This document shows positions 1 through 64,000 of a stretch of 64,000 bases of DNA, in pieces; within the stretch, counting starts at the first letter, position 1, and every line of letters starts with the position of its first letter. The notes under the pieces were generated by a model, which did not search any database, was not told where the DNA came from, and saw only the letters and a program-made list of their open reading frames with translations. A program made the translations under genes and the position numbers. The stretch is from an uncultured Anaerolineae bacterium (lineage in GTDB: Bacteria > Chloroflexota > Anaerolineae > Anaerolineales > Villigracilaceae): the NCBI GenBank assembly GCA_903875215.1, contig CAIQVH010000016.1, positions 248,001 to 312,000 on the forward strand. Direction: 5' to 3'.

Positions 1-689
1 TCGGGGCCTTTGATGGGGTTGATGCGCCCGAGGAAGAGGATCAGCGGGCAATCGGCGGGCAGGCCCAGGCGTTGACGAAATCCGCCGGGGGCGGGGAGAT
101 TTTTCCGCACGGAGGGGTCGATTCCGTTCGGGATGATTTCTATTTTTTCGGCGGGGATGCCCTGCAGCAGGGCCTGCTGGCGTTCGCTCTCTTGCAGGGC
201 GATCAGTGCGCTGATGTTTTCCAACTCGAGGCGTCTGAAGACCTGGTCGTAGGCGCGTTTGAGCCAGAATGAGCTGACCAGGACCTGCAAGGCACCATGC
301 GGCTGGGTGACGATGGGGATACCTGCCTGGCTGGCTGTTCGCACGGCCGGGATGAATGAGAAACTGCGGTAGCCGTGCAGGTGGACCACATCGAAGCTGG
401 TGATGTTGGCGGCCATGGTGCGCGGCAGGTCGGGCATCCAAAAGGGGCCGAGCACGCCGGGCCACCAGGGCAGGTGCCAGGTGTCAAAATAGACCACGTG
501 GATGCCGTCAATTTCGCGTTCGAAGGTGCCGGGTGCGATTTTGTGTTTTTTGTCGAGCAGGTTGGTGCAGTATACGGTCACTTTGTGTCCGCGCTGTACC
601 AGGCTGGTGCACAGATGGTGGACGACCTTGAGCGGGCCGCCCCAGCTTTCGGCGGGGTAGAAACCCAGGGTGATGTGGAGAATGTTCAT
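1..689 (-). CDS. Glycosyltransferase family 4-like, C-terminus cut by window edge
   Basis: The reverse strand from 689 reads open to the window edge and gives the N-terminal ~229 residues of a GT-B glycosyltransferase. It begins MNILHITLGFYPAESWGGP, typical of GT4 enzymes, with the Gly-Gly loop that binds donor nucleotide-sugar. Further on are VVHLHGYRS, TQPHGAL, EIIPNGID and LILFLGRINPIKGP, which marks the start of the second Rossmann domain. The catalytic EX7E region lies off-window. AGAAAGGA sits upstream of the ATG. The gene starts 16 bp after the polymerase-like gene, so it is probably the next gene of the same polysaccharide operon. Donor and acceptor sugars cannot be told. Confidence 0.85.
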   Translation of the reverse strand, partial: MNILHITLGFYPAESWGGPLKVVHHLCTSLVQRGHKVTVYCTNLLDKKHKIAPGTFEREIDGIHVVYFDTWHLPWWPGVLGPFWMPDLPRTMAANITSFDVVHLHGYRSFSFIPAVRTASQAGIPIVTQPHGALQVLVSSFWLKRAYDQVFRRLELENISALIALQESERQQALLQGIPAEKIEIIPNGIDPSVRKNLPAPGGFRQRLGLPADCPLILFLGRINPIKGP

Positions 690-705
690 CGGGTCGGATC
701 CTTTC

Positions 706-2055
706 TCAGGTTTGCGTTGAATCTTTGCCGTGTGTTGGGGTGGGAGCCAGGTGTTTTGGCGCTGCAATCCACAGCAGGATGGCCGGTATGGCGATGGTTC
801 CGATGACTTGCATGGCCCAGTATTCCTGCCCGGCCCAGAGGATCCACAGGGTACTGATCCAGCAGATGCCGGTGGCTTTGACCAGTAGCGGGCTTTCGGG
901 GCTGAGCATGCCGTCCATTTTGCGGCACAGGTATCCCATCAGCCCGGCGAGCAGGATGACGGCTGGCAGGCCGCCATTATCGTAAAAACTGCCCAGCAGG
1001 CTCCATTTTGCGCCAACCAGGCTGCGGTTGATGGCGGCGTTCAGGATGGGCGGCTGGCTGGCTTGCAGCCAGTTTAGTAAAAAGTATTTTTGGGGGAAGA
1101 ACCGGCTGGGGATAAAACCAAACAGGGAATAATTCAGGAAGGGGATGCCGTAGGTGTACCCGGTGATCGAGTCGCGGATGTAGCTGACCAGGTACCAGGT
1201 CGGCAGCATGGAGGTGTTGTTGTTGGCCAGTTTGGGGCCGATCAGGTCCGGGATTTGGGTGATCAGGGTCATCAGGTCATTGTTGGAGTCGAGGCTGGTG
1301 TGTCCGCGGACGACGAGCAGTGCCGCCAGCAGCAGGATGGCCACCAGGTAGGGGAGCGGGGGCCATTGGCGTTTTTTGAAGACGGTTGTGCTGATGGACA
1401 TGGCAATCAGGAAAGAAATCAGCGCCCAGCGCCCCCAGGCGTCGCCAAGTTTCATGATGACGTAGGTGCCTGTCAACAGGAAGCCAAGCAGGCGGGCAAA
1501 GCGGGAGGGGGAAAGCATGAGCAGAATGGCGGGGATGAACAGGAAAATATGCGCAGAATTCTGATAACCGGTGATATTTCCGGTAAAACGGCCTCCGGCA
1601 GCCACAAAGCGGCCCTGGTCGAGCGCTGCGCTGCCCCCGGTGCGGTAGGTGAGAAAAGAGATTGAAGCCACGACAACGAGCAGGAGGAGGAGAACTTTCA
1701 TCAGCGGGGTGAGGCGGTTGTCGCTGGGGGGCAATTTCCAGGTCACGGGTTGCGCCCGGGTGGTCAGATAGGCTAGGAAAAAGGCGCTCATGCCGATGAT
1801 GGAGACGATCCCGATCCAGGCGCCGCGCTCCAGCCCGCCGGCGATTTGCAGGTTGATGCGGTAGGCGGCCACATTCCATTGGGTGCTGAAGAGTGGGTTA
1901 AGTAAAAAATAGATCCCAAAGGCGGCCCAGGTCCAGAAACCGGATTTGGTCCAGTTGAACAGGCCTTTTTTCAGCATGGGAATGATGAACATGAAGAGCA
2001 CCAGCGCGGTGGCGATGGCCTGGGCGATCAGGAGTTCCCGTAAACTTGAAAACAA
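706..2055 (-). CDS. O-antigen polymerase/ligase-like polytopic membrane protein
   Basis: A ~449-residue protein made almost entirely of hydrophobic segments, with about ten to twelve predicted membrane spans and one larger loop between late spans. This is the usual architecture of Wzy polymerases and WaaL-type ligases. No diagnostic short motif is visible, so the call rests on topology and on its place between a flippase and a glycosyltransferase. I chose a TTG start at 2055 because GGAGG lies five bases before it; an in-frame TTG at 2076 has no such site. It probably polymerises or transfers lipid-linked repeat units in the plasma membrane. Confidence 0.65.
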   Translation of the reverse strand: MFSSLRELLIAQAIATALVLFMFIIPMLKKGLFNWTKSGFWTWAAFGIYFLLNPLFSTQWNVAAYRINLQIAGGLERGAWIGIVSIIGMSAFFLAYLTTRAQPVTWKLPPSDNRLTPLMKVLLLLLVVVASISFLTYRTGGSAALDQGRFVAAGGRFTGNITGYQNSAHIFLFIPAILLMLSPSRFARLLGFLLTGTYVIMKLGDAWGRWALISFLIAMSISTTVFKKRQWPPLPYLVAILLLAALLVVRGHTSLDSNNDLMTLITQIPDLIGPKLANNNTSMLPTWYLVSYIRDSITGYTYGIPFLNYSLFGFIPSRFFPQKYFLLNWLQASQPPILNAAINRSLVGAKWSLLGSFYDNGGLPAVILLAGLMGYLCRKMDGMLSPESPLLVKATGICWISTLWILWAGQEYWAMQVIGTIAIPAILLWIAAPKHLAPTPTHGKDSTQT

Positions 2056-2091
2056 GTCAACCTCCAGTGCTGTCAAGTACCAGGCGGTGAT

Positions 2092-3594
2092 TCATGGGGT
2101 GGCCAGGATGCGGCGCAGGCTGGCCAGCAGTTGGTTCCATAAGGCGCGATTCCAGGCCCAAAGCTGGAAAAAATAGACAGCCGCGCCGCTCAGAATGATT
2201 CCGGCCAGTTTGAGCCAGCCGCTCAGGCCTGCAAAAATTCCTACCTGGTGAGTGAGAAATGAAATGAGGGCGAACATTACCAGCGACATGGCGAGTGGCT
2301 GGCTGAGTGCCAGGATTTGTTCTTTCAGGCTGACGCCCAGGAAGCGGAAGCCCCACAGGATGTTTCCCAATGGGCGCAGCCAGGCCCCGGCGAAGCGCGC
2401 CAGTGTGAAAATGAGTAATCCTTGTGGCGCTGCCAGCCACAGAAGCGGAATCAGAATCAGCAGATTCAGGCCGGAGATTCGGGCTGAAAGTCCGGGTTTG
2501 CCAATGGCCTGGTAGGCGCTGTCGTTCAAATTCCACAGGCTGCCCAGCCCGGGCATGAATACCAAAATACCGACCACCTGGGCCAGATTGGGCCACTTAT
2601 CTGTGTACAGTAACGAAATGGCCGGCGCGGCGATGGCTGCCAGCCCAAACACGATTGGAAAGAGCAGTGTGCTGGTCAGGCGCTGCAAGCCGAGCAGGCT
2701 TTTGCCGACTTCCTGTACTTCTCCCTGGATTTTGCAGAAGGTGGGGTAGGCCACATCGGAAAGTGATGCAGCCAGAAAGGAGGGGATGATGGTGGCAATA
2801 TTGTAGCCCAGCGCATATACGCCCAGGCCCTGTATGCTCAGAAAGATCCCGGCAATGACGTTATCGGCATAGGTGAAGAGCCATTCCTGAAAGCCGGAAA
2901 CCATGACCCACAGGCTGAATTTCAGCATCGAAATCAGCAACCCCCAATTTTGCACTGGCACTGGCCGCCAGGGTTCCCCTTTCCACGCAAACCAGATGCT
3001 GACGCTGATCCCGAGCAGTTGGCCCCCGATCACTGACCACGCGCCGCAGCCGAGCAAGGCCAGGATCACCGAGAATATGGCCTGGCTGATCAGGAAGGAG
3101 GAATAAACCCAGAAGAGGCGGTCGAACTCCATGTTGCGGCGCATAAGCGCCTTGGGAACGACCATGGTGCTGGTCAGGATCAGGCTGAAAGAGGCGAGGC
3201 GGATGATATTGGTGACCTGTGGATTGTGGTATAGGGCCGCAATCCCGGGAGCGAAAATCCATATTGCAGCGCAGAGCAGGCCGGCCATGCTCAGGCTGAC
3301 CCAAAGGATGATCGAAGCGCATTCAGCGAGTGACTCGGTGGTGCGGATGAGCGCTTTGCCCAGGCCCATATCGATGACGATTTGCGCCAGGGCAATGACA
3401 AAGGTGGAAATGGCCACCAGGCCAAAATCGGCGGGGGTTAAGATGGCCGCCAGGATGATGGTCGAGAAGGGGGTGACCAGGCGCGGAACCACGTTGTAGA
3501 GAATGGACCATTTCACCGAGTGGGCGGCCTGGGTGTAGAGTTTCTTATGATCGGGCTGGACCTGATCGGCTGTGATATCAGCAGGCAGGGTCAT
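2092..3594 (-). CDS. Polysaccharide flippase, Wzx/MOP superfamily
   Basis: A 500-residue membrane protein with about fourteen hydrophobic spans. The N-terminal stretch SVKWSILYNVVPRLVTPFST followed by ILTPADFGLVAI is typical of lipopolysaccharide-repeat exporters of the Wzx/WzxC type. It should flip undecaprenyl-linked oligosaccharide across the membrane. The open frame extends further upstream, but the ATG at 3594 forms an ATGA overlap with the stop of the deacetylase gene, which fixes the likely start and indicates translational coupling. It is followed 36 bp later by the polymerase-like gene of the same cluster. Confidence 0.85.
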   Translation of the reverse strand: MTLPADITADQVQPDHKKLYTQAAHSVKWSILYNVVPRLVTPFSTIILAAILTPADFGLVAISTFVIALAQIVIDMGLGKALIRTTESLAECASIILWVSLSMAGLLCAAIWIFAPGIAALYHNPQVTNIIRLASFSLILTSTMVVPKALMRRNMEFDRLFWVYSSFLISQAIFSVILALLGCGAWSVIGGQLLGISVSIWFAWKGEPWRPVPVQNWGLLISMLKFSLWVMVSGFQEWLFTYADNVIAGIFLSIQGLGVYALGYNIATIIPSFLAASLSDVAYPTFCKIQGEVQEVGKSLLGLQRLTSTLLFPIVFGLAAIAAPAISLLYTDKWPNLAQVVGILVFMPGLGSLWNLNDSAYQAIGKPGLSARISGLNLLILIPLLWLAAPQGLLIFTLARFAGAWLRPLGNILWGFRFLGVSLKEQILALSQPLAMSLVMFALISFLTHQVGIFAGLSGWLKLAGIILSGAAVYFFQLWAWNRALWNQLLASLRRILATP

Positions 3595-4469
3595 TCGGGT
3601 TCTCTTTGTAGTTGGGCATAGGAGTTGGCTTCCATGTTTCCATTGAGAAAGTAGGTGATGTGCGCAATGGGCCACTGGACTTCAAAATGATGGCGGGGGA
3701 TGCTGAAAATTGGGGTCTTCTCAGGCGCGATTGCGCCACGGAAAGCGCCGAAGCAGGCTTTGTATCCGGCTGAGCGGACATGATCAAGCGATAGCGGGTC
3801 TGCGTCGGCCCGGCTGCCAAACGGCCAGGAGATGTACTTGCATTCCCGCCCGAGGTTGGATTCAAGCTGGTGTTTTGATCCTGCAATTTCATCGGCCAGA
3901 CGCAGCGGGTTGCTGGAAATTTCTGACAAACGGGCATGTGTCTTGGTGTGGGAGCCGATTTCATATCCGGCTGCTGCCATTTCCTTGAGATCGTCCCAGC
4001 GCAGCATTTCTACCGGTTTTCGATAATGCGTGGTTACCAGGCAATAGCGTTGGGTTGTTTCCCAGTCGGCGCTGATTATGGCGGAGGGCACGAAGAAGAT
4101 GGCCGGCACCTGCTCGCGTTGCAGGATGGGCAGCGCATTGGTAAAGTTATTGCGAAAACCGTCGTCAAATGAGAGATGAAAGTAGCGGGCGTCAATGCGT
4201 TGTCGGCCTGCCAGCATGTCCAGGCAAGTATCGGTATCCACAAAGGTGCCCACCTTCTTCAACCTGGTTAAGATGGCTGCAAATTGCTCTTTCTGGTCGT
4301 CGAAAACATAGTGACAATACAGGCAGCGCAGTGAATTTTCTGCGCCGGGTTGCCCGGTTAGCGCCAGGGCAGAAACCATCAGGTTGCGCAGGTTTTTGCG
4401 GAGATGGCCTTTCAGCCCGTAGGGCTGTTGGGCGGCTTTTTTCCACTGGGTGGCATATTCCTCGTGCAT
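3591..4469 (-). CDS. Polysaccharide deacetylase (carbohydrate esterase 4)
   Basis: A 292-residue NodB-homology protein. FHLSFDDGFRNNF carries the catalytic-base and metal-binding Asp pair, SHTKTHARLSEI gives the two metal-binding His, and SWPFGSRADAD corresponds to the third motif. These enzymes remove acetyl groups from N-acetylated sugars in a metal-dependent reaction. The start at 4469 is preceded by GAGGAG; upstream in-frame codons run into the previous gene. Its stop overlaps the flippase start by four bases. In this context it probably trims acetyl groups from an intermediate or exported polysaccharide. Confidence 0.9.
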   Translation of the reverse strand: MHEEYATQWKKAAQQPYGLKGHLRKNLRNLMVSALALTGQPGAENSLRCLYCHYVFDDQKEQFAAILTRLKKVGTFVDTDTCLDMLAGRQRIDARYFHLSFDDGFRNNFTNALPILQREQVPAIFFVPSAIISADWETTQRYCLVTTHYRKPVEMLRWDDLKEMAAAGYEIGSHTKTHARLSEISSNPLRLADEIAGSKHQLESNLGRECKYISWPFGSRADADPLSLDHVRSAGYKACFGAFRGAIAPEKTPIFSIPRHHFEVQWPIAHITYFLNGNMEANSYAQLQREPE

Positions 4470-4494
4470 CAAACTCCTCGCTTTTGAAGCAGAA

Positions 4495-5196
4495 TTAAAC
4501 TCTGGCCGCATACGGCGCCAGGCGTTTGAGGGCCTCCTCCAAAACAGTCTGTGGGGAGGCTCCGGCTGCCTCGATGTGAAGTATTTCGGGGCCATGTGGT
4601 ATGGCCGCCAGGGTGTTGATCGCCTGCTCTTGGGCTGCGGCCATTTTTGTCAGCAACTCAAGCGCCTCGGCATCCGAATAAATCTCCCAGGCGCGGTCGC
4701 GGCTGCGCAGGCGTGGAAGCAGGTCGCGGGTGGGGATCCGCAGTTGGATGATCAGGTTCAGCGTCTGGGCCCAGGTCATGTACATGGTTTGCCACCAGGT
4801 TTCCACCGCCTGGCTGCGTACATATTCCGAGCCGAATCCGCGCAGCCAGGCCAGTAAGGTGACGGCTCCCTCATCCAGCAGGAGCAGGGCGGGCGGGTGG
4901 GTGCTTTTTCCGCGTAGGTCGTGGTGCCAGCCGTGCAGAATCAGCATGGAGACCATGTCGCGCGCGGTCAACCAGCTGCCATGCGGCCCGCGCGGCAGGG
5001 TGGGCAGCAGCGGCAGCAGCCGCAATCCGTTTTTTAGAAAGAAGGGCAGGCAGCGGACTCTGCGATAGTAGGGGAAGTTTTCCACCCGGTTATGGGGCAG
5101 GGCCCGACGCAGGCTGGCCGCCAGCGTGCTTTTACCGGAGCCTGGCGGGCCGACAATTTCGATGATCCTGGTTTCCTGGCTCATGCCGTTTTCCAT
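4495..5196 (-). CDS. P-loop nucleotide-binding protein, kinase-like
   Basis: About 233 residues. A clear Walker A motif, GPPGSGKST, lies near the N-terminus, and LLLLDEGAVTLLAWL in the middle looks like a Walker B or thymidylate-kinase-like DE region. Basic segments such as RLRSRDRAWEIY could form a lid. It resembles nucleotide or sugar kinases found in polysaccharide loci, but I do not recognise the subfamily. The start is uncertain: ATG codons at 5229, 5196 and 5184 are all possible, and none has a convincing ribosome site. It is the first gene of the polysaccharide operon seen here, just after a terminator for the preceding gene. Confidence 0.65.
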   Translation of the reverse strand: MENGMSQETRIIEIVGPPGSGKSTLAASLRRALPHNRVENFPYYRRVRCLPFFLKNGLRLLPLLPTLPRGPHGSWLTARDMVSMLILHGWHHDLRGKSTHPPALLLLDEGAVTLLAWLRGFGSEYVRSQAVETWWQTMYMTWAQTLNLIIQLRIPTRDLLPRLRSRDRAWEIYSDAEALELLTKMAAAQEQAINTLAAIPHGPEILHIEAAGASPQTVLEEALKRLAPYAARV

Positions 5197-5259
5197 TTCC
5201 CCGCTGGAAGCATCTTTTCCTCCCTGCATGATAGATGCGCTATAAATTAATCCTGAAAA

Positions 5260-5295
5260 CAAAAGCCCCGTTGACCAATCCAAACGGGGCTTTGA
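5260..5295 (-). terminator. Rho-independent terminator after the VOC gene
   Basis: The inverted repeat AAAGCCCCGTT / AACGGGGCTTT with a short loop is followed on the reverse strand by TTTTGTTTT. It lies downstream of the VOC gene and separates the mutase operon from the polysaccharide operon. Confidence 0.8.
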
Positions 5296-5383
5296 CCTGC
5301 TAAGTTCACTTTTTTGCCCCGTCGTTCACCAACGTCTCTGCCGGAATAACCCTGCAGATTTGTAAGGAAATTATAGCACAAAA

Positions 5384-5809
5384 CTATTTGGAAAGGCGCT
5401 GGTTAAACTCCACCTTTTCGCCATCCGGGCCGCGGATGGCGAAAAATTTGACCCCATGTTCCCAAAAAGGCAGAAAAACCGGCGCGTCCTTTTCCAAAAC
5501 TTCAAACCCGGCCGCGGTGATCTCGCGGAAGGCCTGCTCAATATCGGCCACATCCAATGCCACATGATCCCAATGACCCTCTGCCCGCCCGGCGATTTCG
5601 TGGCGCTGCCCCTCGGGCAATTCGTAAAGTTCAATCGTCAGTCCGCCCTGTTCCAGCATCGCGACGCGGATCTGGCCTTCGGCCCGTTGCAGGTCGGTGC
5701 GCAGGGTGGTGATGAAGCCAAAGTTCTCGTAGAAGCCTTGCGAGCGTTCGAGGTTGGTCACCGGCAGGCCCAGGTGTTGCAGGCCGCGCAGATTGTTTTC
5801 CAGCAGCAT
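5384..5809 (-). CDS. VOC superfamily protein, possible methylmalonyl-CoA epimerase or glyoxalase-like
   Basis: A 141-residue protein with two beta-alpha-beta-beta-beta modules. Candidate metal ligands sit at the usual places: His in LQHLGLPV, Glu in TIELYEL, His in DHVALDV and Glu in KVEFNQ. It starts 15 bp after the mutase gene with GGAGG before the ATG, so both are on one transcript. Methylmalonyl-CoA epimerases are VOC proteins of this length, and the position behind the mutase supports that role. The sequence is not a clear match to the epimerase signature, so a glyoxalase or dioxygenase-like activity remains possible. Confidence 0.7.
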   Translation of the reverse strand: MLLENNLRGLQHLGLPVTNLERSQGFYENFGFITTLRTDLQRAEGQIRVAMLEQGGLTIELYELPEGQRHEIAGRAEGHWDHVALDVADIEQAFREITAAGFEVLEKDAPVFLPFWEHGVKFFAIRGPDGEKVEFNQRLSK

Positions 5810-5824
5810 GGGTTTTCCTCCGGG

Positions 5825-7477
5825 TTAGAAGCTGGGCGTCTGATATTCGCCCCACACTTCGCGCAGCGAGTTGCAGATTTCGCCGAGCGTCAGCCCATGG
5901 TTGACACCTTCGATAAAGAGCGGCATCAAATTTTCGTGGGAACGCGCGACCGATTCGATCCTGGAACGCAGTTCTGCTACTTTTGCCTGATCACGGCTGG
6001 AACGGAACTGACGCAGCCGGGCGCGCGCTTCCGTTTCGATGGCCGGGTCAATACTCTGGCGTTCGAGCGCCACTGGTTCGCGCGTCTGGAACTGGTTGAC
6101 GCCCACCACGACTTCCTCGCCTTTTTCGATCGCCATTTGCGTGGCATAAGCCGCGTTTTGGATCTCATTTTGCTGGTAGCCCTGTTCGATTCCGGCCAGG
6201 GCACCGCCCAGCCCGTCGATGCGGGAGATGTATTCGCTGGCGCGTTTTTCTATTTCGTCGGTCAGCTGTTCGATGAGATATGAGCCCGCCAGCGGGTCGA
6301 TTGAATCGGCGGCGCCAGATTCGTAGGCGATGATCTGCTGGGTGCGCAGGGCAACGCGGACGGATTTTTCGGTCGGCAGCCACAGGGCTTCATCCATCGA
6401 ATTGGTGTGCAGTGACTGCGTCCCGCCCAGTACGGCTGCCAGGGCTTGCAGGGTGACGCGCACCACGTTATTTTCGGGCTGTTGGGCTGTCAGTGTGGAA
6501 CCGGCGGTTTGGGTGTGGAAGCGCAGCTGCCAGCTGGATGGTTTTTGCGCACCAAATCGTTCGCGCATGATCCGGGCCCACATCCGCCGTGCGGCGCGGA
6601 ATTTGGCCACTTCCTCCAGTACGTGATTGTGGGCGTTGAAGAAAAAGGAGAGCTGCCCGGCAAAATCATCAATCTTTAGGCCGGCTTGCAGCGCCGCTTC
6701 GACATAGGCGATGGCATTGGCCAGGGTGAAGGCGATTTCCTGGGCGGCGGTGGAGCCGGCTTCGCGGATGTGGTAGCCGGAGATGGAGATGGTGTTCCAG
6801 TTGGGGATTTCGCGTGCGCAGTAGGAGAAGATGTCGGTGATCAGGCGCATGGAGGGCGCTGGCGGGAAGATGTAGGTGCCGCGGGCGATGTATTCTTTCA
6901 GAATATCATTTTGGATGGTGCCGCGCAGGGCCTGGGGTTCCACGCCCTGGCGCCGGGCGACGGCGATGTACATGGCCAGCAGGACGCCCGCCGGGGCGTT
7001 GATGGTCATGCTGGTGGAGACTTTGTCGAGTGGAATCTGGTCAAAGAGGGTGGCCATGTCTTCGATGGAGGAGATCGAGACACCGACTTTGCCGACTTCG
7101 CCGAGCGCCATGGGGTCGTCGGCGTCGTAGCCGATTTGCGTGGGCAGGTCGAAGGCGACCGAGAGCCCGGTCTGCCCGGCGTTGAGCAGGTAGCGGTAGC
7201 GCTGGTTGGATTCGGCGGCGGTGGAGAATCCTGCGTACTGGCGCATCGTCCACAGACGGCCGCGGTACATGGTCGGCTGGACGCCGCGCGTGAAGGGGTA
7301 TTCGCCAGGGAAGCCTAATTTTTCCATGTACTCGGGATCTTCATGGGTCGGGATGAGTACGGGTGGCAGTTCCATGCCGGAGGTGGTGATGAATTTTGCC
7401 TTGCGCTCGGGGAATTTCTCGATGGATTTTTTGTGGGTGGTTTCTCGCCAGCGTTGATATTGTTCCTGTTGGGTCAT
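5825..7477 (-). CDS. Methylmalonyl-CoA mutase, large (catalytic) subunit
   Basis: A 550-residue protein covering only the TIM-barrel catalytic domain, with no C-terminal B12-binding domain. This is the two-gene form in which a small cobalamin-binding protein is separate. [18 protein letters not shown] and [18 protein letters not shown] are characteristic. Tyr81 and Arg199 (in [10 protein letters not shown]) match the residues of methylmalonyl-CoA mutases, whereas isobutyryl-CoA mutases have Phe and Gln there. It interconverts methylmalonyl-CoA and succinyl-CoA. I chose the ATG at 7477, preceded by GAGG; the frame is open further but unlike the family. No small subunit is in the window. Confidence 0.9.
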
Positions 7478-7583
7478 AAAGCCTCGATTTCCCGCCGGGC
7501 GGGAGGGGAAGGGTGAGCGTTGCCGGGTGAATTTTATCTTAACTCGCAGGGCGGCGTTGGGCGGCTGCGAGAGGTAACGTGAG

Positions 7584-7589
7584 TATAAT
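7584..7589 (+). promoter_or_regulatory. -10 hexamer TATAAT for the MFS gene
   Basis: A perfect TATAAT lies 30 bp before the ATG of the MFS gene, in the intergenic space shared with the divergent mutase operon. No good -35 hexamer at 16-18 bp is visible. Confidence 0.45.
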
Positions 7590-7618
7590 GCATCCATTCT
7601 TGTTGAAAGGATTTTTGT

Positions 7619-8818
7619 ATGAACTTGTTTGCTCGGATTAAACAAGCGCCGCGCGAATTGGGTCTGTTCATGGTTGCCGTGTTGGTGCTTGGCATGGCGT
7701 TTAGCATGATGGATGCGACGTTTAATAATTTTTTGAACGATAAATTTGCCCTGACGGGTTTTCAGCGTTCCTTTTTGGAATTTCCACGCGAACTGCCCGG
7801 GTTTTTGGTTGTTTTTGTTTCGGCGGCGCTGTCGTTTTTATGTTCGCGCCGCCTGAGCGTGGTGGCGATGATCCTGGGCGCGCTGGGCGTCTTTTTAATC
7901 GGGTTCGCCTCGTCGAGTTATGGGGTGATGGTGATCTGGCTGTTCATTTACAGCATGGGAAATCATCTCTTTATGCCGCTCTCTTCGACGATCGGCATGG
8001 AGCTGGCCCATGCCGGGCAGGATGGCCGCCGGTTGGGGCAGTTGAACTCGATCCGCAACCTGGCGGCGGTGCTGGGAAGTTTCATCGTCGTCCTGAGTTT
8101 CCGCTACCTTGGCTTTACCTTTCGCAATACCTTTGCCATTGCCGCCGGCCTGCTCTGCCTGGCCGCCATCCTGATCTATGCCATGACCCCTGAGCAGACC
8201 GTTTCTCGCCGTGGATACCTGCAACTGCACAAGGAATACCGCCTGTTTTACTGGCTCAATGTCCTTTCGGGGGCGCGCAAACAGCTCTTTATCACCTTTG
8301 CGCCCTGGGTGCTGGTCAGCATTTTTCAGCAGCCGACGCAAACCATGGCCACGCTGTACACGCTCGGCGGCGTGATTGGGATCTTGTTCCAGCCGCTCTT
8401 GGGCCGCGCGATAGATCATTGGGGCGAGCGGTTTGTCCTTTCGGCAGAAGCGGTGGTGCTGGTTTTTGTCTGTTTTGGCTATGGGTTTGCCAAATTCCTG
8501 TTCTCTGCCGATACGGCTTTCCTGGTGGTTTGCGCCTGCTTCCTGCTGGATCAGATGATTTTTTCGGTCAGCATGGCGCGTGCCACTTACATGAAGAAAA
8601 TTGCCCGCCAGCCTGCCGATATCCAGCCCGCGCTGACCGCCGCGGTGACGATTGATCACGTCTTCTCCATCTCTGCGGCCCTGCTCGGCGGCCTGATCTG
8701 GAACACCTTCGGGTTTCAATATGTTTTCCTGATGGGCGCGGTGCTGGCCGTCATCAATTTTTTCACTGCCAGGCAGGTGCGCCTGCCAGCTGAGCAGACT
8801 GAACTGAACGCCGCCTGA
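7619..8818 (+). CDS. Major facilitator superfamily transporter
   Basis: A 399-residue protein with twelve predicted membrane spans in two six-span halves. The central cytoplasmic loop falls around residues 185-215. A loop between spans 2 and 3 ([13 protein letters not shown]) corresponds to the MFS loop with basic residues. AAAGGA precedes the ATG. The substrate cannot be inferred. It is followed two bases later by the antiporter gene, so the three plus-strand genes from here to 10414 form an operon. Confidence 0.85.
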
Positions 8819-8820
8819 CG

Positions 8821-10044
8821 GTGGGACTCGTGACACCCTTTTTGCAGCTCTCCTTTCTCCTCGCCGTAATCCTGCTGGCTGCCAAGCTGGCGGGGTATCT
8901 GGCTGTGCGCCTGCATCAGCCCTCCGTGCTGGGAGAAATGCTGGCGGGGATTTTACTTGGCCCATCCCTGCTTAACCTGCTGCATCTCCCGCTGATTGAC
9001 GATGCTGCGCTGGCTGAAACCGTTTCCCAGCTCGGGCAGGTTGGGGTGTTGCTGTTATTGTTCCTGGCCGGGTTGGAATTACACATTGCCGATTTGCGCC
9101 GCTCGCTGCGGGCTTCGGCACTGGCCGGGACGTTGGGCGCTGTCCTGTCCATCCTGTTGGGGGGGGCAACTGGGCTTTATTTTGGTCTGGGGCCACTGCC
9201 TGCGCTTTTTCTCGGGCTGACGCTGGGCGCTTCCTCGGTCAGCATTTCGGCGCAGACGCTGCTGGAGCTTAAATCACTCAAATCGCGGGTCGGGTTGAGC
9301 CTGCTCGGCGCGGCGGTTTTTGATGACGTGCTGGTCATTTTTTTGCTTTCTGCTTTTTTCGCCCTGACCTCCAGCAGCGCTGGGTGGGCCAATCTGCTGC
9401 TGGTTTTTGGGCGGATGGGTTTGTTTTTTGCCCTGGCGCTGGCTTTTGGCCTGTGGCTGCTGCCGTGGCTGGTGAAATGGGTACGCAATTTACCTGTCAG
9501 CCAGGGTGTACTCACTTTGGCGATTGTAGTCGCCCTCGGCTATGCCCTGGCTGCGGAACTGCTCGGCGGTATGGCGGCAATTACTGGCGCATTCCTGGCC
9601 GGGTTGATGTTTGCTCGCTCGCCCGAGAAGGAAACCCTTGAGCCGCGCTTGCATGCGCTGGCCTATGGGTTCTTCGTGCCGATTTTTTTTGTGAATATCG
9701 GCCTGTCGGTCGATCTTTTCTCGCTCGGCGGGAATTTGGAGCTGGCGCTGCTGGTTATTTTTTCGGCGCTGATTGGCAAGCTGGCCGGAGCCGGGCTGGG
9801 CGGACGCCTGGCTGGCCTGACCTGGCGTGAGAGCCTGCAACTGGGGGTGGGCATGGTGCCGCGCGCCGAGGTCAGCCTGATTGCGGGCAGCGCGGGAGTG
9901 GCAGCCGGCCTGCTGGGTGCGCGTGAATTTTCGGCGTTGGTGGCGATGGTGCTGGCTTGCACCCTGGCGGCTCCGCCGTTGTTGCGGCTGCTTTTCCATG
10001 CGCCGGCCAGGCCGGTGGTTCTGAATCAATCCAAACAGGAGTGA
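8821..10044 (+). CDS. Cation:proton antiporter, CPA2 family (KefB/NapA-like membrane domain)
   Basis: A 407-residue protein with 12-13 spans and no C-terminal TrkA/RCK domain. LHQPSVLGEMLAGILLGPSLL is the conserved first-helix pair of the family. AAVFDDVLVIFLL holds the paired Asp of the ion-binding site, and GMVPRAEVSLI the conserved Arg-Ala-Glu. It should exchange Na+ or K+ for protons. The start is either GTG at 8821 or GTG at 8830; neither has a strong ribosome site. The next gene encodes a P-II-like protein whose start overlaps the antiporter's end region by only a few bases, which suggests a regulatory pair. Confidence 0.85.
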   Translation: MGLVTPFLQLSFLLAVILLAAKLAGYLAVRLHQPSVLGEMLAGILLGPSLLNLLHLPLIDDAALAETVSQLGQVGVLLLLFLAGLELHIADLRRSLRASALAGTLGAVLSILLGGATGLYFGLGPLPALFLGLTLGASSVSISAQTLLELKSLKSRVGLSLLGAAVFDDVLVIFLLSAFFALTSSSAGWANLLLVFGRMGLFFALALAFGLWLLPWLVKWVRNLPVSQGVLTLAIVVALGYALAAELLGGMAAITGAFLAGLMFARSPEKETLEPRLHALAYGFFVPIFFVNIGLSVDLFSLGGNLELALLVIFSALIGKLAGAGLGGRLAGLTWRESLQLGVGMVPRAEVSLIAGSAGVAAGLLGAREFSALVAMVLACTLAAPPLLRLLFHAPARPVVLNQSKQE

Positions 10045-10048
10045 AGTG

Positions 10049-10414
10049 ATGAGCCTGATCCTTTTTGTTTTGCATGACCCTGAAAAATTGCGGGAAGTGC
10101 TGGCGGCCTGGGAGGCCTGCGGCATCAACGGGGCGACGGTGCTGTTCAATACGGGCATTGGGCGCATCCGCGATGAAGAAGGGCTGCGGGATGATCTGCC
10201 GTTGATGCCTTCGCTGAGTGATTTCTTTTCACATCCGGATCACCACGGGCGGACGATTTTTACCATTCTTGATGATGACAGCCTGATCCCGGGGCTGGTA
10301 TCGGCGACGGAGCAGGTGGTCGGCGCTCTGAACCTGCCCGGGCATGGGATTTTGGCGGTGTTGCCTGTCAGTCAGGTGTATGGGTTGATTAAACGGCCGG
10401 CGGGTGGCGGGTAG
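10049..10414 (+). CDS. P-II-like (GlnB-fold) small protein, probable antiporter regulator
   Basis: A 121-residue protein starting MSLILFVLHDPEKLREVLAAW, which resembles the first beta strand and helix of P-II-like proteins. GINGATVLFNTGIGRI follows, where P-II proteins have a T-loop region, but here it is short. The C-terminal half (HGILAVLPVSQVYGL) gives a further strand. AGGAG lies eight bases before the ATG at 10049. P-II-like proteins act as trimers that bind nucleotides and modulate transporters. Location directly behind the antiporter supports a role in gating it; this is inference. Confidence 0.65.
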   Translation: MSLILFVLHDPEKLREVLAAWEACGINGATVLFNTGIGRIRDEEGLRDDLPLMPSLSDFFSHPDHHGRTIFTILDDDSLIPGLVSATEQVVGALNLPGHGILAVLPVSQVYGLIKRPAGGG

Positions 10415-10481
10415 GCGGGTGTTTTTTCTGCGGGGCTGATGGTTTTTCTTTTCGTTACAAAAAAAAAGAGACGAATGTCAT

Positions 10482-10510
10482 TTGTGCCCGGTTTGGGTTG
10501 GTGCTACACT
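10482..10510 (+). promoter_or_regulatory. Promoter of the radical SAM cassette
   Basis: TTGTGC at 10482-10487 and an extended -10, TGC followed by TACACT at 10505-10510, are separated by exactly 17 bp. They lie about 30 bp before the ATG of the zinc-ribbon membrane protein and would drive the four-gene cassette. Confidence 0.55.
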
Positions 10511-10540
10511 GGGATTTGGCATTACATTACGGAGGTTGTG

Positions 10541-10939
10541 ATGGGAAAAACTGTTGCGTTCATCGGTGCGGGTGTGTTGTTTTTGATCGGGCTGTGCCTG
10601 CTGGCCTATGGGGCGTTGAATGTGGTCGGTTCCACCTCGGCGCAGGGTAATTCGAACTGGCTGATCTTTGGGCTGGGGTTTGCCTGCGCGGGGTTGGTGT
10701 TCTTTGCTGGAGGCGCGGGGCTGATTTGGATGGGCCTGCGCGGCCAGAAGACCGAAGTGGTGCAGCAGGTTACGATGAAGGTGGATTTGCCGGGTGAGAC
10801 GAATGTCAGCCAGATGAAATGCCAGTCGTGCGGCGGGGCGATCACGTCGAAGGATATTCAGGTGATGGCCGGCGCGCCAGTGGTGACCTGTCCGTATTGC
10901 CAGGCAACCTATCAACTGACCGAGGAACCCAAGTGGTGA
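10541..10939 (+). CDS. Two-span membrane protein with C-terminal zinc ribbon
   Basis: A 132-residue protein of unknown function. Two hydrophobic helices occupy roughly residues 4-27 and 38-65. A basic linker follows, then a cytoplasmic C-terminus with CQSCGG and, 20 residues later, CPYCQA. These two CxxC knuckles form a rubredoxin-like zinc ribbon. GGAGG sits six bases before the ATG at 10541, which decides the start; the open frame extends further upstream. It is the first gene of a four-gene plus-strand run that ends with two radical SAM-type proteins, so it may be a partner of the tail-bearing membrane protein. Confidence 0.7.
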   Translation: MGKTVAFIGAGVLFLIGLCLLAYGALNVVGSTSAQGNSNWLIFGLGFACAGLVFFAGGAGLIWMGLRGQKTEVVQQVTMKVDLPGETNVSQMKCQSCGGAITSKDIQVMAGAPVVTCPYCQATYQLTEEPKW

Positions 10940-10956
10940 TGAGCAGGAGGATTGCC

Positions 10957-12618
10957 ATGAAAGCCAGGATTTTCTCTTTTTTACTGGTCTGTGCCCTGGC
11001 GTTTGGCCTGACGACCAACGCGTTGGCGCAGACGTATTCCTTCCAATTAACGAAGGAAGTGGTGCACGTATATTGGAATGGGGATGGAACGATTGCGATT
11101 GATTATCAGTTCACGTTTCGCAATAAGGTCTCGGCGGATGCGATAGATTTTGTGGATGTGGGCCTTCCGAATAGGTTTTTCTCGTTGGGCGGCATCACGG
11201 CTGATGTGAATGGCAAGCCAGTCAGTGTGACCAGCGATTATCAGGGCCAGGGTTCTGCGGGTGTGGCGGTGGAATTGGGCGGGCAGGCCATCCGGCCGGG
11301 GAAATCGGGTGTGGTGCATGTCTTTATCGCGCGTGTTGACCAGATGTACTATCCCGATAGTTCGGATGAAGCCTACGCCAGCGGGGAGTTTTCTCCGACC
11401 TGGTTTGGCTCGAACTTTGTGGACGGCACGACTGATTTGAGCGTGACTTTTCACCTGCCGCCTGGCGTCAGGCCCGAAGAGCCGCGCTACCATGCCGCGG
11501 GTGGTGGCTGGCCGGGGGCTGGTGCGCCTGAAATCGGCCTCGATGCTGACGGGCGGGTGACCTATACCTGGCAGTCTGTGGCAGCCAACGGTTTCACCCA
11601 GTACACCTTCGGAGCTTCTTACCCGGCTGCCTACCTTCCTGCCGAGGCGATCGTACGCACCACTTTTGTGGATCTGATTATTGGCGGTATCGCCTCGCTT
11701 TTCACAACCCTGGCTGGCATCCTGCCGTTTTGCTGTTTCGGCGGCATCATCTTCGGCATGCCGATCCTGGGAGCGATCAACGAACATAAACGTAAAAAAC
11801 AATACCTGCCGCCGAAGATTTCCATCGAGGGCCATGGCATCAAACGCGGTCTGACAGCTGTCGAAGCGGCGATTCTGATGGGTCAGCCGCTCGAAAAAGT
11901 AATGACGATGATCCTGTTTGGTGTGGTCAAAAAAGAAGCCGCACAAGTGGCCACCCGCGACCCGCTCGAATTGCAGATTGCGGCCACCTTGCCTGCTGGC
12001 CTGCGTGAATATGAAACGGATTTCCTCGAAGCCATGCGGCAAAAAAGTCCCGCTCAGCGCAAGCCTGCCCTGTCTGCCATGACGGTTAGATTAATCAAAA
12101 ACGTCACCGAAAAAATGAAAGGCTTCAGCACGAAAGAGACGGTGGAGTATTACAAAGCCATCAACGAGAAGGCCTGGAAGCAGATCGAAGCGGCGGGAAC
12201 GCCGGAAGTGAAAAGCCAAATGCTCGAAGAAGCGCTTGAATGGACCATGCTTGACAAGGAATATGATGACCGCGCCCGGCGCACGTTCACCGGCCCAATT
12301 TTTGTGCCGACCTGGTGGGGACGCTACGACCCGGTTTACCGCCATTCACACCCCACCTTCAGCTCGGTACCCACTTCGACGGGGATGCCAGGCTCGGGCA
12401 GCGGGCGCAGCGCGCTCCCCGGCGCTGACTTCGCCGCCTCCGTCGTCACTGGCACCCAGACGTTTGCCCAAAAAATCCTCGGCGGCGACTTTACCCAGGG
12501 CGTTTCGCAGATTACCAACCCGGCGCCTGTCTCCACCCGCAGCGGCAGTTCTGGCGGCGGAGGGTGTGCCTGCGCCTGTGCGGGTTGCGCCTGCGCCTGC
12601 GCGGGTGGGGGCCGCTAA
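10957..12618 (+). CDS. Exported membrane protein with Cys-Ala repeat C-terminal tail, DUF2207-like layout
   Basis: A 553-residue protein not firmly recognised. Residues 1-25 are a signal peptide (cleavage near ALAQ). Residues 25-220 look like an extracellular beta domain. One or two membrane helices span about 225-270 (IIGGIASLFTTLAGILPFCC). A basic, helix-rich cytoplasmic part follows. The last residues are a Gly-rich linker and CACACAGCACACA, which holds six Cys alternating with Ala or Gly, then GGGR. The layout resembles YciQ-type DUF2207 proteins, which often end in Gly/Ser repeats. AGGAGG fixes the start at 10957. Two radical SAM-type genes follow, so the tail may be a modification target. 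Confidence 0.7.
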   Translation: MKARIFSFLLVCALAFGLTTNALAQTYSFQLTKEVVHVYWNGDGTIAIDYQFTFRNKVSADAIDFVDVGLPNRFFSLGGITADVNGKPVSVTSDYQGQGSAGVAVELGGQAIRPGKSGVVHVFIARVDQMYYPDSSDEAYASGEFSPTWFGSNFVDGTTDLSVTFHLPPGVRPEEPRYHAAGGGWPGAGAPEIGLDADGRVTYTWQSVAANGFTQYTFGASYPAAYLPAEAIVRTTFVDLIIGGIASLFTTLAGILPFCCFGGIIFGMPILGAINEHKRKKQYLPPKISIEGHGIKRGLTAVEAAILMGQPLEKVMTMILFGVVKKEAAQVATRDPLELQIAATLPAGLREYETDFLEAMRQKSPAQRKPALSAMTVRLIKNVTEKMKGFSTKETVEYYKAINEKAWKQIEAAGTPEVKSQMLEEALEWTMLDKEYDDRARRTFTGPIFVPTWWGRYDPVYRHSHPTFSSVPTSTGMPGSGSGRSALPGADFAASVVTGTQTFAQKILGGDFTQGVSQITNPAPVSTRSGSSGGGGCACACAGCACACAGGGR

Positions 12619-12648
12619 ATTTCGTTCCATGGAAAAAAGGCCAGTTTA

Positions 12649-14004
12649 ATGGGTATTCTTTCAGGATGGTTTGGACAAAAAGCGGCCAGTGTCTCGCCTG
12701 GAGTCAGCCTGTTCCACTATCGTTTGGACGAAAATGGCGAACAGGCCCGCATTCACCTGCGACTGGATGCAGAGGGTAGCGGGACATTGATTGTCAACGC
12801 TAACCGCATCATGCATCTCAACCCCACCGCGGCCTGGCTGGCGAAACGGCTTCTGGATCGTCAGGCCGATGACGAAATTGTGCGGGCCATGATGAAAACC
12901 TGGCAGGTAAAGCCGGCGATGGCCCGTCGCGACCTGTCCGCTTTCCGCTCTCAACTGGCAGAGCTGATTCGTCCGGATGGCGCCTGCCCGATCCACGAGC
13001 TGGATTTGGAGACGGTCGCGCCGTTCAGCGCGCGCCCCTCGGCGCCGTACCGGCTTGACCTGGCCTTGACCTACCGCTGCAACAATGACTGTCCGCACTG
13101 TTACAATGCCCGTGAACGCACCTTCCCCGAGCTTTCCACTGTTCAGTGGAAGCAGGTCATTGATCGGGCCTGGGCGCTGGGGATTCCGCATATCCTCTTC
13201 ACCGGTGGCGAGCCGACGTTGCGCGAGGATCTGCCCGAGCTGGTGGCGCATGCCGAGGCCAATGGTCAGATTACCGGGTTAAATACCAATGCCAGGCGGC
13301 TGGCGGATGTCAACTTTGTGAAACGGTTGGTGGAGGCGGGGCTGGATCATGTCCAGGTAACGGTGGAATCCAACGATCCCGACATCCACAACAGGATGGT
13401 GAACGCGCGGGCTTTTGAGCAGACTGTGCGCGGGCTGAAAAATGCCCTGGCGACGCGCCTGTTCGTGATGACGAATACCACCATGCTGCGCGATAACGTC
13501 GCCAGCCTGCCCGAGACGCTTGATTTTCTGGCCGGGCTGGGTGTGCAGACGGTCGGTCTGAATGCGCTGATTTATTCCGGGCACGGGGCCACGGTGGGCA
13601 CCGGCCTGCCCGAGCGTGAGCTGGCTCCGCTGCTCGACCTGGCCCGTGAAAAGACCGCCGCGCATGGTCAGCGGCTGATCTGGTACACGCCGACGCAGTA
13701 TTGCCACTTTGACCCGGTACAAATGGAATTGGGGGTGAAGGGCTGTACGGCGGCGCAGTATAACCTGTGTGTTGAACCGAATGGCGACGTTTTGCCTTGC
13801 CAGTCTTTTTACCAGCCGATCGGCAACCTCCTGCGCGATGATTGGGCGGCAATCTGGAACCATCCCCTGGCGCTGCGTCTGCGCGAACGCCAGGACCTGC
13901 CGCTGAAATGTGAAGGCTGCGCGCTGCTGGCAGAGTGCGGCGGCGGCTGTCCGCTCCAGTTCCCGTTGGAGACATTGAAGGTTTTGAATTCGACCGCCGG
14001 CTGA
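12649..14004 (+). CDS. Radical SAM/SPASM protein with PqqD-like N-terminal domain
   Basis: A 451-residue protein. Residues ~45-110 resemble a PqqD/RRE-type peptide-recognition domain (IMHLNPTAAWLAKRLL). The radical SAM core follows with CNNDCPHC, giving cluster ligands Cys144, Cys148 and Cys151, and FTGGEPTLRED for SAM binding. A C-terminal SPASM-like region has Cys366, 374, 384, 421, 424, 430 and 434 for auxiliary iron-sulfur clusters. This is the architecture of peptide-modifying enzymes that form thioether or carbon-carbon bonds. The start at 12649 has only a weak ribosome site. The likely substrate is the Cys-rich tail encoded 30 bp upstream; this is inference. Confidence 0.85.
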   Translation: MGILSGWFGQKAASVSPGVSLFHYRLDENGEQARIHLRLDAEGSGTLIVNANRIMHLNPTAAWLAKRLLDRQADDEIVRAMMKTWQVKPAMARRDLSAFRSQLAELIRPDGACPIHELDLETVAPFSARPSAPYRLDLALTYRCNNDCPHCYNARERTFPELSTVQWKQVIDRAWALGIPHILFTGGEPTLREDLPELVAHAEANGQITGLNTNARRLADVNFVKRLVEAGLDHVQVTVESNDPDIHNRMVNARAFEQTVRGLKNALATRLFVMTNTTMLRDNVASLPETLDFLAGLGVQTVGLNALIYSGHGATVGTGLPERELAPLLDLAREKTAAHGQRLIWYTPTQYCHFDPVQMELGVKGCTAAQYNLCVEPNGDVLPCQSFYQPIGNLLRDDWAAIWNHPLALRLRERQDLPLKCEGCALLAECGGGCPLQFPLETLKVLNSTAG

Positions 14005-14042
14005 ATCTTTCAGCCGGCAGCCTGGAATTTATTGGAGGAACC

Positions 14043-15197
14043 ATGTCACTCTTGGACCGACTTACCGCTCTGTTCAGCCCCGTCAAATCCCTGCCGGCCG
14101 GCGTGCATCACTACCAGTCGCCGCCGCAGGATAAGGCTCCCTACCGCCTGCATCTGCGCCTGCAGCCAGATGGCAGCGGCGTGCTGGTACTCAACGCCAG
14201 CACCGTCCTGCATCTTAACGCCAGCGCCGCCGAATATGCCTTTCACTTTATCCGTGGCGCGGCCCCCGATCAGGCCGCCCGCGAAATCGCCGGGCGTTAC
14301 CGCATCAGCCGCGCCCGGGCGCGCAAAGATTACCTCGATTTTATTGACAGACTCGAGACGCTGATCCACACCCCCGATCTGGATCCCGTTTCCTATCTCG
14401 ACTTTGACCGCGTTTCTCCCAACACCGCCGCGCTGACCGCCCCGCTGCGGCTGGATTGTGCCCTGACGTATCGCCTGCCTCCCGGCGCTGATCCGCTCAA
14501 CGCCCCCGAAAAACGCGTCGAACGCGAACTGACCACCGATGAATGGCGCCGCCTGCTGGATAAAGCCTGGGCCGCCGGCATTCCACACATCGTCTTCACC
14601 GGCGGCGAAGCCACCCTGCGTGAAGACCTGCCCGCCCTGGTTGCCCACGCCGAAAAAAATGGCCAGGTGGCCGGCCTATTGACCGACGGGCACAAATTGA
14701 CCGACCTGGCCTACCTGGATACCCTGCTGCAAACCGGTCTCGACCACCTGATGATCGTCTTGCCCTCGGAGGGCGAACCTGGCTGGTCTGCCATCCAAAA
14801 TGCCGTGGCGGCAGATATTTTCCTCTCCGTGCATCTGACGGTGACCCCGCGCAACGCCAGTTTTGCCCCGGCCTTGCTCGAAAAACTTGCCCGGCTGGGT
14901 GTGGTCTCGCTCTCATTGAGCATCAGCGAACCCAGTTTGATCACCGAGCTCTCCCGCTTGCGCGATCAGGCCGCGGATCTTGGCTTGCGCCTCGTCTCTG
15001 ACCTGCCCGTGCCATATTCCAGCGCCAATCCGGCCAGCCTCGAAACTGTCGAAGATGCTGAACCAGCCGGAGCCGGTAAAGCCTGGCTGTATGTCGAACC
15101 CGATGGTGATGTGCTTCCCGCCCAGGAACTCCCCGGGCAAATTTTGGGCAACCTGCTGCGGGATGAGTGGAGCAAGATCTATTCATCCGCCGCCTGA
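14043..15197 (+). CDS. Radical SAM-like pseudoenzyme lacking all cluster cysteines
   Basis: A 384-residue paralogue of the preceding protein. It keeps the PqqD-like N-terminal region (VLHLNASAAEYAFHFI) and the core fold landmark FTGGEATLREDLP. Where the active enzyme has CNNDCPHC, this one has LPPGADPL at residues 145-152, and the SPASM cysteines are gone (VEPDGDVLPAQ in place of VEPNGDVLPCQ). It ends before the last cysteine-rich segment. The only Cys is residue 139. It cannot hold the radical SAM cluster. GGAGG precedes the ATG at 14043. The intact frame suggests a structural or substrate-binding partner rather than decay. Confidence 0.8.
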   Translation: MSLLDRLTALFSPVKSLPAGVHHYQSPPQDKAPYRLHLRLQPDGSGVLVLNASTVLHLNASAAEYAFHFIRGAAPDQAAREIAGRYRISRARARKDYLDFIDRLETLIHTPDLDPVSYLDFDRVSPNTAALTAPLRLDCALTYRLPPGADPLNAPEKRVERELTTDEWRRLLDKAWAAGIPHIVFTGGEATLREDLPALVAHAEKNGQVAGLLTDGHKLTDLAYLDTLLQTGLDHLMIVLPSEGEPGWSAIQNAVAADIFLSVHLTVTPRNASFAPALLEKLARLGVVSLSLSISEPSLITELSRLRDQAADLGLRLVSDLPVPYSSANPASLETVEDAEPAGAGKAWLYVEPDGDVLPAQELPGQILGNLLRDEWSKIYSSAA

Positions 15198-15217
15198 ACA
15201 GCGCCAAAGCCAGGAAA

Positions 15218-15257
15218 ACACTCCAGCGCGGGAGAATATTCTCCCGCGCTGGAGTGT
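15218..15257. repeat. Perfect 40-bp palindrome
   Basis: Two 20-nt arms meet with no spacer: the left arm runs 15218-15237 (begins ACACTCCAGC) and the right arm 15238-15257 (ends GCTGGAGTGT). It lies 20 bp after the pseudoenzyme stop, and its last base is the first base of the TATAAT before the NUDIX gene. It could end transcripts of the upstream cassette or act as an operator. No T-tract follows on the plus strand. Confidence 0.85.
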
Positions 15258-15262
15258 ATAAT
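15257..15262 (+). promoter_or_regulatory. -10 hexamer TATAAT, possible leaderless NUDIX transcript
   Basis: A perfect TATAAT ends six bases before the NUDIX ATG, which would place transcription start at or next to the start codon. Its -35 region lies inside the 40-bp palindrome. Confidence 0.5.
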
Positions 15263-15268
15263 GGGGCC

Positions 15269-15709
15269 ATGTTTCGCGCCCGTGCCATTATTGTTCGCAA
15301 CCGCCATATCGCGCTGATTAAACGTCAGCGCGATGGGCGCGTTTACTACGTCATCCCCGGCGGCGGTATGGAGCCCGGCGAAACGCCCGAACAAACCGCC
15401 ATCCGCGAGACGCGCGAAGAACTTGGGCTGGCCGTCACCATTGAACGGCTGCTGGCCCGGGTGGTGTTTCGTGGCAAGGCGCAATACTATTACCTGTCGC
15501 GCGTCATTGGCGGGCATTTTGGCACCGGCAAAGGCCCCGAAATGACCGGAAAATACCCCCCCGAACGCGGCACATACACCCCCGTCTGGATTCCACTCAA
15601 CGGCATTGAACAAATAGACCTGTTCCCGCCCCAAATCGCCGAGCTTCTTAGCCAGGTATCCCGGCAGGGCTGGCCGGTTGAGCCGGTTGAATATAATATC
15701 GAAGACTGA
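15269..15709 (+). CDS. NUDIX hydrolase
   Basis: A 146-residue protein with a complete Nudix box. It reads GGMEPGETPEQTAIRETREE followed by LGL, which fits GX5EX7REUXEEXGU and places the metal-binding glutamates. The N-terminal strands (RARAIIVRNRHIALIKRQRD) are typical of MutT-like proteins. These enzymes cleave nucleoside diphosphates linked to another group; the substrate cannot be read from sequence. I chose the ATG at 15269, where the family fold begins; no ribosome site is visible, but a -10 hexamer lies six bases upstream, consistent with leaderless translation. Confidence 0.88.
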   Translation: MFRARAIIVRNRHIALIKRQRDGRVYYVIPGGGMEPGETPEQTAIRETREELGLAVTIERLLARVVFRGKAQYYYLSRVIGGHFGTGKGPEMTGKYPPERGTYTPVWIPLNGIEQIDLFPPQIAELLSQVSRQGWPVEPVEYNIED

Positions 15710-15727
15710 CCTGCTGAGGAGCCAAAG

Positions 15728-16825
15728 ATGAAAAAATGGATGCCCTGGTGCCTGTTTCTTTTGCTGGCACTTTCCACGCTGGCCTGTAAAACCGTTACCC
15801 AGGCCGTATTCCAGCCGACCAGCACCCCATTCCCAACCAATACCCCCGCGCCGACCAGGATCCCGCCGCCCAGCGACACCCCCACCCCGCTCCCTTCCCC
15901 CACCGTCACGCCGGATGCCTGCCTCAATGGCGACTGCATTACCTCCTGTCTCGATGCGCTCGATTCAATCGTCAAGACAGGCATCGGCGAGGGCCAGCTG
16001 CGCACATCCATGCGCAACAAAGCCCCCGCGCTTGATGATACAGAAATAGACCTGGCGACCTACCCCGTGGTTGGCGACAAGCTGGGCGACCCGGTTTTTG
16101 GGTCCAACGTCCCACAAAAATTACGCCCCCTGCAAGAAGACCGCCGCACCCACGAACAAATCTGGGATTACTTTACCGCCATCATTCCCGCCGAACAACG
16201 CACCGAGCTGGTTGAATACAACGTCTTTACCGATGGCGAAGACAATCTCCTCGCGGCGGTGTACCAATCCGAAACCTCCGCGCAGCAATGGGTTTTACAG
16301 GTCGATATTAAAGATTCCAGGAACCCACAAGATCTGACCTACACCCTGGTGCACGAATTCGCCCATCTGCTGTCACTCAATTCAAAACAGGTGCCTCCTT
16401 CCCTGCCGATTTTCAATCACCCGGAAGATGAATATCTCTATGAAGCGGAAGTCAATAAATGCCCCAACTATTTCCCCGGCGAGGGCTGTAGTAATCCCGA
16501 TTCTTACATCAACCAATTTTTCAACCAATTCTGGGGCGAGATTTTCACGGAATGGGATAATTTGAATTACATCGAGGATGATGACGTCTACTACGACGCG
16601 CTCGACAAGTTTTACAACAAATATGCCGATCAATTCGTCACCGATTATGCCGCCACCGATCCGGCGGAAGACTTCGCTGAAACATTTTCCTACTTTATCC
16701 TGCAACCCCAGCCGGCAGGGGATACCGTTGCTGAGCAAAAGATCCTCTTCTTCTACACCTACCCCGAACTGGTGCGCCTGCGCACCCAAATGGGCAAAAA
16801 CCTGTGCGCCCGGATTGAAAAATAA
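15728..16825 (+). CDS. Lipoprotein with Pro/Thr linker and HExxH metallopeptidase-like domain
   Basis: A 365-residue protein. A signal sequence ends in ALSTLACK, a slightly unusual lipobox. Residues ~30-62 are a Pro/Thr/Ser-rich spacer common in Anaerolineae surface proteins. The exported domain has LVHEFAHLLSL, an HExxH zinc motif, and about 115 residues later DPAEDFAETFSYF, where a Glu could be the third ligand as in gluzincins. Several Cys could form disulfides. It is probably a zinc protease anchored outside the membrane, but I do not recognise the family. It starts 18 bp after the NUDIX gene with TGAGGAG upstream. Confidence 0.7.
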   Translation: MKKWMPWCLFLLLALSTLACKTVTQAVFQPTSTPFPTNTPAPTRIPPPSDTPTPLPSPTVTPDACLNGDCITSCLDALDSIVKTGIGEGQLRTSMRNKAPALDDTEIDLATYPVVGDKLGDPVFGSNVPQKLRPLQEDRRTHEQIWDYFTAIIPAEQRTELVEYNVFTDGEDNLLAAVYQSETSAQQWVLQVDIKDSRNPQDLTYTLVHEFAHLLSLNSKQVPPSLPIFNHPEDEYLYEAEVNKCPNYFPGEGCSNPDSYINQFFNQFWGEIFTEWDNLNYIEDDDVYYDALDKFYNKYADQFVTDYAATDPAEDFAETFSYFILQPQPAGDTVAEQKILFFYTYPELVRLRTQMGKNLCARIEK

Positions 16826-16849
16826 CACCAATCCATCACAACAAATACA

Positions 16850-16895
16850 AAAAAAGAAGGGGCTGTCCGGCCATCGGACAGCCCCTTCTTTTTGA
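16850..16895. terminator. Bidirectional rho-independent terminator
   Basis: AAAGAAGGGGCTGTCCG and CGGACAGCCCCTTCTTT form a long stem with a five-base loop. A-runs and T-runs flank it, so it can serve both the lipoprotein gene and the converging ACIII operon. Confidence 0.85.
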
Positions 16896-16904
16896 TATTA
16901 GCGA

Positions 16905-17567
16905 CTACTGCGCGGGAGGTATTCCAGCCGCGATAACCGGCCCTTTGGCCGGGACATTGGCCGGGCGCCCGAGCGGCATGGCCGGGCGGTTAATGGTGGT
17001 CTTGCCATCTGGAGCATAAAGCATGGCGTAGAGCAACGCCTGGTCCCAGGTGCCGCCGCCCAGAATGTCATTGCCTTTCGGTTCTGCATTCGCGCGGCCT
17101 GAGCCAGCCAGGATGCCGGCGTAGCTGCTCAGATCCATGTTCTTGGTGGCTTTAATGACATCAGCATAATGGCAGGTGGTGCAGGCTGGAGCGCCGTCAT
17201 ACCAGACATTGGGCGTAATGAACAACATCTGGACATCATCCTTGAAGTTGGCGGTGCAGTCGAGGCCGGTGACATCGGTGAAATGGAAAGGCTCGGTTTC
17301 CTGGTAGCCGGCGCTGACCCAGGCGCCCAGCAGATCGAGCGCGGCCACGTGACAGCGAGGTTTGAGGGGGGCAGCATCCGCACCGACTTTGGGAGCGGGC
17401 AGGCTGGCCGGAATCAGGGTGGGGATGGGGGTTCCTAGCGGGGCAGCTGCTCCGTAGCAGGTGTTGTTGGTACCGCAGCCGAGATAATACACGCCGAAGG
17501 CAAACAGGATGACCAGCACCGGCAGCCCCACCAAAATCCCGAGAATAATTGCTTTCAGGTCTTTCAT
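16905..17567 (-). CDS. Membrane-anchored monoheme c-type cytochrome, end of ACIII operon
   Basis: A 220-residue protein with one N-terminal membrane helix (residues ~7-28), a Pro/Ala-rich linker and an exported domain containing a single heme motif, CTTCH, near residue 130. No close family is recognised. Another Cys pair (CGTNNTC and CHVAALD) could form disulfides or be incidental. GGAGGAG precedes the ATG. It is 15 bp after actE, so it is the last gene of the operon. It may pass electrons from ACIII to a terminal oxidase or another periplasmic acceptor. Confidence 0.7.
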   Translation of the reverse strand: MKDLKAIILGILVGLPVLVILFAFGVYYLGCGTNNTCYGAAAPLGTPIPTLIPASLPAPKVGADAAPLKPRCHVAALDLLGAWVSAGYQETEPFHFTDVTGLDCTANFKDDVQMLFITPNVWYDGAPACTTCHYADVIKATKNMDLSSYAGILAGSGRANAEPKGNDILGGGTWDQALLYAMLYAPDGKTTINRPAMPLGRPANVPAKGPVIAAGIPPAQ

Positions 17568-17582
17568 TACGCATCTCCTCCG

Positions 17583-18119
17583 TTAGGGTTGGGGCGTGGC
17601 GCTTGCTTTGAGCGTACGCAGGTAGTTGACCACATCCCAGCGGTCGCGCACGGTCAGGTTTTCATTCAGAGCGGGCATGTGGATCTGACCGTCCGCGCCG
17701 AGAATGCCATTTGAGATGCTCAGGAACAAAGCCCCGTCAGGTTTGCTCTGGACGACTTCGCTGGTCAGGTTGGCGGGCGGGAAGACCAGTGCGCCGCCGA
17801 CCACGCCATTGCCATCGGCATTCGGGCCGTGACATTGGATGCAGGTGATGCTGTAAAGCACACGCCCACGTTCCACCGAGATGGCATCCGATTGAATTGG
17901 GTTGACTGGCGCACCCTGCCCGGCGATGTAGGCGGCGCCCTCGATTGGGATCGAGCGGGCGGCTACGGGTAGAGGGTGTTCCATGGCGCGGTAGGATGGT
18001 TGGATTTCCATGAAGGAGATCCAGTTAATCTTGATGATGTCATAGGAAAAAATCATCAAAACACCCAGCAGCAGGGCGGCGGCGGCAAGTACCACCAATA
18101 GTCGTTGAGTAAAACTCAT
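17583..18119 (-). CDS. actE: ActE, monoheme cytochrome c subunit of alternative complex III
   Basis: A 178-residue protein with an N-terminal membrane helix and a cytochrome c domain. SITCIQCHGPNADGNG is the heme-binding CxxCH with the usual following Gly. HMPALNENLTVRDRWDVVNYL carries the distal Met ligand and the C-terminal helix. It is the subunit expected to accept electrons from the ActA/ActB module. The ATG at 18119 overlaps the actD stop as ATGA, which decides the start and suggests coupled translation. Confidence 0.85.
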   Translation of the reverse strand: MSFTQRLLVVLAAAALLLGVLMIFSYDIIKINWISFMEIQPSYRAMEHPLPVAARSIPIEGAAYIAGQGAPVNPIQSDAISVERGRVLYSITCIQCHGPNADGNGVVGGALVFPPANLTSEVVQSKPDGALFLSISNGILGADGQIHMPALNENLTVRDRWDVVNYLRTLKASATPQP

Positions 18120-18640
18120 AGGGTCTGTGCCTCCGCATGTTTGACTGATTCGGCGCCGAGGGCGGTCATGGCCGATTCGATGGCGACTTCCTGCGCGGGG
18201 TCGCATTCGATCAGGATGGCGATGCGCCCGTCGCTGATTTCTGGGACATATTCTTTGGGGGTGTAGGATGGAAACCGGCTGTCGAGAAAAACGCCGACGA
18301 AGGTGCTGATCAACATTCCGAGCATGGTCAGCTCAAAGAGCACCACCACGCTGGGCGGGCCGGGGATGACTGGCTGGCCGCCCACGTTGAGCGGGTAGGT
18401 GGTTGGGGTGACGAAGGCCAGGTAGGCGCCGAGCAGGAATCCACCGAGCGCGCCGCCCAGTGCCAGGCGCGGGACGTTGGTCCACTGGTGTGGGCGGCCC
18501 ATCATCGCTTCGGTGATCGGGATGCCGGAGATAACGTTCAGGTGTTCGTCGCCCAGGCCCAGTTCGCGCAGTTTTTCTACTGCATGTGCGGCTGGGTCGA
18601 GGTCGGAAAATACGGCAAGAAGCATATTTTTATCAGTCAT
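18116..18640 (-). CDS. actD: ActD, membrane subunit of alternative complex III (DUF3341)
   Basis: A 174-residue protein. An N-terminal ~50-residue soluble part (LLAVFSDLDPAAHAVEKL) precedes two hydrophobic helices at ~55-80 and ~98-120 and a C-terminal part ending in a ferredoxin-like strand (RIAILIECDPAQEVAIESAM). This is the ActD/DUF3341 layout found in every ACIII cluster. GGAGG precedes the ATG. Its start is 54 bp after actC, and its stop overlaps actE. Confidence 0.88.
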   Translation of the reverse strand: MTDKNMLLAVFSDLDPAAHAVEKLRELGLGDEHLNVISGIPITEAMMGRPHQWTNVPRLALGGALGGFLLGAYLAFVTPTTYPLNVGGQPVIPGPPSVVVLFELTMLGMLISTFVGVFLDSRFPSYTPKEYVPEISDGRIAILIECDPAQEVAIESAMTALGAESVKHAEAQTL

Positions 18641-18654
18641 AGTTCATTCCTCCC

Positions 18655-18677
18655 CCCTCTCCCAATTGGGGAGAGGG
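18655..18677. repeat. GC-rich hairpin between actC and actD
   Basis: CCCTCTCCC and GGGAGAGGG form a nine-bp stem around AATTG. It lies in the 54-bp gap inside the operon. It may protect or attenuate mRNA, or be a dispersed intergenic repeat. No T-tract is present. Confidence 0.6.
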
Positions 18678-18694
18678 GCAGGGGGTGAGGGGGT

Positions 18695-20137
18695 TTATTC
18701 CAAATCACTTACCGTCACGACGGTTTCTTTGCCAAATTTGCGCAGGCTGTGGGCCATCTGGCCTTCCTGTACTTCCCAGACGGGTACGAGCGGGATGAGG
18801 CGCGAGGCGAGCATGTAGAGCAGGATGAAGAAGGAAATCGTGCCGATGGTGAGGGGGATCTCGACGCCGGGTTTATAGAACTGGTATGTGAAGGGGAAGC
18901 GGTTGATGCTTAGGGAGGTGGGGACGATGATATATCGTTCAAACCACATTGCGATGTTGACCAGCAGGCCGACGGTGAACAGCAGGGTTGGGTTGCGGCG
19001 CCAGTTTTTGTTCCACAGCGTCAGCCAGGGCACAGCGACGTTGAAGATCAGCATGGCGTACCACATCCAGCCGAGCGGGCCTTCCTCGTGGAAGTGCAAG
19101 AGGGCATCGGTCCATTTGTCGCCGTTGTACCATTGCACCATGTAGTCGTTGAAGAAGAAATAAGCCCATGACATGGAGATGATCAGCATCAGTTTGCCGA
19201 GCCCGTCGAGGTGTTCGGGGCGGATGAAGTATTTCATGTTCTTCATTGTGGCGCGGACGACGATTAGCACCATGGCGACTGCCGAAAGACCGGATTGCAA
19301 CGCACCGATGACGAAGTAGGGGCCAAAGATGGTCGAGCTCCAGCCGGGGCGCATGGCGGCGGCGAAGTCCCACGAGACGATGGTGTGGACGGAGAACATG
19401 ACCGGCAGGATGGCAAAGGCGAACAGGTTCATGGCGAAGCGCAGGTGGGTCCACTCGCCTTCGGTGCCGCGGAAGCCGAGCGCCAGGATGCGGTAAAGGG
19501 TTTTGCGCCAGCCGGTCGAGCGGTCGCGCGCCATGGCCAGGTCGGGAATGAGCGGCAGGAACAGGTACATGGTGCTCGAAAGCAGGTAGGTATTGATGGC
19601 CAGGAAGTCCCAGGCCAGTGGCGAATGGAAGTTGGGCCACAACCCACGCTGGTTGGGGTAGGGCGCCAGCCAGTAGGAAAGCCAGACGCGGCCCATGTGC
19701 ATGAAAATGCTCAGGCCGGCTTGTACCAGGCCAAAGGTCGTCATCAGTTCGGCAGCGCGGGTGAAGGGGCGGCGGAATTCCGCCTTGAAGACGCGCAGCA
19801 GGGCCGAGACAAACGTCCCGGCGTGGCTGATGCCGATCCAGAAGACGGTGTTGACCAGGAAAATCCCCCAGTAGATGGGACGATTCACCCCGGCCACGCC
19901 CAGACCATTGGCGATCATGTAGCCCCAGTAATAGAACAGGCAAACCGCCACCAGGATGGCCATGATGCCAGCCGCCACCCAGAACTTCCAGCTGGTGGTC
20001 TGCATCGATTCCATTACCATTGCATTCATTTCGCCGCGCGGACGCGGATCGAGCATCAGATGTTCTTCTCGCAGGTGCGCTTCGTGATCCTGCTCGCTGG
20101 TGTGCGCATGGGTTGCGGAATTAGCCAAGACGGCCAT
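18695..20137 (-). CDS. actC: ActC, NrfD/PsrC-like quinone-binding membrane subunit of ACIII
   Basis: A 480-residue polytopic protein with about ten membrane helices, of the NrfD family. Features include FLVNTVFWIGISHAGTFVSA near the second helix, a region typical of the quinol site, and a conserved HTIVSWDFAAAMRPGWSSTI. It oxidises menaquinol and passes electrons to ActB. The start at 20137 has a strong GAAGGAGGAG site and overlaps the end of actB2 by 17 bases. The related ActF subunit, normally encoded further along, is absent here. Confidence 0.92.
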   Translation of the reverse strand: MAVLANSATHAHTSEQDHEAHLREEHLMLDPRPRGEMNAMVMESMQTTSWKFWVAAGIMAILVAVCLFYYWGYMIANGLGVAGVNRPIYWGIFLVNTVFWIGISHAGTFVSALLRVFKAEFRRPFTRAAELMTTFGLVQAGLSIFMHMGRVWLSYWLAPYPNQRGLWPNFHSPLAWDFLAINTYLLSSTMYLFLPLIPDLAMARDRSTGWRKTLYRILALGFRGTEGEWTHLRFAMNLFAFAILPVMFSVHTIVSWDFAAAMRPGWSSTIFGPYFVIGALQSGLSAVAMVLIVVRATMKNMKYFIRPEHLDGLGKLMLIISMSWAYFFFNDYMVQWYNGDKWTDALLHFHEEGPLGWMWYAMLIFNVAVPWLTLWNKNWRRNPTLLFTVGLLVNIAMWFERYIIVPTSLSINRFPFTYQFYKPGVEIPLTIGTISFFILLYMLASRLIPLVPVWEVQEGQMAHSLRKFGKETVVTVSDLE

Positions 20138-20876
20138 AGTCTTTCTCCTCCTTCAGATACGTCACACGTGGCAGAGTACCAAGATCCTCGAACAATTGAG
20201 AGCCGCGCCCGGTCTTGGCCAGCTTGCTCACCCGGCTTTCAGGGTCATCCAGGCGGCCAAAAATGATAGCGTCTGCCGGGCAGGCCTGCGCGCAGGCGGG
20301 CTGCATCTCGCCATCCAGCACCTCGCGGCCCTCAGACTTGGCCTGATCTTCGACTTTGTGAATCCGCTGGATGCAGAACGTGCACTTTTCCATAATGCCG
20401 CGCCGGCGCACCGTCACATCCGGGTTCAACTGATTGGACAGTGGCTCGGGACGGTCATAATCGCGCATGTTGAAGACCCGCGCCACATAGGGGCAGTTAT
20501 TCGCGCAGTAACGCGTACCCACGCAGCGGTTATAAACCTGCAAATTCAAATCCTGCGCCTGGCTGTGCACCGAGGCAAACACCGGGCAAACCGGCTCGCA
20601 GGGCGCATTGCCGCACTGCTGGCAGAGCACCGGCTGGAACCCGCTGGTCTGCACCTCCGGGAACTCACCCTCGAAAGCATGCTCAATCCGCAGCCAGTGC
20701 AGCGAGCGGCCATACCCGGCATCGGTTTCACCCACAAAAGCGATATTATTTTCCATCGCGCAGGCCGCCACACACGCCTGGCAGCCCGTGCAAAGGTCTT
20801 GATCGATCGCCATGCCCCAGATCCCGGTCGTGTTTTCCAAATCCGCTTTCACTTCAGGAATATTATGCTTCGCCAT
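20121..20876 (-). CDS. actB2: ActB2, ferredoxin-like iron-sulfur subunit of ACIII
   Basis: A 251-residue protein with several 4Fe-4S cysteine motifs: CTGCQACVAAC, CQQCGNAPCEPVC, CVGTRYCANNC and CTFCIQRIHKVEDQ followed by CAQACP. This is the DMSO-reductase-type ferredoxin subunit, which in many ACIII complexes is fused to the molybdopterin-like half of ActB. Here it is a separate gene, starting 9 bp after actB1. It relays electrons between quinol-oxidising ActC and the cytochrome subunits. Confidence 0.9.
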   Translation of the reverse strand: MAKHNIPEVKADLENTTGIWGMAIDQDLCTGCQACVAACAMENNIAFVGETDAGYGRSLHWLRIEHAFEGEFPEVQTSGFQPVLCQQCGNAPCEPVCPVFASVHSQAQDLNLQVYNRCVGTRYCANNCPYVARVFNMRDYDRPEPLSNQLNPDVTVRRRGIMEKCTFCIQRIHKVEDQAKSEGREVLDGEMQPACAQACPADAIIFGRLDDPESRVSKLAKTGRGSQLFEDLGTLPRVTYLKEEKDYGRLG

Positions 20877-20885
20877 TCTCTACCT

Positions 20886-23057
20886 TTACCCTTTATTCTC
20901 AGCCGCTTCCAGGCGTGTTCGGCCTTCCAGGCGCGAAAGCGGGCGTTTCTTTCCGGTTTTTTCGATTTTGACTTTCACACCCGCGAACGCCAGGTCGCCA
21001 GCGGCATTGATCTGTGCTCCAAGCAGTTTCCCGGGATTTGCCCCCCGGTTTTCGGCATACCGACCATAAGCAGTATGCCCCTGCCCGAACGGAATCGCCA
21101 CCACCTCCGGGCGGATGGCCGGCACCTTGTACACCGACACTTCCACCTCCCCGAAGGCAGAACTGACCCGCACCACATCATCATCCGTCAGCCCGAGTTC
21201 CTCCGCAGTGACCGGATTCATTTCCAGCCACGAATTCCACATCACCGTTGTTGTCGGGTCGGGGGTTTCTTGCAGCCAGGGCTTGTTCGCGCCCGCTTCG
21301 GCCAGGATGGGTGACGGGAAGACCAGCAGGTGGAATTCGCCGTCGCCTTCCGGTTGTGCAGCAGCCGGAGTCAGCTTCTTTTCCAGTGCACTGGCCGCGC
21401 TTGGCGTACCCAGGCTGGGATCGTTTTTCCACCAGCCGCCAAACTGCTGGAATTCTGCCCAGAACGAGGGCATATCCGCGGCGTTGAAAAACCCGCCTTC
21501 CGCGCCCACCAGACCGGCCAGCTTGCCCTGGATGAATTCAATCTCATCCTTGAAGGGCAGGGCAGCTGCGGCTTTGCCTCCCGCCACGGCGGCCGCCGCC
21601 AGGAGCACATCTGTTGTGGATTTGGTGTTGTAATAAGGCGCCACCACCGGCTGCGCACCGGAAAGAAGTGTCTGCCCGGTGCCGGCGCTGACTTGCTGGT
21701 ATCCCCAGGATTCAAGCCCCGTATGGTCGGGGAAGACGTAATCGGCCAGGATGGCCGTTTCATCGGGGAAGGAAGCAAGTGAGATGACGGTGGGGACTTT
21801 CGCCAGAGCGGCTTCAAATCCCAGCGAAGTGGGCAGTTCAAAAACCGGGTTGACGCCATGCACGATCAAAGTTTTGATTTTTCCGGAGTTCAGCTTCTCA
21901 ATCAGCGCGCTGATTTCTTTGATACTGGCCGGGCGGCGGTAGGAGTTGGTCAGGGGGGAGGCCGGGCTGTGGTACACGCCGCCGGGTTTCCCGAGGTTGC
22001 CCAACAGGGCGTTCAAACTCAAAATAACCTGGGCGATTTCGAGGCCGTTGGATTGTCCCAGCGCAGCCCCGCCCGGGATGACCAGCGGATTTTGGGCCTG
22101 GGCCAGGATCGTGGCGTACCGTTCCAGGGTTTCCAGGGGCAGACCGGCGGCATCGGCGGCCTGTGCTACATCTACTGCTTCAAATAAGGCCGGCGCAGAC
22201 CCAAATTTTTGTTCGGCAACCAGCTTGCCGAGCGCAGCGGCAACCAGCTCTTCGGTGCCTGGTAGAATTGCCGCCCATTCATCCGCTTTCATGGCCGTTT
22301 GCGACATGCGCGCCTCAAATTGAACCAGGTAACCGCGCCGATTGGTGCCGCGGCGCATTTGCGCAAAGCCGCGCGTGTACGCCACCGGCGAGATCCAGGT
22401 TTCCAGGAAGTTGGCGCCAAAAGAGAAGGTTACATCGGCGTTGCCCAGGTCAAAGAAGAGCAGGTCGGGTTTGCCAAAGACGATACGGGAGGCTTCGCCC
22501 AGCGTGGTACGCGCTTCGAACAGGCTCAGGGCTCCATAACGCAGCGGTGCTGGCGCGCCGATCGCTTTGCACAGATCGGAGACCAGGTCAAACAGATGGT
22601 CTGGAGCCAGCCCGAGCAGGAAGGCCGTTTCGGCGGGATTTTTCAGGGCCTCGGCGACGATTCCGGTGGCGGTATCCCAATCCGTTGTGGAAAAATCCCG
22701 GTCGCCGCGCACATGGCTGGAAGGTTCCTGGATCCGGTCTGGGTTGTAGAGACTGTGCAGGGTGGCCTGCCCACGGGCGCAGGTTTTGCCCAGGTTGACC
22801 GGGTGATATTTGTTCCCTTCCACCTTGATGGCGCGTCCCTGCATGGTGCGGACAACCAACCCGCATCCGGCGGCGCATTCGCGGCAAGTGGTGGCGTAAT
22901 AGGTGCTCTGACCGTTGTAGGTATATTCCGGCATTTTTGTGTACGGTTCGCGTGTGACGTAACGCGAGGCCGGGCCGCAGCCCGTCAGGACTGCGGCGCT
23001 GGCGGCGCCCGTACCAACCAGTTTGAGAAAATCTCGCCGGGAAAGTTGTTCTGTCAT
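20886..23057 (-). CDS. actB1: ActB1, molybdopterin-oxidoreductase-like subunit of ACIII
   Basis: A 723-residue MopB-superfamily protein. It opens with a twin-arginine motif, SRRDFLK, and a possible lipobox, LTGC (Cys27), so it is exported folded and perhaps lipid-anchored. CRECAAGC plus CARG (Cys58, 61, 65, 93) is a complete 4Fe-4S motif of the molybdoenzyme type. As I recall, the B1 half of studied ACIII complexes lacks molybdenum cofactor, so whether this one binds metal is open. AAAGGA lies before the ATG. Gene order with actA and actC fixes its role as the extracytoplasmic large subunit. Confidence 0.88.
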   Translation of the reverse strand: MTEQLSRRDFLKLVGTGAASAAVLTGCGPASRYVTREPYTKMPEYTYNGQSTYYATTCRECAAGCGLVVRTMQGRAIKVEGNKYHPVNLGKTCARGQATLHSLYNPDRIQEPSSHVRGDRDFSTTDWDTATGIVAEALKNPAETAFLLGLAPDHLFDLVSDLCKAIGAPAPLRYGALSLFEARTTLGEASRIVFGKPDLLFFDLGNADVTFSFGANFLETWISPVAYTRGFAQMRRGTNRRGYLVQFEARMSQTAMKADEWAAILPGTEELVAAALGKLVAEQKFGSAPALFEAVDVAQAADAAGLPLETLERYATILAQAQNPLVIPGGAALGQSNGLEIAQVILSLNALLGNLGKPGGVYHSPASPLTNSYRRPASIKEISALIEKLNSGKIKTLIVHGVNPVFELPTSLGFEAALAKVPTVISLASFPDETAILADYVFPDHTGLESWGYQQVSAGTGQTLLSGAQPVVAPYYNTKSTTDVLLAAAAVAGGKAAAALPFKDEIEFIQGKLAGLVGAEGGFFNAADMPSFWAEFQQFGGWWKNDPSLGTPSAASALEKKLTPAAAQPEGDGEFHLLVFPSPILAEAGANKPWLQETPDPTTTVMWNSWLEMNPVTAEELGLTDDDVVRVSSAFGEVEVSVYKVPAIRPEVVAIPFGQGHTAYGRYAENRGANPGKLLGAQINAAGDLAFAGVKVKIEKTGKKRPLSRLEGRTRLEAAENKG

Positions 23058-23118
23058 CGAGTTTCGTTCCTTTTCTCTCTTCCGTTCCGCTGGATGGAAG
23101 AAGACGGGGGTGAGTCGT

Positions 23119-23739
23119 TTAGTAGTGGCAGGTTCCGCAATCCAGTAATTTGGTGCGCTTTTCGGAAAGTTGTGTGGTGATGGCGGGATCGTTGTTGGGG
23201 TTATTCTGGAGATTGTTTTCAGTCTTGGCGCGGTGGCATTTTAGACACCAGCCCATGTTGACGGTTTCTTCCACTGTGGCGACCGTCTTTTTGCTCATGT
23301 CGCCGTGGCAGGTTTCGCAGTTCAGGCTGGCGGCAATGTGCGGGCGGTGATTAAAATGCACAAAATCTGGCACCTGATAAACCGGCACCCAGTTGATGGG
23401 TTGGCTGTTCTTAACATAGTTGGCCAGTTTTTGTAATTCCGGCGGCCACTGTTCCACCGGCACTGGCGGCTGGTAGTATTTTTTCAGTTGCCCGTGGCAG
23501 GCCCAGCATTTTTGTTCAGTTGGCAGGCCGGCCGAGGCCTGCCGCAGTGCGCCCGGGTGGCAGTACAGGCAGGGAATCTGAAAATTGACATGAATATTAT
23601 GCGGGAACAGGATCGGCTGCTCGGGGGATGTCTGGGTCTGGTAAAAACCCCAGACCCCGGCGCTGATCACGGTCAGGAAACCGATCAACAGAAGGATCTG
23701 CACTCCCGGCTTCTTGAGATATTCCAATAACTTCGTCAT
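23119..23739 (-). CDS. actA: ActA, pentaheme cytochrome c subunit of ACIII
   Basis: A 206-residue protein with an N-terminal anchor helix (residues ~13-33) and five CxxCH heme motifs: CLYCH, CWACH, CETCH, CLKCH and CGTCH, the last three residues from the C-terminus. Additional His residues (HNIHVNF, HFNHRPH) are likely axial ligands. This is the standard pentaheme ActA. GAGGAGAG precedes the ATG at 23739, which I prefer over a start six codons upstream. It is 61 bp before actB1. Confidence 0.92.
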   Translation of the reverse strand: MTKLLEYLKKPGVQILLLIGFLTVISAGVWGFYQTQTSPEQPILFPHNIHVNFQIPCLYCHPGALRQASAGLPTEQKCWACHGQLKKYYQPPVPVEQWPPELQKLANYVKNSQPINWVPVYQVPDFVHFNHRPHIAASLNCETCHGDMSKKTVATVEETVNMGWCLKCHRAKTENNLQNNPNNDPAITTQLSEKRTKLLDCGTCHY

Positions 23740-23814
23740 GACTCTCTCCTCAAACACGACTCACCAGCCTGACAGGTTCCGCAAAATCTGCCAGGCCCTG
23801 GCATTTCGATAAAT

Positions 23815-24771
23815 TTATTGGCGCTTGCGCAGCGCCCAGATGACCAGGAGACCGAACAGCACCAGGACGAACAGCAAAACTCCGCTCAGGCCGATCATGC
23901 CAAAGAAAGCCAGCAGGCCGGTGATGATGCCGCCGAAAACTCCAGGGAATGGCCCGCCCACTTTTTGCGGTGCTGCCGATCCTGCCCCGGCATTGCCGGT
24001 TTGTTCCTGTTCGGTGCCAGTTGGCAGGCTTTGAGCGTAGGCGAGTACGTCCACGCCATCTTTGGGCGTCCAACCCAGCGCGCGCCCAATGGGCATTTCC
24101 GTCCCTGCCACGCCGAAGCGGGTGCGGTGCAGGAAGCGGTATGGGTCGCGGTTGGCGACCGAGCCAAGATATTCATTAATGCCTTCAGTGCGGAACACGA
24201 TCTGCTTGCCATTTTCGCCGTGGCATTTGGCGCAGGTTGCATCATACAGCTTTTTCCCGTGCGCCGCGTCGCCGTCTTTCACCTTAAGGGTGACGGTGTC
24301 GATATATTGCGAATCGTCGATCAGCCCTTCTTTCAAAAAAAGGGCCAGTTTTTGCAAGCTGGCCTCATCCAAATATGCCGAAAAATTGTGCGAAGGATCC
24401 TTGGAGCCTTTCAGGTGCGCCCCAATTTCCTCAGTGGTCATGCCGGCTGCCAGCTTCAAGACATTTGGGAACCCGGTGTAGTGTGATCCGGCGCTGTAGG
24501 CGCCTTCGGAACCTTTGTAATCCCAGCCGTGACATTCGGCGCAGCGCCAGGTCTCGGCCCCGGAGCGGGTGTTGGTGGTCTGGCGCTCCCAGATGGGCAT
24601 GTTCCCTTGCGGGGCAGGTTGCCCCAGGGCGGCATACCACTTGTCATACAGTTGCGCGCCGCTGGTCACGTCATCGACGCTGGGAGCTTGCAGTTTTCGG
24701 GCGCTAACCATGCGCACGCCAGCCAGAAGAAGTACACTAACAACAAAAAACAGGGTAACGCGTCTTCGCAT
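23815..24771 (-). CDS. Diheme c-type cytochrome with C-terminal membrane helix, first gene of ACIII operon
   Basis: A 318-residue protein with a signal sequence and two cytochrome c-like domains: CAECH near residue 77 and CAKCH near residue 183. Likely Met ligands follow (GTEMPIGRALGW). A Gly/Ala-rich linker and one C-terminal helix (ending WALRKRQ) anchor it. It is not a canonical Act subunit. Its place before actA suggests it is an electron partner of the complex or takes the role of a missing subunit. The ATG at 24771 has GAGAGAGG six bases upstream; an in-frame TTG two codons earlier is less likely. Confidence 0.8.
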   Translation of the reverse strand: MRRRVTLFFVVSVLLLAGVRMVSARKLQAPSVDDVTSGAQLYDKWYAALGQPAPQGNMPIWERQTTNTRSGAETWRCAECHGWDYKGSEGAYSAGSHYTGFPNVLKLAAGMTTEEIGAHLKGSKDPSHNFSAYLDEASLQKLALFLKEGLIDDSQYIDTVTLKVKDGDAAHGKKLYDATCAKCHGENGKQIVFRTEGINEYLGSVANRDPYRFLHRTRFGVAGTEMPIGRALGWTPKDGVDVLAYAQSLPTGTEQEQTGNAGAGSAAPQKVGGPFPGVFGGIITGLLAFFGMIGLSGVLLFVLVLFGLLVIWALRKRQ

Positions 24772-24812
24772 GATCAACCTCTCTCTTGAGTTGGTATTCC
24801 CAATTCGCGGGC

Positions 24813-24841
24813 ATTATAAAGGATAAGTAAATATTTGATAA
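24813..24841 (-). promoter_or_regulatory. Promoter of the ACIII operon
   Basis: Reading the reverse strand, TTATCA (24841-24836) and a perfect TATAAT (24818-24813) are 17 bp apart. They sit about 40 bp upstream of the diheme cytochrome start. Confidence 0.55.
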
Positions 24842-24910
24842 GAATAGCCCGATTTATAACCATGTTATACTGGGGTGAAACCTTATCACCCGTTCTAGTG
24901 AATTGCACAT

Positions 24911-25180
24911 ATGCACCTTGAAGCCCGTTCCTTTGCATTTGTTATACTCCCCGGTTTGCTGTTGATCCTATCCCGACGGATGGGCGGATTTTTTGTCGAC
25001 CCGACTTTGGCCATTGCCACGCCTTCGCCAACCTCGCCGGGGCTGACCGATCTGCCTCAGGCGGGCAATACAAACGGCATTGCCTTTTTGGGAATTCTCA
25101 TTTTTGTCGTGATTTTGCTTGCCGTCCTGTTACATTTGCGCGATATGGCGGATTCTTCTGCCGGCCAATCAAATTCGTAG
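24911..25180 (+). CDS. Small membrane protein, unknown
   Basis: An 89-residue frame, divergent from the ACIII operon. It has an N-terminal hydrophobic stretch (residues ~8-20), a Pro/Thr/Ser-rich middle and a strong helix at ~56-75 (GIAFLGILIFVVILLAVLLHL). No family is recognised and no ribosome site is visible before the ATG, so the start may be elsewhere. The helix, a terminator placed right after its stop, and lack of an overlapping better frame support a real gene. Confidence 0.5.
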   Translation: MHLEARSFAFVILPGLLLILSRRMGGFFVDPTLAIATPSPTSPGLTDLPQAGNTNGIAFLGILIFVVILLAVLLHLRDMADSSAGQSNS

Positions 25181-25191
25181 CCATTGGATGC

Positions 25192-25240
25192 AACCCAGCA
25201 AAAAAGGACGAGCTGCCAGCCCGTCCTTTTTTGCTGGGTT
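25192..25240. terminator. Bidirectional rho-independent terminator
   Basis: AACCCAGCAAAAAAGGACG pairs with CGTCCTTTTTTGCTGGGTT around an 11-base loop. It lies between the small membrane protein and the converging osmC gene. Confidence 0.85.
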
Positions 25241-25255
25241 GATGTGGAGAATCGT

Positions 25256-25675
25256 TTACGCGGTCAATCTGGCTTGCAGCCGGATCTCGGTGGCGGCCAG
25301 CACTTTGGATACCGGGCAGCCGGCCTTGGCAGCCGCGGCTTTTTCCTGGAAGAGGGTCTCACTGACGCCGGGCACCTGGGCTTCGCAGTTGAGTTCAATC
25401 AGGCTGATGGTGGGGCCTTCGGTCAGGTGGACGGTGGCGGTGGTGTGGATGCGGGTCGGGGTGAACCCTTCTTTGCTCAGCAGCGCCGAAAGGAACATGG
25501 AGTAGCAGCCAGCGTGCGCTGCGCCGATCAGTTCTTCGGGATTGGTGCCCTGTCCGCTTTCAAAGCGTGAGGCGAATGTGTAGGGGCCTTCATATGCGCC
25601 GCTGGCCAGTTTCACTGTTCCGGCGCCTTCCTTCAGGGTGCCTTTCCATTCAGCGGAAGACGTGCGTGTGGTCAT
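25256..25675 (-). CDS. osmC: OsmC-type peroxiredoxin (organic hydroperoxide reductase)
   Basis: A 139-residue OsmC/Ohr protein of the OsmC branch. TNPEELIGAAHAGCYSM holds the peroxidatic Cys and AGCPVSKVL the resolving Cys. SAEWKGTLKEGAGTVKLASG is the conserved N-terminal strand region. These cytosolic dimers reduce organic hydroperoxides. GAAAGGA precedes the ATG, and a TATACT -10 hexamer lies about 35 bp upstream. It stands alone between two terminator-bounded units. Confidence 0.93.
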   Translation of the reverse strand: MTTRTSSAEWKGTLKEGAGTVKLASGAYEGPYTFASRFESGQGTNPEELIGAAHAGCYSMFLSALLSKEGFTPTRIHTTATVHLTEGPTISLIELNCEAQVPGVSETLFQEKAAAAKAGCPVSKVLAATEIRLQARLTA

Positions 25676-25710
25676 GGGATTTTATCCTTTCTTGGATGTT
25701 AGGTGAAAAA

Positions 25711-25716
25711 AGTATA
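25711..25716 (-). promoter_or_regulatory. -10 hexamer TATACT for osmC
   Basis: On the reverse strand TATACT lies 35 bp before the osmC start. The -35 region is AT-rich but not close to consensus. Confidence 0.4.
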
Positions 25717-25766
25717 GCACCATTGCGGAGAATTAATATCAGATTTATGTAAAATATTGACGCACT

Positions 25767-26819
25767 TCAGGGGATGATCTTATTGAGCAGGGGAATTTTT
25801 TGCAGAATCAGGATGGTGGTCATGGATACGGTGAAGACGGCCAGCGTGGTGAGCGGGATCGCGTAAAAGGGGTGCAGACTGGTGGCGGTCAATTTGAAGC
25901 CAAACAGGCTTTGTTTGAAGGCTTCCAGAATGATCAGGTGAATCAGGTAGACGCCAAAGCTGCCTGTTCCCAACTGGTGAATGAGCGCGGCCAGCCAGGC
26001 GGGACCGCGTTCCAGCCTTTCTCCGAGGGTTTTGAGCAGGACAAAAGCGCCTGCCGAGGCCGGGACAGTGACTATGCCGATGTAGTACAGGAATGGTGCG
26101 GTCAGGCTGCCGGCGGCACGGCTCTGCCAGTAATTTCCGGCGGCGCCCAGGCCGGTTGTGGCCAGGCAAATGCCCAGGGCCAGGAACACCTGCCAGCGCG
26201 GGTATTGCCTTTCGCCGAGGAAAAGTCCCAGGATGAAATAGCCGAGGTAGCCGCTGGCCAGCGGTAGGGTGAAAGCGGGTGTCACACCCAGCAGGGTAGA
26301 GAGTTGGGTGAGCGGTTCAAAGATCAGCCAGAGCAGCAGCAGATAGAGCAGGGTGCGGTTCCCGCCGGCTTCGCGCAGTTTCCATAGCAGGGGAACGGCC
26401 AGAGTCAGGCCGAAAAGATCGTACAAGAACCATAAATGGTCTGCGGATGAACCGGTCAGCAGGGCCAGCGCTGCTGAAGCCAGGGTGGTTTCGCGGTGAT
26501 TGAAGTACATGTTCCAGCCGATGTAGATGACAGACCAGGCGGCGAGCGGAATCAGGATGCGGGTTCCGCGCTTGATCAGGAATTGCCTGACCGGTTCGGG
26601 TTTCCGTACGAGCAGGAATCCGCTGACCATGAAGAAGAGCGGTACCGCCAGGTGCCCGATCTGGTTGGCCAGGTTGGCGGCCAGCCACCATTTGAGGGTT
26701 ACTTCGCCCCATTTTTGTACCAGCGGGTAGGTGACATGCACCAGGATGACCAGCAGTGCGCCGGTGATGCGTATCAGGTCGATCCAGATCAGGGGCCGGG
26801 TGGAGGTTTGCTTGTTCAT
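25767..26819 (-). CDS. Acyltransferase 3 family membrane protein
   Basis: A 350-residue protein with about ten membrane spans. WIDLIRITGALLVILVHVTYP carries the R and H of the acyltransferase-3 (OafA/WecH) first helix, and PLFFMVSGFLLV is the usual second motif. These enzymes O- or N-acylate surface sugars. Its ATG overlaps the stop of the sugar transferase gene by four bases (ATGA), so the two act together, probably decorating a lipid-linked glycan. Confidence 0.85.
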   Translation of the reverse strand: MNKQTSTRPLIWIDLIRITGALLVILVHVTYPLVQKWGEVTLKWWLAANLANQIGHLAVPLFFMVSGFLLVRKPEPVRQFLIKRGTRILIPLAAWSVIYIGWNMYFNHRETTLASAALALLTGSSADHLWFLYDLFGLTLAVPLLWKLREAGGNRTLLYLLLLWLIFEPLTQLSTLLGVTPAFTLPLASGYLGYFILGLFLGERQYPRWQVFLALGICLATTGLGAAGNYWQSRAAGSLTAPFLYYIGIVTVPASAGAFVLLKTLGERLERGPAWLAALIHQLGTGSFGVYLIHLIILEAFKQSLFGFKLTATSLHPFYAIPLTTLAVFTVSMTTILILQKIPLLNKIIP

Positions 26820-27448
26820 GGTTTTTTGCTAGTTGGGGGGCTGCCCATGAATTCTGCGGCAGTGGCGTGACCAGGTTGGGAGATGCCCTCGCGTCTCAGG
26901 ACTTTCCAGGCGGTTTGGAGCAGGATGCGCAGGTCGAGCCACAGGCTCCAGTGGTCAACGTACCAGAGGTCGAGCTGGAATTTTTCTTCCCAACTCAGGG
27001 CGTTGCGACCGTTGATTTGTGCCCAGCCGGTGATGCCGGGTAGTACATCGTGGCGGCGAGATTGGTCGGGGCTGTAGCGGTCGAGGTATTGCATCAGTAA
27101 GGGGCGCGGCCCGACCAGGGACATTTCTCCGCGCAGGATGTTGAGCAGTTCGGGGAGTTCATCCAGGCTGGTGGCGCGCAGGAATCGCCCGAGGCGGGTC
27201 AGCCGTTCGGCGTCTGGGAGCAGGTTGCCGCGTGAGTCGCGCTGGTTGTTCATCGTGCGGAATTTGTAGATCTGGAAGGGCTTGCCGCGATACCCGGGCC
27301 GCGTTTGGCGGAAGAGCACCGGCGCGCCGTGGAAGATGCGTACCAGAATTGCCACGATGGCCAGGGCCGGGAGGGCCAGGGTCAGCCCGGGCAGGGTCAG
27401 GAGCAGGTCGAAGAGGCGTTTTTGTAGCGGGATGCCGCGCGGGAACAT
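26816..27448 (-). CDS. Undecaprenyl-phosphate sugar phosphotransferase (PglC-like)
   Basis: A 210-residue monotopic phosphoglycosyl transferase. A single hydrophobic re-entrant segment (residues ~14-36) is followed by the catalytic domain with [44 protein letters not shown] (Asp-Glu catalytic pair in DELPEL) and [13 protein letters not shown]. It moves a sugar-1-phosphate from a UDP-sugar onto the lipid carrier, the first step of glycan assembly. It is the core short form, like PglC, rather than the long WbaP form. It pairs with the acyltransferase downstream and diverges from the response regulator gene. Confidence 0.92.
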
Positions 27449-27500
27449 GGGAAAATTCTACCATAGGCTGTTAATAGGGGCCGGGAAGCGGGCGGCGGGG

Positions 27501-27529
27501 ATGTCAGAGTGTGCGGAGTTGTGTATAAT
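27501..27529 (+). promoter_or_regulatory. Promoter of the response regulator gene
   Basis: ATGTCA at 27501-27506 and a perfect TATAAT at 27524-27529 are 17 bp apart, about 40 bp before the ATG. Confidence 0.5.
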
Positions 27530-27569
27530 CTTAATATCCCTGCTCGCTGGCGGGGAGAGGAGACCCAAC

Positions 27570-28250
27570 ATGAACGAGAGAATTCTCATCATAGAAGATG
27601 ATCAGGCCATTTTGAAACTGCTGCAGCGTGGGCTGGCGTATGAAGGTTATAGTGTGGATGTGGCGACGGATGGCCGCGCAGGTTTGAACCAGGCCCGCGA
27701 CCGCAATCCTGACCTGGTGGTTTTGGATTGGATGCTGCCCGGAATGGACGGGCTGGAAGTTTGTCATCGCCTGCGTTTGGGCGGCTCGATGCCAATCTTG
27801 ATGCTGACCGCCAAGGATACGATTCAGGATCGGGTGCAGGGGCTGGATGCCGGGGCCGATGATTACATGGTCAAGCCGTTTAACCTGGATGAACTGCTGG
27901 CGCGTATTCGCGCACTGCTGCGCCGTACCCAGCCGGAGCGCATCCAGGTGCTGCGCTTTGCCGATCTGGCGCTGGATACAGGCTCGCGTGAAGCCACGCG
28001 TGGTAGCAAGCTGATTCAGCTGACCGCCAAGGAATATGAACTGCTCGAATTGTTCATGCGGCACCCCAAACAGGTGCTGACTCGCGAAGTCATCTTTGAC
28101 CGTGTCTGGGGCTATGATTTTGGCGGAGAAAGCAACGTGCTCGAAGTCTATATCCGCTATTTGCGCCAAAAACTGGAAGAGGACGAAACCCTGCCGCGCC
28201 TGATCCACACCGTACGCGGTGTGGGATATGTGATGCGCGAAACCCCCTGA
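27570..28250 (+). CDS. OmpR-family response regulator
   Basis: A 226-residue two-domain regulator. The receiver has the acidic pair at residues 10-11, the phosphoacceptor Asp53 in VVLDWMLPG, and YMVKPFN with the conserved Lys near 102. The C-terminal winged helix runs from ~128 ([18 protein letters not shown]) to [21 protein letters not shown] lies before the ATG at 27570; the upstream open frame is not coding. Its kinase follows, after a terminator. Confidence 0.93.
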
Positions 28251-28268
28251 AAACGGGCAAACCCTGAG

Positions 28269-28304
28269 AAAAGCGCTGCAATCAGTTTTTGCAGCGCTTT
28301 TTTT
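28269..28304 (+). terminator. Rho-independent terminator between regulator and kinase genes
   Basis: AAAAGCGCTGCAA and TTGCAGCGCTTTT form a stem with a short loop, followed by more T residues. It sits between two genes that are usually co-transcribed. Confidence 0.8.
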
Positions 28305-28362
28305 ATCTCAAACTTAGCTGCGGGGAGTACAATCAACCTGATCCTACCGTGGTGGAACTTTC

Positions 28363-29730
28363 ATGTCTCTGCGTGCCCGGCTGACCCTGCTTTACACCTC
28401 CCTGATTGGCGGCATCCTGCTGCTTTTTGGCGTGCTCATTTATGTGTTAGTGGGCGCCTTCCTCTTCGACCAGGTTGACCGCACACTAAAACAAACCGTC
28501 AACAATATTCTGGCTAATTCGCGCGTCAGTTCAGTGGGCGAGCTGAACGTGGTTACTCTGCCCTCGCTGGAACTTACCAGCAACGTCTATGTTCAATACT
28601 GGGATCGCGACGCGCATTTACAGATGGCCTCGCCTGGCATACGCAACGTCAACCAGGCGCTCGATGCCGCCAGCCAGCTCTCCACCCGCCCGGTTTTTCG
28701 TAACGTCGTCCTGCAAGGCGTACACCTGCGCGTGTTGACTGTGCCACTCACCGCAGCAGGCCGGCCTGTCGGCGTGATCCAGGTCGCCACCAACCTGACA
28801 CTGGTCGATTCGATGCGCAGCACCCTGCTGACCGTCCTGATCGGGCTGGCAGTTGCCTCAATGGCCCTGGCAGCCGCTGCCTCCTGGCTCTCCATCGGGC
28901 AGGCCCTCGCCCCGCTCGACACCGTCACCGAAACCGCCGAACAAATCACCCGCGCCGACGACCTCTCCCGCCGCATCCCTTACAGCGGCCCAGATCGGGA
29001 CGAAATCGGCACGCTGATTCGTACCTTCAACCACACCTTTGAGCGCCTCGAAAACCTCTTCACCTCCCAGCAACGCTTCCTGGCCGACGTCTCGCATGAA
29101 TTGCGCACCCCCCTGACAGTCATCAAAGGCAACGCCGACCTGATCCGCAAATTAGGACCGGATGACGAATCACTCGATTCGATCAAAGATGAAGCCGACC
29201 GCCTGACCCGTATGGTTGGCGACTTATTGCTCCTCGCCCAGGCCGAATCGGGCAAACTCCCCCTCAATCTGCGTCCCGTTATGCTGGATGAACTCCTCAC
29301 CGATACATTTCAAGAAATGCGCATCCTGGCCGGAGAACGCGTCCAACTGAAACTGACCGAAATCGACCAGATCACCGTCAGCGGCGACCGCGACCGGCTC
29401 AAGCAGGTGCTCATCAACCTGGTCTCCAACGCCATTCATTACACCCCCGCCGGCGGCAAAGTTTACCTTGGATTATCTAAAACCCATGAAATGTCGCGTA
29501 TCATCGTGCGTGATACCGGCCCCGGCATCCCCGCCCGCGATTTGCCCCATATTTTCGATCGCTTTTATCGGGGCGAAAAATCGCGCACCCGCTCCAAGAC
29601 AGGCGGTTTTGGCCTCGGCCTTTCAATAGCCTATTTCATTGTCGATGCCCACGGGGGACGGATCGAAGTTGATTCGCAGGAAGGCATTGGCACCACTTTT
29701 GCCATGTACCTGCCGCTGGCCGAAAATTGA
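28363..29730 (+). CDS. Sensor histidine kinase
   Basis: A 455-residue kinase. Two membrane helices (about 8-32 and 153-175) flank a ~120-residue extracellular sensor. A HAMP domain follows, then DHp with the phospho-acceptor His245 in ADVSHELRTPLT, and the ATPase domain with NLVSNAIHYTP (N box), RDTGPGIP (G1) and GFGLGLSI (G2). It should phosphorylate the response regulator encoded just upstream. A possible TACAAT -10 lies at 28328-28333, so it may have its own promoter. The signal is unknown. Confidence 0.93.
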   Translation: MSLRARLTLLYTSLIGGILLLFGVLIYVLVGAFLFDQVDRTLKQTVNNILANSRVSSVGELNVVTLPSLELTSNVYVQYWDRDAHLQMASPGIRNVNQALDAASQLSTRPVFRNVVLQGVHLRVLTVPLTAAGRPVGVIQVATNLTLVDSMRSTLLTVLIGLAVASMALAAAASWLSIGQALAPLDTVTETAEQITRADDLSRRIPYSGPDRDEIGTLIRTFNHTFERLENLFTSQQRFLADVSHELRTPLTVIKGNADLIRKLGPDDESLDSIKDEADRLTRMVGDLLLLAQAESGKLPLNLRPVMLDELLTDTFQEMRILAGERVQLKLTEIDQITVSGDRDRLKQVLINLVSNAIHYTPAGGKVYLGLSKTHEMSRIIVRDTGPGIPARDLPHIFDRFYRGEKSRTRSKTGGFGLGLSIAYFIVDAHGGRIEVDSQEGIGTTFAMYLPLAEN

Positions 29731-29737
29731 TCCCGTT

Positions 29738-30415
29738 TTACGGCAACCCCAAACGCTGATGCGCCTGCCGGCACAGGCTGGCCCCGCCGGCTTCCAGCCA
29801 TTCTTTCAACCGCGCCGAATCACCGCCCAGGCTGGCGGCATCGGCGTAAATTCCGCTGCCCCAGTAAACATAGCGGCGTGTCTCGGCTGGCCAGCCCGCT
29901 TCAGCTCGTGAGATGACTCCCAGCCCGCCGTTATAGCCTGCCAGGGCCAGGCGCGTATCCCCGCCCGCCGCATCGAGTGCGCGGCGCAGGTAATTCAGCC
30001 CACGCTGGGCATTGGTTTCGGGGTTGTAGGCATCCTCGTCGAGAAGAAAATGAAATGGCATCACCTGGAAAAGCCCGGCAGCCCCGGCGCTTGAATGCGC
30101 CGCCGGATCACCACAGGATTCAATTTGCATGATCGTAGCGGCCAGGTTCGGATCCAGCCCGGCGGCGTTGGCCCAGCTGTTCAGGCTGGCACCCCAAAAC
30201 TGGATTTCAGGCGTGAACAAAGCGGCGATTCCGCTGTTTCCGGCGGCGCGCGCCGGAGGATCGCCAGGAACGCTTTGGCTGGTGGCGAGCGTTAACACGA
30301 CCCCGAAGCAGACCGCAATCAGCGGCGGGATCATAAAACCAGACAGACAGCCGCTGGATTGGACTGTCTGTCTGCGTTTGCGTCCACTTTTTGGTTCTGA
30401 GCGTGCAGGAGACAT
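29738..30415 (-). CDS. Lytic transglycosylase, SLT domain
   Basis: A 225-residue exported protein. A basic N-terminus leads to a membrane or signal helix (residues ~28-46). The SLT domain holds the catalytic Glu99 in IMQIESCGDP, followed by SSAGAAGLFQVMP and LALAGYNGG. These enzymes cleave peptidoglycan glycan strands to give anhydro-muramic ends. The ATG at 30415 has no clear ribosome site. It converges on the kinase gene with only 7 bp between stops. Confidence 0.88.
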   Translation of the reverse strand: MSPARSEPKSGRKRRQTVQSSGCLSGFMIPPLIAVCFGVVLTLATSQSVPGDPPARAAGNSGIAALFTPEIQFWGASLNSWANAAGLDPNLAATIMQIESCGDPAAHSSAGAAGLFQVMPFHFLLDEDAYNPETNAQRGLNYLRRALDAAGGDTRLALAGYNGGLGVISRAEAGWPAETRRYVYWGSGIYADAASLGGDSARLKEWLEAGGASLCRQAHQRLGLP

Positions 30416-30478
30416 AAGGTCAACGTTTCAAGGCAGGTACGCTCGGCATTTGGGTTGCGTCACCCGGCTGAACCGGGC

Positions 30479-31279
30479 TCATTTGCGTTCTTCGCGGAGC
30501 TGAATCAGTTCACGGGCACTCATCAGGTTGTGGTAGGTGGGCTCCGGGGGGACCGGGCTGGTGTCAGCCTGCCGCTGGGCTTGATTCTGGTATCCGTATC
30601 TTGATTGTTGGGAATACTGTGAAGCCGGGGAAAGCGCGGCGCGCGGGGCCATGGGAGTTGTGCCGGTGATGGGCCGCGTGGGACGCTGGAACTGGCCGGG
30701 GTTGGTATTATTGGTGCGCTGTGGGTCGCTCGGCTGTGGGCGGCGGGGGCGTGTTTCAGCGTGGCTGAACATGCGCTCACCAGCCAGCGAGAATGTGCCG
30801 ATGATTAAAATTCTTATTATCCAGACCATCACGGCCACAAAAATGGGGACAATTTTTTGCAGGGTTTCACCATTAATCACCGCTGTGCCCTGGCTGGCAT
30901 GGTTGGCAATGGCTACCGATACGCCCCACCAGGTCAGCGTGGCGTTCATGGCGGCGGCCAGGATCCAGGCTCCAAACAGGTACCACACTTCTGCGGGTTC
31001 TTCAGCGCCCTGTTCAGGGGTGAACAGGCGGGCTATACCAGCAAAATCGATTCCACAGAAAGCGATGGCGAGAATGGTGGCCCATTTGAGGCCGGCAAAA
31101 CTCAGGCTCCCGAGTACGTCATTCAGGGCAAACTCTGTGGTGCTGTAATTGAACAGCTCAAAAGCCAATAACGCTCCGACGATCATGAAGCCCCAGGCTT
31201 TGCCGCGCTGACCGACGAAGCCGTGCCAGGCATTGGCAAGGCTGACATTCAGTTGCCGGGAACGAATTGCGTCATTCAT
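30479..31279 (-). CDS. Four-span membrane protein with Pro/Gln-rich cytoplasmic tail, unknown
   Basis: A 266-residue protein with four hydrophobic helices within residues ~25-170. A long polar tail follows, rich in Pro, Gln, Arg, Ser and Thr and probably disordered, ending SARELIQLREERK. No family is recognised. AAGGAGATG lies before the ATG at 31279; a start eight codons upstream is possible. It shares a compact divergent promoter region with ligA, with a near-consensus promoter of its own. Confidence 0.7.
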   Translation of the reverse strand: MNDAIRSRQLNVSLANAWHGFVGQRGKAWGFMIVGALLAFELFNYSTTEFALNDVLGSLSFAGLKWATILAIAFCGIDFAGIARLFTPEQGAEEPAEVWYLFGAWILAAAMNATLTWWGVSVAIANHASQGTAVINGETLQKIVPIFVAVMVWIIRILIIGTFSLAGERMFSHAETRPRRPQPSDPQRTNNTNPGQFQRPTRPITGTTPMAPRAALSPASQYSQQSRYGYQNQAQRQADTSPVPPEPTYHNLMSARELIQLREERK

Positions 31280-31314
31280 GGTTTCATCTCCTTTTACGCT
31301 CAAAACAGAAATTA

Positions 31315-31351
31315 TGTTCTACTTCGCAGTCATTATAGAACAAATATTCTA
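31315..31351. promoter_or_regulatory. Inverted-repeat operator candidate in the ligA divergent region
   Basis: TGTTCTA (31315-31321) pairs with TAGAACA (31336-31342), and TAGAA (31336-31340) also pairs with TTCTA (31347-31351) across six bases. The second element sits in the spacer of the minus-strand promoter, a place where a bound protein would block it. Confidence 0.5.
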
Positions 31352-31354
31352 GTC

Positions 31355-31361
<7 letters not shown>
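31332..31361 (-). promoter_or_regulatory. Near-perfect sigma-70 promoter for the membrane protein gene
   Basis: On the reverse strand TTGACA (31361-31356) and TATAAT (31337-31332) are both exact and 18 bp apart. The start codon is about 50 bp downstream. Confidence 0.7.
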
Positions 31362-33525
<2,164 letters not shown>

Positions 33526-33802
33526 CATCCAGGCTCCTGCCCCAATCCAGGATCGAGTGGGGGAAGGGGAAATAAGCGATCAACATGCAATGGACAAGTA
33601 CATCAGGTTATCGCCTGCCCGTTACTGCCTGGGTTTGGAGTTCAATGGTGAGCAGAACCTTTTGGACACGGAAAACACGGATTTTTCTTGATTTTTCCGT
33701 GTAATCCGTGGCCAGTTTTGCCATTTTGCGCCGAAATTCACCGCTCCTTTAGTTCTCAAAAACACGCTCTAAACTCAAGTTTCATTGAAAAAGGACAACA
33801 AT
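33526..33802. other. Intergenic region with a CACGGA hairpin
   Basis: This 277-bp gap holds no credible gene. At 33667-33710 two CACGGA copies face two TCCGTG copies, giving a 15-bp stem with two mismatches. The stem has T-rich flanks and could terminate ligA mRNA or be a dispersed repeat. Confidence 0.55.
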
Positions 33803-34222
33803 ATGCAAACCATCACCTCCCTCGGCCATGCCGAGGCCCAGAAAGCCATCGAAGTCATCCAGGCCGAAATGCTCAGGCGCGGCCTGGCGGGTGTGGTCGC
33901 TGTCGCTGACCAGCACGGCGAACTGATCGCCCTGCTGCGGCTGAATGGCGCGCCGCTGCCCTCGATCCAGATCGCGACCAACAAGGCCTACACCGCCGCC
34001 CGTGAGCGCAAACCCTCGCGCGAGATCGGCCAGGCCATCCGTCATCCCGAAAAAGGCTTCGACATTGCCTATTTTGGCGACCCGAAAATGGTTGGCTGGG
34101 GCGGCGGGCTGCCCGTCAGCGTGGAGGGCGTGGTCGTGGGTGCGGTCGGTGTCAGCGGGCTGCCCGAAGCGGTTGATATGGAACTGGCTCAGCTGGGAAT
34201 TGCTGCAATCCTGGCGCAGTGA
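33803..34222 (+). CDS. GlcG/HbpS family protein (DUF336)
   Basis: A 139-residue protein of the heme-degrading-domain/GlcG family. Landmarks are GLAGVVAVADQHGELIALLR, QIATNKAYTAARERKPS and the Gly-rich GWGGGLPVSVEGVVVGAVGVSG. Family members are small cytosolic or secreted oligomers associated with heme, cobalamin or glycolate genes, and the exact role is unclear. AAGGA lies before the ATG at 33803. It appears to be a single-gene unit. Confidence 0.85.
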   Translation: MQTITSLGHAEAQKAIEVIQAEMLRRGLAGVVAVADQHGELIALLRLNGAPLPSIQIATNKAYTAARERKPSREIGQAIRHPEKGFDIAYFGDPKMVGWGGGLPVSVEGVVVGAVGVSGLPEAVDMELAQLGIAAILAQ

Positions 34223-34245
34223 AAATAAGGTACCCGGCAGGGCTG

Positions 34246-34254
34246 TGCTATAAT
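34246..34254 (+). promoter_or_regulatory. Extended -10 promoter element
   Basis: TGC followed directly by TATAAT is a perfect extended -10. It lies 37 bp before the GTG start of the large membrane protein. Confidence 0.55.
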
Positions 34255-34291
34255 TTTCTGCTTGCAGCCCGTCTGCAAGGAGATGATTGAC

Positions 34292-36727
34292 GTGGATCCT
34301 GACCGATTGAATCCCCCCTCTGCAAAACGATTCATCCCGGGTAGCCTGCTGGCAGCGGTTGCGTTTGGAGTGGCCTTCTGGCTGACGTCCCGTATTCCTG
34401 CCGAGGCTGGTCAGGCTTTTTGGTTGGGTTATTCAAAGGGCAGATTGGCCATTCTGGCTGTGATTGCCTTGCAGGTGCTGATTTTGGGGGCGCTGGCGGG
34501 CCTGGCGGCCTGGAAGTGGAATTTCCTGGCGGCCCGCTTCAACCTGCTGCAATGGTATTTTTACGCGCCGCCCGGCCTGCTTTTGTGCCTGGGCGGAGTT
34601 CTGTTTAGTTTGGCGGAAGCAGGCCCAAGGTACAGCCCCTATCTGGTTCGCTTGCTGCCACTGACAGCGGCTTGGAGCCTGGCTGCCGGTCAATTCTGGT
34701 TCCTTTCGCGTTTGTGGCCCACAGGTGAGAATCGATTGCGGCAGGGTATCCAGGCCCAGGCGGCCTTCTGGTTGTGGGCCGGGGGCTGGCTGGCCCTGCT
34801 GGTTTTCAGCCTGCAAACCGGCTACGGCCTTGTCGAGCAGACGCCTTTTTGGAATGGCCCTGGTGTGCCTGTCACCAGCGCCCAACTGGCGATGGTGTTG
34901 GGGGTCCTGATGCTGGCGGGGATGCTGGCCGCGCGCAGCGCCCGATTGGCGGGCCTGCTGCAGAGCCGGGTATTTTTCCTGCTGGCGCCGGTTGCCGTTT
35001 ATCTCGCGGCGGTGCTGGTGTGGGGCAAGACGCCGCTCGACCGGCACATTTTTGCGTTGCAGGCGATTTTCCCCAATTTCCAGCCGTTTCCTTTCAGCGA
35101 CGCCCGGGCTTATGATTTGGGCGCTCTGTCCATTTTGTATGGCGACGGGATTTATTTCCATGCTTATATGGATAAGCCGCTGCACATGGTACTCCTGGCG
35201 ATTTTCCACTTACTGGCCGGGAATGATTATGTCTTGATCCAGTGGCTTCAGGTGTTTTTGATGGCGATGATGCCCGTAGCGGCGTATTCTCTCTCGAAAC
35301 GGGTGGCCGGCCCCGGTTTGGGATTGCTGCTTTCGGCGCTGATCGTGCTGCAGCAGCGCAATGCGATCCTGCTCGCGCTGAGAATCTCCACCATCAACAT
35401 TAAGCTGATGGCTACCGAAGTCTTTACACTGCTGGGTATGGCACTGGTGTTGGCAGTGTTTTTCGCCTGGCATCAGGCGCGGGATCAGTGGCGGGCCTTC
35501 CTGGCTGGCGCGCTGATCGGCGCAGTGGGGCTGATCCGCATGAACCCGCTGTTGCTTTTTCCTGTTTTTAGCGCCTGGATTGTGATTTTCTGCTGGAAAT
35601 CCCGCCGCCAGATGGTGACCCAGTTGATGTTTTTTGCGTGCGGATTCAGCCTGGTTCTTGCTCCCTGGATTATCACCGGCACGAATCCGGCTGGTCAGCC
35701 CTGGTTCCTGATCAAGATTGCGAATGTTTACGACGTCCGCATTGCGCCCCTGCTGCGCGTCCCGGCTCCCGAGAGCTATCAACCCCAATCCAGCCTCAGC
35801 CTGGTGGCGGCCCGGCAGCCCGGCAGCCACCAGCGCCGCACGGCGGATGTCTCGCAAGGTTCGAGCGGCCTGGGGCAGGTGGGCGGCCAGATTGTCCGGC
35901 ATTTTGTTCACAATGTGCTGACGTCCTTCCTGGCGCTGCCTGATTCTTACCTGGATGAAACCATCTGGATGATCAGCCTGCGCCCCTATTGGAAAAGTGA
36001 TGACACCTGGCCAGGAGACTTTCCGGCCCGCCAGACCGTCGCGATTTTCATCAACAGCCTGCTGGTGGCGCTCGGCCTGGCCTGGGCCTGGCGCCGGCAT
36101 GGCTGGGGCGGGCTGATTCCTGCCTGCGGCTTTTTGACGTATGCCCTGGCGCTCAGCGTTTCCCTGACTTCCGGCGGCCGGTACCTGGTTCCGATTAACT
36201 GGATTCTATTTTTCTACTACGCCATCGGGATTTTGGCGGCGCTGAATTGGTTTTTCTCTGCCCTGGGCCTGCCCCTGGCCAAAAGCGTCCTCACCCGGCT
36301 GGAGCCTGCCCCGCTGCCTGGAAGATTACCCGGCTGGCCGGTTTTGGTTGGAATGACGCTCCTGGCGGCGCTCATCCCGATTGCCAACGTGCTGATGCCA
36401 GTGGTCATTGCCCAACCTGGCCTCTCACCCAGCCAGACCGCCCTGGTGGCTCAACCCGGCTCCCAACTTTTGACAGGCCGGCTGTTGTACCCCTATTATG
36501 AGAACGACACCCTGACGTTTGATTTATACCAGTCTGCGCGCCCCACCGAAAACCTCCCCGCTCATGTGGATAGTTTTGGCCTGCCCTACCCGCTAAAGCC
36601 GAGCATGACTACCTGGCTGGAAAGTGGTGAATTTGTCATCTTACGCATGGATGAAGCGCAACAGCTTCAAGCCATCTACACCCTCCGTAATGGGGATATG
36701 CAGACCTACTGGTCTGCGAATCAATAA
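34292..36727 (+). CDS. Large polytopic membrane protein, GT-C glycosyltransferase-like
   Basis: An 811-residue protein with more than fifteen hydrophobic segments. The region DLGALSILYGDGIYFHAYMDKPLHMVLLAIF, containing an Asp-Lys-Pro motif between early helices, recalls lipid-phosphosugar-dependent GT-C enzymes such as the ArnT/PMT group. The C-terminal ~100 residues are soluble and probably extracytoplasmic. The start is GTG at 34292: AAGGAG touches the upstream ATG at 34283 and is correctly spaced only for the GTG. The exact substrate is unknown. It may glycosylate surface proteins or lipids. Confidence 0.65.
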   Translation: MDPDRLNPPSAKRFIPGSLLAAVAFGVAFWLTSRIPAEAGQAFWLGYSKGRLAILAVIALQVLILGALAGLAAWKWNFLAARFNLLQWYFYAPPGLLLCLGGVLFSLAEAGPRYSPYLVRLLPLTAAWSLAAGQFWFLSRLWPTGENRLRQGIQAQAAFWLWAGGWLALLVFSLQTGYGLVEQTPFWNGPGVPVTSAQLAMVLGVLMLAGMLAARSARLAGLLQSRVFFLLAPVAVYLAAVLVWGKTPLDRHIFALQAIFPNFQPFPFSDARAYDLGALSILYGDGIYFHAYMDKPLHMVLLAIFHLLAGNDYVLIQWLQVFLMAMMPVAAYSLSKRVAGPGLGLLLSALIVLQQRNAILLALRISTINIKLMATEVFTLLGMALVLAVFFAWHQARDQWRAFLAGALIGAVGLIRMNPLLLFPVFSAWIVIFCWKSRRQMVTQLMFFACGFSLVLAPWIITGTNPAGQPWFLIKIANVYDVRIAPLLRVPAPESYQPQSSLSLVAARQPGSHQRRTADVSQGSSGLGQVGGQIVRHFVHNVLTSFLALPDSYLDETIWMISLRPYWKSDDTWPGDFPARQTVAIFINSLLVALGLAWAWRRHGWGGLIPACGFLTYALALSVSLTSGGRYLVPINWILFFYYAIGILAALNWFFSALGLPLAKSVLTRLEPAPLPGRLPGWPVLVGMTLLAALIPIANVLMPVVIAQPGLSPSQTALVAQPGSQLLTGRLLYPYYENDTLTFDLYQSARPTENLPAHVDSFGLPYPLKPSMTTWLESGEFVILRMDEAQQLQAIYTLRNGDMQTYWSANQ

Positions 36728-36759
36728 CAGCGGATTTCCATCTTGCAGGAGTAAGAAAA

Positions 36760-38418
36760 ATGCCTCGTAGAAGCCTGGTTCGGCTGTACCGCGACGAGTT
36801 TCGCGGCTATTCTTTTGAAAAATTTCAGCAGGATCTGTTGGCTGGTCTGACCGTTGCCGCGGTTGCGCTGCCGCTGGCCCTGGCCTTTGGCGTCGCATCC
36901 GGGGCTTCGGCGGCCTCCGGGCTGGTGACTGCCATTTTATCGGGATTCATTATCGGCGCGTTATCCGGCGCACCGTACCAGATCTCCGGCCCGACCGGCG
37001 CGATGAGCGCGGTATTGATTGTCCTCGTGCAAAAATATGGTTTACAGGGGATTTTCGTGGCCGGGTTGCTCTCGGGCGCCTTGCTGACCCTGATTGGCTT
37101 GCTGCGGCTGGGACGTTTCATCGCGTTTATCCCCTCGCCGGTCATCACAGGTTTTACCAGCGGCATCGCCCTGATCATCTTCATCGGCCAGATCGACAAT
37201 TTTCTGGGCGTAAAAACCGCCGCCGCCGAATCGGCGGCGCTGAAGGTCACCCAATATTTTAAAGGCGGCTTTACTCCCGATTGGCATGCCGTGATAATGG
37301 GCGCGCTGGTCGTCCTGACCATGCTGCTATGGCCTAAAAAGCTCAACGCCCGCTTCCCGGCCTCGCTCCTCGGCATCATTCTTGCTACCGCCCTGAGTTG
37401 GATCGTCAACTGGCCGGTGCAACGCATCGGCGAAATCCCCCAGACCCTGTTCCTGGCCGATCGCCTTAACCTGTTCACCCTGCCCTGGCAACAGCTGCCA
37501 CAATTCATTACCCCGGCCTTGACCATCACCGCTCTGGGCGCAATAGAATCATTGTTGTGTGGCGCAGTCGGCTCGAACATGACCGGCATCCGCATGCAAG
37601 CCAACCAGGAACTGATCGGGCAGGGCATTGGCAACATGCTCATCCCGCTTTTTGGCGGCGTCCCGGCCACGGCAGCCATTGCCCGCTCCAGCGTCGGCAT
37701 CAAATCCGGCGGGCAGACTCGCCTCGTCAGCATCATTCACGCCATTGGTCTGCTGCTCTCCATGTTCCTGCTGGCTCCGGTCATGGCGCGCATCCCGCTG
37801 GCCGCCCTGGCTGGCGTGCTGATGGTCACCGCCGTGCGGATGAACGAATGGCACGCCATTCGCTTCATGTTTGGCAAACGCTTCAAAACCGCCATGCTGG
37901 CCTTCACCATCACCATGCTCGCCACCGTGGCACTCGACCTGACCCAGGCCATCCTGATCGGCTCACTCATCTCGGCGGCCATCTTCCTGAACCAGCTTTC
38001 GAGCCTCGATGTCACCATCCAGGAAGTCGACCCCGAAAAACTGCGCCAGCGCGGCATCGAAAATGCCGGCACGTGCCGGCACGTGCGCGTCGCCTTTCTG
38101 ACCGGCCCGCTCTTTTTTGCCGCTACGGGTAACTTTATTGAAGCCTTCAACAACCTGGGCGACACCCACGCCCTGATCCTCTCCATGCGCGGAGTTTCAA
38201 ACATCGACACCTCCGGCCTCGAAGCACTCCGCACCCTGGCTCTGCGCCTGCGTAAACAAGGCGGCATGCTCATGTGCGCGGGCGTCCATGAAAACGCGCG
38301 CACCATGCTGAAGCGCGGCGGTCTGGTGGATGAAATTGGAGAGGAAAACTTCTTTTGGAGTTCAGACCAGGCGATTGTGGAAGCGGAACGGCGCGGCTGC
38401 GCTTTTTGCAAATCGTAA
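36760..38418 (+). CDS. SulP family anion transporter with STAS domain
   Basis: A 552-residue SLC26/SulP protein. The membrane domain (residues ~25-410) has DLLAGLTVAAVALPLALAFG, the SulP signature region, and GFTSGIALIIFIGQ. The C-terminal STAS domain (~425-545) includes SMRGVSNIDTSGLEALRTL with the conserved Asp-Thr-Ser. It transports sulfate, bicarbonate or another anion, which sequence alone cannot resolve. TGCAGGAG precedes the ATG, 32 bp after the GT-C-like gene, so the two may be co-transcribed. Confidence 0.92.
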   Translation: MPRRSLVRLYRDEFRGYSFEKFQQDLLAGLTVAAVALPLALAFGVASGASAASGLVTAILSGFIIGALSGAPYQISGPTGAMSAVLIVLVQKYGLQGIFVAGLLSGALLTLIGLLRLGRFIAFIPSPVITGFTSGIALIIFIGQIDNFLGVKTAAAESAALKVTQYFKGGFTPDWHAVIMGALVVLTMLLWPKKLNARFPASLLGIILATALSWIVNWPVQRIGEIPQTLFLADRLNLFTLPWQQLPQFITPALTITALGAIESLLCGAVGSNMTGIRMQANQELIGQGIGNMLIPLFGGVPATAAIARSSVGIKSGGQTRLVSIIHAIGLLLSMFLLAPVMARIPLAALAGVLMVTAVRMNEWHAIRFMFGKRFKTAMLAFTITMLATVALDLTQAILIGSLISAAIFLNQLSSLDVTIQEVDPEKLRQRGIENAGTCRHVRVAFLTGPLFFAATGNFIEAFNNLGDTHALILSMRGVSNIDTSGLEALRTLALRLRKQGGMLMCAGVHENARTMLKRGGLVDEIGEENFFWSSDQAIVEAERRGCAFCKS

Positions 38419-38433
38419 TGGCAAATATCCCCA

Positions 38434-39450
38434 TTACGAACTCCCAATCACCTTCCCCGCCGCCCGCGTCAATCGATCCCGAATGGCCAACCCCAGGCCG
38501 CGCTCGCCATACTCGCGGCACAAAATCAAATCCACGCCCTGCCCGTCCAGCCAGCGCATCCCCGCATAAATGGCGCGCGCAATGCTGGATAAATCTCCGC
38601 CCAGGCGATACACCACCGCACCGGCTTGTTCCAGCGCCCCGGCTTCATCATCCGCCGCCAGCACACCCACCTTGCGCACCAGCCGGTTTTCCGCCAAATA
38701 CGCATTTAACGCCTCTCCGGCCTTTTCACCGGTAAACAAAACCATCTCGGCGCGCGGCGCATAATGCTTCTCCAACAAGCCCGGAGCGGGGAGGCCTTTT
38801 TCGGCCTTGCGTTTTTGCTCCAGCACCGTCACCGGCCCGAGCACAGCTTCCAGCATCTCGCGCGTGATACCGCCCGGACGCAAAATCCGCGCCTGGGGGG
38901 TGGATAAATCCAACACGGTCGACTCCATGCCGATGGCCGCCGCGCCGCCATCCAGGATCAGGTCAATGCGGCCCTGCAAATCCTGCCAGACGTGTTGGGC
39001 GGTCGTCGGGCTGGTATGGCCAAACAGATTGGCCGAGGGCGCGGCGATGGGCTGCCCGGCTGCCCGTATCAGCTCCAGCGCGACGGGGTGATTGGGCACG
39101 CGCACAGCCACTGTATCCAGGCCGGAGGTGACCAGGCCGGGTACGGCGGGCTGCTTGGGCAGCAGCAGCGTCAGCGGGCCGGGCCAGAAGGCGGTTGCCA
39201 GGGTGCGGGCTGTTTCTGAAACGGTACGCGCTACCCGTGGGAGTTGTTCCAGGCTGGCTAAATGGACAATGAGCGGGTCGGCGGCGGGACGTCCCTTGGC
39301 GGTAAAAATTCCGGCGACGGCTTTTTCATCCAAAGCATTGGCGCCCAGCCCATAGACGGTTTCGGTGGGAAAGGCCACCAGCCCGCCATCTTGCAGGATT
39401 TTGGCGGCGCTGGCAATGTTAGCCGGGCTGGCGGGGAGCATTTTGGTCAT
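38434..39450 (-). CDS. L-threonylcarbamoyladenylate synthase, TsaC/Sua5
   Basis: A 338-residue protein of the long Sua5 type. The YrdC domain (1-200) contains GGLVAFPTETVYGLGANAL, KGRPAADPLIVH and SANLFGHTSPTTAQHV. The C-terminal Sua5 domain begins near GLLEKHYAPRAEMVLF. It makes threonylcarbamoyl-AMP for the t6A modification of ANN-decoding tRNAs. I place the start at 39450; the open frame runs on upstream but is only the reverse of the next gene. A TACAAT -10 ends nine bases before this ATG, so the leader is very short. Confidence 0.92.
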   Translation of the reverse strand: MTKMLPASPANIASAAKILQDGGLVAFPTETVYGLGANALDEKAVAGIFTAKGRPAADPLIVHLASLEQLPRVARTVSETARTLATAFWPGPLTLLLPKQPAVPGLVTSGLDTVAVRVPNHPVALELIRAAGQPIAAPSANLFGHTSPTTAQHVWQDLQGRIDLILDGGAAAIGMESTVLDLSTPQARILRPGGITREMLEAVLGPVTVLEQKRKAEKGLPAPGLLEKHYAPRAEMVLFTGEKAGEALNAYLAENRLVRKVGVLAADDEAGALEQAGAVVYRLGGDLSSIARAIYAGMRWLDGQGVDLILCREYGERGLGLAIRDRLTRAAGKVIGSS

Positions 39451-39471
39451 CGGGTGGATATTGTAATCGAA

Positions 39472-39500
39472 TTGACAAGCCTTTCTCTCTCGGCTAAACT
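39472..39500 (+). promoter_or_regulatory. Promoter of the alpha-oxoamine synthase gene
   Basis: A consensus TTGACA (39472-39477) and TAAACT (39495-39500) are 17 bp apart, about 29 bp before the ATG. Confidence 0.6.
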
Positions 39501-39528
39501 TGTTCCATTCTGTTCCAAGGAGTTGGTT

Positions 39529-40737
39529 ATGGATTTTAGTAATGAGGATGCGGTTACGCGGCGGATTGAGGTCTTGAAGCAACGTGCTCAAGCCATGCGG
39601 GATCATGATTTTTATTTTTACAACCAACCTGTGCAGGAGGTTCTGGGCGGTTCGAAGGTGATTGTAAATGGCCGTGAAATGGGCATGTATGCTTCTTACA
39701 GTTACCTGGGTCTGGTTGGGCATCCGCGCATTAACGAGGCGGCCAAGCGCGCCATTGACCAATTTGGGACGGGCACGCATGGGGTTCGCACGCTGGCTGG
39801 GTCGTTGACCATCCATCGCGAGTTGGAAGAGACGATTGCGGAGTTTAAGCACGCTGACGATGCGATTACCTATACTTCGGGCTATGCCACCAATTTGACG
39901 GTGATCTCGACTTTGATGGGGCGCGGGGATTATGTGCTTTCCGACAAGCTGAATCATGCTTCGATTGTGGATGGCTGTCTGATGTCTGGCGCGGAGTTTC
40001 GCCGTTTCAAGCATAATGATATGGATGATCTGGAAAAGCGTCTTCAGCAGGTGCCGGAAGGTGCGGCCCGGCTGGTGGTGGCTGATGCGGTCTTCAGCAT
40101 GGATGGGGATGTGATTGATCTGCCCAAGATGGTGGGACTGTGTCGCAAGTATGGCGCTTATCTGATGATGGACGAGGCTCATTCGGTGGGCGTGCTGGGC
40201 AAGACCGGGCGCGGCATCGAGGAGCATTATGATCTGTGGGGCAGTGTGGATATCAAGATGGGAACGCTTTCCAAGACGATTCCTTCGGCGGGTGGGTACG
40301 TGGCTGGTCGCAAGGAGTTGATTGATTTTCTGCGGCACGGGTCGCGGGCCTATATTTTCTCGGCGGCGCTGCCGCCTGGCCAGGCTGCGGCGGCCAACGA
40401 AGCCTTCAAGGTCATCCTGGATGAGCCCTGGCGCATTGAAAAATTGCGTCACAATGCCGAACTGTTTATCAATGGGTTGAAGGGTCTGGGCTTTGATACC
40501 ATGCTGACTTCGACGGCCATTGTCCCGGTGTTGTGTGGAACTGATGAGCGTGCCTTTGCGTTGACGCAGGCCTGCCAGCGTCAGGATGTGTTTGTCTTGC
40601 CGGTGGTTTCTCCGGCGGTGCCGGAAGGGTTATCCCGCCTGCGGGCGACGGTGCTGGCCTCGCATGAGGATGATGAAATCAAGCGCGCGATGGGCATCAT
40701 TGGCAAGGCCGGCAAGGAAATTGGGATTATTCCGTAG
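39529..40737 (+). CDS. Alpha-oxoamine synthase family PLP enzyme (BioF/KBL/SPT-like)
   Basis: A 402-residue fold-type I PLP enzyme. YSYLGLVGHPRI and FGTGTHGVRTLAGS form the substrate region, LNHASIVDG and MMDEAHSVG contact the cofactor, and MGTLSKTIPSAGGYVAG holds the Schiff-base Lys. The family condenses an amino acid with an acyl-CoA: 8-amino-7-oxononanoate, aminolevulinate, 2-amino-3-ketobutyrate or sphinganine precursors. The GTLSKTIPSAGGYV form looks nearer to serine-palmitoyltransferase-like members than to classical BioF, but I would not assign it. AAGGAG lies before the ATG. No biotin genes are nearby. Confidence 0.85.
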   Translation: MDFSNEDAVTRRIEVLKQRAQAMRDHDFYFYNQPVQEVLGGSKVIVNGREMGMYASYSYLGLVGHPRINEAAKRAIDQFGTGTHGVRTLAGSLTIHRELEETIAEFKHADDAITYTSGYATNLTVISTLMGRGDYVLSDKLNHASIVDGCLMSGAEFRRFKHNDMDDLEKRLQQVPEGAARLVVADAVFSMDGDVIDLPKMVGLCRKYGAYLMMDEAHSVGVLGKTGRGIEEHYDLWGSVDIKMGTLSKTIPSAGGYVAGRKELIDFLRHGSRAYIFSAALPPGQAAAANEAFKVILDEPWRIEKLRHNAELFINGLKGLGFDTMLTSTAIVPVLCGTDERAFALTQACQRQDVFVLPVVSPAVPEGLSRLRATVLASHEDDEIKRAMGIIGKAGKEIGIIP

Positions 40738-40745
40738 GCGTGGTG

Positions 40746-40806
40746 CCTGCCGCAAAAGAGAGAACCCGTCTCCGGTGGGGAGGCGGGTTCTCTCTTTTGC
40801 GGCAGG
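40746..40806. terminator. Long perfect hairpin between converging genes
   Basis: A 23-bp perfect stem (CCTGCCGCAAAAGAGAGAAC onward, repeated inverted at the right) encloses a 15-base loop. It sits between two converging genes. The right arm contains TCTCTCTTTT, but no clean T-tract follows the stem. Confidence 0.65.
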
Positions 40807-40818
40807 GAAGCGGGTGAA

Positions 40819-41286
40819 TCAGTGCAGGGTTTGCAAATCGGCGACCAGGTTTTGCCTGGTCTCGACCTCGGCCAGCTTTTCGGCGAGGCTGAGGGCTCTG
40901 GCTAACCAGGCCCGCATCTTCTCTGGTTTGCCGGCGACCATCTCGGCTCGCGCCAGGGCTTCGTAGGCGTAGGCCAGGCAGTAGGCTGGCAGGGCAGGCG
41001 AATCGCTTTCGGTCAGGCATTTTTCGGCATAGCGGCGGGCGTTGTCGGCCTGGCCAAGCAGGGCGTAAACGCGCGAAATCTGCCAGAGGGCGATGGCCCG
41101 GTTTTCGGCGCTGAAGTCTGGTCGTTGTGTCCAGTGGTAGAAAGAGGCGAAGGTGCGCAGGAGCATTTGTTCTTCGTCAGCCGGAGTGCGCAGGGGGCGG
41201 TCGATCAAGTTCCAGGCGGCGTTGAAGCAGTCTACAGAAAAATGGCGGTGCGCGGTGCTCAGGTCAAAGGTCAGGCGGTTGCTCAT
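40819..41286 (-). CDS. Small TPR-like helical protein, unknown
   Basis: A 155-residue, mainly helical protein. The segment ENRAIALWQISRVYALLGQADNARRYAEKCL and the following AYCLAYAYEALARAEMVAGKPEKMRAWLARALSL have the spacing of two or three tetratricopeptide repeats. It probably mediates protein contacts. GGAGAA lies nine bases before the ATG at 41286. No neighbour suggests a role. Its gene converges on the oxoamine synthase gene. Confidence 0.7.
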   Translation of the reverse strand: MSNRLTFDLSTAHRHFSVDCFNAAWNLIDRPLRTPADEEQMLLRTFASFYHWTQRPDFSAENRAIALWQISRVYALLGQADNARRYAEKCLTESDSPALPAYCLAYAYEALARAEMVAGKPEKMRAWLARALSLAEKLAEVETRQNLVADLQTLH

Positions 41287-41488
41287 CCGGGTTCTCCGTT
41301 TGTACAGATAAAGTGTCTCTATTTTGACAAAGAAAGTACCGTTGTGCAACTCCATCCATAGGACTATTTGAGAGGCGCAAGAGGCATCCTGTCGTCATGC
41401 TTTAATTCAGGATGAATGGCACTTTTCTCAAGCTTTGAGTGTTATATACTTTAATTATCCCATCCCCAATAATATTCAAGGAGCTGCT

Positions 41489-42619
41489 ATGCTGACCATC
41501 GAGAAGGTGGATCTTTCCAATAAGTCGCAGGTCAAACGTTTTGTGCAATTTCCCCACCGGTTGTATAAAGATTGCCCGCAGTGGGTTCCGCCGCTTGATG
41601 TTGATGCGTATGCCCAGTTGGACCCAAAAAAGCATCCTTTTTATGAACATTCCGATGTGGAGTTCTTCCTGGCGGTGCGCGATGGCCGCGATGTGGGGCG
41701 GATTGCTGCCATCGAGAATCGCCCATTTAATGAGTATCACGGCACCAAGGAATCCGATTTCTATTTCTTTGAATGTGAAAATGACCCGGAAGCCGCCGCC
41801 GCGCTGTTCAATACCGTCTTTGAGTGGACGAAGAACCGCGGGCTGAATCGTGTTGTCGGCCCGAAGGGCATGGGGCCGCTCGATGGGTATGGCATCCAAA
41901 TCCTGGGGCATGAACATCGTCAGACGATGACCATGCTCAATTACAACTTCCCCTATTACCAGCAGTTGGTGGAAGCCCAGGGCTTTGAGAAGGAAGTTGA
42001 TTTCGTCTCCTGCTACCTGCCGGCCGACCAGTTCCGGATCCCTGAGCGCGTGGAGCGCATCGCCCAGCGTGTGATGGAGCGCAGTCATTTACAGGTCAAG
42101 CGCTTTAAGAGCAAGAAGGAAATGCTGCAATGGGCGCCGCGCATTGGAAAAGCCTACAACGCCTCCTTTGTGCGCAACTGGGAGTACTATCCCCTCACCC
42201 AGCGCGAGGTGGATTTTGTTGTCAACAACATCCTGATGATTGCCGATCACCGCCTGATCAAGATCATCACCCACGACGAGGATGTAGTCGGCTTTTTGTT
42301 TGCTTTTCCCGATGTTTCAGCGGCGTTGCAGCGTGCCAGGGGCCGCCTCCACCCGCTTTCTCTGCTCGACCTGCTGATTGACATGCGCCGTACAGATACC
42401 GTTTCTGGCAACGGCATCGGCATTCTGCCCGAATTTCAAGGTCACGGCGGCAACGCCCTGCTTTACTACGAAATGGGCAAAACCCTGCTCGATTTCCGCC
42501 AATTTGTGCATGTTGAAATGACTCAGGTTGCCGAAACCACCCGCCAGATGCGCGCCGACCTGAAAAACCTGAACGGCGTGGAATACAAAAACAATCGCGT
42601 TTATCACAAGGATCTCTAA
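41489..42619 (+). CDS. GNAT-like acyltransferase family protein
   Basis: A 376-residue protein. The N-terminal part (DVEFFLAVRDGRDVGRIAAIENR) and the C-terminal part (GNGIGILPEFQGHGGNALLYYEMGKTLL) both resemble GNAT strands and the acetyl-CoA loop, suggesting a double GNAT fold. The family appears in many environmental bacteria without a known substrate. AAGGAG precedes the ATG at 41489. It is followed 5 bp later by a small membrane protein, beginning a plus-strand run that ends with exported SH3b proteins. Confidence 0.7.
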   Translation: MLTIEKVDLSNKSQVKRFVQFPHRLYKDCPQWVPPLDVDAYAQLDPKKHPFYEHSDVEFFLAVRDGRDVGRIAAIENRPFNEYHGTKESDFYFFECENDPEAAAALFNTVFEWTKNRGLNRVVGPKGMGPLDGYGIQILGHEHRQTMTMLNYNFPYYQQLVEAQGFEKEVDFVSCYLPADQFRIPERVERIAQRVMERSHLQVKRFKSKKEMLQWAPRIGKAYNASFVRNWEYYPLTQREVDFVVNNILMIADHRLIKIITHDEDVVGFLFAFPDVSAALQRARGRLHPLSLLDLLIDMRRTDTVSGNGIGILPEFQGHGGNALLYYEMGKTLLDFRQFVHVEMTQVAETTRQMRADLKNLNGVEYKNNRVYHKDL

Positions 42620-42624
42620 CCGCT

Positions 42625-43146
42625 ATGCGCCACCCGCTGGACTTCCTGCCCGAGACTCTGCGCAAACCCGTCTTCTGGGCTGCGTTGCTCCTGACGGTGG
42701 CCTGTTTTGCCATTTTTCAGGGGCTGGATCAGCCCCTGAAAACACCCGCCTCCACTGGCATCGTCGCCTTTGAACTGGCCGGTTCCACCGCGCGATCTAC
42801 GCAAATGATCGCCAGTTGGGATGCTCGCGCCCGGAATTTTGCCGCCTTTGGCCTGGGCTTTGACTTTCTCTTCATGCCGATTTATGCCACTACGCTGAGT
42901 GCTGCCACCCTGCTGGCGCGCAAGCGGCGTCCTGGCGCCTGGTCGCAGGCCGGAGCCATACTCGGCTGGAGCAGCTACCTCGCCACGCTTTTCGACGCCG
43001 TCGAGAATATCGCCCTGTTTTCCAGTCTGAATGGCAGCCTTGGCAACAACCCGCAAATTGCATTGGGGTGCGCCAGCTTGAAATTCGGGTTGATTTTGCT
43101 CAGCCTGGCCTACGGGCTGGTTGGCTGGCTGCTACCCGCGCGCTGA
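42625..43146 (+). CDS. Four-span membrane protein, unknown
   Basis: A 173-residue protein with four predicted helices at about 15-32, 72-97, 108-130 and 148-170. No motif is recognised. It begins 5 bp after the GNAT-like gene with no strong ribosome site, so it is probably translationally coupled. The last helix runs to the C-terminus. Confidence 0.65.
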   Translation: MRHPLDFLPETLRKPVFWAALLLTVACFAIFQGLDQPLKTPASTGIVAFELAGSTARSTQMIASWDARARNFAAFGLGFDFLFMPIYATTLSAATLLARKRRPGAWSQAGAILGWSSYLATLFDAVENIALFSSLNGSLGNNPQIALGCASLKFGLILLSLAYGLVGWLLPAR

Positions 43147-43175
43147 ACCCGGCCGCGCGAGGCCGAAAATTTGGG

Positions 43176-43181
43176 TACAAT
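43176..43181 (+). promoter_or_regulatory. -10 hexamer TACAAT, possible leaderless SH3b lipoprotein mRNA
   Basis: TACAAT ends seven bases before the ATG at 43189, which would put the transcript start at the start codon. No ribosome site is present. Confidence 0.4.
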
Positions 43182-43188
43182 CAGGGCC

Positions 43189-44355
43189 ATGCGCACAATC
43201 ATGGCCCTGATAATTTTCCTGCTGCTGAGCGGCTGCGGCGCACCTGCCAGCCCCGCCGCCACAGAAACTCCCACACCGTTGCCCTTCTTAACGGCGACGC
43301 TCATTCCCACCTTCACACCGCGCCCCTCGCTCACGCCTGCCCCGCCCACAATCGCCCCGACCCTTGCTCCTGTCACCGGGCTGGTTACCACGCAGGTCAA
43401 TGTTCGCGCTGCGCCAGATGCCAACGCCAGTGCGCTGGGTCAACTCAACTACAATGACCGCGTCCAGGTGCTCGGAAAAGATATCAGCGAACAATGGCTG
43501 ATGCTGATCTATCCGCTCAATGCCGGCACCACTGCCTGGGTCACCGCGGCATATATTCAGTTTGAAAATGGAAAGGTAGCGGATCTGCCAGTTGTCGCCT
43601 CAACCCCGCCCACCCTGGCAGCGGATACCACTTCGCAGCCTTTAGCAACGCCCACCGCCAATCCGCGTTTTGCCACACTGACAAAGGCCATCAATGTTCG
43701 CGCCGGCCCGGCCTCCAGCTATGATAGCTATGGCATGCTCGAGGCGGGCAAAGTGGTCGTTACCACCGGGCGCAACGAAACCAACACATGGATCCAGATC
43801 GAATATTCCGCAGGCGTCGATGGCCGTGCCTGGGTGGCCGCCGCCTATGTCGAAGGCGCCAATCTGCAGGGTCTGCCCTACTTCAATAACCAGGGTGAAC
43901 TACTCTTCGCCCCAACCGCGATCGCCAATCCGGGCCAACCCAGCCTGACACCCACCGGTTTTGCCCCCGCCGCCCTGGATGGCGATTCAGAGCAGAAACC
44001 CGTCGCCCGCCTCGAATTTTCCCCTTCCGGGGCGCAGGCACTCAGCTATTCGAGTGATCTTTCCTCTCCCAACGGGGACGACGTGGACTGGGTCAGCTTT
44101 ATCCCCTACGTTCCCACATCCGAAGCTGGCTATGTCTATGTCCGTCTCGATTGTTCTGGAAATGGTGGCATCACTGCGTCCATCGAGAAAGACAGCCTGC
44201 CCATCCCTGGCGCGCCTGAATTACATTGCGGCAACTACGGCATGGCTTACAAAGTGCTTGGTGCGCAGCCCTACATGTTCATTTTGCGCGCAGATGGTTC
44301 CGGGGGGCCTTTGCGCTATGTCTCATACACTCTGACCATCAGTTCCAATCCATAA
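43189..44355 (+). CDS. Lipoprotein with two SH3b domains
   Basis: A 388-residue lipoprotein. The lipobox is LLLSGC, followed by a Pro/Thr linker. Two bacterial SH3 domains begin at TTQVNVRAAPDANASALG and TKAINVRAGPASSYDSYG and each end with an AWV-type strand (TAWVTAAYI, RAWVAAAYV). The C-terminal ~120 residues form a separate beta domain (VDWVSFIPYVPTSEAGYVYV). SH3b domains bind peptidoglycan peptides or receptors. The start at 43189 is chosen at the signal peptide. It is 12 bp before a second SH3b lipoprotein. Confidence 0.85.
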   Translation: MRTIMALIIFLLLSGCGAPASPAATETPTPLPFLTATLIPTFTPRPSLTPAPPTIAPTLAPVTGLVTTQVNVRAAPDANASALGQLNYNDRVQVLGKDISEQWLMLIYPLNAGTTAWVTAAYIQFENGKVADLPVVASTPPTLAADTTSQPLATPTANPRFATLTKAINVRAGPASSYDSYGMLEAGKVVVTTGRNETNTWIQIEYSAGVDGRAWVAAAYVEGANLQGLPYFNNQGELLFAPTAIANPGQPSLTPTGFAPAALDGDSEQKPVARLEFSPSGAQALSYSSDLSSPNGDDVDWVSFIPYVPTSEAGYVYVRLDCSGNGGITASIEKDSLPIPGAPELHCGNYGMAYKVLGAQPYMFILRADGSGGPLRYVSYTLTISSNP

Positions 44356-44366
44356 GGGAGGATTAA

Positions 44367-45509
44367 ATGCGCAAGCTTGCCTTGATAGTACCAATTATGA
44401 CCAGCCTGCTTTTGGCCGGCTGCGGGCAGGCCACGCCCACGGTCGATGTCAATGCCATCCGCACCATGGCAGCTGTCACCGCCCTTTCCGGGCTGACCCA
44501 GACCGCCTCGTACTTCACGCCCACCCCGCAGGAAACCGCCACCGCAACCCCGGCTCCCACCCTGCCGCCATCCCCCACGCTCGAAGTTGTCCTCGAACCG
44601 GTAGCCGCGATTGCCTCCACAAACGTCACCGTACGCTCAGAGCCCCGCAAAAGCAGCGACAACCTGGGCGGACTCTTCACCAACCAAAAAGTCAGCGTCC
44701 TGGCCCGTAATCTCACCGGGTCCTGGTACTACATTCTATGGGCCGATTCTCCCAACGGGCATGCCTGGATCACCGTCCGCGCAGTTGAATTGCAGAATGC
44801 CGATATCACCCATCTGCCCATTGTCGATTATGACTCGAACGCCAACCTGATCACCCTGCCGCCCTTCCTGTGGGAAATCAGCGGCTCTGCGCTGCCTATC
44901 CCGCCAGTACCCACAGGTGAAAAAGTCCGCACGGGTAGCCTCAATTCCCCCGCCAATCTGCGCGTCTGCCCGAATACAGCCTGCATAACCATCGCCACCC
45001 TCGATTACGGCCAGGCCGTCAACCTGACCGGCCGATACGGAGACAATGAATGGGCCCAAATTGACTACCCCTCCGGCCCCGGAGGCAAAGCCTGGATTTC
45101 GTCCTCGGCGCTCAACCTCGGCTCCGATGGCATGAGCGGTCTGCCCTATTTCAACCCACTCGCCACGCCCATCACACCTGAGCCACCCACGCCCACCCTC
45201 GATCCCAATGTCACGCCCACTGCCACAGATACTCCGCAGCCCACGCCAGCCGGCGCCCTGGCAATTGTCGATGGGGAGACGGTCATCTATGCCGAACCTT
45301 CCTCGCTTTCCACGCAGTTGGGCACTTTGCAACCCAAAGACAAAGTCGCCATCACCGGCATCTCGGCCAACGGCCTCTGGTACCAGATCCAGTACCCTGC
45401 CCTGACAGACTCGCGCGCCTACATCTCACAGAAATATATCCGCCCGCTTGGCGATATGCGCTTTGTGATCTATTTCGACGACAAGGGCAACCCCATTCCC
45501 ACCCCGTGA
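44367..45509 (+). CDS. Lipoprotein with three SH3b-like domains
   Basis: A 380-residue lipoprotein. SLLLAGC is the lipobox, with a Pro/Thr linker after it. Three SH3b-like repeats can be traced: STNVTVRSEPRKSSDNLGG, SPANLRVCPNTACITIATL and GETVIYAEPSSLSTQLGTL. The second has a Cys pair that may form a disulfide. A second Pro/Thr linker separates repeats two and three. AGGGAGG lies eight bases before the ATG. It belongs with its neighbours on both sides and is probably envelope-associated. Confidence 0.85.
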   Translation: MRKLALIVPIMTSLLLAGCGQATPTVDVNAIRTMAAVTALSGLTQTASYFTPTPQETATATPAPTLPPSPTLEVVLEPVAAIASTNVTVRSEPRKSSDNLGGLFTNQKVSVLARNLTGSWYYILWADSPNGHAWITVRAVELQNADITHLPIVDYDSNANLITLPPFLWEISGSALPIPPVPTGEKVRTGSLNSPANLRVCPNTACITIATLDYGQAVNLTGRYGDNEWAQIDYPSGPGGKAWISSSALNLGSDGMSGLPYFNPLATPITPEPPTPTLDPNVTPTATDTPQPTPAGALAIVDGETVIYAEPSSLSTQLGTLQPKDKVAITGISANGLWYQIQYPALTDSRAYISQKYIRPLGDMRFVIYFDDKGNPIPTP

Positions 45510-47419
45510 GTCGTTCAGCTCGTCCAACTTCCCGCCGCAACGGAACAGACAACCCTGCAGGGTTGCCCTGTTCCGTTGCTGTACTCCTGGCCCTTGCCAT
45601 CCTGGCCGGATTGGTCCTTGGGCACCTCGCCCCTCTTGATAAACCCTGGACTCTGAACGATCTGCGCCTGCTTGACGCCTCCTTCACTCCCGATCCCGCC
45701 TCCGACCTGACGGCCATTTACACCCGCCCAAGCGGACTGCGCTGTGAAATCCGCCTGGACTTCCTCGAACTGCCCCCAACCCCACGCTACAACCTGATCA
45801 TCACCATTAAAAATCGCGTAACTGTCATAAAAAACGACCTGCCCTTGCCAGAGCGCACCCGGCTGACATATGACTCCGACACGGCTGTCATGGTTCTCAC
45901 CCTGCCAGATTGCGCACCAGAGCCCCCGGCTGCGCTGACGGTGCAAACCACCTCTGAAACCTTGCGCACCTCCTACGGAACATCTACCGCGCTTCAGCCT
46001 CTCAGCTTGCGCTGGGTGTTTACCAACACTTTTTCGCCAACCGCCACCCCTGCCCAGACACTGCGACGGTGGGATGGGGCGCATACCGGCCCGCGCGGTG
46101 AACGTCATGGCCTGCGTGGGTTACTCGCTGCCGCCGAGAAATACCAGGTGCCGCTTACCCTGTTTGATGTGAAATCTCCGCCCGCCCTCTCTGCGCTCGA
46201 AGCTGCCGGCGGCCTGGCTCAGTTGCGCCTCATGGAGCGGGCTGGCCTGCTCGCTCTACCCATTTCTGGCCCGGACCTGGCCCGGCCTGGAGCGCTGGCG
46301 TTTGCCCGGATCGTGGCCGGGCAATTTGGGCTGGACCCGGGCGCGGAGGCCCATCTCACGTTGCCTCCCAGGCCAGATTCCTTCCGCTGGCCCCAGGCCG
46401 AACCGGGACAGGCCGGCCTGCCCCTCGAGATGCGCCGCGAATTGACGCGCCTGGTTTTTTCTGGCACCTTGCCCGTCCTGCTGGGCGGAGATTTCCAGCA
46501 TTCCACCTGGGGCACCCCGGAATATGCCCGCTCTGCGCTGGCCTGGTTGTCGGCGCGGCCTTACTTCCACTTTGATCTGGCTGACGACCTCGACACTATA
46601 CCCGTCGAACAGACGTCAGCACCCATCAACCCGATTGCGCGGTCTGCGCTGGAGTTTTCTACCGTTCTTGCCCAGTCGGATGCCCGGCTGGCGGAAAACT
46701 ATGCCGGGCTTTTACCCGTTTTACAGGCTGCCGCAGACTGGTCTGAACACCCCGCGCCGCAAGCGGTTTGCCGTGATCTGTGCATTCTTGCCTCCGATAA
46801 ATTCTACGCGGTGCTGGATCCGCTCGGCGGGCGGCTGGTCTTTCTCTTTGCAGGAACCGACCAGTTGGTGGGCCCGACGGCTCAGTTTTTTCTCGGGCTG
46901 AGTGACTCTTCAAGCTGGGATCTGTCGCAGGGTCTGGGGGCTGACCAGGCCCAGATCATGGGCGCTTTTGCCGATGCGCAAGATGCATTTCTCCCATACC
47001 AGGCCGGGGTGAGCGGCCCCAATTCGATCCGCTTTGTGTCGAAGCAGGGGGGCGAGAAAATCTTCCGGTTGGTGGAGGATGGGTTGCAGGTGCAACTCTC
47101 TGCCTCCCTGCAGACTCAGGTTCCGCTGGTGGTGGCGCCGCAGGCACGCTTTAACCAGGGCTGGGCCGGTCACTACGAGCAGGCTGTCGATGCGGGGAGT
47201 GTGGTGTTTGGATTGACTGGCGGCCCTTTGGTCAGGATCAAGGTTTCGGAGGGGGCTGCGTGCGCGCTGGAGTCATTTGTCGATGTGATTCCGGCGCTCG
47301 TGCTTCCTGAAGATCCAGATGCGGAAAATCCACCGGGTTTTTATTGGCCGTTTCCACTGGCTGTGGTGAGGCTTTCGGGCCCGGAGAATGTTCGGGTGGA
47401 GATTATCCTGAAAAATTAA
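45506..47419 (+). CDS. Exported or membrane-anchored protein, unknown
   Basis: A 637-residue protein with an N-terminal anchor helix (residues ~24-40). The middle (AHTGPRGERHGLRGLLAAAEKYQVPLTLFDVKSP) suggests a TIM-barrel fold as in polysaccharide deacetylase or GH57-like proteins, but the catalytic motifs are not evident. The C-terminal half reads as beta-rich. It starts with GTG overlapping the stop of the SH3b gene (GTGA). With the SH3b proteins it may form a surface glycan-processing group. The function is open. Confidence 0.6.
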   Translation: MSRSARPTSRRNGTDNPAGLPCSVAVLLALAILAGLVLGHLAPLDKPWTLNDLRLLDASFTPDPASDLTAIYTRPSGLRCEIRLDFLELPPTPRYNLIITIKNRVTVIKNDLPLPERTRLTYDSDTAVMVLTLPDCAPEPPAALTVQTTSETLRTSYGTSTALQPLSLRWVFTNTFSPTATPAQTLRRWDGAHTGPRGERHGLRGLLAAAEKYQVPLTLFDVKSPPALSALEAAGGLAQLRLMERAGLLALPISGPDLARPGALAFARIVAGQFGLDPGAEAHLTLPPRPDSFRWPQAEPGQAGLPLEMRRELTRLVFSGTLPVLLGGDFQHSTWGTPEYARSALAWLSARPYFHFDLADDLDTIPVEQTSAPINPIARSALEFSTVLAQSDARLAENYAGLLPVLQAAADWSEHPAPQAVCRDLCILASDKFYAVLDPLGGRLVFLFAGTDQLVGPTAQFFLGLSDSSSWDLSQGLGADQAQIMGAFADAQDAFLPYQAGVSGPNSIRFVSKQGGEKIFRLVEDGLQVQLSASLQTQVPLVVAPQARFNQGWAGHYEQAVDAGSVVFGLTGGPLVRIKVSEGAACALESFVDVIPALVLPEDPDAENPPGFYWPFPLAVVRLSGPENVRVEIILKN

Positions 47420-47422
47420 ACT

Positions 47423-47440
47423 TTGTGTTGAATTGCACAA
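47423..47440. promoter_or_regulatory. Rex operator
   Basis: TTGTGTTGAATTGCACAA fits the Rex consensus of TTGTG, eight bases, CACAA. It lies 57 bp before rex and overlaps the -35 element TTGCAC (47433-47438), so binding would repress rex itself. Confidence 0.75.
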
Positions 47441-47461
47441 AATCGGCTTTTATGGTAGATT
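47433..47461 (+). promoter_or_regulatory. rex promoter
   Basis: TTGCAC (47433-47438) and TAGATT (47456-47461) are 17 bp apart. The -35 lies inside the Rex operator. Confidence 0.5.
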
Positions 47462-47496
47462 ATTGCCAGTCTGATTTTCTCCGCGGAGGCAATCCC

Positions 47497-48135
47497 ATGA
47501 ACACCGTCAAAGTGCCGGATATTATTGTGAGCCGTTTGCCCGTTTATTTGCGTGCGCTACAACGTATGTCCGACGCAGGGGTGGTTTCTACCTCTTCGCA
47601 GGAGTTGGGCGAAAAAGTGGGCATTTCTGCGGCGCAAATTCGCAAGGACCTTTCACAGTTTGGTGAATTCGGCAAGCAAGGGACGGGGTATTACATCCCT
47701 TTTTTGATCGAGCGGTTGAGCAAGATTTTGAAGGTGGAACAGGTCTGGGATGTGGCCGTGGTGGGAATGGGTGAACTGGGGCATGCGATTGTGCGCTATC
47801 AAGGGTTTGGCAACCGTGGGTTTCGGGTGGTTATGTGCTTTGACAGTGACCCGGGCAAGATCGGCAATTTGGTATGCGCGAACCAGTCGGATTGTACTTT
47901 TGTGATCCGTGATACGAAGGATCTGGTGCGCGATATTCGCGAGTCGAATGTCAAGCTGGCGATGTTATGTACGCCAGCCTCGGCGGCGCAGGAGGTGGCT
48001 GATCAATTGGTTGAGGCAGGGGTGCGCGGGATTTTGAATTATGCGCCGCTGCGCCTGATTGTGCCTGCCTCTGTGAAGGTGCAGCATATTGATCCGGCAA
48101 TTTATCTCCAACGCATGACATTTTATATTGATTGA
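47497..48135 (+). CDS. rex: Redox-sensing transcriptional repressor Rex
   Basis: A 212-residue regulator. The N-terminal winged helix contains VSTSSQELGEKVGISAAQIRKDLSQFGEFG, including the recognition helix conserved in Rex. The Rossmann domain has VVGMGELGHAI for NAD(H) and CFDSDPGKIG. The last helix (IYLQRMTFYID) swaps between subunits. Rex binds DNA when NAD is high and lets go when NADH rises, so it controls respiratory and fermentative genes. GGAGG precedes the ATG at 47497. A matching operator lies in its own promoter. Confidence 0.96.
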   Translation: MNTVKVPDIIVSRLPVYLRALQRMSDAGVVSTSSQELGEKVGISAAQIRKDLSQFGEFGKQGTGYYIPFLIERLSKILKVEQVWDVAVVGMGELGHAIVRYQGFGNRGFRVVMCFDSDPGKIGNLVCANQSDCTFVIRDTKDLVRDIRESNVKLAMLCTPASAAQEVADQLVEAGVRGILNYAPLRLIVPASVKVQHIDPAIYLQRMTFYID

Positions 48136-48150
48136 ATGTTGCTGATGCTT

Positions 48151-48187
48151 GAAAACACGGCTCCGCGCGGGGCCGTGTTTTTTGTTG
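48151..48187 (+). terminator. Rho-independent terminator of rex
   Basis: AAAACACGGC and GCCGTGTTTT form a GC-rich stem followed by a run of T, 15 bp after the rex stop. Confidence 0.8.
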
Positions 48188-48307
48188 TAGCCGGGGTGCT
48201 AGCGCCCACATTCTGTACGAAGAGAGGAGAAATTCGAATCTTCGAAGTTCAAGTCAGGGGTACGGAAGGTGGGGAGTGGAAGCAGGATCAATGCTTCATG
48301 GGGCTGT

Positions 48308-49120
48308 TTATCCGGCCTTGACTTTCGTAATTTGTTCGAGCACCGCCATCAACGCATCAAAATTCGGGATGGCGGCGGCCGGGGCGCTGGCGCCGCTCAG
48401 CCAGCCTCCGCCGCGCTTTTGCACACTCAGATAGCCATTTTGAATGACTACCTGCTCAATTTCATTCCACGGGAAGGTCTTCTTTCCGATTACCAGGCTC
48501 TCTTTGTTGATTTGGATTGGGCCGAGTGTGATACCCTGACTGGATTGAAAAGCATTAATCAGCGCCTGATATTGGAACGGTGCGACTGCCTTGCTGATCG
48601 CTCCGCCCAGCACCTCGATGGATTGCAGCTTGTTGCCAAGAATGAGTTTGTTTCCGTCGGATTTTTGCAGGGTATATTGGTAGGTTGTCCCGGTGTAAAT
48701 GCCATTAGTATAGTGCCGGGTGATGGAGACGAAAAGCAGGCTGACTTCCTGCCAGTTCCAGAGCTGTAAACCTTTGTTGTCATGGTATGCCAGGCCGTTT
48801 TGATACAATACGGCGATTTTGTTCCAATTTTGCCAGGCATTTATGGCGAACAACACACCGACCAGCCCCAGAATGCCGCTGATGATGAGTGGCGGTAACA
48901 GGGCGCTTTCCAGCATGAGCGGGCCATATTTGGCGGTTTGAACATAGGCATCATACAGCCCATAGAGGAATGCCAGGCCGGCCAATCCCAGGCAGATGAC
49001 GCCGCTGAGAGCGCTCACCCAGCGATTGGTGGTTCGGGCCGAGAAGACTTGCACCGGGCTGCCGAGCCCATACACGCCGGCAAATTGCTCCGGCACCTGA
49101 ATGGGAGAAAAGGATTGCAT
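48308..49120 (-). CDS. DUF6585-like membrane protein
   Basis: A 270-residue protein with two membrane helices at about 40-60 and 75-98. A cytoplasmic PH-like beta domain follows, with VLYQNGLAYHDNKGLQLWNWQEV and a second copy-like stretch IQINKESLVIGKKTFPWNEIEQV. The layout matches DUF6585 proteins, whose role is unknown. GGAGCAGG precedes the ATG at 49120. It lies between the rex unit and the terminator of the atp-mreB operon and has its own transcript. Confidence 0.7.
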   Translation of the reverse strand: MQSFSPIQVPEQFAGVYGLGSPVQVFSARTTNRWVSALSGVICLGLAGLAFLYGLYDAYVQTAKYGPLMLESALLPPLIISGILGLVGVLFAINAWQNWNKIAVLYQNGLAYHDNKGLQLWNWQEVSLLFVSITRHYTNGIYTGTTYQYTLQKSDGNKLILGNKLQSIEVLGGAISKAVAPFQYQALINAFQSSQGITLGPIQINKESLVIGKKTFPWNEIEQVVIQNGYLSVQKRGGGWLSGASAPAAAIPNFDALMAVLEQITKVKAG

Positions 49121-49137
49121 TCCTGCTCCTCGTGGCA

Positions 49138-49176
49138 AAAAAAGAGTGTCCAGCCGGGTTTTTCGCTGGACACTTT
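49138..49176 (-). terminator. Rho-independent terminator of the atp-mreB operon
   Basis: On the reverse strand AGTGTCCAGC and GCTGGACACT enclose a ten-base loop and are followed by a run of seven T. Confidence 0.85.
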
Positions 49177-49183
49177 CAAGAGA

Positions 49184-50191
49184 CTATACGGGCGGGAGGT
49201 TTCGGCGTAGCAGGCTGTACATTGCCAGTCCGCGGGCGGCGCCTTCGGCTACGCAGGTCAGGGGGTTATCCACCAGGTAGGCCGGGATGCCGAGCGCTTT
49301 CGTCAGCAACTTGTCAATACCGCGCAACAACGCGCCTCCACCCGTCAGGGCCATGCCCCGGTCGATGATGTCGGAGACCAGTTCGGGTGGGGTTTTTTCG
49401 AGGACGCGCCGGCAGGTTTCGTTGACGGCTTTCAGGGGCTCCTGCAATGCTTCAACAATTTCACCCGTGGTGAGAGTCACCGGGCGGGGCAGGCCGGTGA
49501 CCTGATCCTGCCCCTGCACTTCCATGCTTTGTTCGGTATCCTGAGGCACGGCTGCGCCGATCTTGATTTTTAACTGTTCAGCGGTGAAAGGCGAGAGGAT
49601 GATGCCATATTTCCGCCGGACGTATGTAACGATGGCTTCGTCCATTTGCAATCCGCCCGCGCGCATGGCTCCGGCTGAGACAATGCCATACATGGCCAGC
49701 ACTGCGGCTTGTGTGGATCCGCCGCCCAGGCAGACGACCATGTTTCCGGACGGGGAGTTGATGGGCAGGTCGACTCCCAGTGCTGCGGCCAGTGGTTGCT
49801 GGATCAGGTATGCATCGCGTGCGCCAGCCTGGAGCACGGCCTCGTGCACCGCGCGGCTTTCCACGCTGGTTACGCCGTATGGAGTGGTGATCATCACGTT
49901 GGGCTTGAAGATGCGCAACGGCCCGCTGACCCGCTGGAGAATGACGCGCAACAGGCTTTCCGTAATTTCATAATCGGCGATGACGCCATGCTGAAGGGGG
50001 CGGGCAACCTCGATCGACTCGGGGACTCGGCCTTCCATGTCGCGGGCCTGTTTGCCGACTTCGACGATTTTTTGGTCGGCAACATCGATCGCCACCACCG
50101 TGGGTTCTTCCACGAGGATGCGTTGACCTTCAGCGACGCGCGTGTAGATCGTGCCGAGATCAATGCCCAGGTCTTTGGATAATCCGGCCAT
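49184..50191 (-). CDS. MreB-like actin homologue with altered ATPase motifs
   Basis: A 335-residue protein that aligns along its whole length with MreB (YVRRKYG, PPELVSDIIDRGMALTGGGALLRGID, DNPLTCVAEGAARGL). The nucleotide motifs differ: phosphate-1 is DLGTIYT rather than DLGTANT. The Glu-Glu before PMAAAIG, which includes the catalytic Glu, is Gln131-Gln132. Phosphate-2 is CLGGGSTQ rather than DIGGGTTE, so Asp becomes Cys154. It may bind but not hydrolyse ATP. It is 9 bp after atpC, the last gene of the operon. Cell-shape control is plausible but uncertain. Confidence 0.85.
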   Translation of the reverse strand: MAGLSKDLGIDLGTIYTRVAEGQRILVEEPTVVAIDVADQKIVEVGKQARDMEGRVPESIEVARPLQHGVIADYEITESLLRVILQRVSGPLRIFKPNVMITTPYGVTSVESRAVHEAVLQAGARDAYLIQQPLAAALGVDLPINSPSGNMVVCLGGGSTQAAVLAMYGIVSAGAMRAGGLQMDEAIVTYVRRKYGIILSPFTAEQLKIKIGAAVPQDTEQSMEVQGQDQVTGLPRPVTLTTGEIVEALQEPLKAVNETCRRVLEKTPPELVSDIIDRGMALTGGGALLRGIDKLLTKALGIPAYLVDNPLTCVAEGAARGLAMYSLLRRNLPPV

Positions 50192-50200
50192 GAATTTGGT

Positions 50201-50638
50201 TTATTCTTCGGTGTAGTTGGTGCGTTTGGTTGCGCGGAAACGTTTGGCGGCGTCCAGGCGCAAGTTGGAGCGGCGCAGGGCGGCTTCGAGAGCCAGGTAG
50301 GCGTCGGCATCTTCGGGCCGGACGCTGGCCAGGGCTTCTTCGGCTCGCTTGCGGGCGGCTTCAGCGCGGGCAGTATCAATTTCCTGCACGTTTTCAGCGG
50401 CATCGGCCAGCACGGTGACGATTTCGGGTTGGATTTCTGCCACTCCGCCGGCGACGGTGAAGACTTGTTCTTCGCCTTTGGCGCGGACTTTGATCAGGCC
50501 GAATTTGAGCGTGGTCAGCAGTGGCGCGTGGTGCGGCAGGACGCCCATTTCGCCATCCATGCCAGGCAGGACGACGATCTCTGCGTCGCCTTCGTAAACC
50601 AGGCGGTCTTGGGAGACAATTTCACAACGAATAGGCAT
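50201..50638 (-). CDS. atpC: ATP synthase F1 epsilon subunit
   Basis: A 145-residue epsilon subunit. The N-terminal beta sandwich has VSQDRLVYEGDAEIVVLPGMDGEMGVLPHHAPLLT, the family signature, and the C-terminal helical pair is complete (RAEAARKRAEEALASV). It couples rotation in the central stalk and can inhibit ATP hydrolysis. The gap to atpD is 72 bp and holds a hairpin; mreB-like follows after 9 bp. Confidence 0.95.
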   Translation of the reverse strand: MPIRCEIVSQDRLVYEGDAEIVVLPGMDGEMGVLPHHAPLLTTLKFGLIKVRAKGEEQVFTVAGGVAEIQPEIVTVLADAAENVQEIDTARAEAARKRAEEALASVRPEDADAYLALEAALRRSNLRLDAAKRFRATKRTNYTEE

Positions 50639-50651
50639 AGGGGTTCTCCAG

Positions 50652-50700
50652 TATCCGGTGTCACTTACCAGGTTTCACCTGACACTTGACACCGGATACG
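50652..50700. repeat. Hairpin element between atpD and atpC
   Basis: GTATCCGGTGTCA (50652-50664) and TGACACCGGATAC (50688-50700) form a perfect 13-bp stem. Shorter GTGTCAC/GTGACAC repeats surround it. It may tune expression of atpC relative to atpD. Confidence 0.7.
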
Positions 50701-50710
50701 TGACACTGAA

Positions 50711-53015
<2,305 letters not shown>

Positions 53016-53047
53016 AGTCTAGTCTCCTAGTCTGCTAGTCGGCTAGT
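53016..53047. repeat. Octamer tandem repeat between atpA and atpG
   Basis: Four eight-base units, AGTCTAGT, CTCCTAGT, CTGCTAGT and CGGCTAGT, fill almost the whole intergenic gap. On the reverse strand they precede the atpG start codon directly, where a ribosome site would be expected. Confidence 0.75.
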
Positions 53048-53049
53048 CA

Positions 53050-54705
<1,656 letters not shown>

Positions 54706-54802
54706 TTCGCCTCCACGCCAAAATTATCCTACCTTTGGTGTTTATTTTGTTTTGCTCGACCCGTGGGCCGCTATGCATAAAACGGGATTAAATCAAAAAA
54801 TG

Positions 54803-54822
54803 GTTCTGGGAGTTCCCAGAAC
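54803..54822. promoter_or_regulatory. 20-bp palindrome at the atpA transcript start
   Basis: GTTCTGGGAGTTCCCAGAAC is a palindrome with one mismatch pair at its centre. It begins where the atpA transcript should start and could be an operator or a 5' mRNA hairpin. Confidence 0.55.
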
Positions 54823-54828
54823 ACTTTA

Positions 54829-54857
54829 ATCATACCTGAAAGGCAGGTAAATGTCTA
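54829..54857 (-). promoter_or_regulatory. Promoter of the atpAGDC-mreB operon
   Basis: On the reverse strand TAGACA (54857-54852) and TATGAT (54834-54829) are 17 bp apart, each with one mismatch to consensus. The leader to atpA would be about 115 nt. Confidence 0.65.
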
Positions 54858-54946
54858 GTTACATAAATCACATATGCCCGTCATATCTGCCAAGTTTGGC
54901 AGGCGCCAGGATAGATAATTATCACCAAATCTTAATGCAAATTCCC

Positions 54947-54974
54947 TTGTATTGATTCGGGATTGGACTATACT
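54947..54974 (+). promoter_or_regulatory. Promoter of the ATP-grasp ligase gene
   Basis: TTGTAT (54947-54952) and TATACT (54969-54974) are 16 bp apart, about 31 bp before the ATG. The rest of the 300-bp divergent gap holds the atpA promoter and nothing else recognisable. Confidence 0.45.
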
Positions 54975-55005
54975 ACCAACGATTTTAAGATCAGGAGAGT
55001 GAGCC

Positions 55006-56181
55006 ATGATTGAAACATTTGCCCAGGAGGGCGAAAAGCCTCCCAGTTGTTTGAAACCCGAAAAACCCTGGCTGGTGGCGGTGCTGGCCAACATTAAGGA
55101 AGATGGACACCAACTTCCGCCAGATGTGGCGCCTGATGCCCTGGCCGATTACGATCACATCGAAACCATCGATTGTATTCGCGCTGCGATTGAGGCGGAT
55201 GGGCATAAAACGATATTCATCCCGGCTGATCGTGAACTCCCCTTTACCCTGAAACACGTCCAACCGGATATCTGTTTCAACATCGCTGAAGGCCTCGGCG
55301 GAGATGCTCGCGAAGCGCAAGTTCCGGCCTTGTTGGAGATGTTGCGTATTCCTTATACCCACTCGCGTGTCCTGGTGAATGCCGTTTCGCTCGATAAAAC
55401 CCTCACCAAGCGCATCTGGCGTGATCGCCGCCTGCCGGTGGCGCCTTTCCAGGAATTCATCGTCGGCGACGAATCTCTGCGCGCCGAATTGCGTTTTCCC
55501 CTTTTCGTCAAGCCTGCCCGCGAGGGCACCGGCATGGGCGTCGACACCCGGGCAATTGTCTACTCTGAAGCCGAATTGCGCGAAAGAGTCGAATATATCA
55601 TCCGTTCCTATCGCCAGCCGGCCCTTGTCGAAACCTTTCTCTCCGGGCGTGAATTTACCTGCGGCTTGATTGGGCGCTGGGATGCGAAAAAATACTCCCG
55701 CCACCCGGAGTGGTACGACGACAAACATGGTTATCACGTTTTCCCCGTTCTCGAACTGGATAGTACCCGCTCTGTCACTCCAGGTATCTACAGCCATGCC
55801 TCCAAAGCCAGACTGGTTGGCGAAGAAGGCGCCCCAGGCTACATCTGCCCGGCACAGATCTCCCCTGAGCTGACAAAAAAATTGCAGATCCTGGCGATCA
55901 AAGCCCATATGGCGCTTAAGGCCATTGACATCTCGCGCACCGACATCCGTCTGAATGCCGAAGGCGAACCGATGTTGATTGAAATTAATACCCTGCCTGG
56001 CCTGACCCCCGGATACAGCGACCTGTGCATCGAAGCCGCCGCCGAAGGGATTGCGTACGAAGACCTGATCCTCGATATTCTTTACCTGGGAGCCAGCCGC
56101 TGGGGCATGGTCGAAGCCCGCCCGATCGTCCCGCAGTCTGCCCGGCGCTCCGGCACCACCAGGATGCACCTGCGTCGTTGA
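55006..56181 (+). CDS. D-alanine-D-alanine ligase-like ATP-grasp enzyme
   Basis: A 391-residue ATP-grasp protein. PDICFNIAEGLGGDAREAQVPALLEML and YTHSRVLVNAVSLDKTLTKRIW match Ddl-type N-terminal and central domains. FVKPAREGTGMGV binds ATP, and DISRTDIRLNAEGEPMLIEINTLPGLTPGYSD holds the metal-binding Asp, Glu and Asn. It is longer than ordinary Ddl and has an insertion around HPEWYDDKHGYHVFPVLEL. It could ligate D-Ala-D-Ala or another amino-acid pair. AGGAGAG lies before the ATG. Confidence 0.85.
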   Translation: MIETFAQEGEKPPSCLKPEKPWLVAVLANIKEDGHQLPPDVAPDALADYDHIETIDCIRAAIEADGHKTIFIPADRELPFTLKHVQPDICFNIAEGLGGDAREAQVPALLEMLRIPYTHSRVLVNAVSLDKTLTKRIWRDRRLPVAPFQEFIVGDESLRAELRFPLFVKPAREGTGMGVDTRAIVYSEAELRERVEYIIRSYRQPALVETFLSGREFTCGLIGRWDAKKYSRHPEWYDDKHGYHVFPVLELDSTRSVTPGIYSHASKARLVGEEGAPGYICPAQISPELTKKLQILAIKAHMALKAIDISRTDIRLNAEGEPMLIEINTLPGLTPGYSDLCIEAAAEGIAYEDLILDILYLGASRWGMVEARPIVPQSARRSGTTRMHLRR

Positions 56182-56223
56182 TTCATTCCTTGCGCCGAAT
56201 CCGCAAGAAAAATTCCCGCCACC

Positions 56224-56253
56224 CTGACGGAGAATCGTACCTTAAGGTATAAT
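56224..56253 (+). promoter_or_regulatory. tRNA-Ser promoter
   Basis: CTGACG (56224-56229) and TATAAT (56248-56253) are 18 bp apart, about 45 bp upstream of the mature tRNA. Confidence 0.55.
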
Positions 56254-56298
56254 ACCGCCCGCTCAGAAGGCACAGGCATTCTGCCCGCGCCTGACCCT

Positions 56299-56388
56299 GG
56301 AGAGGTCGCGTAGCCCGGTTTAGCGCGCACGCCTGGAGAGCGTGTTTCCCGAAAGGGAACGCGGGTTCAAATCCCGCCCTCTCCGCCA
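56299..56388 (+). tRNA. tRNA-Ser(GGA)
   Basis: The acceptor GGAGAGG pairs with CCTCTCC, followed by G and an encoded CCA. The anticodon stem CACGC/GCGTG encloses CTGGAGA, giving anticodon GGA. A long variable arm (TTTCCCGAAAGGGAA) marks it as a class II tRNA. The T arm reads GCGGGTTCAAATCCCGC. Confidence 0.95.
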
Positions 56389-56390
56389 AA

Positions 56391-56417
56391 AACACCCCGT
56401 TTCGGGGTGTTTTTTTA
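56391..56417 (+). terminator. Terminator of tRNA-Ser
   Basis: ACACCCCG, TTT, CGGGGTGT and a run of T directly follow the CCA end. Confidence 0.9.
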
Positions 56418-56459
56418 TGAAAACAACACCGCTCCCGCCGATTTACAATGCTTCTCTAA

Positions 56460-56488
56460 TTGAAGCCCCCCCTGAAAACAGGTACACT
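56460..56488 (+). promoter_or_regulatory. Promoter of the PilZ gene
   Basis: TTGAAG (56460-56465) and TACACT (56483-56488) are 17 bp apart, 22 bp before the ATG. Confidence 0.5.
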
Positions 56489-56510
56489 GGGCTTGAAACA
56501 GGAGGCTGGA

Positions 56511-56900
56511 ATGCAGGAACGCAGAAAACAGGCACGCAAGTATCTCATGGTCTATTCGCGGGTATTTCACCGCGAGAACGGACGCATCCTGGGCTATCTC
56601 GCTGATCTTAGCCCCACCGGCGCAATGATCATCAGCGATGACGCCATGCCTGCCAACGCCACCCTCCCGTTGAGTTTTGACCTGCCTGATCCGGCCAGCT
56701 TCCCTATCAGCCGACTCAACCTGGAGGCGCGTGTGGCCTGGTGCAACCTGGATATCGACCCATCCTTTTACAACCTCGGCCTGGAATTTTCTCCACTGGG
56801 CGATGGCGAACAAGCGATTGTTCAAGGCCTGATCGATGCCTACGAATTTCGCCGCTCGGCACGCCACAACCAGCCTACAACCAACCCCTTTGGTGAGTGA
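56511..56900 (+). CDS. PilZ domain protein, c-di-GMP receptor
   Basis: A 129-residue single-domain PilZ protein. RRKQAR at residues 4-9 supplies the arginines and DLSPTG at 32-37 the D/NxSxxG motif, so both cyclic di-GMP contact sites are intact. It should respond to c-di-GMP and control motility or surface behaviour. AGGAGG precedes the ATG at 56511. It is followed 6 bp later by a phosphatase gene. Confidence 0.88.
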   Translation: MQERRKQARKYLMVYSRVFHRENGRILGYLADLSPTGAMIISDDAMPANATLPLSFDLPDPASFPISRLNLEARVAWCNLDIDPSFYNLGLEFSPLGDGEQAIVQGLIDAYEFRRSARHNQPTTNPFGE

Positions 56901-56906
56901 ACTACC

Positions 56907-57473
56907 GTGTCCCTCGAGCCTAATCTGCTTCTGCGCCCCATTCCCGAAACCTACTGGGTCCTGCCGGGCCAATTCCTGGCCGGAGAATACCCTGGCACCT
57001 CCTACTTCCCCGAGCAAACCCGCAAACGTCTGAACGCTTTTCTCGACGACGGATTTAACACCTTCTTCGACTTAACCCGCCCCGGAGAAGTGGAGCCGTA
57101 CGATGAACTGCTGCGCGAATCCGCAGCCGAATACGGTCTCCAGGTTCAATATTCCCGCCTGCCAATTGGCGACTTTGGCCTGCCGAGCGTGGCCGAGATG
57201 CAGTACACCCTCGACGCACTCGCCGGGCGGCTGGCCGCTGGCCGAAAGCTCTACCTGCACTGTTACGGAGGCATCGGCCGCACAGGAACGGTCGTGGGCT
57301 GTTACCTGGTGCGGCAGGGCCTGAGTGGCAGCGCCGCGCTGCGCCAGCTGTCCGAATGGTGGCAGACCGTCCCCAAAGCGAGCCGCTTTCCACATTCCCC
57401 CGAAACCCGGCAGCAGGCGCAATTTATTCTCGATTGGGCCGATCACGATGCCGGCAACCAGGGCCATGCCTGA
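56907..57473 (+). CDS. Dual-specificity/tyrosine phosphatase-like protein
   Basis: A 188-residue cysteine phosphatase. HCYGGIGRTG carries the CX5R active site (Cys119, Arg125). An Asp upstream in LPIGDFGLPS is a possible general acid. The N-terminal part (PETYWVLPGQFLAGEYPG) is found in bacterial DSP-like proteins. The start is a GTG at 56907 with a weak ribosome site. It is likely co-transcribed with pilZ. The substrate may be a phosphoprotein, phosphoinositide or other phosphoester. Confidence 0.85.
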   Translation: MSLEPNLLLRPIPETYWVLPGQFLAGEYPGTSYFPEQTRKRLNAFLDDGFNTFFDLTRPGEVEPYDELLRESAAEYGLQVQYSRLPIGDFGLPSVAEMQYTLDALAGRLAAGRKLYLHCYGGIGRTGTVVGCYLVRQGLSGSAALRQLSEWWQTVPKASRFPHSPETRQQAQFILDWADHDAGNQGHA

Positions 57474-58200
57474 CCATGCCCGCTACCGTCAGCAGGCACG
57501 CTGGACGGAAAGCCTGAGATCCTATTTATTCGATAAAACCGGATGGGCTTCTGCCCGACGGGTGCTGGATCTCGGTTGTGGAACGGGTGCCCTGCTCGAG
57601 GCGCTGACCGCTCACCAGGCGCCAACCTGCCACGGAGTGGACCTGAGCCTGGAGGCCCTGGAGCAGGCTGGCCGGCTTGCCCCGCGGGCGCGCCTGTTGT
57701 GTGCCGACGGCGCGGCGCTGCCCTACCCCGCGGCGACTTTTGACCTGGTTTTCTGCCATTTCGTGCTTTTATGGGTGGCGGATCCGCGCGCGGTGCTGGC
57801 TGAAATGCGCCGCGTCACCCGGCCGGGCGGGGCGGTGCTGGCCCTGGCAGAGCCAGATTATGGCGGGCGGATTGATGCGCCTGAGTCATTGGCCGCGCTG
57901 GGGCGTTGGCAGGCTTCGGCTTTGCGGGAGCGTGGTGCCGACCCGCAGATAGGGCGCAAACTGGCCGGGTTGTTTGCCCGGGCTGGGCTGCACAGCGTCG
58001 AAACGGGAGTGCTGGGCGGTGAGTGGTCTCACTCTACGCCCGGGGAATGGGAGCAGGAGTGGGCGGTGTTGGAAGCCGATTTGGCGGGGAAAGTTCCGCT
58101 GGGTGACCTCCACAAATTGAAAGCGCTGGAGGCGGAAGCCCGCCAGCGCGGAGAGCGGGTGCTGTTTGTGCCGACGTTTTTTGCCTGGGGGCGTGTTTAG
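57466..58200 (+). CDS. Class I SAM-dependent methyltransferase
   Basis: A 244-residue methyltransferase. VLDLGCGTGALLEAL is motif I for SAM, GVDLSLEALEQA motif II-like, and FDLVFCHFVLLWVADP plus MRRVTRPGGAVLALAEPD complete the methyltransferase-11 pattern. The target is unknown. I choose the ATG at 57466, which overlaps the end of the phosphatase gene; an ATG at 57448 is also possible. The gene closes the pilZ-phosphatase-methyltransferase run. Confidence 0.85.
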   Translation: MPDHARYRQQARWTESLRSYLFDKTGWASARRVLDLGCGTGALLEALTAHQAPTCHGVDLSLEALEQAGRLAPRARLLCADGAALPYPAATFDLVFCHFVLLWVADPRAVLAEMRRVTRPGGAVLALAEPDYGGRIDAPESLAALGRWQASALRERGADPQIGRKLAGLFARAGLHSVETGVLGGEWSHSTPGEWEQEWAVLEADLAGKVPLGDLHKLKALEAEARQRGERVLFVPTFFAWGRV

Positions 58201-58208
58201 GGTATAAT
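58181..58208 (+). promoter_or_regulatory. lepB promoter
   Basis: TTGCCT (58181-58186) and TATAAT (58203-58208) are 16 bp apart and overlap the end of the methyltransferase gene. Confidence 0.5.
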
Positions 58209-58228
58209 CTTCAAAATTGGAGGCAGTT

Positions 58229-58819
58229 TTGGAAGAACTTAACACCCAACCCACCACGCCCGAAGTGCCATCTGCTGGCCAGCCGGCTGGGTGGGGACGT
58301 TTTTTTCTGGATATCCTGGAGACACTGCTGCTTTCGGCGGTGTTGTTCCTGGTGATCAATGTGCTTTCTGCCCGTGTGCGGGTGGATGGGTTTTCGATGT
58401 TGCCCACCTTGCAGGACGGCGAGTTTGTTCTGGTGGACCGTATTGCTTACAAGCTGGGCGCGCCTGAGCGGGGCGATATTATTGTCTTTCATTATCCACT
58501 GGATCCGAGCCAGGATTTGATTAAACGGGTGATTGGCCTGCCAGGCGATGAAATCTCTGTGGTGAACGGGACGGTTTCGGTCAATCATCAGGTGTTGCAG
58601 GAGCCGTATATTGCGGAAGCCCCTTATTATTCGGGCAATTGGGTTGTTCCGCAGGGTAACCTGTTCGTGCTGGGGGATAACCGTAATGATTCGTCTGATT
58701 CTCATGCCTGGGGCATGCTTCCGCTGGATAAAATTGTGGGCAAATCGGTGTTGATCTACTGGCCTTTTCAGAATATGGAGTTGATCAATCATTACGATTT
58801 TGCGAAGGCGTCGAAATGA
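58229..58819 (+). CDS. lepB: Signal peptidase I
   Basis: A 196-residue type I signal peptidase. A cytoplasmic N-terminus and one helix (residues ~25-45) lead to GFSMLPTL with the nucleophile Ser, LIKRVIGLPGD with the general-base Lys, and LGDNRNDSSDSHAWG. It removes signal peptides from exported preproteins. GGAGG at 58220 fits a TTG start at 58229; the TTG at 58217 lies before it. Its stop overlaps the deoC start (ATGA). Confidence 0.94.
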   Translation: MEELNTQPTTPEVPSAGQPAGWGRFFLDILETLLLSAVLFLVINVLSARVRVDGFSMLPTLQDGEFVLVDRIAYKLGAPERGDIIVFHYPLDPSQDLIKRVIGLPGDEISVVNGTVSVNHQVLQEPYIAEAPYYSGNWVVPQGNLFVLGDNRNDSSDSHAWGMLPLDKIVGKSVLIYWPFQNMELINHYDFAKASK

Positions 58820-59568
58820 TCGATTTGCAGGATTTGCTTGCGCAGGCGCAAGCTTACCAACGGGAACTCCCACCCATGCCGCCGCTGGCGCCCGCTCCGG
58901 GCGTGGAGCAGCTGGCCGGGTGGATTGATCATACCCTGCTGAAGGCCGAGGCGACCGTGGAGCAGGTGAAGCAATTGTGTTCTGAAGCGCGGGAGTTTCA
59001 TTTTGCGACGGTGTGCGTCAACCCGGTTTATGTGCCGTTGGCGGCCGTCCTTTTGCGTGACGCGCCGGTGGGCGTGTGCGCGGTGATTTCCTTTCCGCTG
59101 GGGGCGCATTTGCCGGCCTCCAAGGCGCAGGAAGCCCGGCAGGTGCTGGAAGCCGGGGCGACGGAAATTGATATGGTGGTGAATATCGGCGCCTTGAAGG
59201 GTGGCGCTTTCGAGATGGTGTATGAGGATATCCGCGCGGTGGTGGAGGTCTGTCAGCCGAGCGGGGTACATCTCAAGGTCATCCTGGAGATGTGCTACCT
59301 TACCCAGCCTGAGAAGATCATTGGCTGCCTGTTGAGCAAACAGGCCGGCGCTGATTTTGTCAAGACTTCGACCGGGTTTGGCCCGGGCGGGGCGACGCTG
59401 GCGGATGTGGAGTTGATGCGGCGGGTGGTCGGCAGCCAGCTGGGTGTTAAGGCGGCGGGCGGCATCCGCACTTATCGGGATGCGTTGGCGATGATCGGCG
59501 CGGGAGCGACCCGCCTGGGCGCAAGCGCCGGGATTTCCATTTTACAGGAAGCGAGATCAACTTTATGA
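58816..59568 (+). CDS. deoC: Deoxyribose-phosphate aldolase
   Basis: A 250-residue DeoC. IDHTLLKAEATVEQVKQLC is the N-terminal signature, VHLKVILEMCYL gives a conserved Lys, and DFVKTSTGFGPGGAT contains the Schiff-base Lys. AAGGIRTYRDAL completes the TIM barrel. It splits 2-deoxyribose 5-phosphate into glyceraldehyde 3-phosphate and acetaldehyde. It overlaps lepB and the next gene by four bases each, so all three are coupled. Confidence 0.95.
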   Translation: MIDLQDLLAQAQAYQRELPPMPPLAPAPGVEQLAGWIDHTLLKAEATVEQVKQLCSEAREFHFATVCVNPVYVPLAAVLLRDAPVGVCAVISFPLGAHLPASKAQEARQVLEAGATEIDMVVNIGALKGGAFEMVYEDIRAVVEVCQPSGVHLKVILEMCYLTQPEKIIGCLLSKQAGADFVKTSTGFGPGGATLADVELMRRVVGSQLGVKAAGGIRTYRDALAMIGAGATRLGASAGISILQEARSTL

Positions 59569-59864
59569 GTATTCCTGAGCAGGAACCAAAATCCACTTTT
59601 CCCTGCAATGCCTGCCAGGCCGGGGTGATGCGCCTGCAGCTGTTGACCTATTTCACCTGGCTGGATGATGAAATGGTGATGGTGCCGAATTTCCCGGCCT
59701 GGGTGTGCGATGTGTGCGGCAAGCGCGAATATGATGAACGGGCCGTCAACTGGCTGACAACGTTATTGAGCCCCAACGCGGGCAAGACTACGCTGAATCA
59801 GAAAACGCCCCGGCGGGTGCAGGCCGCCCGGCGCGGGCACAGCCGCCCACCCTCAACGGAGTAG
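59565..59864 (+). CDS. YgiT-type zinc finger protein
   Basis: A 99-residue protein with CNAC and CDVC knuckles about 33 residues apart, in the arrangement of YgiT/MqsA N-terminal zinc domains (FPAWVCDVCGKREYDE). No helix-turn-helix domain follows, so it is not a full MqsA antitoxin. The C-terminus is basic and probably disordered. It begins as ATGA overlapping deoC and is followed 7 bp later by an unknown gene. Confidence 0.8.
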   Translation: MSIPEQEPKSTFPCNACQAGVMRLQLLTYFTWLDDEMVMVPNFPAWVCDVCGKREYDERAVNWLTTLLSPNAGKTTLNQKTPRRVQAARRGHSRPPSTE

Positions 59865-59871
59865 CGCAGCC

Positions 59872-60414
59872 ATGACGCTAGAGCCGTCCTCCATTACCCA
59901 GCGCGCCATTTCTGCTGATTTTTACACCACCAGCTATCGGATTGTGGGCAAGGTGATGGTGCCCAATACCGGCCTGATGGGTCTGATTAATGACCCGACC
60001 AGTTCGACCATGGAAGTTGTGGATGCGCACCTGGCGAGGGTGCCGATGCCTTCCAAGCTGGTGGATCATTACGAAGTGGTGCGATTGGTCAAGGCGCAAG
60101 TCTTCGCCGTGGCCCTCTCGCGCCGCGAAGATATGGGGCCGCAGGCCCTGGCGCGTGGCGGGTACGTCCGCATGAATGAATATCCGGTCCGCATCGCAAC
60201 GCCGATCTATGAATTACTGGGGACGCTGGAATGGGCCGGGCGCTTTGACTTTTCGGCCATCCTGACCGAGGGCAGCCGCGATTTTGTCCCGCTCTATGCC
60301 GCCCGGTTGACCGCCGTCCTGATCCCGGCTCTGAAGGTGGACAGCCCGGCGCTGCTCTTCAACCGCCGCCAGATGGATTTGCTGGCCCTCAACAGCCAGC
60401 GGATTGAAGAATAA
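59872..60414 (+). CDS. Conserved-looking protein, unknown
   Basis: A 180-residue soluble protein of unknown family. Two parts with parallel wording can be seen: TTSYRIVGKVMVPNTGLMGLINDP and MNEYPVRIATPIYELLGTLEWAGRFD, each mixing strands and a short helix. Both parts end in a hydrophobic strand (FAVALSRREDM and AVLIPALKVDSPALLFNRRQMDLLAL). It looks like a duplicated beta-rich fold. GGAG lies 11 bases before the ATG. It is the last gene of the lepB run. Confidence 0.7.
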   Translation: MTLEPSSITQRAISADFYTTSYRIVGKVMVPNTGLMGLINDPTSSTMEVVDAHLARVPMPSKLVDHYEVVRLVKAQVFAVALSRREDMGPQALARGGYVRMNEYPVRIATPIYELLGTLEWAGRFDFSAILTEGSRDFVPLYAARLTAVLIPALKVDSPALLFNRRQMDLLALNSQRIEE

Positions 60415-60428
60415 GTCGCCCGAATGTC

Positions 60429-60457
60429 TTGACCGTTCAGGGGGGTGATGGTAAAAT
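60429..60457 (+). promoter_or_regulatory. tRNA-Glu promoter
   Basis: TTGACC (60429-60434) and TAAAAT (60452-60457) are 17 bp apart, 38 bp before the tRNA. Confidence 0.65.
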
Positions 60458-60495
60458 CCGCCCGCTCAAAAAAAGAGTAAGCAAGTGAAGTGCCC

Positions 60496-60568
60496 GCCCC
60501 CATCGTCTAGGGGCCCAGGACGCAGCCCTTTCAAGGCTAAAACCGGAGTTCGAATCTCCGTGGGGGCA
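60496..60568 (+). tRNA. tRNA-Glu(TTC)
   Basis: GCCCCCA pairs with TGGGGGC, with discriminator A and no encoded CCA. The loop CTTTCAA gives anticodon TTC. CGGAGTTCGAATCTCCG is the T arm. The anticodon stem CAGCC/GGCTA has one C-A mismatch at its outer pair. Confidence 0.93.
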
Positions 60569-60571
60569 CTG

Positions 60572-60600
60572 AAAAACCACCTTAACCGGTGGTTTTTTTT
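60572..60600 (+). terminator. Terminator of tRNA-Glu
   Basis: AAACCACC and GGTGGTTT with a short loop and a T run follow the tRNA. The structure also overlaps the stop of the converging methyltransferase gene. Confidence 0.85.
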
Positions 60601-61543
60601 ATTCTCCGGGCAGGGTTTGCGCCCAGGAGCGGATGGCGCGGATGTGGTCGGGGGTGGTGCGGCAGCAGCCGCCCAAAAGGCGCGCTCCGGCGGCGTGCCA
60701 GCGTCGGGATTGCTCGCCAAAGGCCTCGCAGTCGGTTTCGCCGCCCCAGGTGTTGTTCTCCGGGTGGTAGATCTCGCCGGAGTTGGGGTAGATGACGATG
60801 GGCTTGCGGCTGGTGCTGCGCAGCTGGCGGATCAGGCCGGGGATGAATTTGGGTGCGCTGCAGTTGATTCCGATGGCGGCGATTTGCGGATAAGGCTCCA
60901 GCGCGGCGGTGCATTCGGCCAGCGCTTCGCCGTGACAGGTGTGGGTCTCATCCCGGGCGCTGAAACTGATCCAGCCGCTTGCGGCGGGGAATTCGGTCAG
61001 CAGGCGCGCCAGCGCGCGCGCTTCCAGCAGGCAGGGAATCGTCTCGCAGGCCAGCAGATCGGCCCCGGCGGCGAGCAGGGCGGCCAGGCGCGGGCGGTGA
61101 AAATCCATCAGTTCCGTCTCCCCCAGCCCGTAGTCGCCGCGATATTCCGATCCATCCGCCAGGAAAGCGCCATACGGCCCCACAGAAGCCGCCACCAGAG
61201 GCCGGATGCGGCTCGGGTCGGTATTCTCGGCCCAGAACTGCTCCCGCGCTTCTAGCGCCAGGCGCACTGCCGAGGCGATCAACTCGGCGGATTGCGCGGC
61301 GCTGAAACCGCGGCGCGCAAACCCTTCAAACGTGGCCTGGTAGCTGGCGCTGATGGCAAGATCGGCTCCGGCCCGAAAATAATCGAGATGCACCGCGCGG
61401 ATCATTGCGGGGGTTTCAACCAGTACCCGCGCCGACCAGAGCGGGTCGTTGAGATCGGCTCCGCGGCGTTCCAGCTCGGTGGCCAGCGCGCCATCCAGCA
61501 CGAGTACGGGGGTTTGGGCCAGGAAGGTTTCGATCGGGTTCAT
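60599..61543 (-). CDS. mmuM: Homocysteine S-methyltransferase (MmuM-like)
   Basis: A 314-residue protein of the Pfam homocysteine S-methyltransferase family. VLDGALATELERRGADLNDPLWSARVL is characteristic of MmuM. GINCSAPKF and GGCCRTTPDHI supply the three zinc-binding Cys. It likely transfers a methyl group from S-methylmethionine or SAM to homocysteine, giving methionine. Its start is 30 bp after the YczE-like gene, suggesting co-transcription. Confidence 0.92.
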   Translation of the reverse strand: MNPIETFLAQTPVLVLDGALATELERRGADLNDPLWSARVLVETPAMIRAVHLDYFRAGADLAISASYQATFEGFARRGFSAAQSAELIASAVRLALEAREQFWAENTDPSRIRPLVAASVGPYGAFLADGSEYRGDYGLGETELMDFHRPRLAALLAAGADLLACETIPCLLEARALARLLTEFPAASGWISFSARDETHTCHGEALAECTAALEPYPQIAAIGINCSAPKFIPGLIRQLRSTSRKPIVIYPNSGEIYHPENNTWGGETDCEAFGEQSRRWHAAGARLLGGCCRTTPDHIRAIRSWAQTLPGE

Positions 61544-61573
61544 GGTGTCTCCAAAGAGAATTTCGACGGGCTT

Positions 61574-62212
61574 TTATCCGTCCTCGGTTTCGGAATCCAC
61601 TTCGCGGTGTGGTTCAACCTTGAAGAGCTTAAAGCCCCACTGCACCGAGGTTCCAATTAACAGGGCGAATACCACCGTGCCAATTCCGGCCGGCCCGCCC
61701 AGCAGCCAGCCAAGCGTGACGACGGTCAGCTCGATGCTGCCGCGTGCGGCGCGCAAGCTCCAGCCGGTTTTGCGCTTGATGCCCAGCATGAGCGTATCGC
61801 GCGGGCCGGCGCCCGCATTCACGCCGATATAGATGGCGCTGCCCAGGCCCATGATCAGGATGGCAAGCAGTAGCATGCCCGCCTGCAGGGGCAGGTTGTT
61901 TTTGATGGAGGGAATGAGCGAGAGTGAAAGGTCTTCCCACGGCCCGATGGAGAGGATATTAGCCAGTGTGCCCCAGCCAATGCGCTCGCGCAGGATGAGT
62001 GCGCCCGAAAGGACCAGGAAACCCATCAGCACGGTCATGGTGCCGGGGGTGAGATGGAATTTTTGTGCCAGTGCCACTTCCAGTACGGCCCAGGCACTGG
62101 TGCCCAGGTTGGCGCGGATCATGATGGCGATGGCCAGGCCAAACAGCCCCAGTCCGGCTTCGATCACGAGAAAATCCCGGAGGAAGGTTTTCCAACGAAT
62201 TGGTTTGAGCAT
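61574..62212 (-). CDS. YczE/YitT-like membrane protein
   Basis: A 212-residue protein with five or six membrane helices. GLAIAIMIRANLGTSAWAVLEVALA and IYIGVNAGAGPRDTLMLGI are typical of the YczE/YyaS/YitT group, whose members are possible transporters of unknown substrate. It sits before the mmuM-like gene, so uptake of a methyl donor or amino acid is conceivable, but nothing in the sequence shows it. A TACAAT hexamer lies on its strand at 62265-62260. Confidence 0.82.
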   Translation of the reverse strand: MLKPIRWKTFLRDFLVIEAGLGLFGLAIAIMIRANLGTSAWAVLEVALAQKFHLTPGTMTVLMGFLVLSGALILRERIGWGTLANILSIGPWEDLSLSLIPSIKNNLPLQAGMLLLAILIMGLGSAIYIGVNAGAGPRDTLMLGIKRKTGWSLRAARGSIELTVVTLGWLLGGPAGIGTVVFALLIGTSVQWGFKLFKVEPHREVDSETEDG

Positions 62213-62277
62213 TCTGCCTCGCTTGAGAATAGGGCCTGACCCGCGGCCAGGCGGTCTCTATTGTATCGGATTTGTGT

Positions 62278-62297
62278 CCGCCTGCCGGGGCAGGCGG
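62278..62297. repeat. GC-rich hairpin in the divergent promoter region
   Basis: CCGCCTGCC and GGCAGGCGG flank two G residues. The hairpin lies between the divergent YczE-like and methyltransferase genes, directly before a TACAAT (62300-62305), and may be an operator. Confidence 0.6.
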
Positions 62298-62335
62298 GGT
62301 ACAATAGGGGACGAGATTTCTTGTTGGAGGCGATG

Positions 62336-63208
62336 ATGTCAAAATTAACTGATTTTTTGGCCGGGTCGGGTATTTTGGTGGCGGATGGCGCCACCGGGAC
62401 CCAGCTGCAAAAGGCCGGGCTGAAGCCGGGCGCTTCTCCCGAGCGCTGGAACCTGGAAAACCCCGAGGCGATCCGGGCGTTGCATCGCGGCTATATTGAA
62501 GCCGGCGCCAACGTGGTGCTGACCAACACCTTCGGCGGGACGCGCTTTCGGCTGGCGCGGCACGGATTGGAAGCCCAGGTGAAGGAAATCAACGCCGCTG
62601 CAGCGCGGCTGGCGCGTGAGGTGGCGGGCGAATCCGTCTTTGTTTTTGGCGATATCGGCCCGAGCGGGGAACTGCTCAAGCCGCTGGGCAGGTTGACTTA
62701 CGAGGAAGCGGTGGCCGGGTTTGCCGAACAGGCCGAGGGTCTGCTGGCGGGTGGGGTGGATGCGATCCTGGTCGAAACGTTGAGTGATATCAACGAGGCC
62801 AAAGCCGCCCTTGAGGGCGTGCGCCGTGTCAGTGCGGATATTCCGGTGCTGGTGACGTTCAGCTTTGATACGCATGGCCGCACGATGATGGGAATCAAGC
62901 CCGAAAAAGCCGCCCGGGAGATTTGGGCGCTGGGGGTGACGGCGGTGGGCGCCAACTGCGGGCGCACGCTGACCGAAACGCTGACGGCTATCGAGCAGAT
63001 GCGCGCGGCTGTGCCGGAGGCAGTGTTGATGGCCAAGCCCAACGCTGGCCTGCCGCATGCCAGCGGCGGCGACATGGTGTATGACGTTACGCCGGAGATC
63101 ATGGCAGAGTATGCCCACAAATTTGCCGCCCAGCAGGTGAAAATTTTTGGCGGCTGTTGTGGTTCTGCGCCGGAGCATATCCACGCGATTGCTGAAGCGC
63201 TGAAGTAA
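62336..63208 (+). CDS. Homocysteine S-methyltransferase domain protein (MetH-N/BHMT-like)
   Basis: A 290-residue protein. VADGATGTQLQKAGLKPGASPERWNLENPEAI and TNTFGGTRFRL resemble the N-terminal domain of cobalamin-dependent MetH and betaine-homocysteine methyltransferases. GANCGRT and GGCCGSAPEHI hold the zinc Cys. It is more like MetH-N than the mmuM-like protein on the other strand. The ATG at 62336 has GGAGG five bases upstream; the ATG just before it is too close. The methyl donor may be a corrinoid protein elsewhere. Confidence 0.9.
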   Translation: MSKLTDFLAGSGILVADGATGTQLQKAGLKPGASPERWNLENPEAIRALHRGYIEAGANVVLTNTFGGTRFRLARHGLEAQVKEINAAAARLAREVAGESVFVFGDIGPSGELLKPLGRLTYEEAVAGFAEQAEGLLAGGVDAILVETLSDINEAKAALEGVRRVSADIPVLVTFSFDTHGRTMMGIKPEKAAREIWALGVTAVGANCGRTLTETLTAIEQMRAAVPEAVLMAKPNAGLPHASGGDMVYDVTPEIMAEYAHKFAAQQVKIFGGCCGSAPEHIHAIAEALK

Positions 63209-63215
63209 CTTCATC

Positions 63216-63258
63216 AAAAGCCCCGGCAGGTTTATTAGCCTGCCGGGGCTTTTTTTTA
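63216..63258. terminator. Bidirectional rho-independent terminator
   Basis: AAAAGCCCCGGCAGG and CCTGCCGGGGCTTTT enclose an eight-base loop and continue into T residues. It serves the methyltransferase gene and the converging amidohydrolase. Confidence 0.9.
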
Positions 63259-64000
63259 ATCCAGTCCCGCGCGGAAAAAGCGCAGCGCGGCTTCCACGAA
63301 CAGGGCCGTGCCAAGTGGCAGGGCGCGCTCGTCAATGTTCACGGTTGGGCTGTGGAGCTGGTCGCCCGCCCCGATCTGGGTGCCGAGGAAGAACATGGCG
63401 CCGGGGACCAGCTTTGCAAAGTAGGCGAAATCTTCGGCGCCCATGTGCCGGACAGGCGGCAGGATATTTTCTGCGCCGATCAGATCGCTCGTCACGCTGT
63501 GCAGGAATCGCACCGCCCGATCGTGATTGTAGCCCGGCGGGTAGCCGGTGCTGATGCTCAATTCAGCCTCACCGCCCAGGGCGCGTACCACTCCCAGTGT
63601 TTTCTCGATCTCCGCGTGAATAATCTGCTGGACGGCCTGGCTCATATAGCGGATGGTGCCGCTGATTTCCACGCGCGTGGGGATGACGTTGCTGGCGCTC
63701 CCGGCGTGGATCGAACCGATGCTGATGACCGCCGGTTCAAAGGCATTCACACGGCGCGAAACGATGCCGTGCAGCGCCAGGATCAGATGACCGCTTAAGA
63801 AAATCGGATCAATCGTCTGGTCGGGGTAGGCGCCGTGCCCGCCGCTGGATTTGACAGTGATGGAAAACGAATCCACCCCGGCGGAAGCCGGCCCGTCATT
63901 GATGACGACCTGCCCGACCGGGGTTTGCGGGTCGACGTGCAAGGCCAGGATGGCGTTCACGCCATCCATTGCGCCGTCCTCGATCATGCGGGGCGCGCCG
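63256..64000 (-). CDS. M20-family amidohydrolase, N-terminus cut by window edge
   Basis: The C-terminal 248 or so residues of an M20D amidohydrolase/aminoacylase. The reading frame continues to the edge (preceding residues GAPR), so the ATG at 63987 is internal. DGVNAILALHVDP contains a metal-binding His. GGHGAYPDQTIDPI and RHMGAEDFAYF give the dimerisation-domain His and a further metal ligand. SPTVNIDERALPLG is the usual C-terminal segment. These enzymes hydrolyse N-acyl amino acids or related amides. The early GHDxH motif is off-window. Confidence 0.9.
   Translation of the reverse strand, partial: GAPRMIEDGAMDGVNAILALHVDPQTPVGQVVINDGPASAGVDSFSITVKSSGGHGAYPDQTIDPIFLSGHLILALHGIVSRRVNAFEPAVISIGSIHAGSASNVIPTRVEISGTIRYMSQAVQQIIHAEIEKTLGVVRALGGEAELSISTGYPPGYNHDRAVRFLHSVTSDLIGAENILPPVRHMGAEDFAYFAKLVPGAMFFLGTQIGAGDQLHSPTVNIDERALPLGTALFVEAALRFFRAGLD

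Follow-up and report, generated by a model that had tools for sequence, protein, structure and literature searches.

Four genes on the plus strand lie close together in the window, by which we mean the whole 64,000-nt stretch of DNA that was analysed, and the gaps between them measure 17, 30 and 38 nt (Table 1). A separate precursor peptide gene between them was considered and rejected, as gaps of this size leave no space for one. The initial annotation had reported these four genes, and they are present as described; it had also placed them under one shared predicted promoter, and this part is not supported, since no promoter-like site was found upstream of gene 1 (scan of 10300-10541) and the two sites returned over 10300-15400 both lie inside genes, at the level of shuffled sequences (mean 1.8). 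By eye, a GGAGG-like site can be made out ahead of each of genes 1, 2 and 4, with no obvious one upstream of gene 3. Beyond what the initial annotation covered, a methyltransferase gene lies 42 kb downstream, and there is a wider family with other tail types.

Table 1. Genes and sequence features discussed, with window coordinates.
Feature	Coordinates	Strand	Basis
Gene 1, small membrane protein	10541..10939	+	132 aa
Gene 2, tail-bearing membrane protein	10957..12618	+	ORF, 553 aa
Cys-Ala tail CACACAGCACACAGGGR, proposed enzyme substrate	12565..12615	+	sequence
Gene 3, radical SAM/SPASM enzyme, proposed tail maturase	12649..14004	+	451 aa, Pfam
PqqD-like domain, residues 49-105, candidate peptide recognition element	12793..12963	+	PF05402, above gathering score
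CxxxCxxC motif CNNDCPHC, radical SAM 4Fe-4S cluster, residues 141-148	13069..13092	+	
SPASM region with seven auxiliary-cluster Cys	13693..13941	+	PF13186, column counts
Gene 4, cluster-less paralogue, proposed non-catalytic partner	14043..15197	+	384 aa
Class I SAM-dependent methyltransferase, proposed unlinked component	57448..58200	+	start codon picked by eye

The product of gene 2 had been described as an exported-type membrane protein ending in six Cys alternating with Ala or Gly, and indeed its C-terminal end is CACACAGCACACAGGGR, with Ala after each of the six Cys. An AlphaFold2 model of the 553-aa protein (mean pLDDT 82.8) predicts a signal-like helix, an extracytoplasmic beta domain (residues 29-223) and a transmembrane helix (237-281), followed in the C-terminal half by a helical domain (301-464) and a low-confidence tail. 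For part of the model, a Foldseek comparison with the PDB brought up M1 aminopeptidases and oligosaccharyltransferase subunits, with E values of about 1e-7 to 1e-6 and a TM relative to the query of 0.21-0.28, matches that have little bearing on function. No Pfam or NCBIfam family matched the window protein at E<=1, TIGR04222 and DUF2207 (PF09972) included. By hhalign, the protein is homologous to a CHSAC-tailed family (99.9%, E 4.8e-34), of which one member (L162) matches PF09972 at 25.2 against a gathering score of 24.4 and reaches 31.8 bits against the TIGR04222 cut-off of 43.

All 17 tail positions are invariant in 30 aligned relatives that are 28-63% identical to the window protein, whereas in the protein body the frequency of the top residue averages 46%. 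Across 114 distinct tails, a mean of 10.1 of the 17 codons differ, all of them synonymously. Homologous proteins accompanied by related enzymes carry other tails, so that the tail codes by enzyme clade are CACACAG-CACACAGGGR and CACACAG-CACACACAGGGR (types A and B), CHSAC repeats, and Lachnospiraceae hybrids; one shorter tail, CACAGCACACAGGGR (L159), is counted as type A. Of 61 Cys in the distinct A tails, 43 are preceded by Ala, 12 by Gly and 5 by Ser, and Ala precedes 149 of the 161 Cys in C tails. The identical tail is found again next to relatives of the window enzyme, and a chance tail is ruled out by the codon diversity together with the co-occurrence with the enzyme; on these comparisons, the position of the tail beside the enzyme is more than chance. 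Two further CACACA-coding matches in the same genome (C36 and C38) were rejected as extra tails, no Cys-tailed ORF being flagged there and a reversed control pattern also giving one match.

Gene 3 matches Radical_SAM (PF04055, 2.8e-27), SPASM (PF13186, 1.7e-9) and PqqD (PF05402, 8.8e-8), the three parts that had been assigned to it on first inspection. The CxxxCxxC motif is found in 100% of the catalytic A, B and C relatives and in at most 2% of the cluster-less ones, and SPASM Cys 349, 363, 381, 418, 421, 427 and 431 are kept in 99-100% of those catalytic relatives. The nearest solved structures by sequence are PqqE (6c8v) and SkfB (6efn). Its best NCBIfam score is likewise to PqqE (TIGR02109), at 129.9 bits against an equivalog cut-off of 381.35, and none of its best 25 NCBIfam matches reaches its cut-off, StsB scoring 104.9 and SkfB 57.1 bits. 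For the ACGX system (TIGR04340, cut-off 400 bits), the window enzyme scores 63.9 and a CHSAC-clade enzyme 94.8. With these domains and a Cys-rich candidate substrate encoded next door, gene 3 is, by domain content, a radical SAM/SPASM maturase with a PqqD-like domain, for which substrate modification is predicted. Gene 4 was correctly recognised as its cluster-less paralogue: it matches Radical_SAM (1.8e-9) and, just under the Pfam cut-off, PqqD (1.5e-4), with no CxxxCxxC and no SPASM Cys, and on the tree a single change divides its relatives from all the catalytic ones, with support of 93 (FastTree, with long-branch warnings).

The initial annotation had proposed to look for co-occurrence of tail and enzyme across genomes, and had named Cys tails in genomes with no such radical SAM gene as the observation that would count against it. 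A database scan for the tail pattern, which covers eleven tail residues, with Cys fixed and the remaining ones free to be Ala or Gly, and which leaves the final AGGGR, the position at the C-terminus and the neighbouring genes unconstrained, returned at least 118 stretches, of which at least 109 hold a tail ORF. Nine stretches hold none; L045, L058, L068, L090, L108, L114 and L123 are apparently unrelated, and in L071 and L085 the pattern lies just upstream of an enzyme gene near the stretch edge. Among the matches listed, 82 of the 109 tail-bearing stretches hold a catalytic enzyme relative, and a whole-genome search for the other 27 matched the enzyme family in every case (27/27); in G312 the match was to the cluster-less paralogue alone, and the enzyme is fragmented in G303, G309, G316 and G324. 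The median distance from tail to catalytic ORF, again among the matches listed, is 1 nt for type A (n=97), 0 for C (n=17) and 1295 for B (n=5), values that are lower bounds because ORFs were counted from stop to stop.

Searches of 298 genomes of the class do not depend on the tail pattern. In these, the tail protein is found in 71 genomes, every one of which belongs to the 79 that have a related enzyme, and in none of the other 219, where absence means absence at the depth and E-value used, since only the first candidates per genome were scored (5, 4, 4, 8 and all). The corresponding Fisher value of 4e-60, like the one given below, overstates significance because related genomes are not independent. 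Within this count, four C-clade genomes (G059, G168, G215, G235) were included by a profile match through the last position, with the tail letters unread, and G024, also of the C clade, by a match ending short of the tail. Five class genomes have a catalytic enzyme without the tail protein (G005, G006, G128, G157, G225), and in all of these except G005 contig ends or a short contig are involved; moreover, G192 has the cluster-less gene only and G013 the methyltransferase only. In G100 and G173 the tail and enzyme genes are both kept though they lie on different contigs.

Tail type largely tracks enzyme clade, with four changes for A, B, C and D on the enzyme tree, a count that leaves out 20 rows without a tail in the stretch as well as the cluster-less rows, and in which D is represented by one row. 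The tree itself (FastTree only, with long-branch warnings) has 178 rows, taken from 215 distinct sequences after removal of short and similar ones. The pairing is not strict, however, as a B-clade enzyme lies close to four tails of type A (L052, L062, L151, L237). In Lachnospiraceae, a hybrid tail stands beside an enzyme relative in 15 of 15 matches. The hosts comprise Chloroflexota, many other bacterial phyla and Asgard archaea, and that the tail is identical letter for letter from bacteria to Asgard archaea suggests a shared cellular role rather than that of an antibiotic or signal. Named isolates, namely Bellilinea caldifistulae, Ornatilinea apprima, a Leptolinea sp., Hungatella hathewayi and Levilinea saccharolytica, carry the system, which makes it directly testable. 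As to topology, Lys and Arg are more numerous downstream of the last hydrophobic segment than upstream of it in 15/15 C and 22/30 A proteins, an excess that suggests a cytosolic tail, and the tail is probably cytosolic, although among the 15 B proteins the charge rule holds for 7 and 6 are ties, and 17 of 30 A proteins have two hydrophobic segments past residue 120.

The product of gene 1 has a C-terminal zinc ribbon, seen as weak zinc-ribbon matches only, and 45 of the compared loci have a relative of it; among 14 aligned Lachnospiraceae proteins, 10 have a zinc ribbon inside the tail protein itself. At E<=1e-6, gene 1 relatives are present in 38 of the 298 class genomes, comprising 25/30 with type A, 13/13 with type B and no other. 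The methyltransferase matches a profile of nine adjoining methyltransferases, whose seeds include four scan loci (L044, L121, L125, L150), with E 3.7e-82, and at E<=1e-20 this profile is matched in 30/30 A, 11/13 B, 0/33 C and 1/222 other class genomes (Fisher 8e-47). Gene 1 and the methyltransferase thus share the genome profile of tail types A and B, and in one locus (L128) a methyltransferase of this family is fused to a cluster-less paralogue in a single open frame. Among ten recurrent neighbour groups annotated there is an ABC transporter ATPase (6 loci) and no protease.

As every class genome with the tail protein has a related enzyme, and as tail type largely follows clade, the comparative evidence strongly supports the tail of the membrane protein as the substrate of the radical SAM enzyme, and we regard this assignment as very probable. 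The interpretation offered in the initial annotation therefore survives in its central part, the substrate role, and loses the shared promoter. The same Cys-Ala string is paired with a radical enzyme that would rebuild it, so that a large membrane protein, and not a small peptide, appears to be modified. The beta domain would be inserted outside and the C-terminal half, with the tail, would stay in the cytosol, as the signal sequence, hydrophobicity and the model suggest. The PqqD-like domain may then hold the residues that immediately precede the tail (A consensus FT..VT..TNP.P), perhaps assisted by the cluster-less paralogue and by the zinc-ribbon protein of gene 1. Going by the enzyme class, the radical SAM centre with its SPASM clusters would abstract hydrogen in the Ala/Gly/Cys tail and close several Cys thioether cross-links within the molecule. 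In types A and B, where the tail ends in a free GGGR, the methyltransferase may modify it as well. The outcome would be a compact, sulfur-rich module tethered to the membrane, with metal or redox work as its most likely role. A post-translational modification system that has the C-terminus of a full-size membrane protein as its substrate is a candidate we consider likely. We lean, with slightly less assurance, towards an undescribed system spanning Chloroflexota, many other bacterial phyla, Lachnospiraceae and Asgard archaea, in which radical SAM enzymes rebuild a cytosolic Cys tail into a permanent cross-linked cofactor (possibly methylated in A and B) instead of a released peptide. For the thioether itself, predicted from the enzyme class, the chances appear evenly balanced, and the candidate action of the methyltransferase on the tail is put forward tentatively.

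With the tail Cys spaced two residues apart, conventional sactionine rings are hard to draw for every Cys. SPASM enzymes have varied chemistry, and the enzyme might modify the tail by other means, such as C-C or C-N cross-links of the PqqE type, oxidation of Cys, epimerisation, or release of a small cofactor cut out of the tail, a reading to which the PqqE score (best, yet far under its cut-off), PqqE as the nearest solved structure, and the methyltransferase partner of types A and B, suggesting additional steps, all lend some support. However, PqqE acts on Glu and Tyr, all tails are Cys-rich with small residues before Cys, which is the usual look of thioether substrates, and the ten recurrent neighbour groups annotated include no protease, so that this reading seems rather unlikely, though it deserves to be kept in mind.

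It could also be that the tail is left unmodified and binds metal or Fe-S, the membrane protein serving the enzyme as a source of metal, clusters or electrons, or the enzyme having its target elsewhere; a cluster of six or more Cys would be able to bind Cu(I), Zn or Fe-S, and a zinc-ribbon protein is among the partners. The Ala residues and the final GGGR are, however, as invariant as the Cys, beyond what metal binding needs, the tail sequence largely co-varies with the enzyme clade, and the window has no room for a separate precursor gene, which makes the metal-binding account improbable. That a low-complexity run was spread by slippage or mobile DNA, its adjacency to the enzyme being an operon accident, would fit the repetitive DNA and data rich in metagenome-assembled genomes, where errors can hide, but is contradicted already by the co-occurrence counts, and also by the synonymous diversification, the pairs kept on different contigs and the spread over many phyla and Asgard archaea; we give it next to no credence. 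If modification of the tail is confirmed, it would amount to a built-in sulfur-based module and a class of substrate new to radical SAM chemistry, and the sets of enzymes matched to their tails could reveal the rules of specificity.

The radical SAM/SPASM peptide maturases known so far have mainly short precursors as their substrates. The present system resembles sactipeptide and ranthipeptide maturases (SkfB etc.) in domain order, in the seven SPASM Cys and in having a Cys-rich candidate substrate next door; it differs in its candidate substrate, which is the end of a membrane protein of about 550 residues and not a short leader-core precursor. The ACGX partner is a short peptide with, going by the name, Ala-Cys repeats; that system too has a radical SAM/SPASM enzyme, and most Cys here follow Ala, but both the window and CHSAC-clade enzymes score far under its cut-off. 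By title and the beginning of the abstract, nothing among the open PMC papers listed describes such tails with a radical SAM enzyme. The nearest published idea found is the proposal, in PMC12452194, that TIGR04222 membrane proteins with Cys-rich C-termini are substrates of MNIO (DUF692) enzymes; in its main text, "radical SAM" occurs in two reference titles only. An MNIO enzyme as the modifier in the window's own genome was rejected, the PF05114 search giving no match there and matches in 2 of 14 control genomes. The two systems have in common a large membrane protein with an extracytoplasmic domain, a Cys-rich, Gly/Ser-rich C-terminus and an adjoining gene for a peptide-modifying metalloenzyme, and they are linked by the CHSAC-tailed relative that matches PF09972 and, under the cut-off, TIGR04222, whereas the window protein itself matches neither. 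They differ in that the tail is predicted to be periplasmic in PMC12452194 and cytosolic here, and in that the enzyme here belongs to the radical SAM/SPASM class and the tail has a fixed sequence.

The four plus-strand genes of the window, separated by gaps of 17, 30 and 38 nt, had been read by the initial annotation as a candidate radical SAM maturation system acting on the Cys-Ala tail of a membrane protein, and their coordinates, the Cys-rich end of gene 2 and the matches of gene 3 to all three expected families bear out this gene-by-gene description. Gene 4 is likewise a cluster-less paralogue of gene 3, and the one promoter predicted for all four genes was not found by a consensus scan. 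Searches of Pfam and NCBIfam gave no match to the tail protein itself at E≤1. Directly 3' of gene 4 lies an inverted repeat, which is absent from the list of predicted terminators, and beyond it are a gene whose product weakly matches putative zinc metallopeptidases and a minus-strand gene set that we take to resemble an alternative complex III cluster.

Features of the window, with strand and family matches
Feature	Position	Strand	Remarks
Gene 1, zinc-ribbon membrane protein	10541-10939	+	
Gene 2, tail protein	10957-12618	+	553 residues; C-terminal end CACACAGCACACAGGGR
Gene 3, Radical_SAM / SPASM / PqqD protein (enzyme)	12649-14004	+	matches 2.8e-27, 1.7e-9, 8.8e-8
Gene 4, paralogue of gene 3	14043-15197	+	neither CxxxCxxC nor SPASM cysteines
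Inverted repeat	15221-15254		perfect, 34 nt; no T run (by eye)
Protein weakly matching putative zinc metallopeptidases	15728-16825		PF15887 5.8e-6, slightly under cut-off
Cytochrome c, NrfD-like and molybdopterin oxidoreductase matches	17583-23057	-	
Class I methyltransferase	57448-58200	+	family adjoining enzyme/tail genes elsewhere

The tail is, judging from its alignment, real and kept by selection at the protein level, because it is invariant among relatives while its codons vary synonymously. An alignment of 30 relatives, whose identity to the window protein is 28-63%, has 24 invariant columns, of which 17 make up the tail (16 rows came from a scan of public genomes for the tail pattern, the window and 13 others being independent of it), and 114 distinct tails of the window's type, A, show synonymous variation at every codon column, with a mean pairwise difference of 10.1 of 17 codons. 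Type A ends in CACACAG-CACACAGGGR, preceded in 96 of these 114 by one or two extra CA, and type B in CACACAG-CACACACAGGGR or a form shorter by one CA. Type C ends in CHSAC repeats and near variants beside enzymes 33-41% identical to that of the window. Type D has a hybrid form, exemplified by CVHSSCACASHCACACACACAGGGRAGC plus a short extension; it was found in 15 of 200 Hungatella-family (Lachnospiraceae) genomes, and an enzyme relative adjoins it in all 15. The proteins that carry these tails are homologous, with E values of 4e-134 between A and B, 4.8e-34 between A and C and, across the extracytoplasmic domain, 6.9e-32 between A and D. CHSAC-tailed homologues lie at loci L161-L169, L224-L230 and L244-L260, mostly beside a distinct enzyme clade, and recurrent neighbours at these loci include a protein of about 409 residues that matches no Pfam family (at 13 loci) and another zinc-ribbon protein (at 8). 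In the hybrid tails of the Lachnospiraceae loci L280-L294 a conserved GRAGC..KDF/KEF stretch follows the Cys run, and L150, L266 and L267 each carry a tandem pair of tail-bearing membrane proteins.

Tail and enzyme occur together. Among 298 genomes of the class, 79 hold an enzyme relative at E≤1e-30; the tail protein was found in 54 with the window protein as query and in 49 with a CHSAC-type profile (both E≤1e-6), combining to 71 genomes, every one enzyme-positive, and the same searches found it in none of the 219 enzyme-negative genomes. Where members of the window's own family and order lack an enzyme match (G111, G130, G179, G223, G253), the tail protein was likewise not found. By clade, as sorted by us, the genomes in which the tail protein was found number 27 of 30 in A, 12 of 13 in B and 32 of 33 in C. 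The catalytic enzyme was seen without it in G005, G006, G128, G157 and G225; its gene lies at a contig end in G006, G157 and G225 and on a 3.5-kb contig in G128. G192 shows the cluster-less gene as its only enzyme relative and no tail protein, and G139 and G220 (33% identity, no tail protein) were judged to hold other radical SAM proteins. At loci fetched by enzyme similarity (L005-L034) the tail lies within a short flank in 24 of 30; of the others, three (L026, L027, L034) have their start at a contig end or close to it, and three (L029, L031, L032) belong to f8 genomes, of which two (G100, G173) carry the tail protein on another contig.

The scan of public genomes returned at least 118 stretches, at least 109 of them with a tail ORF. 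Among the matches listed, 77 of 109 tail-ORF stretches are from Chloroflexota and 6 from Asgard archaea (Hodarchaeota, Heimdallarchaeota, Sigynarchaeota, Promethearchaeota), the remaining hosts including Fermentibacterota, Planctomycetota, Acidobacteriota, Armatimonadota, Aminicenantes (by record title), Coatesbacteria, Edwardsbacteria, Zixibacteria, Hydrogenedentota and Myxococcota. A catalytic enzyme relative lies inside 82 of the 109 listed. Tails in genomes devoid of such a radical SAM gene, which would speak against the proposed system, were sought in the whole genomes of the other 27, and an enzyme-family match was found in 27 of 27, as the cluster-less paralogue alone in G312 and as an enzyme in pieces in G303, G309, G316 and G324.

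Catalytic relatives of clades A, B and C keep CxxxCxxC and seven SPASM cysteines at 99-100%, and the cluster-less relatives have Cys at no more than 2% at the former columns and 0-23% at the latter. Placing the tail states A, B, C and D on a FastTree of 178 sequences, computed with long-branch warnings, takes four changes, and a branch with support 93 separates the cluster-less proteins from the rest. The pairing of tail type with enzyme clade is not strict: at L052, L062, L151 and L237 an A-type tail adjoins the cluster-less gene, and the catalytic enzyme nearby, encoded on the opposite strand, belongs to the B clade. This arrangement suggests an exchangeable catalytic enzyme and a cluster-less protein that goes with the tail.

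Sequence anatomy, conservation and tail-enzyme pairing are observed directly; recognition, chemistry, topology, methylation and biological role we infer. By sequence, the solved structures closest to the enzyme are those of PqqE (2.1e-18) and SkfB (3.3e-14). Most likely, the enzyme would use its PqqD-like domain to recognise the segment preceding the tail, and would cross-link the tail cysteines. An AlphaFold2 model of the tail protein (mean pLDDT 82.8) predicts a helix (2-17), a beta domain (29-223), a further helix (237-281) and a helical domain (301-464), with the tail below 50. Lys/Arg counts after and before the last hydrophobic segment point to a cytosolic tail for all 15 C proteins and for 22 of the 30 A proteins (3 ties); for B they give no clear direction (7 of 15, 6 ties).

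Two further components follow the tail types. Of the 298 class genomes, 38 have the zinc-ribbon membrane protein, all of them in clade A (25 of 30) or clade B (13 of 13), and a zinc ribbon lies within the Lachnospiraceae tail protein itself in 10 of 14 aligned rows. The class I methyltransferase (E≤1e-45) is present in 50 of 109 tail-ORF stretches and no more than 200 nt away from an ORF for tail or enzyme in 46 stretches, both among the matches listed. At E≤1e-20 it occurs in 42 class genomes: all 30 of clade A, 11 of the 13 of clade B, none of the 33 of clade C, and G013 (locus L300), a genome in which the searches turned up no enzyme and no tail protein. Since a free GGGR closes the tails of A and B but not those of C and D, our guess is that it might act on the A/B tail. 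At L128 (1-1668, minus strand) the cluster-less paralogue is fused to the methyltransferase in a single open frame running to the stretch end.

A literature search judged by title or abstract start found no work on the pairing of a Cys tail with a radical SAM enzyme. The closest idea found in print, as the part of that source consulted presents it, is the proposal that MNIO enzymes act on TIGR04222 membrane proteins whose ends are rich in Cys (PMC12452194); the system of the window is alike in architecture, and differs in its enzyme class, its fixed tail and the predicted location of that tail.
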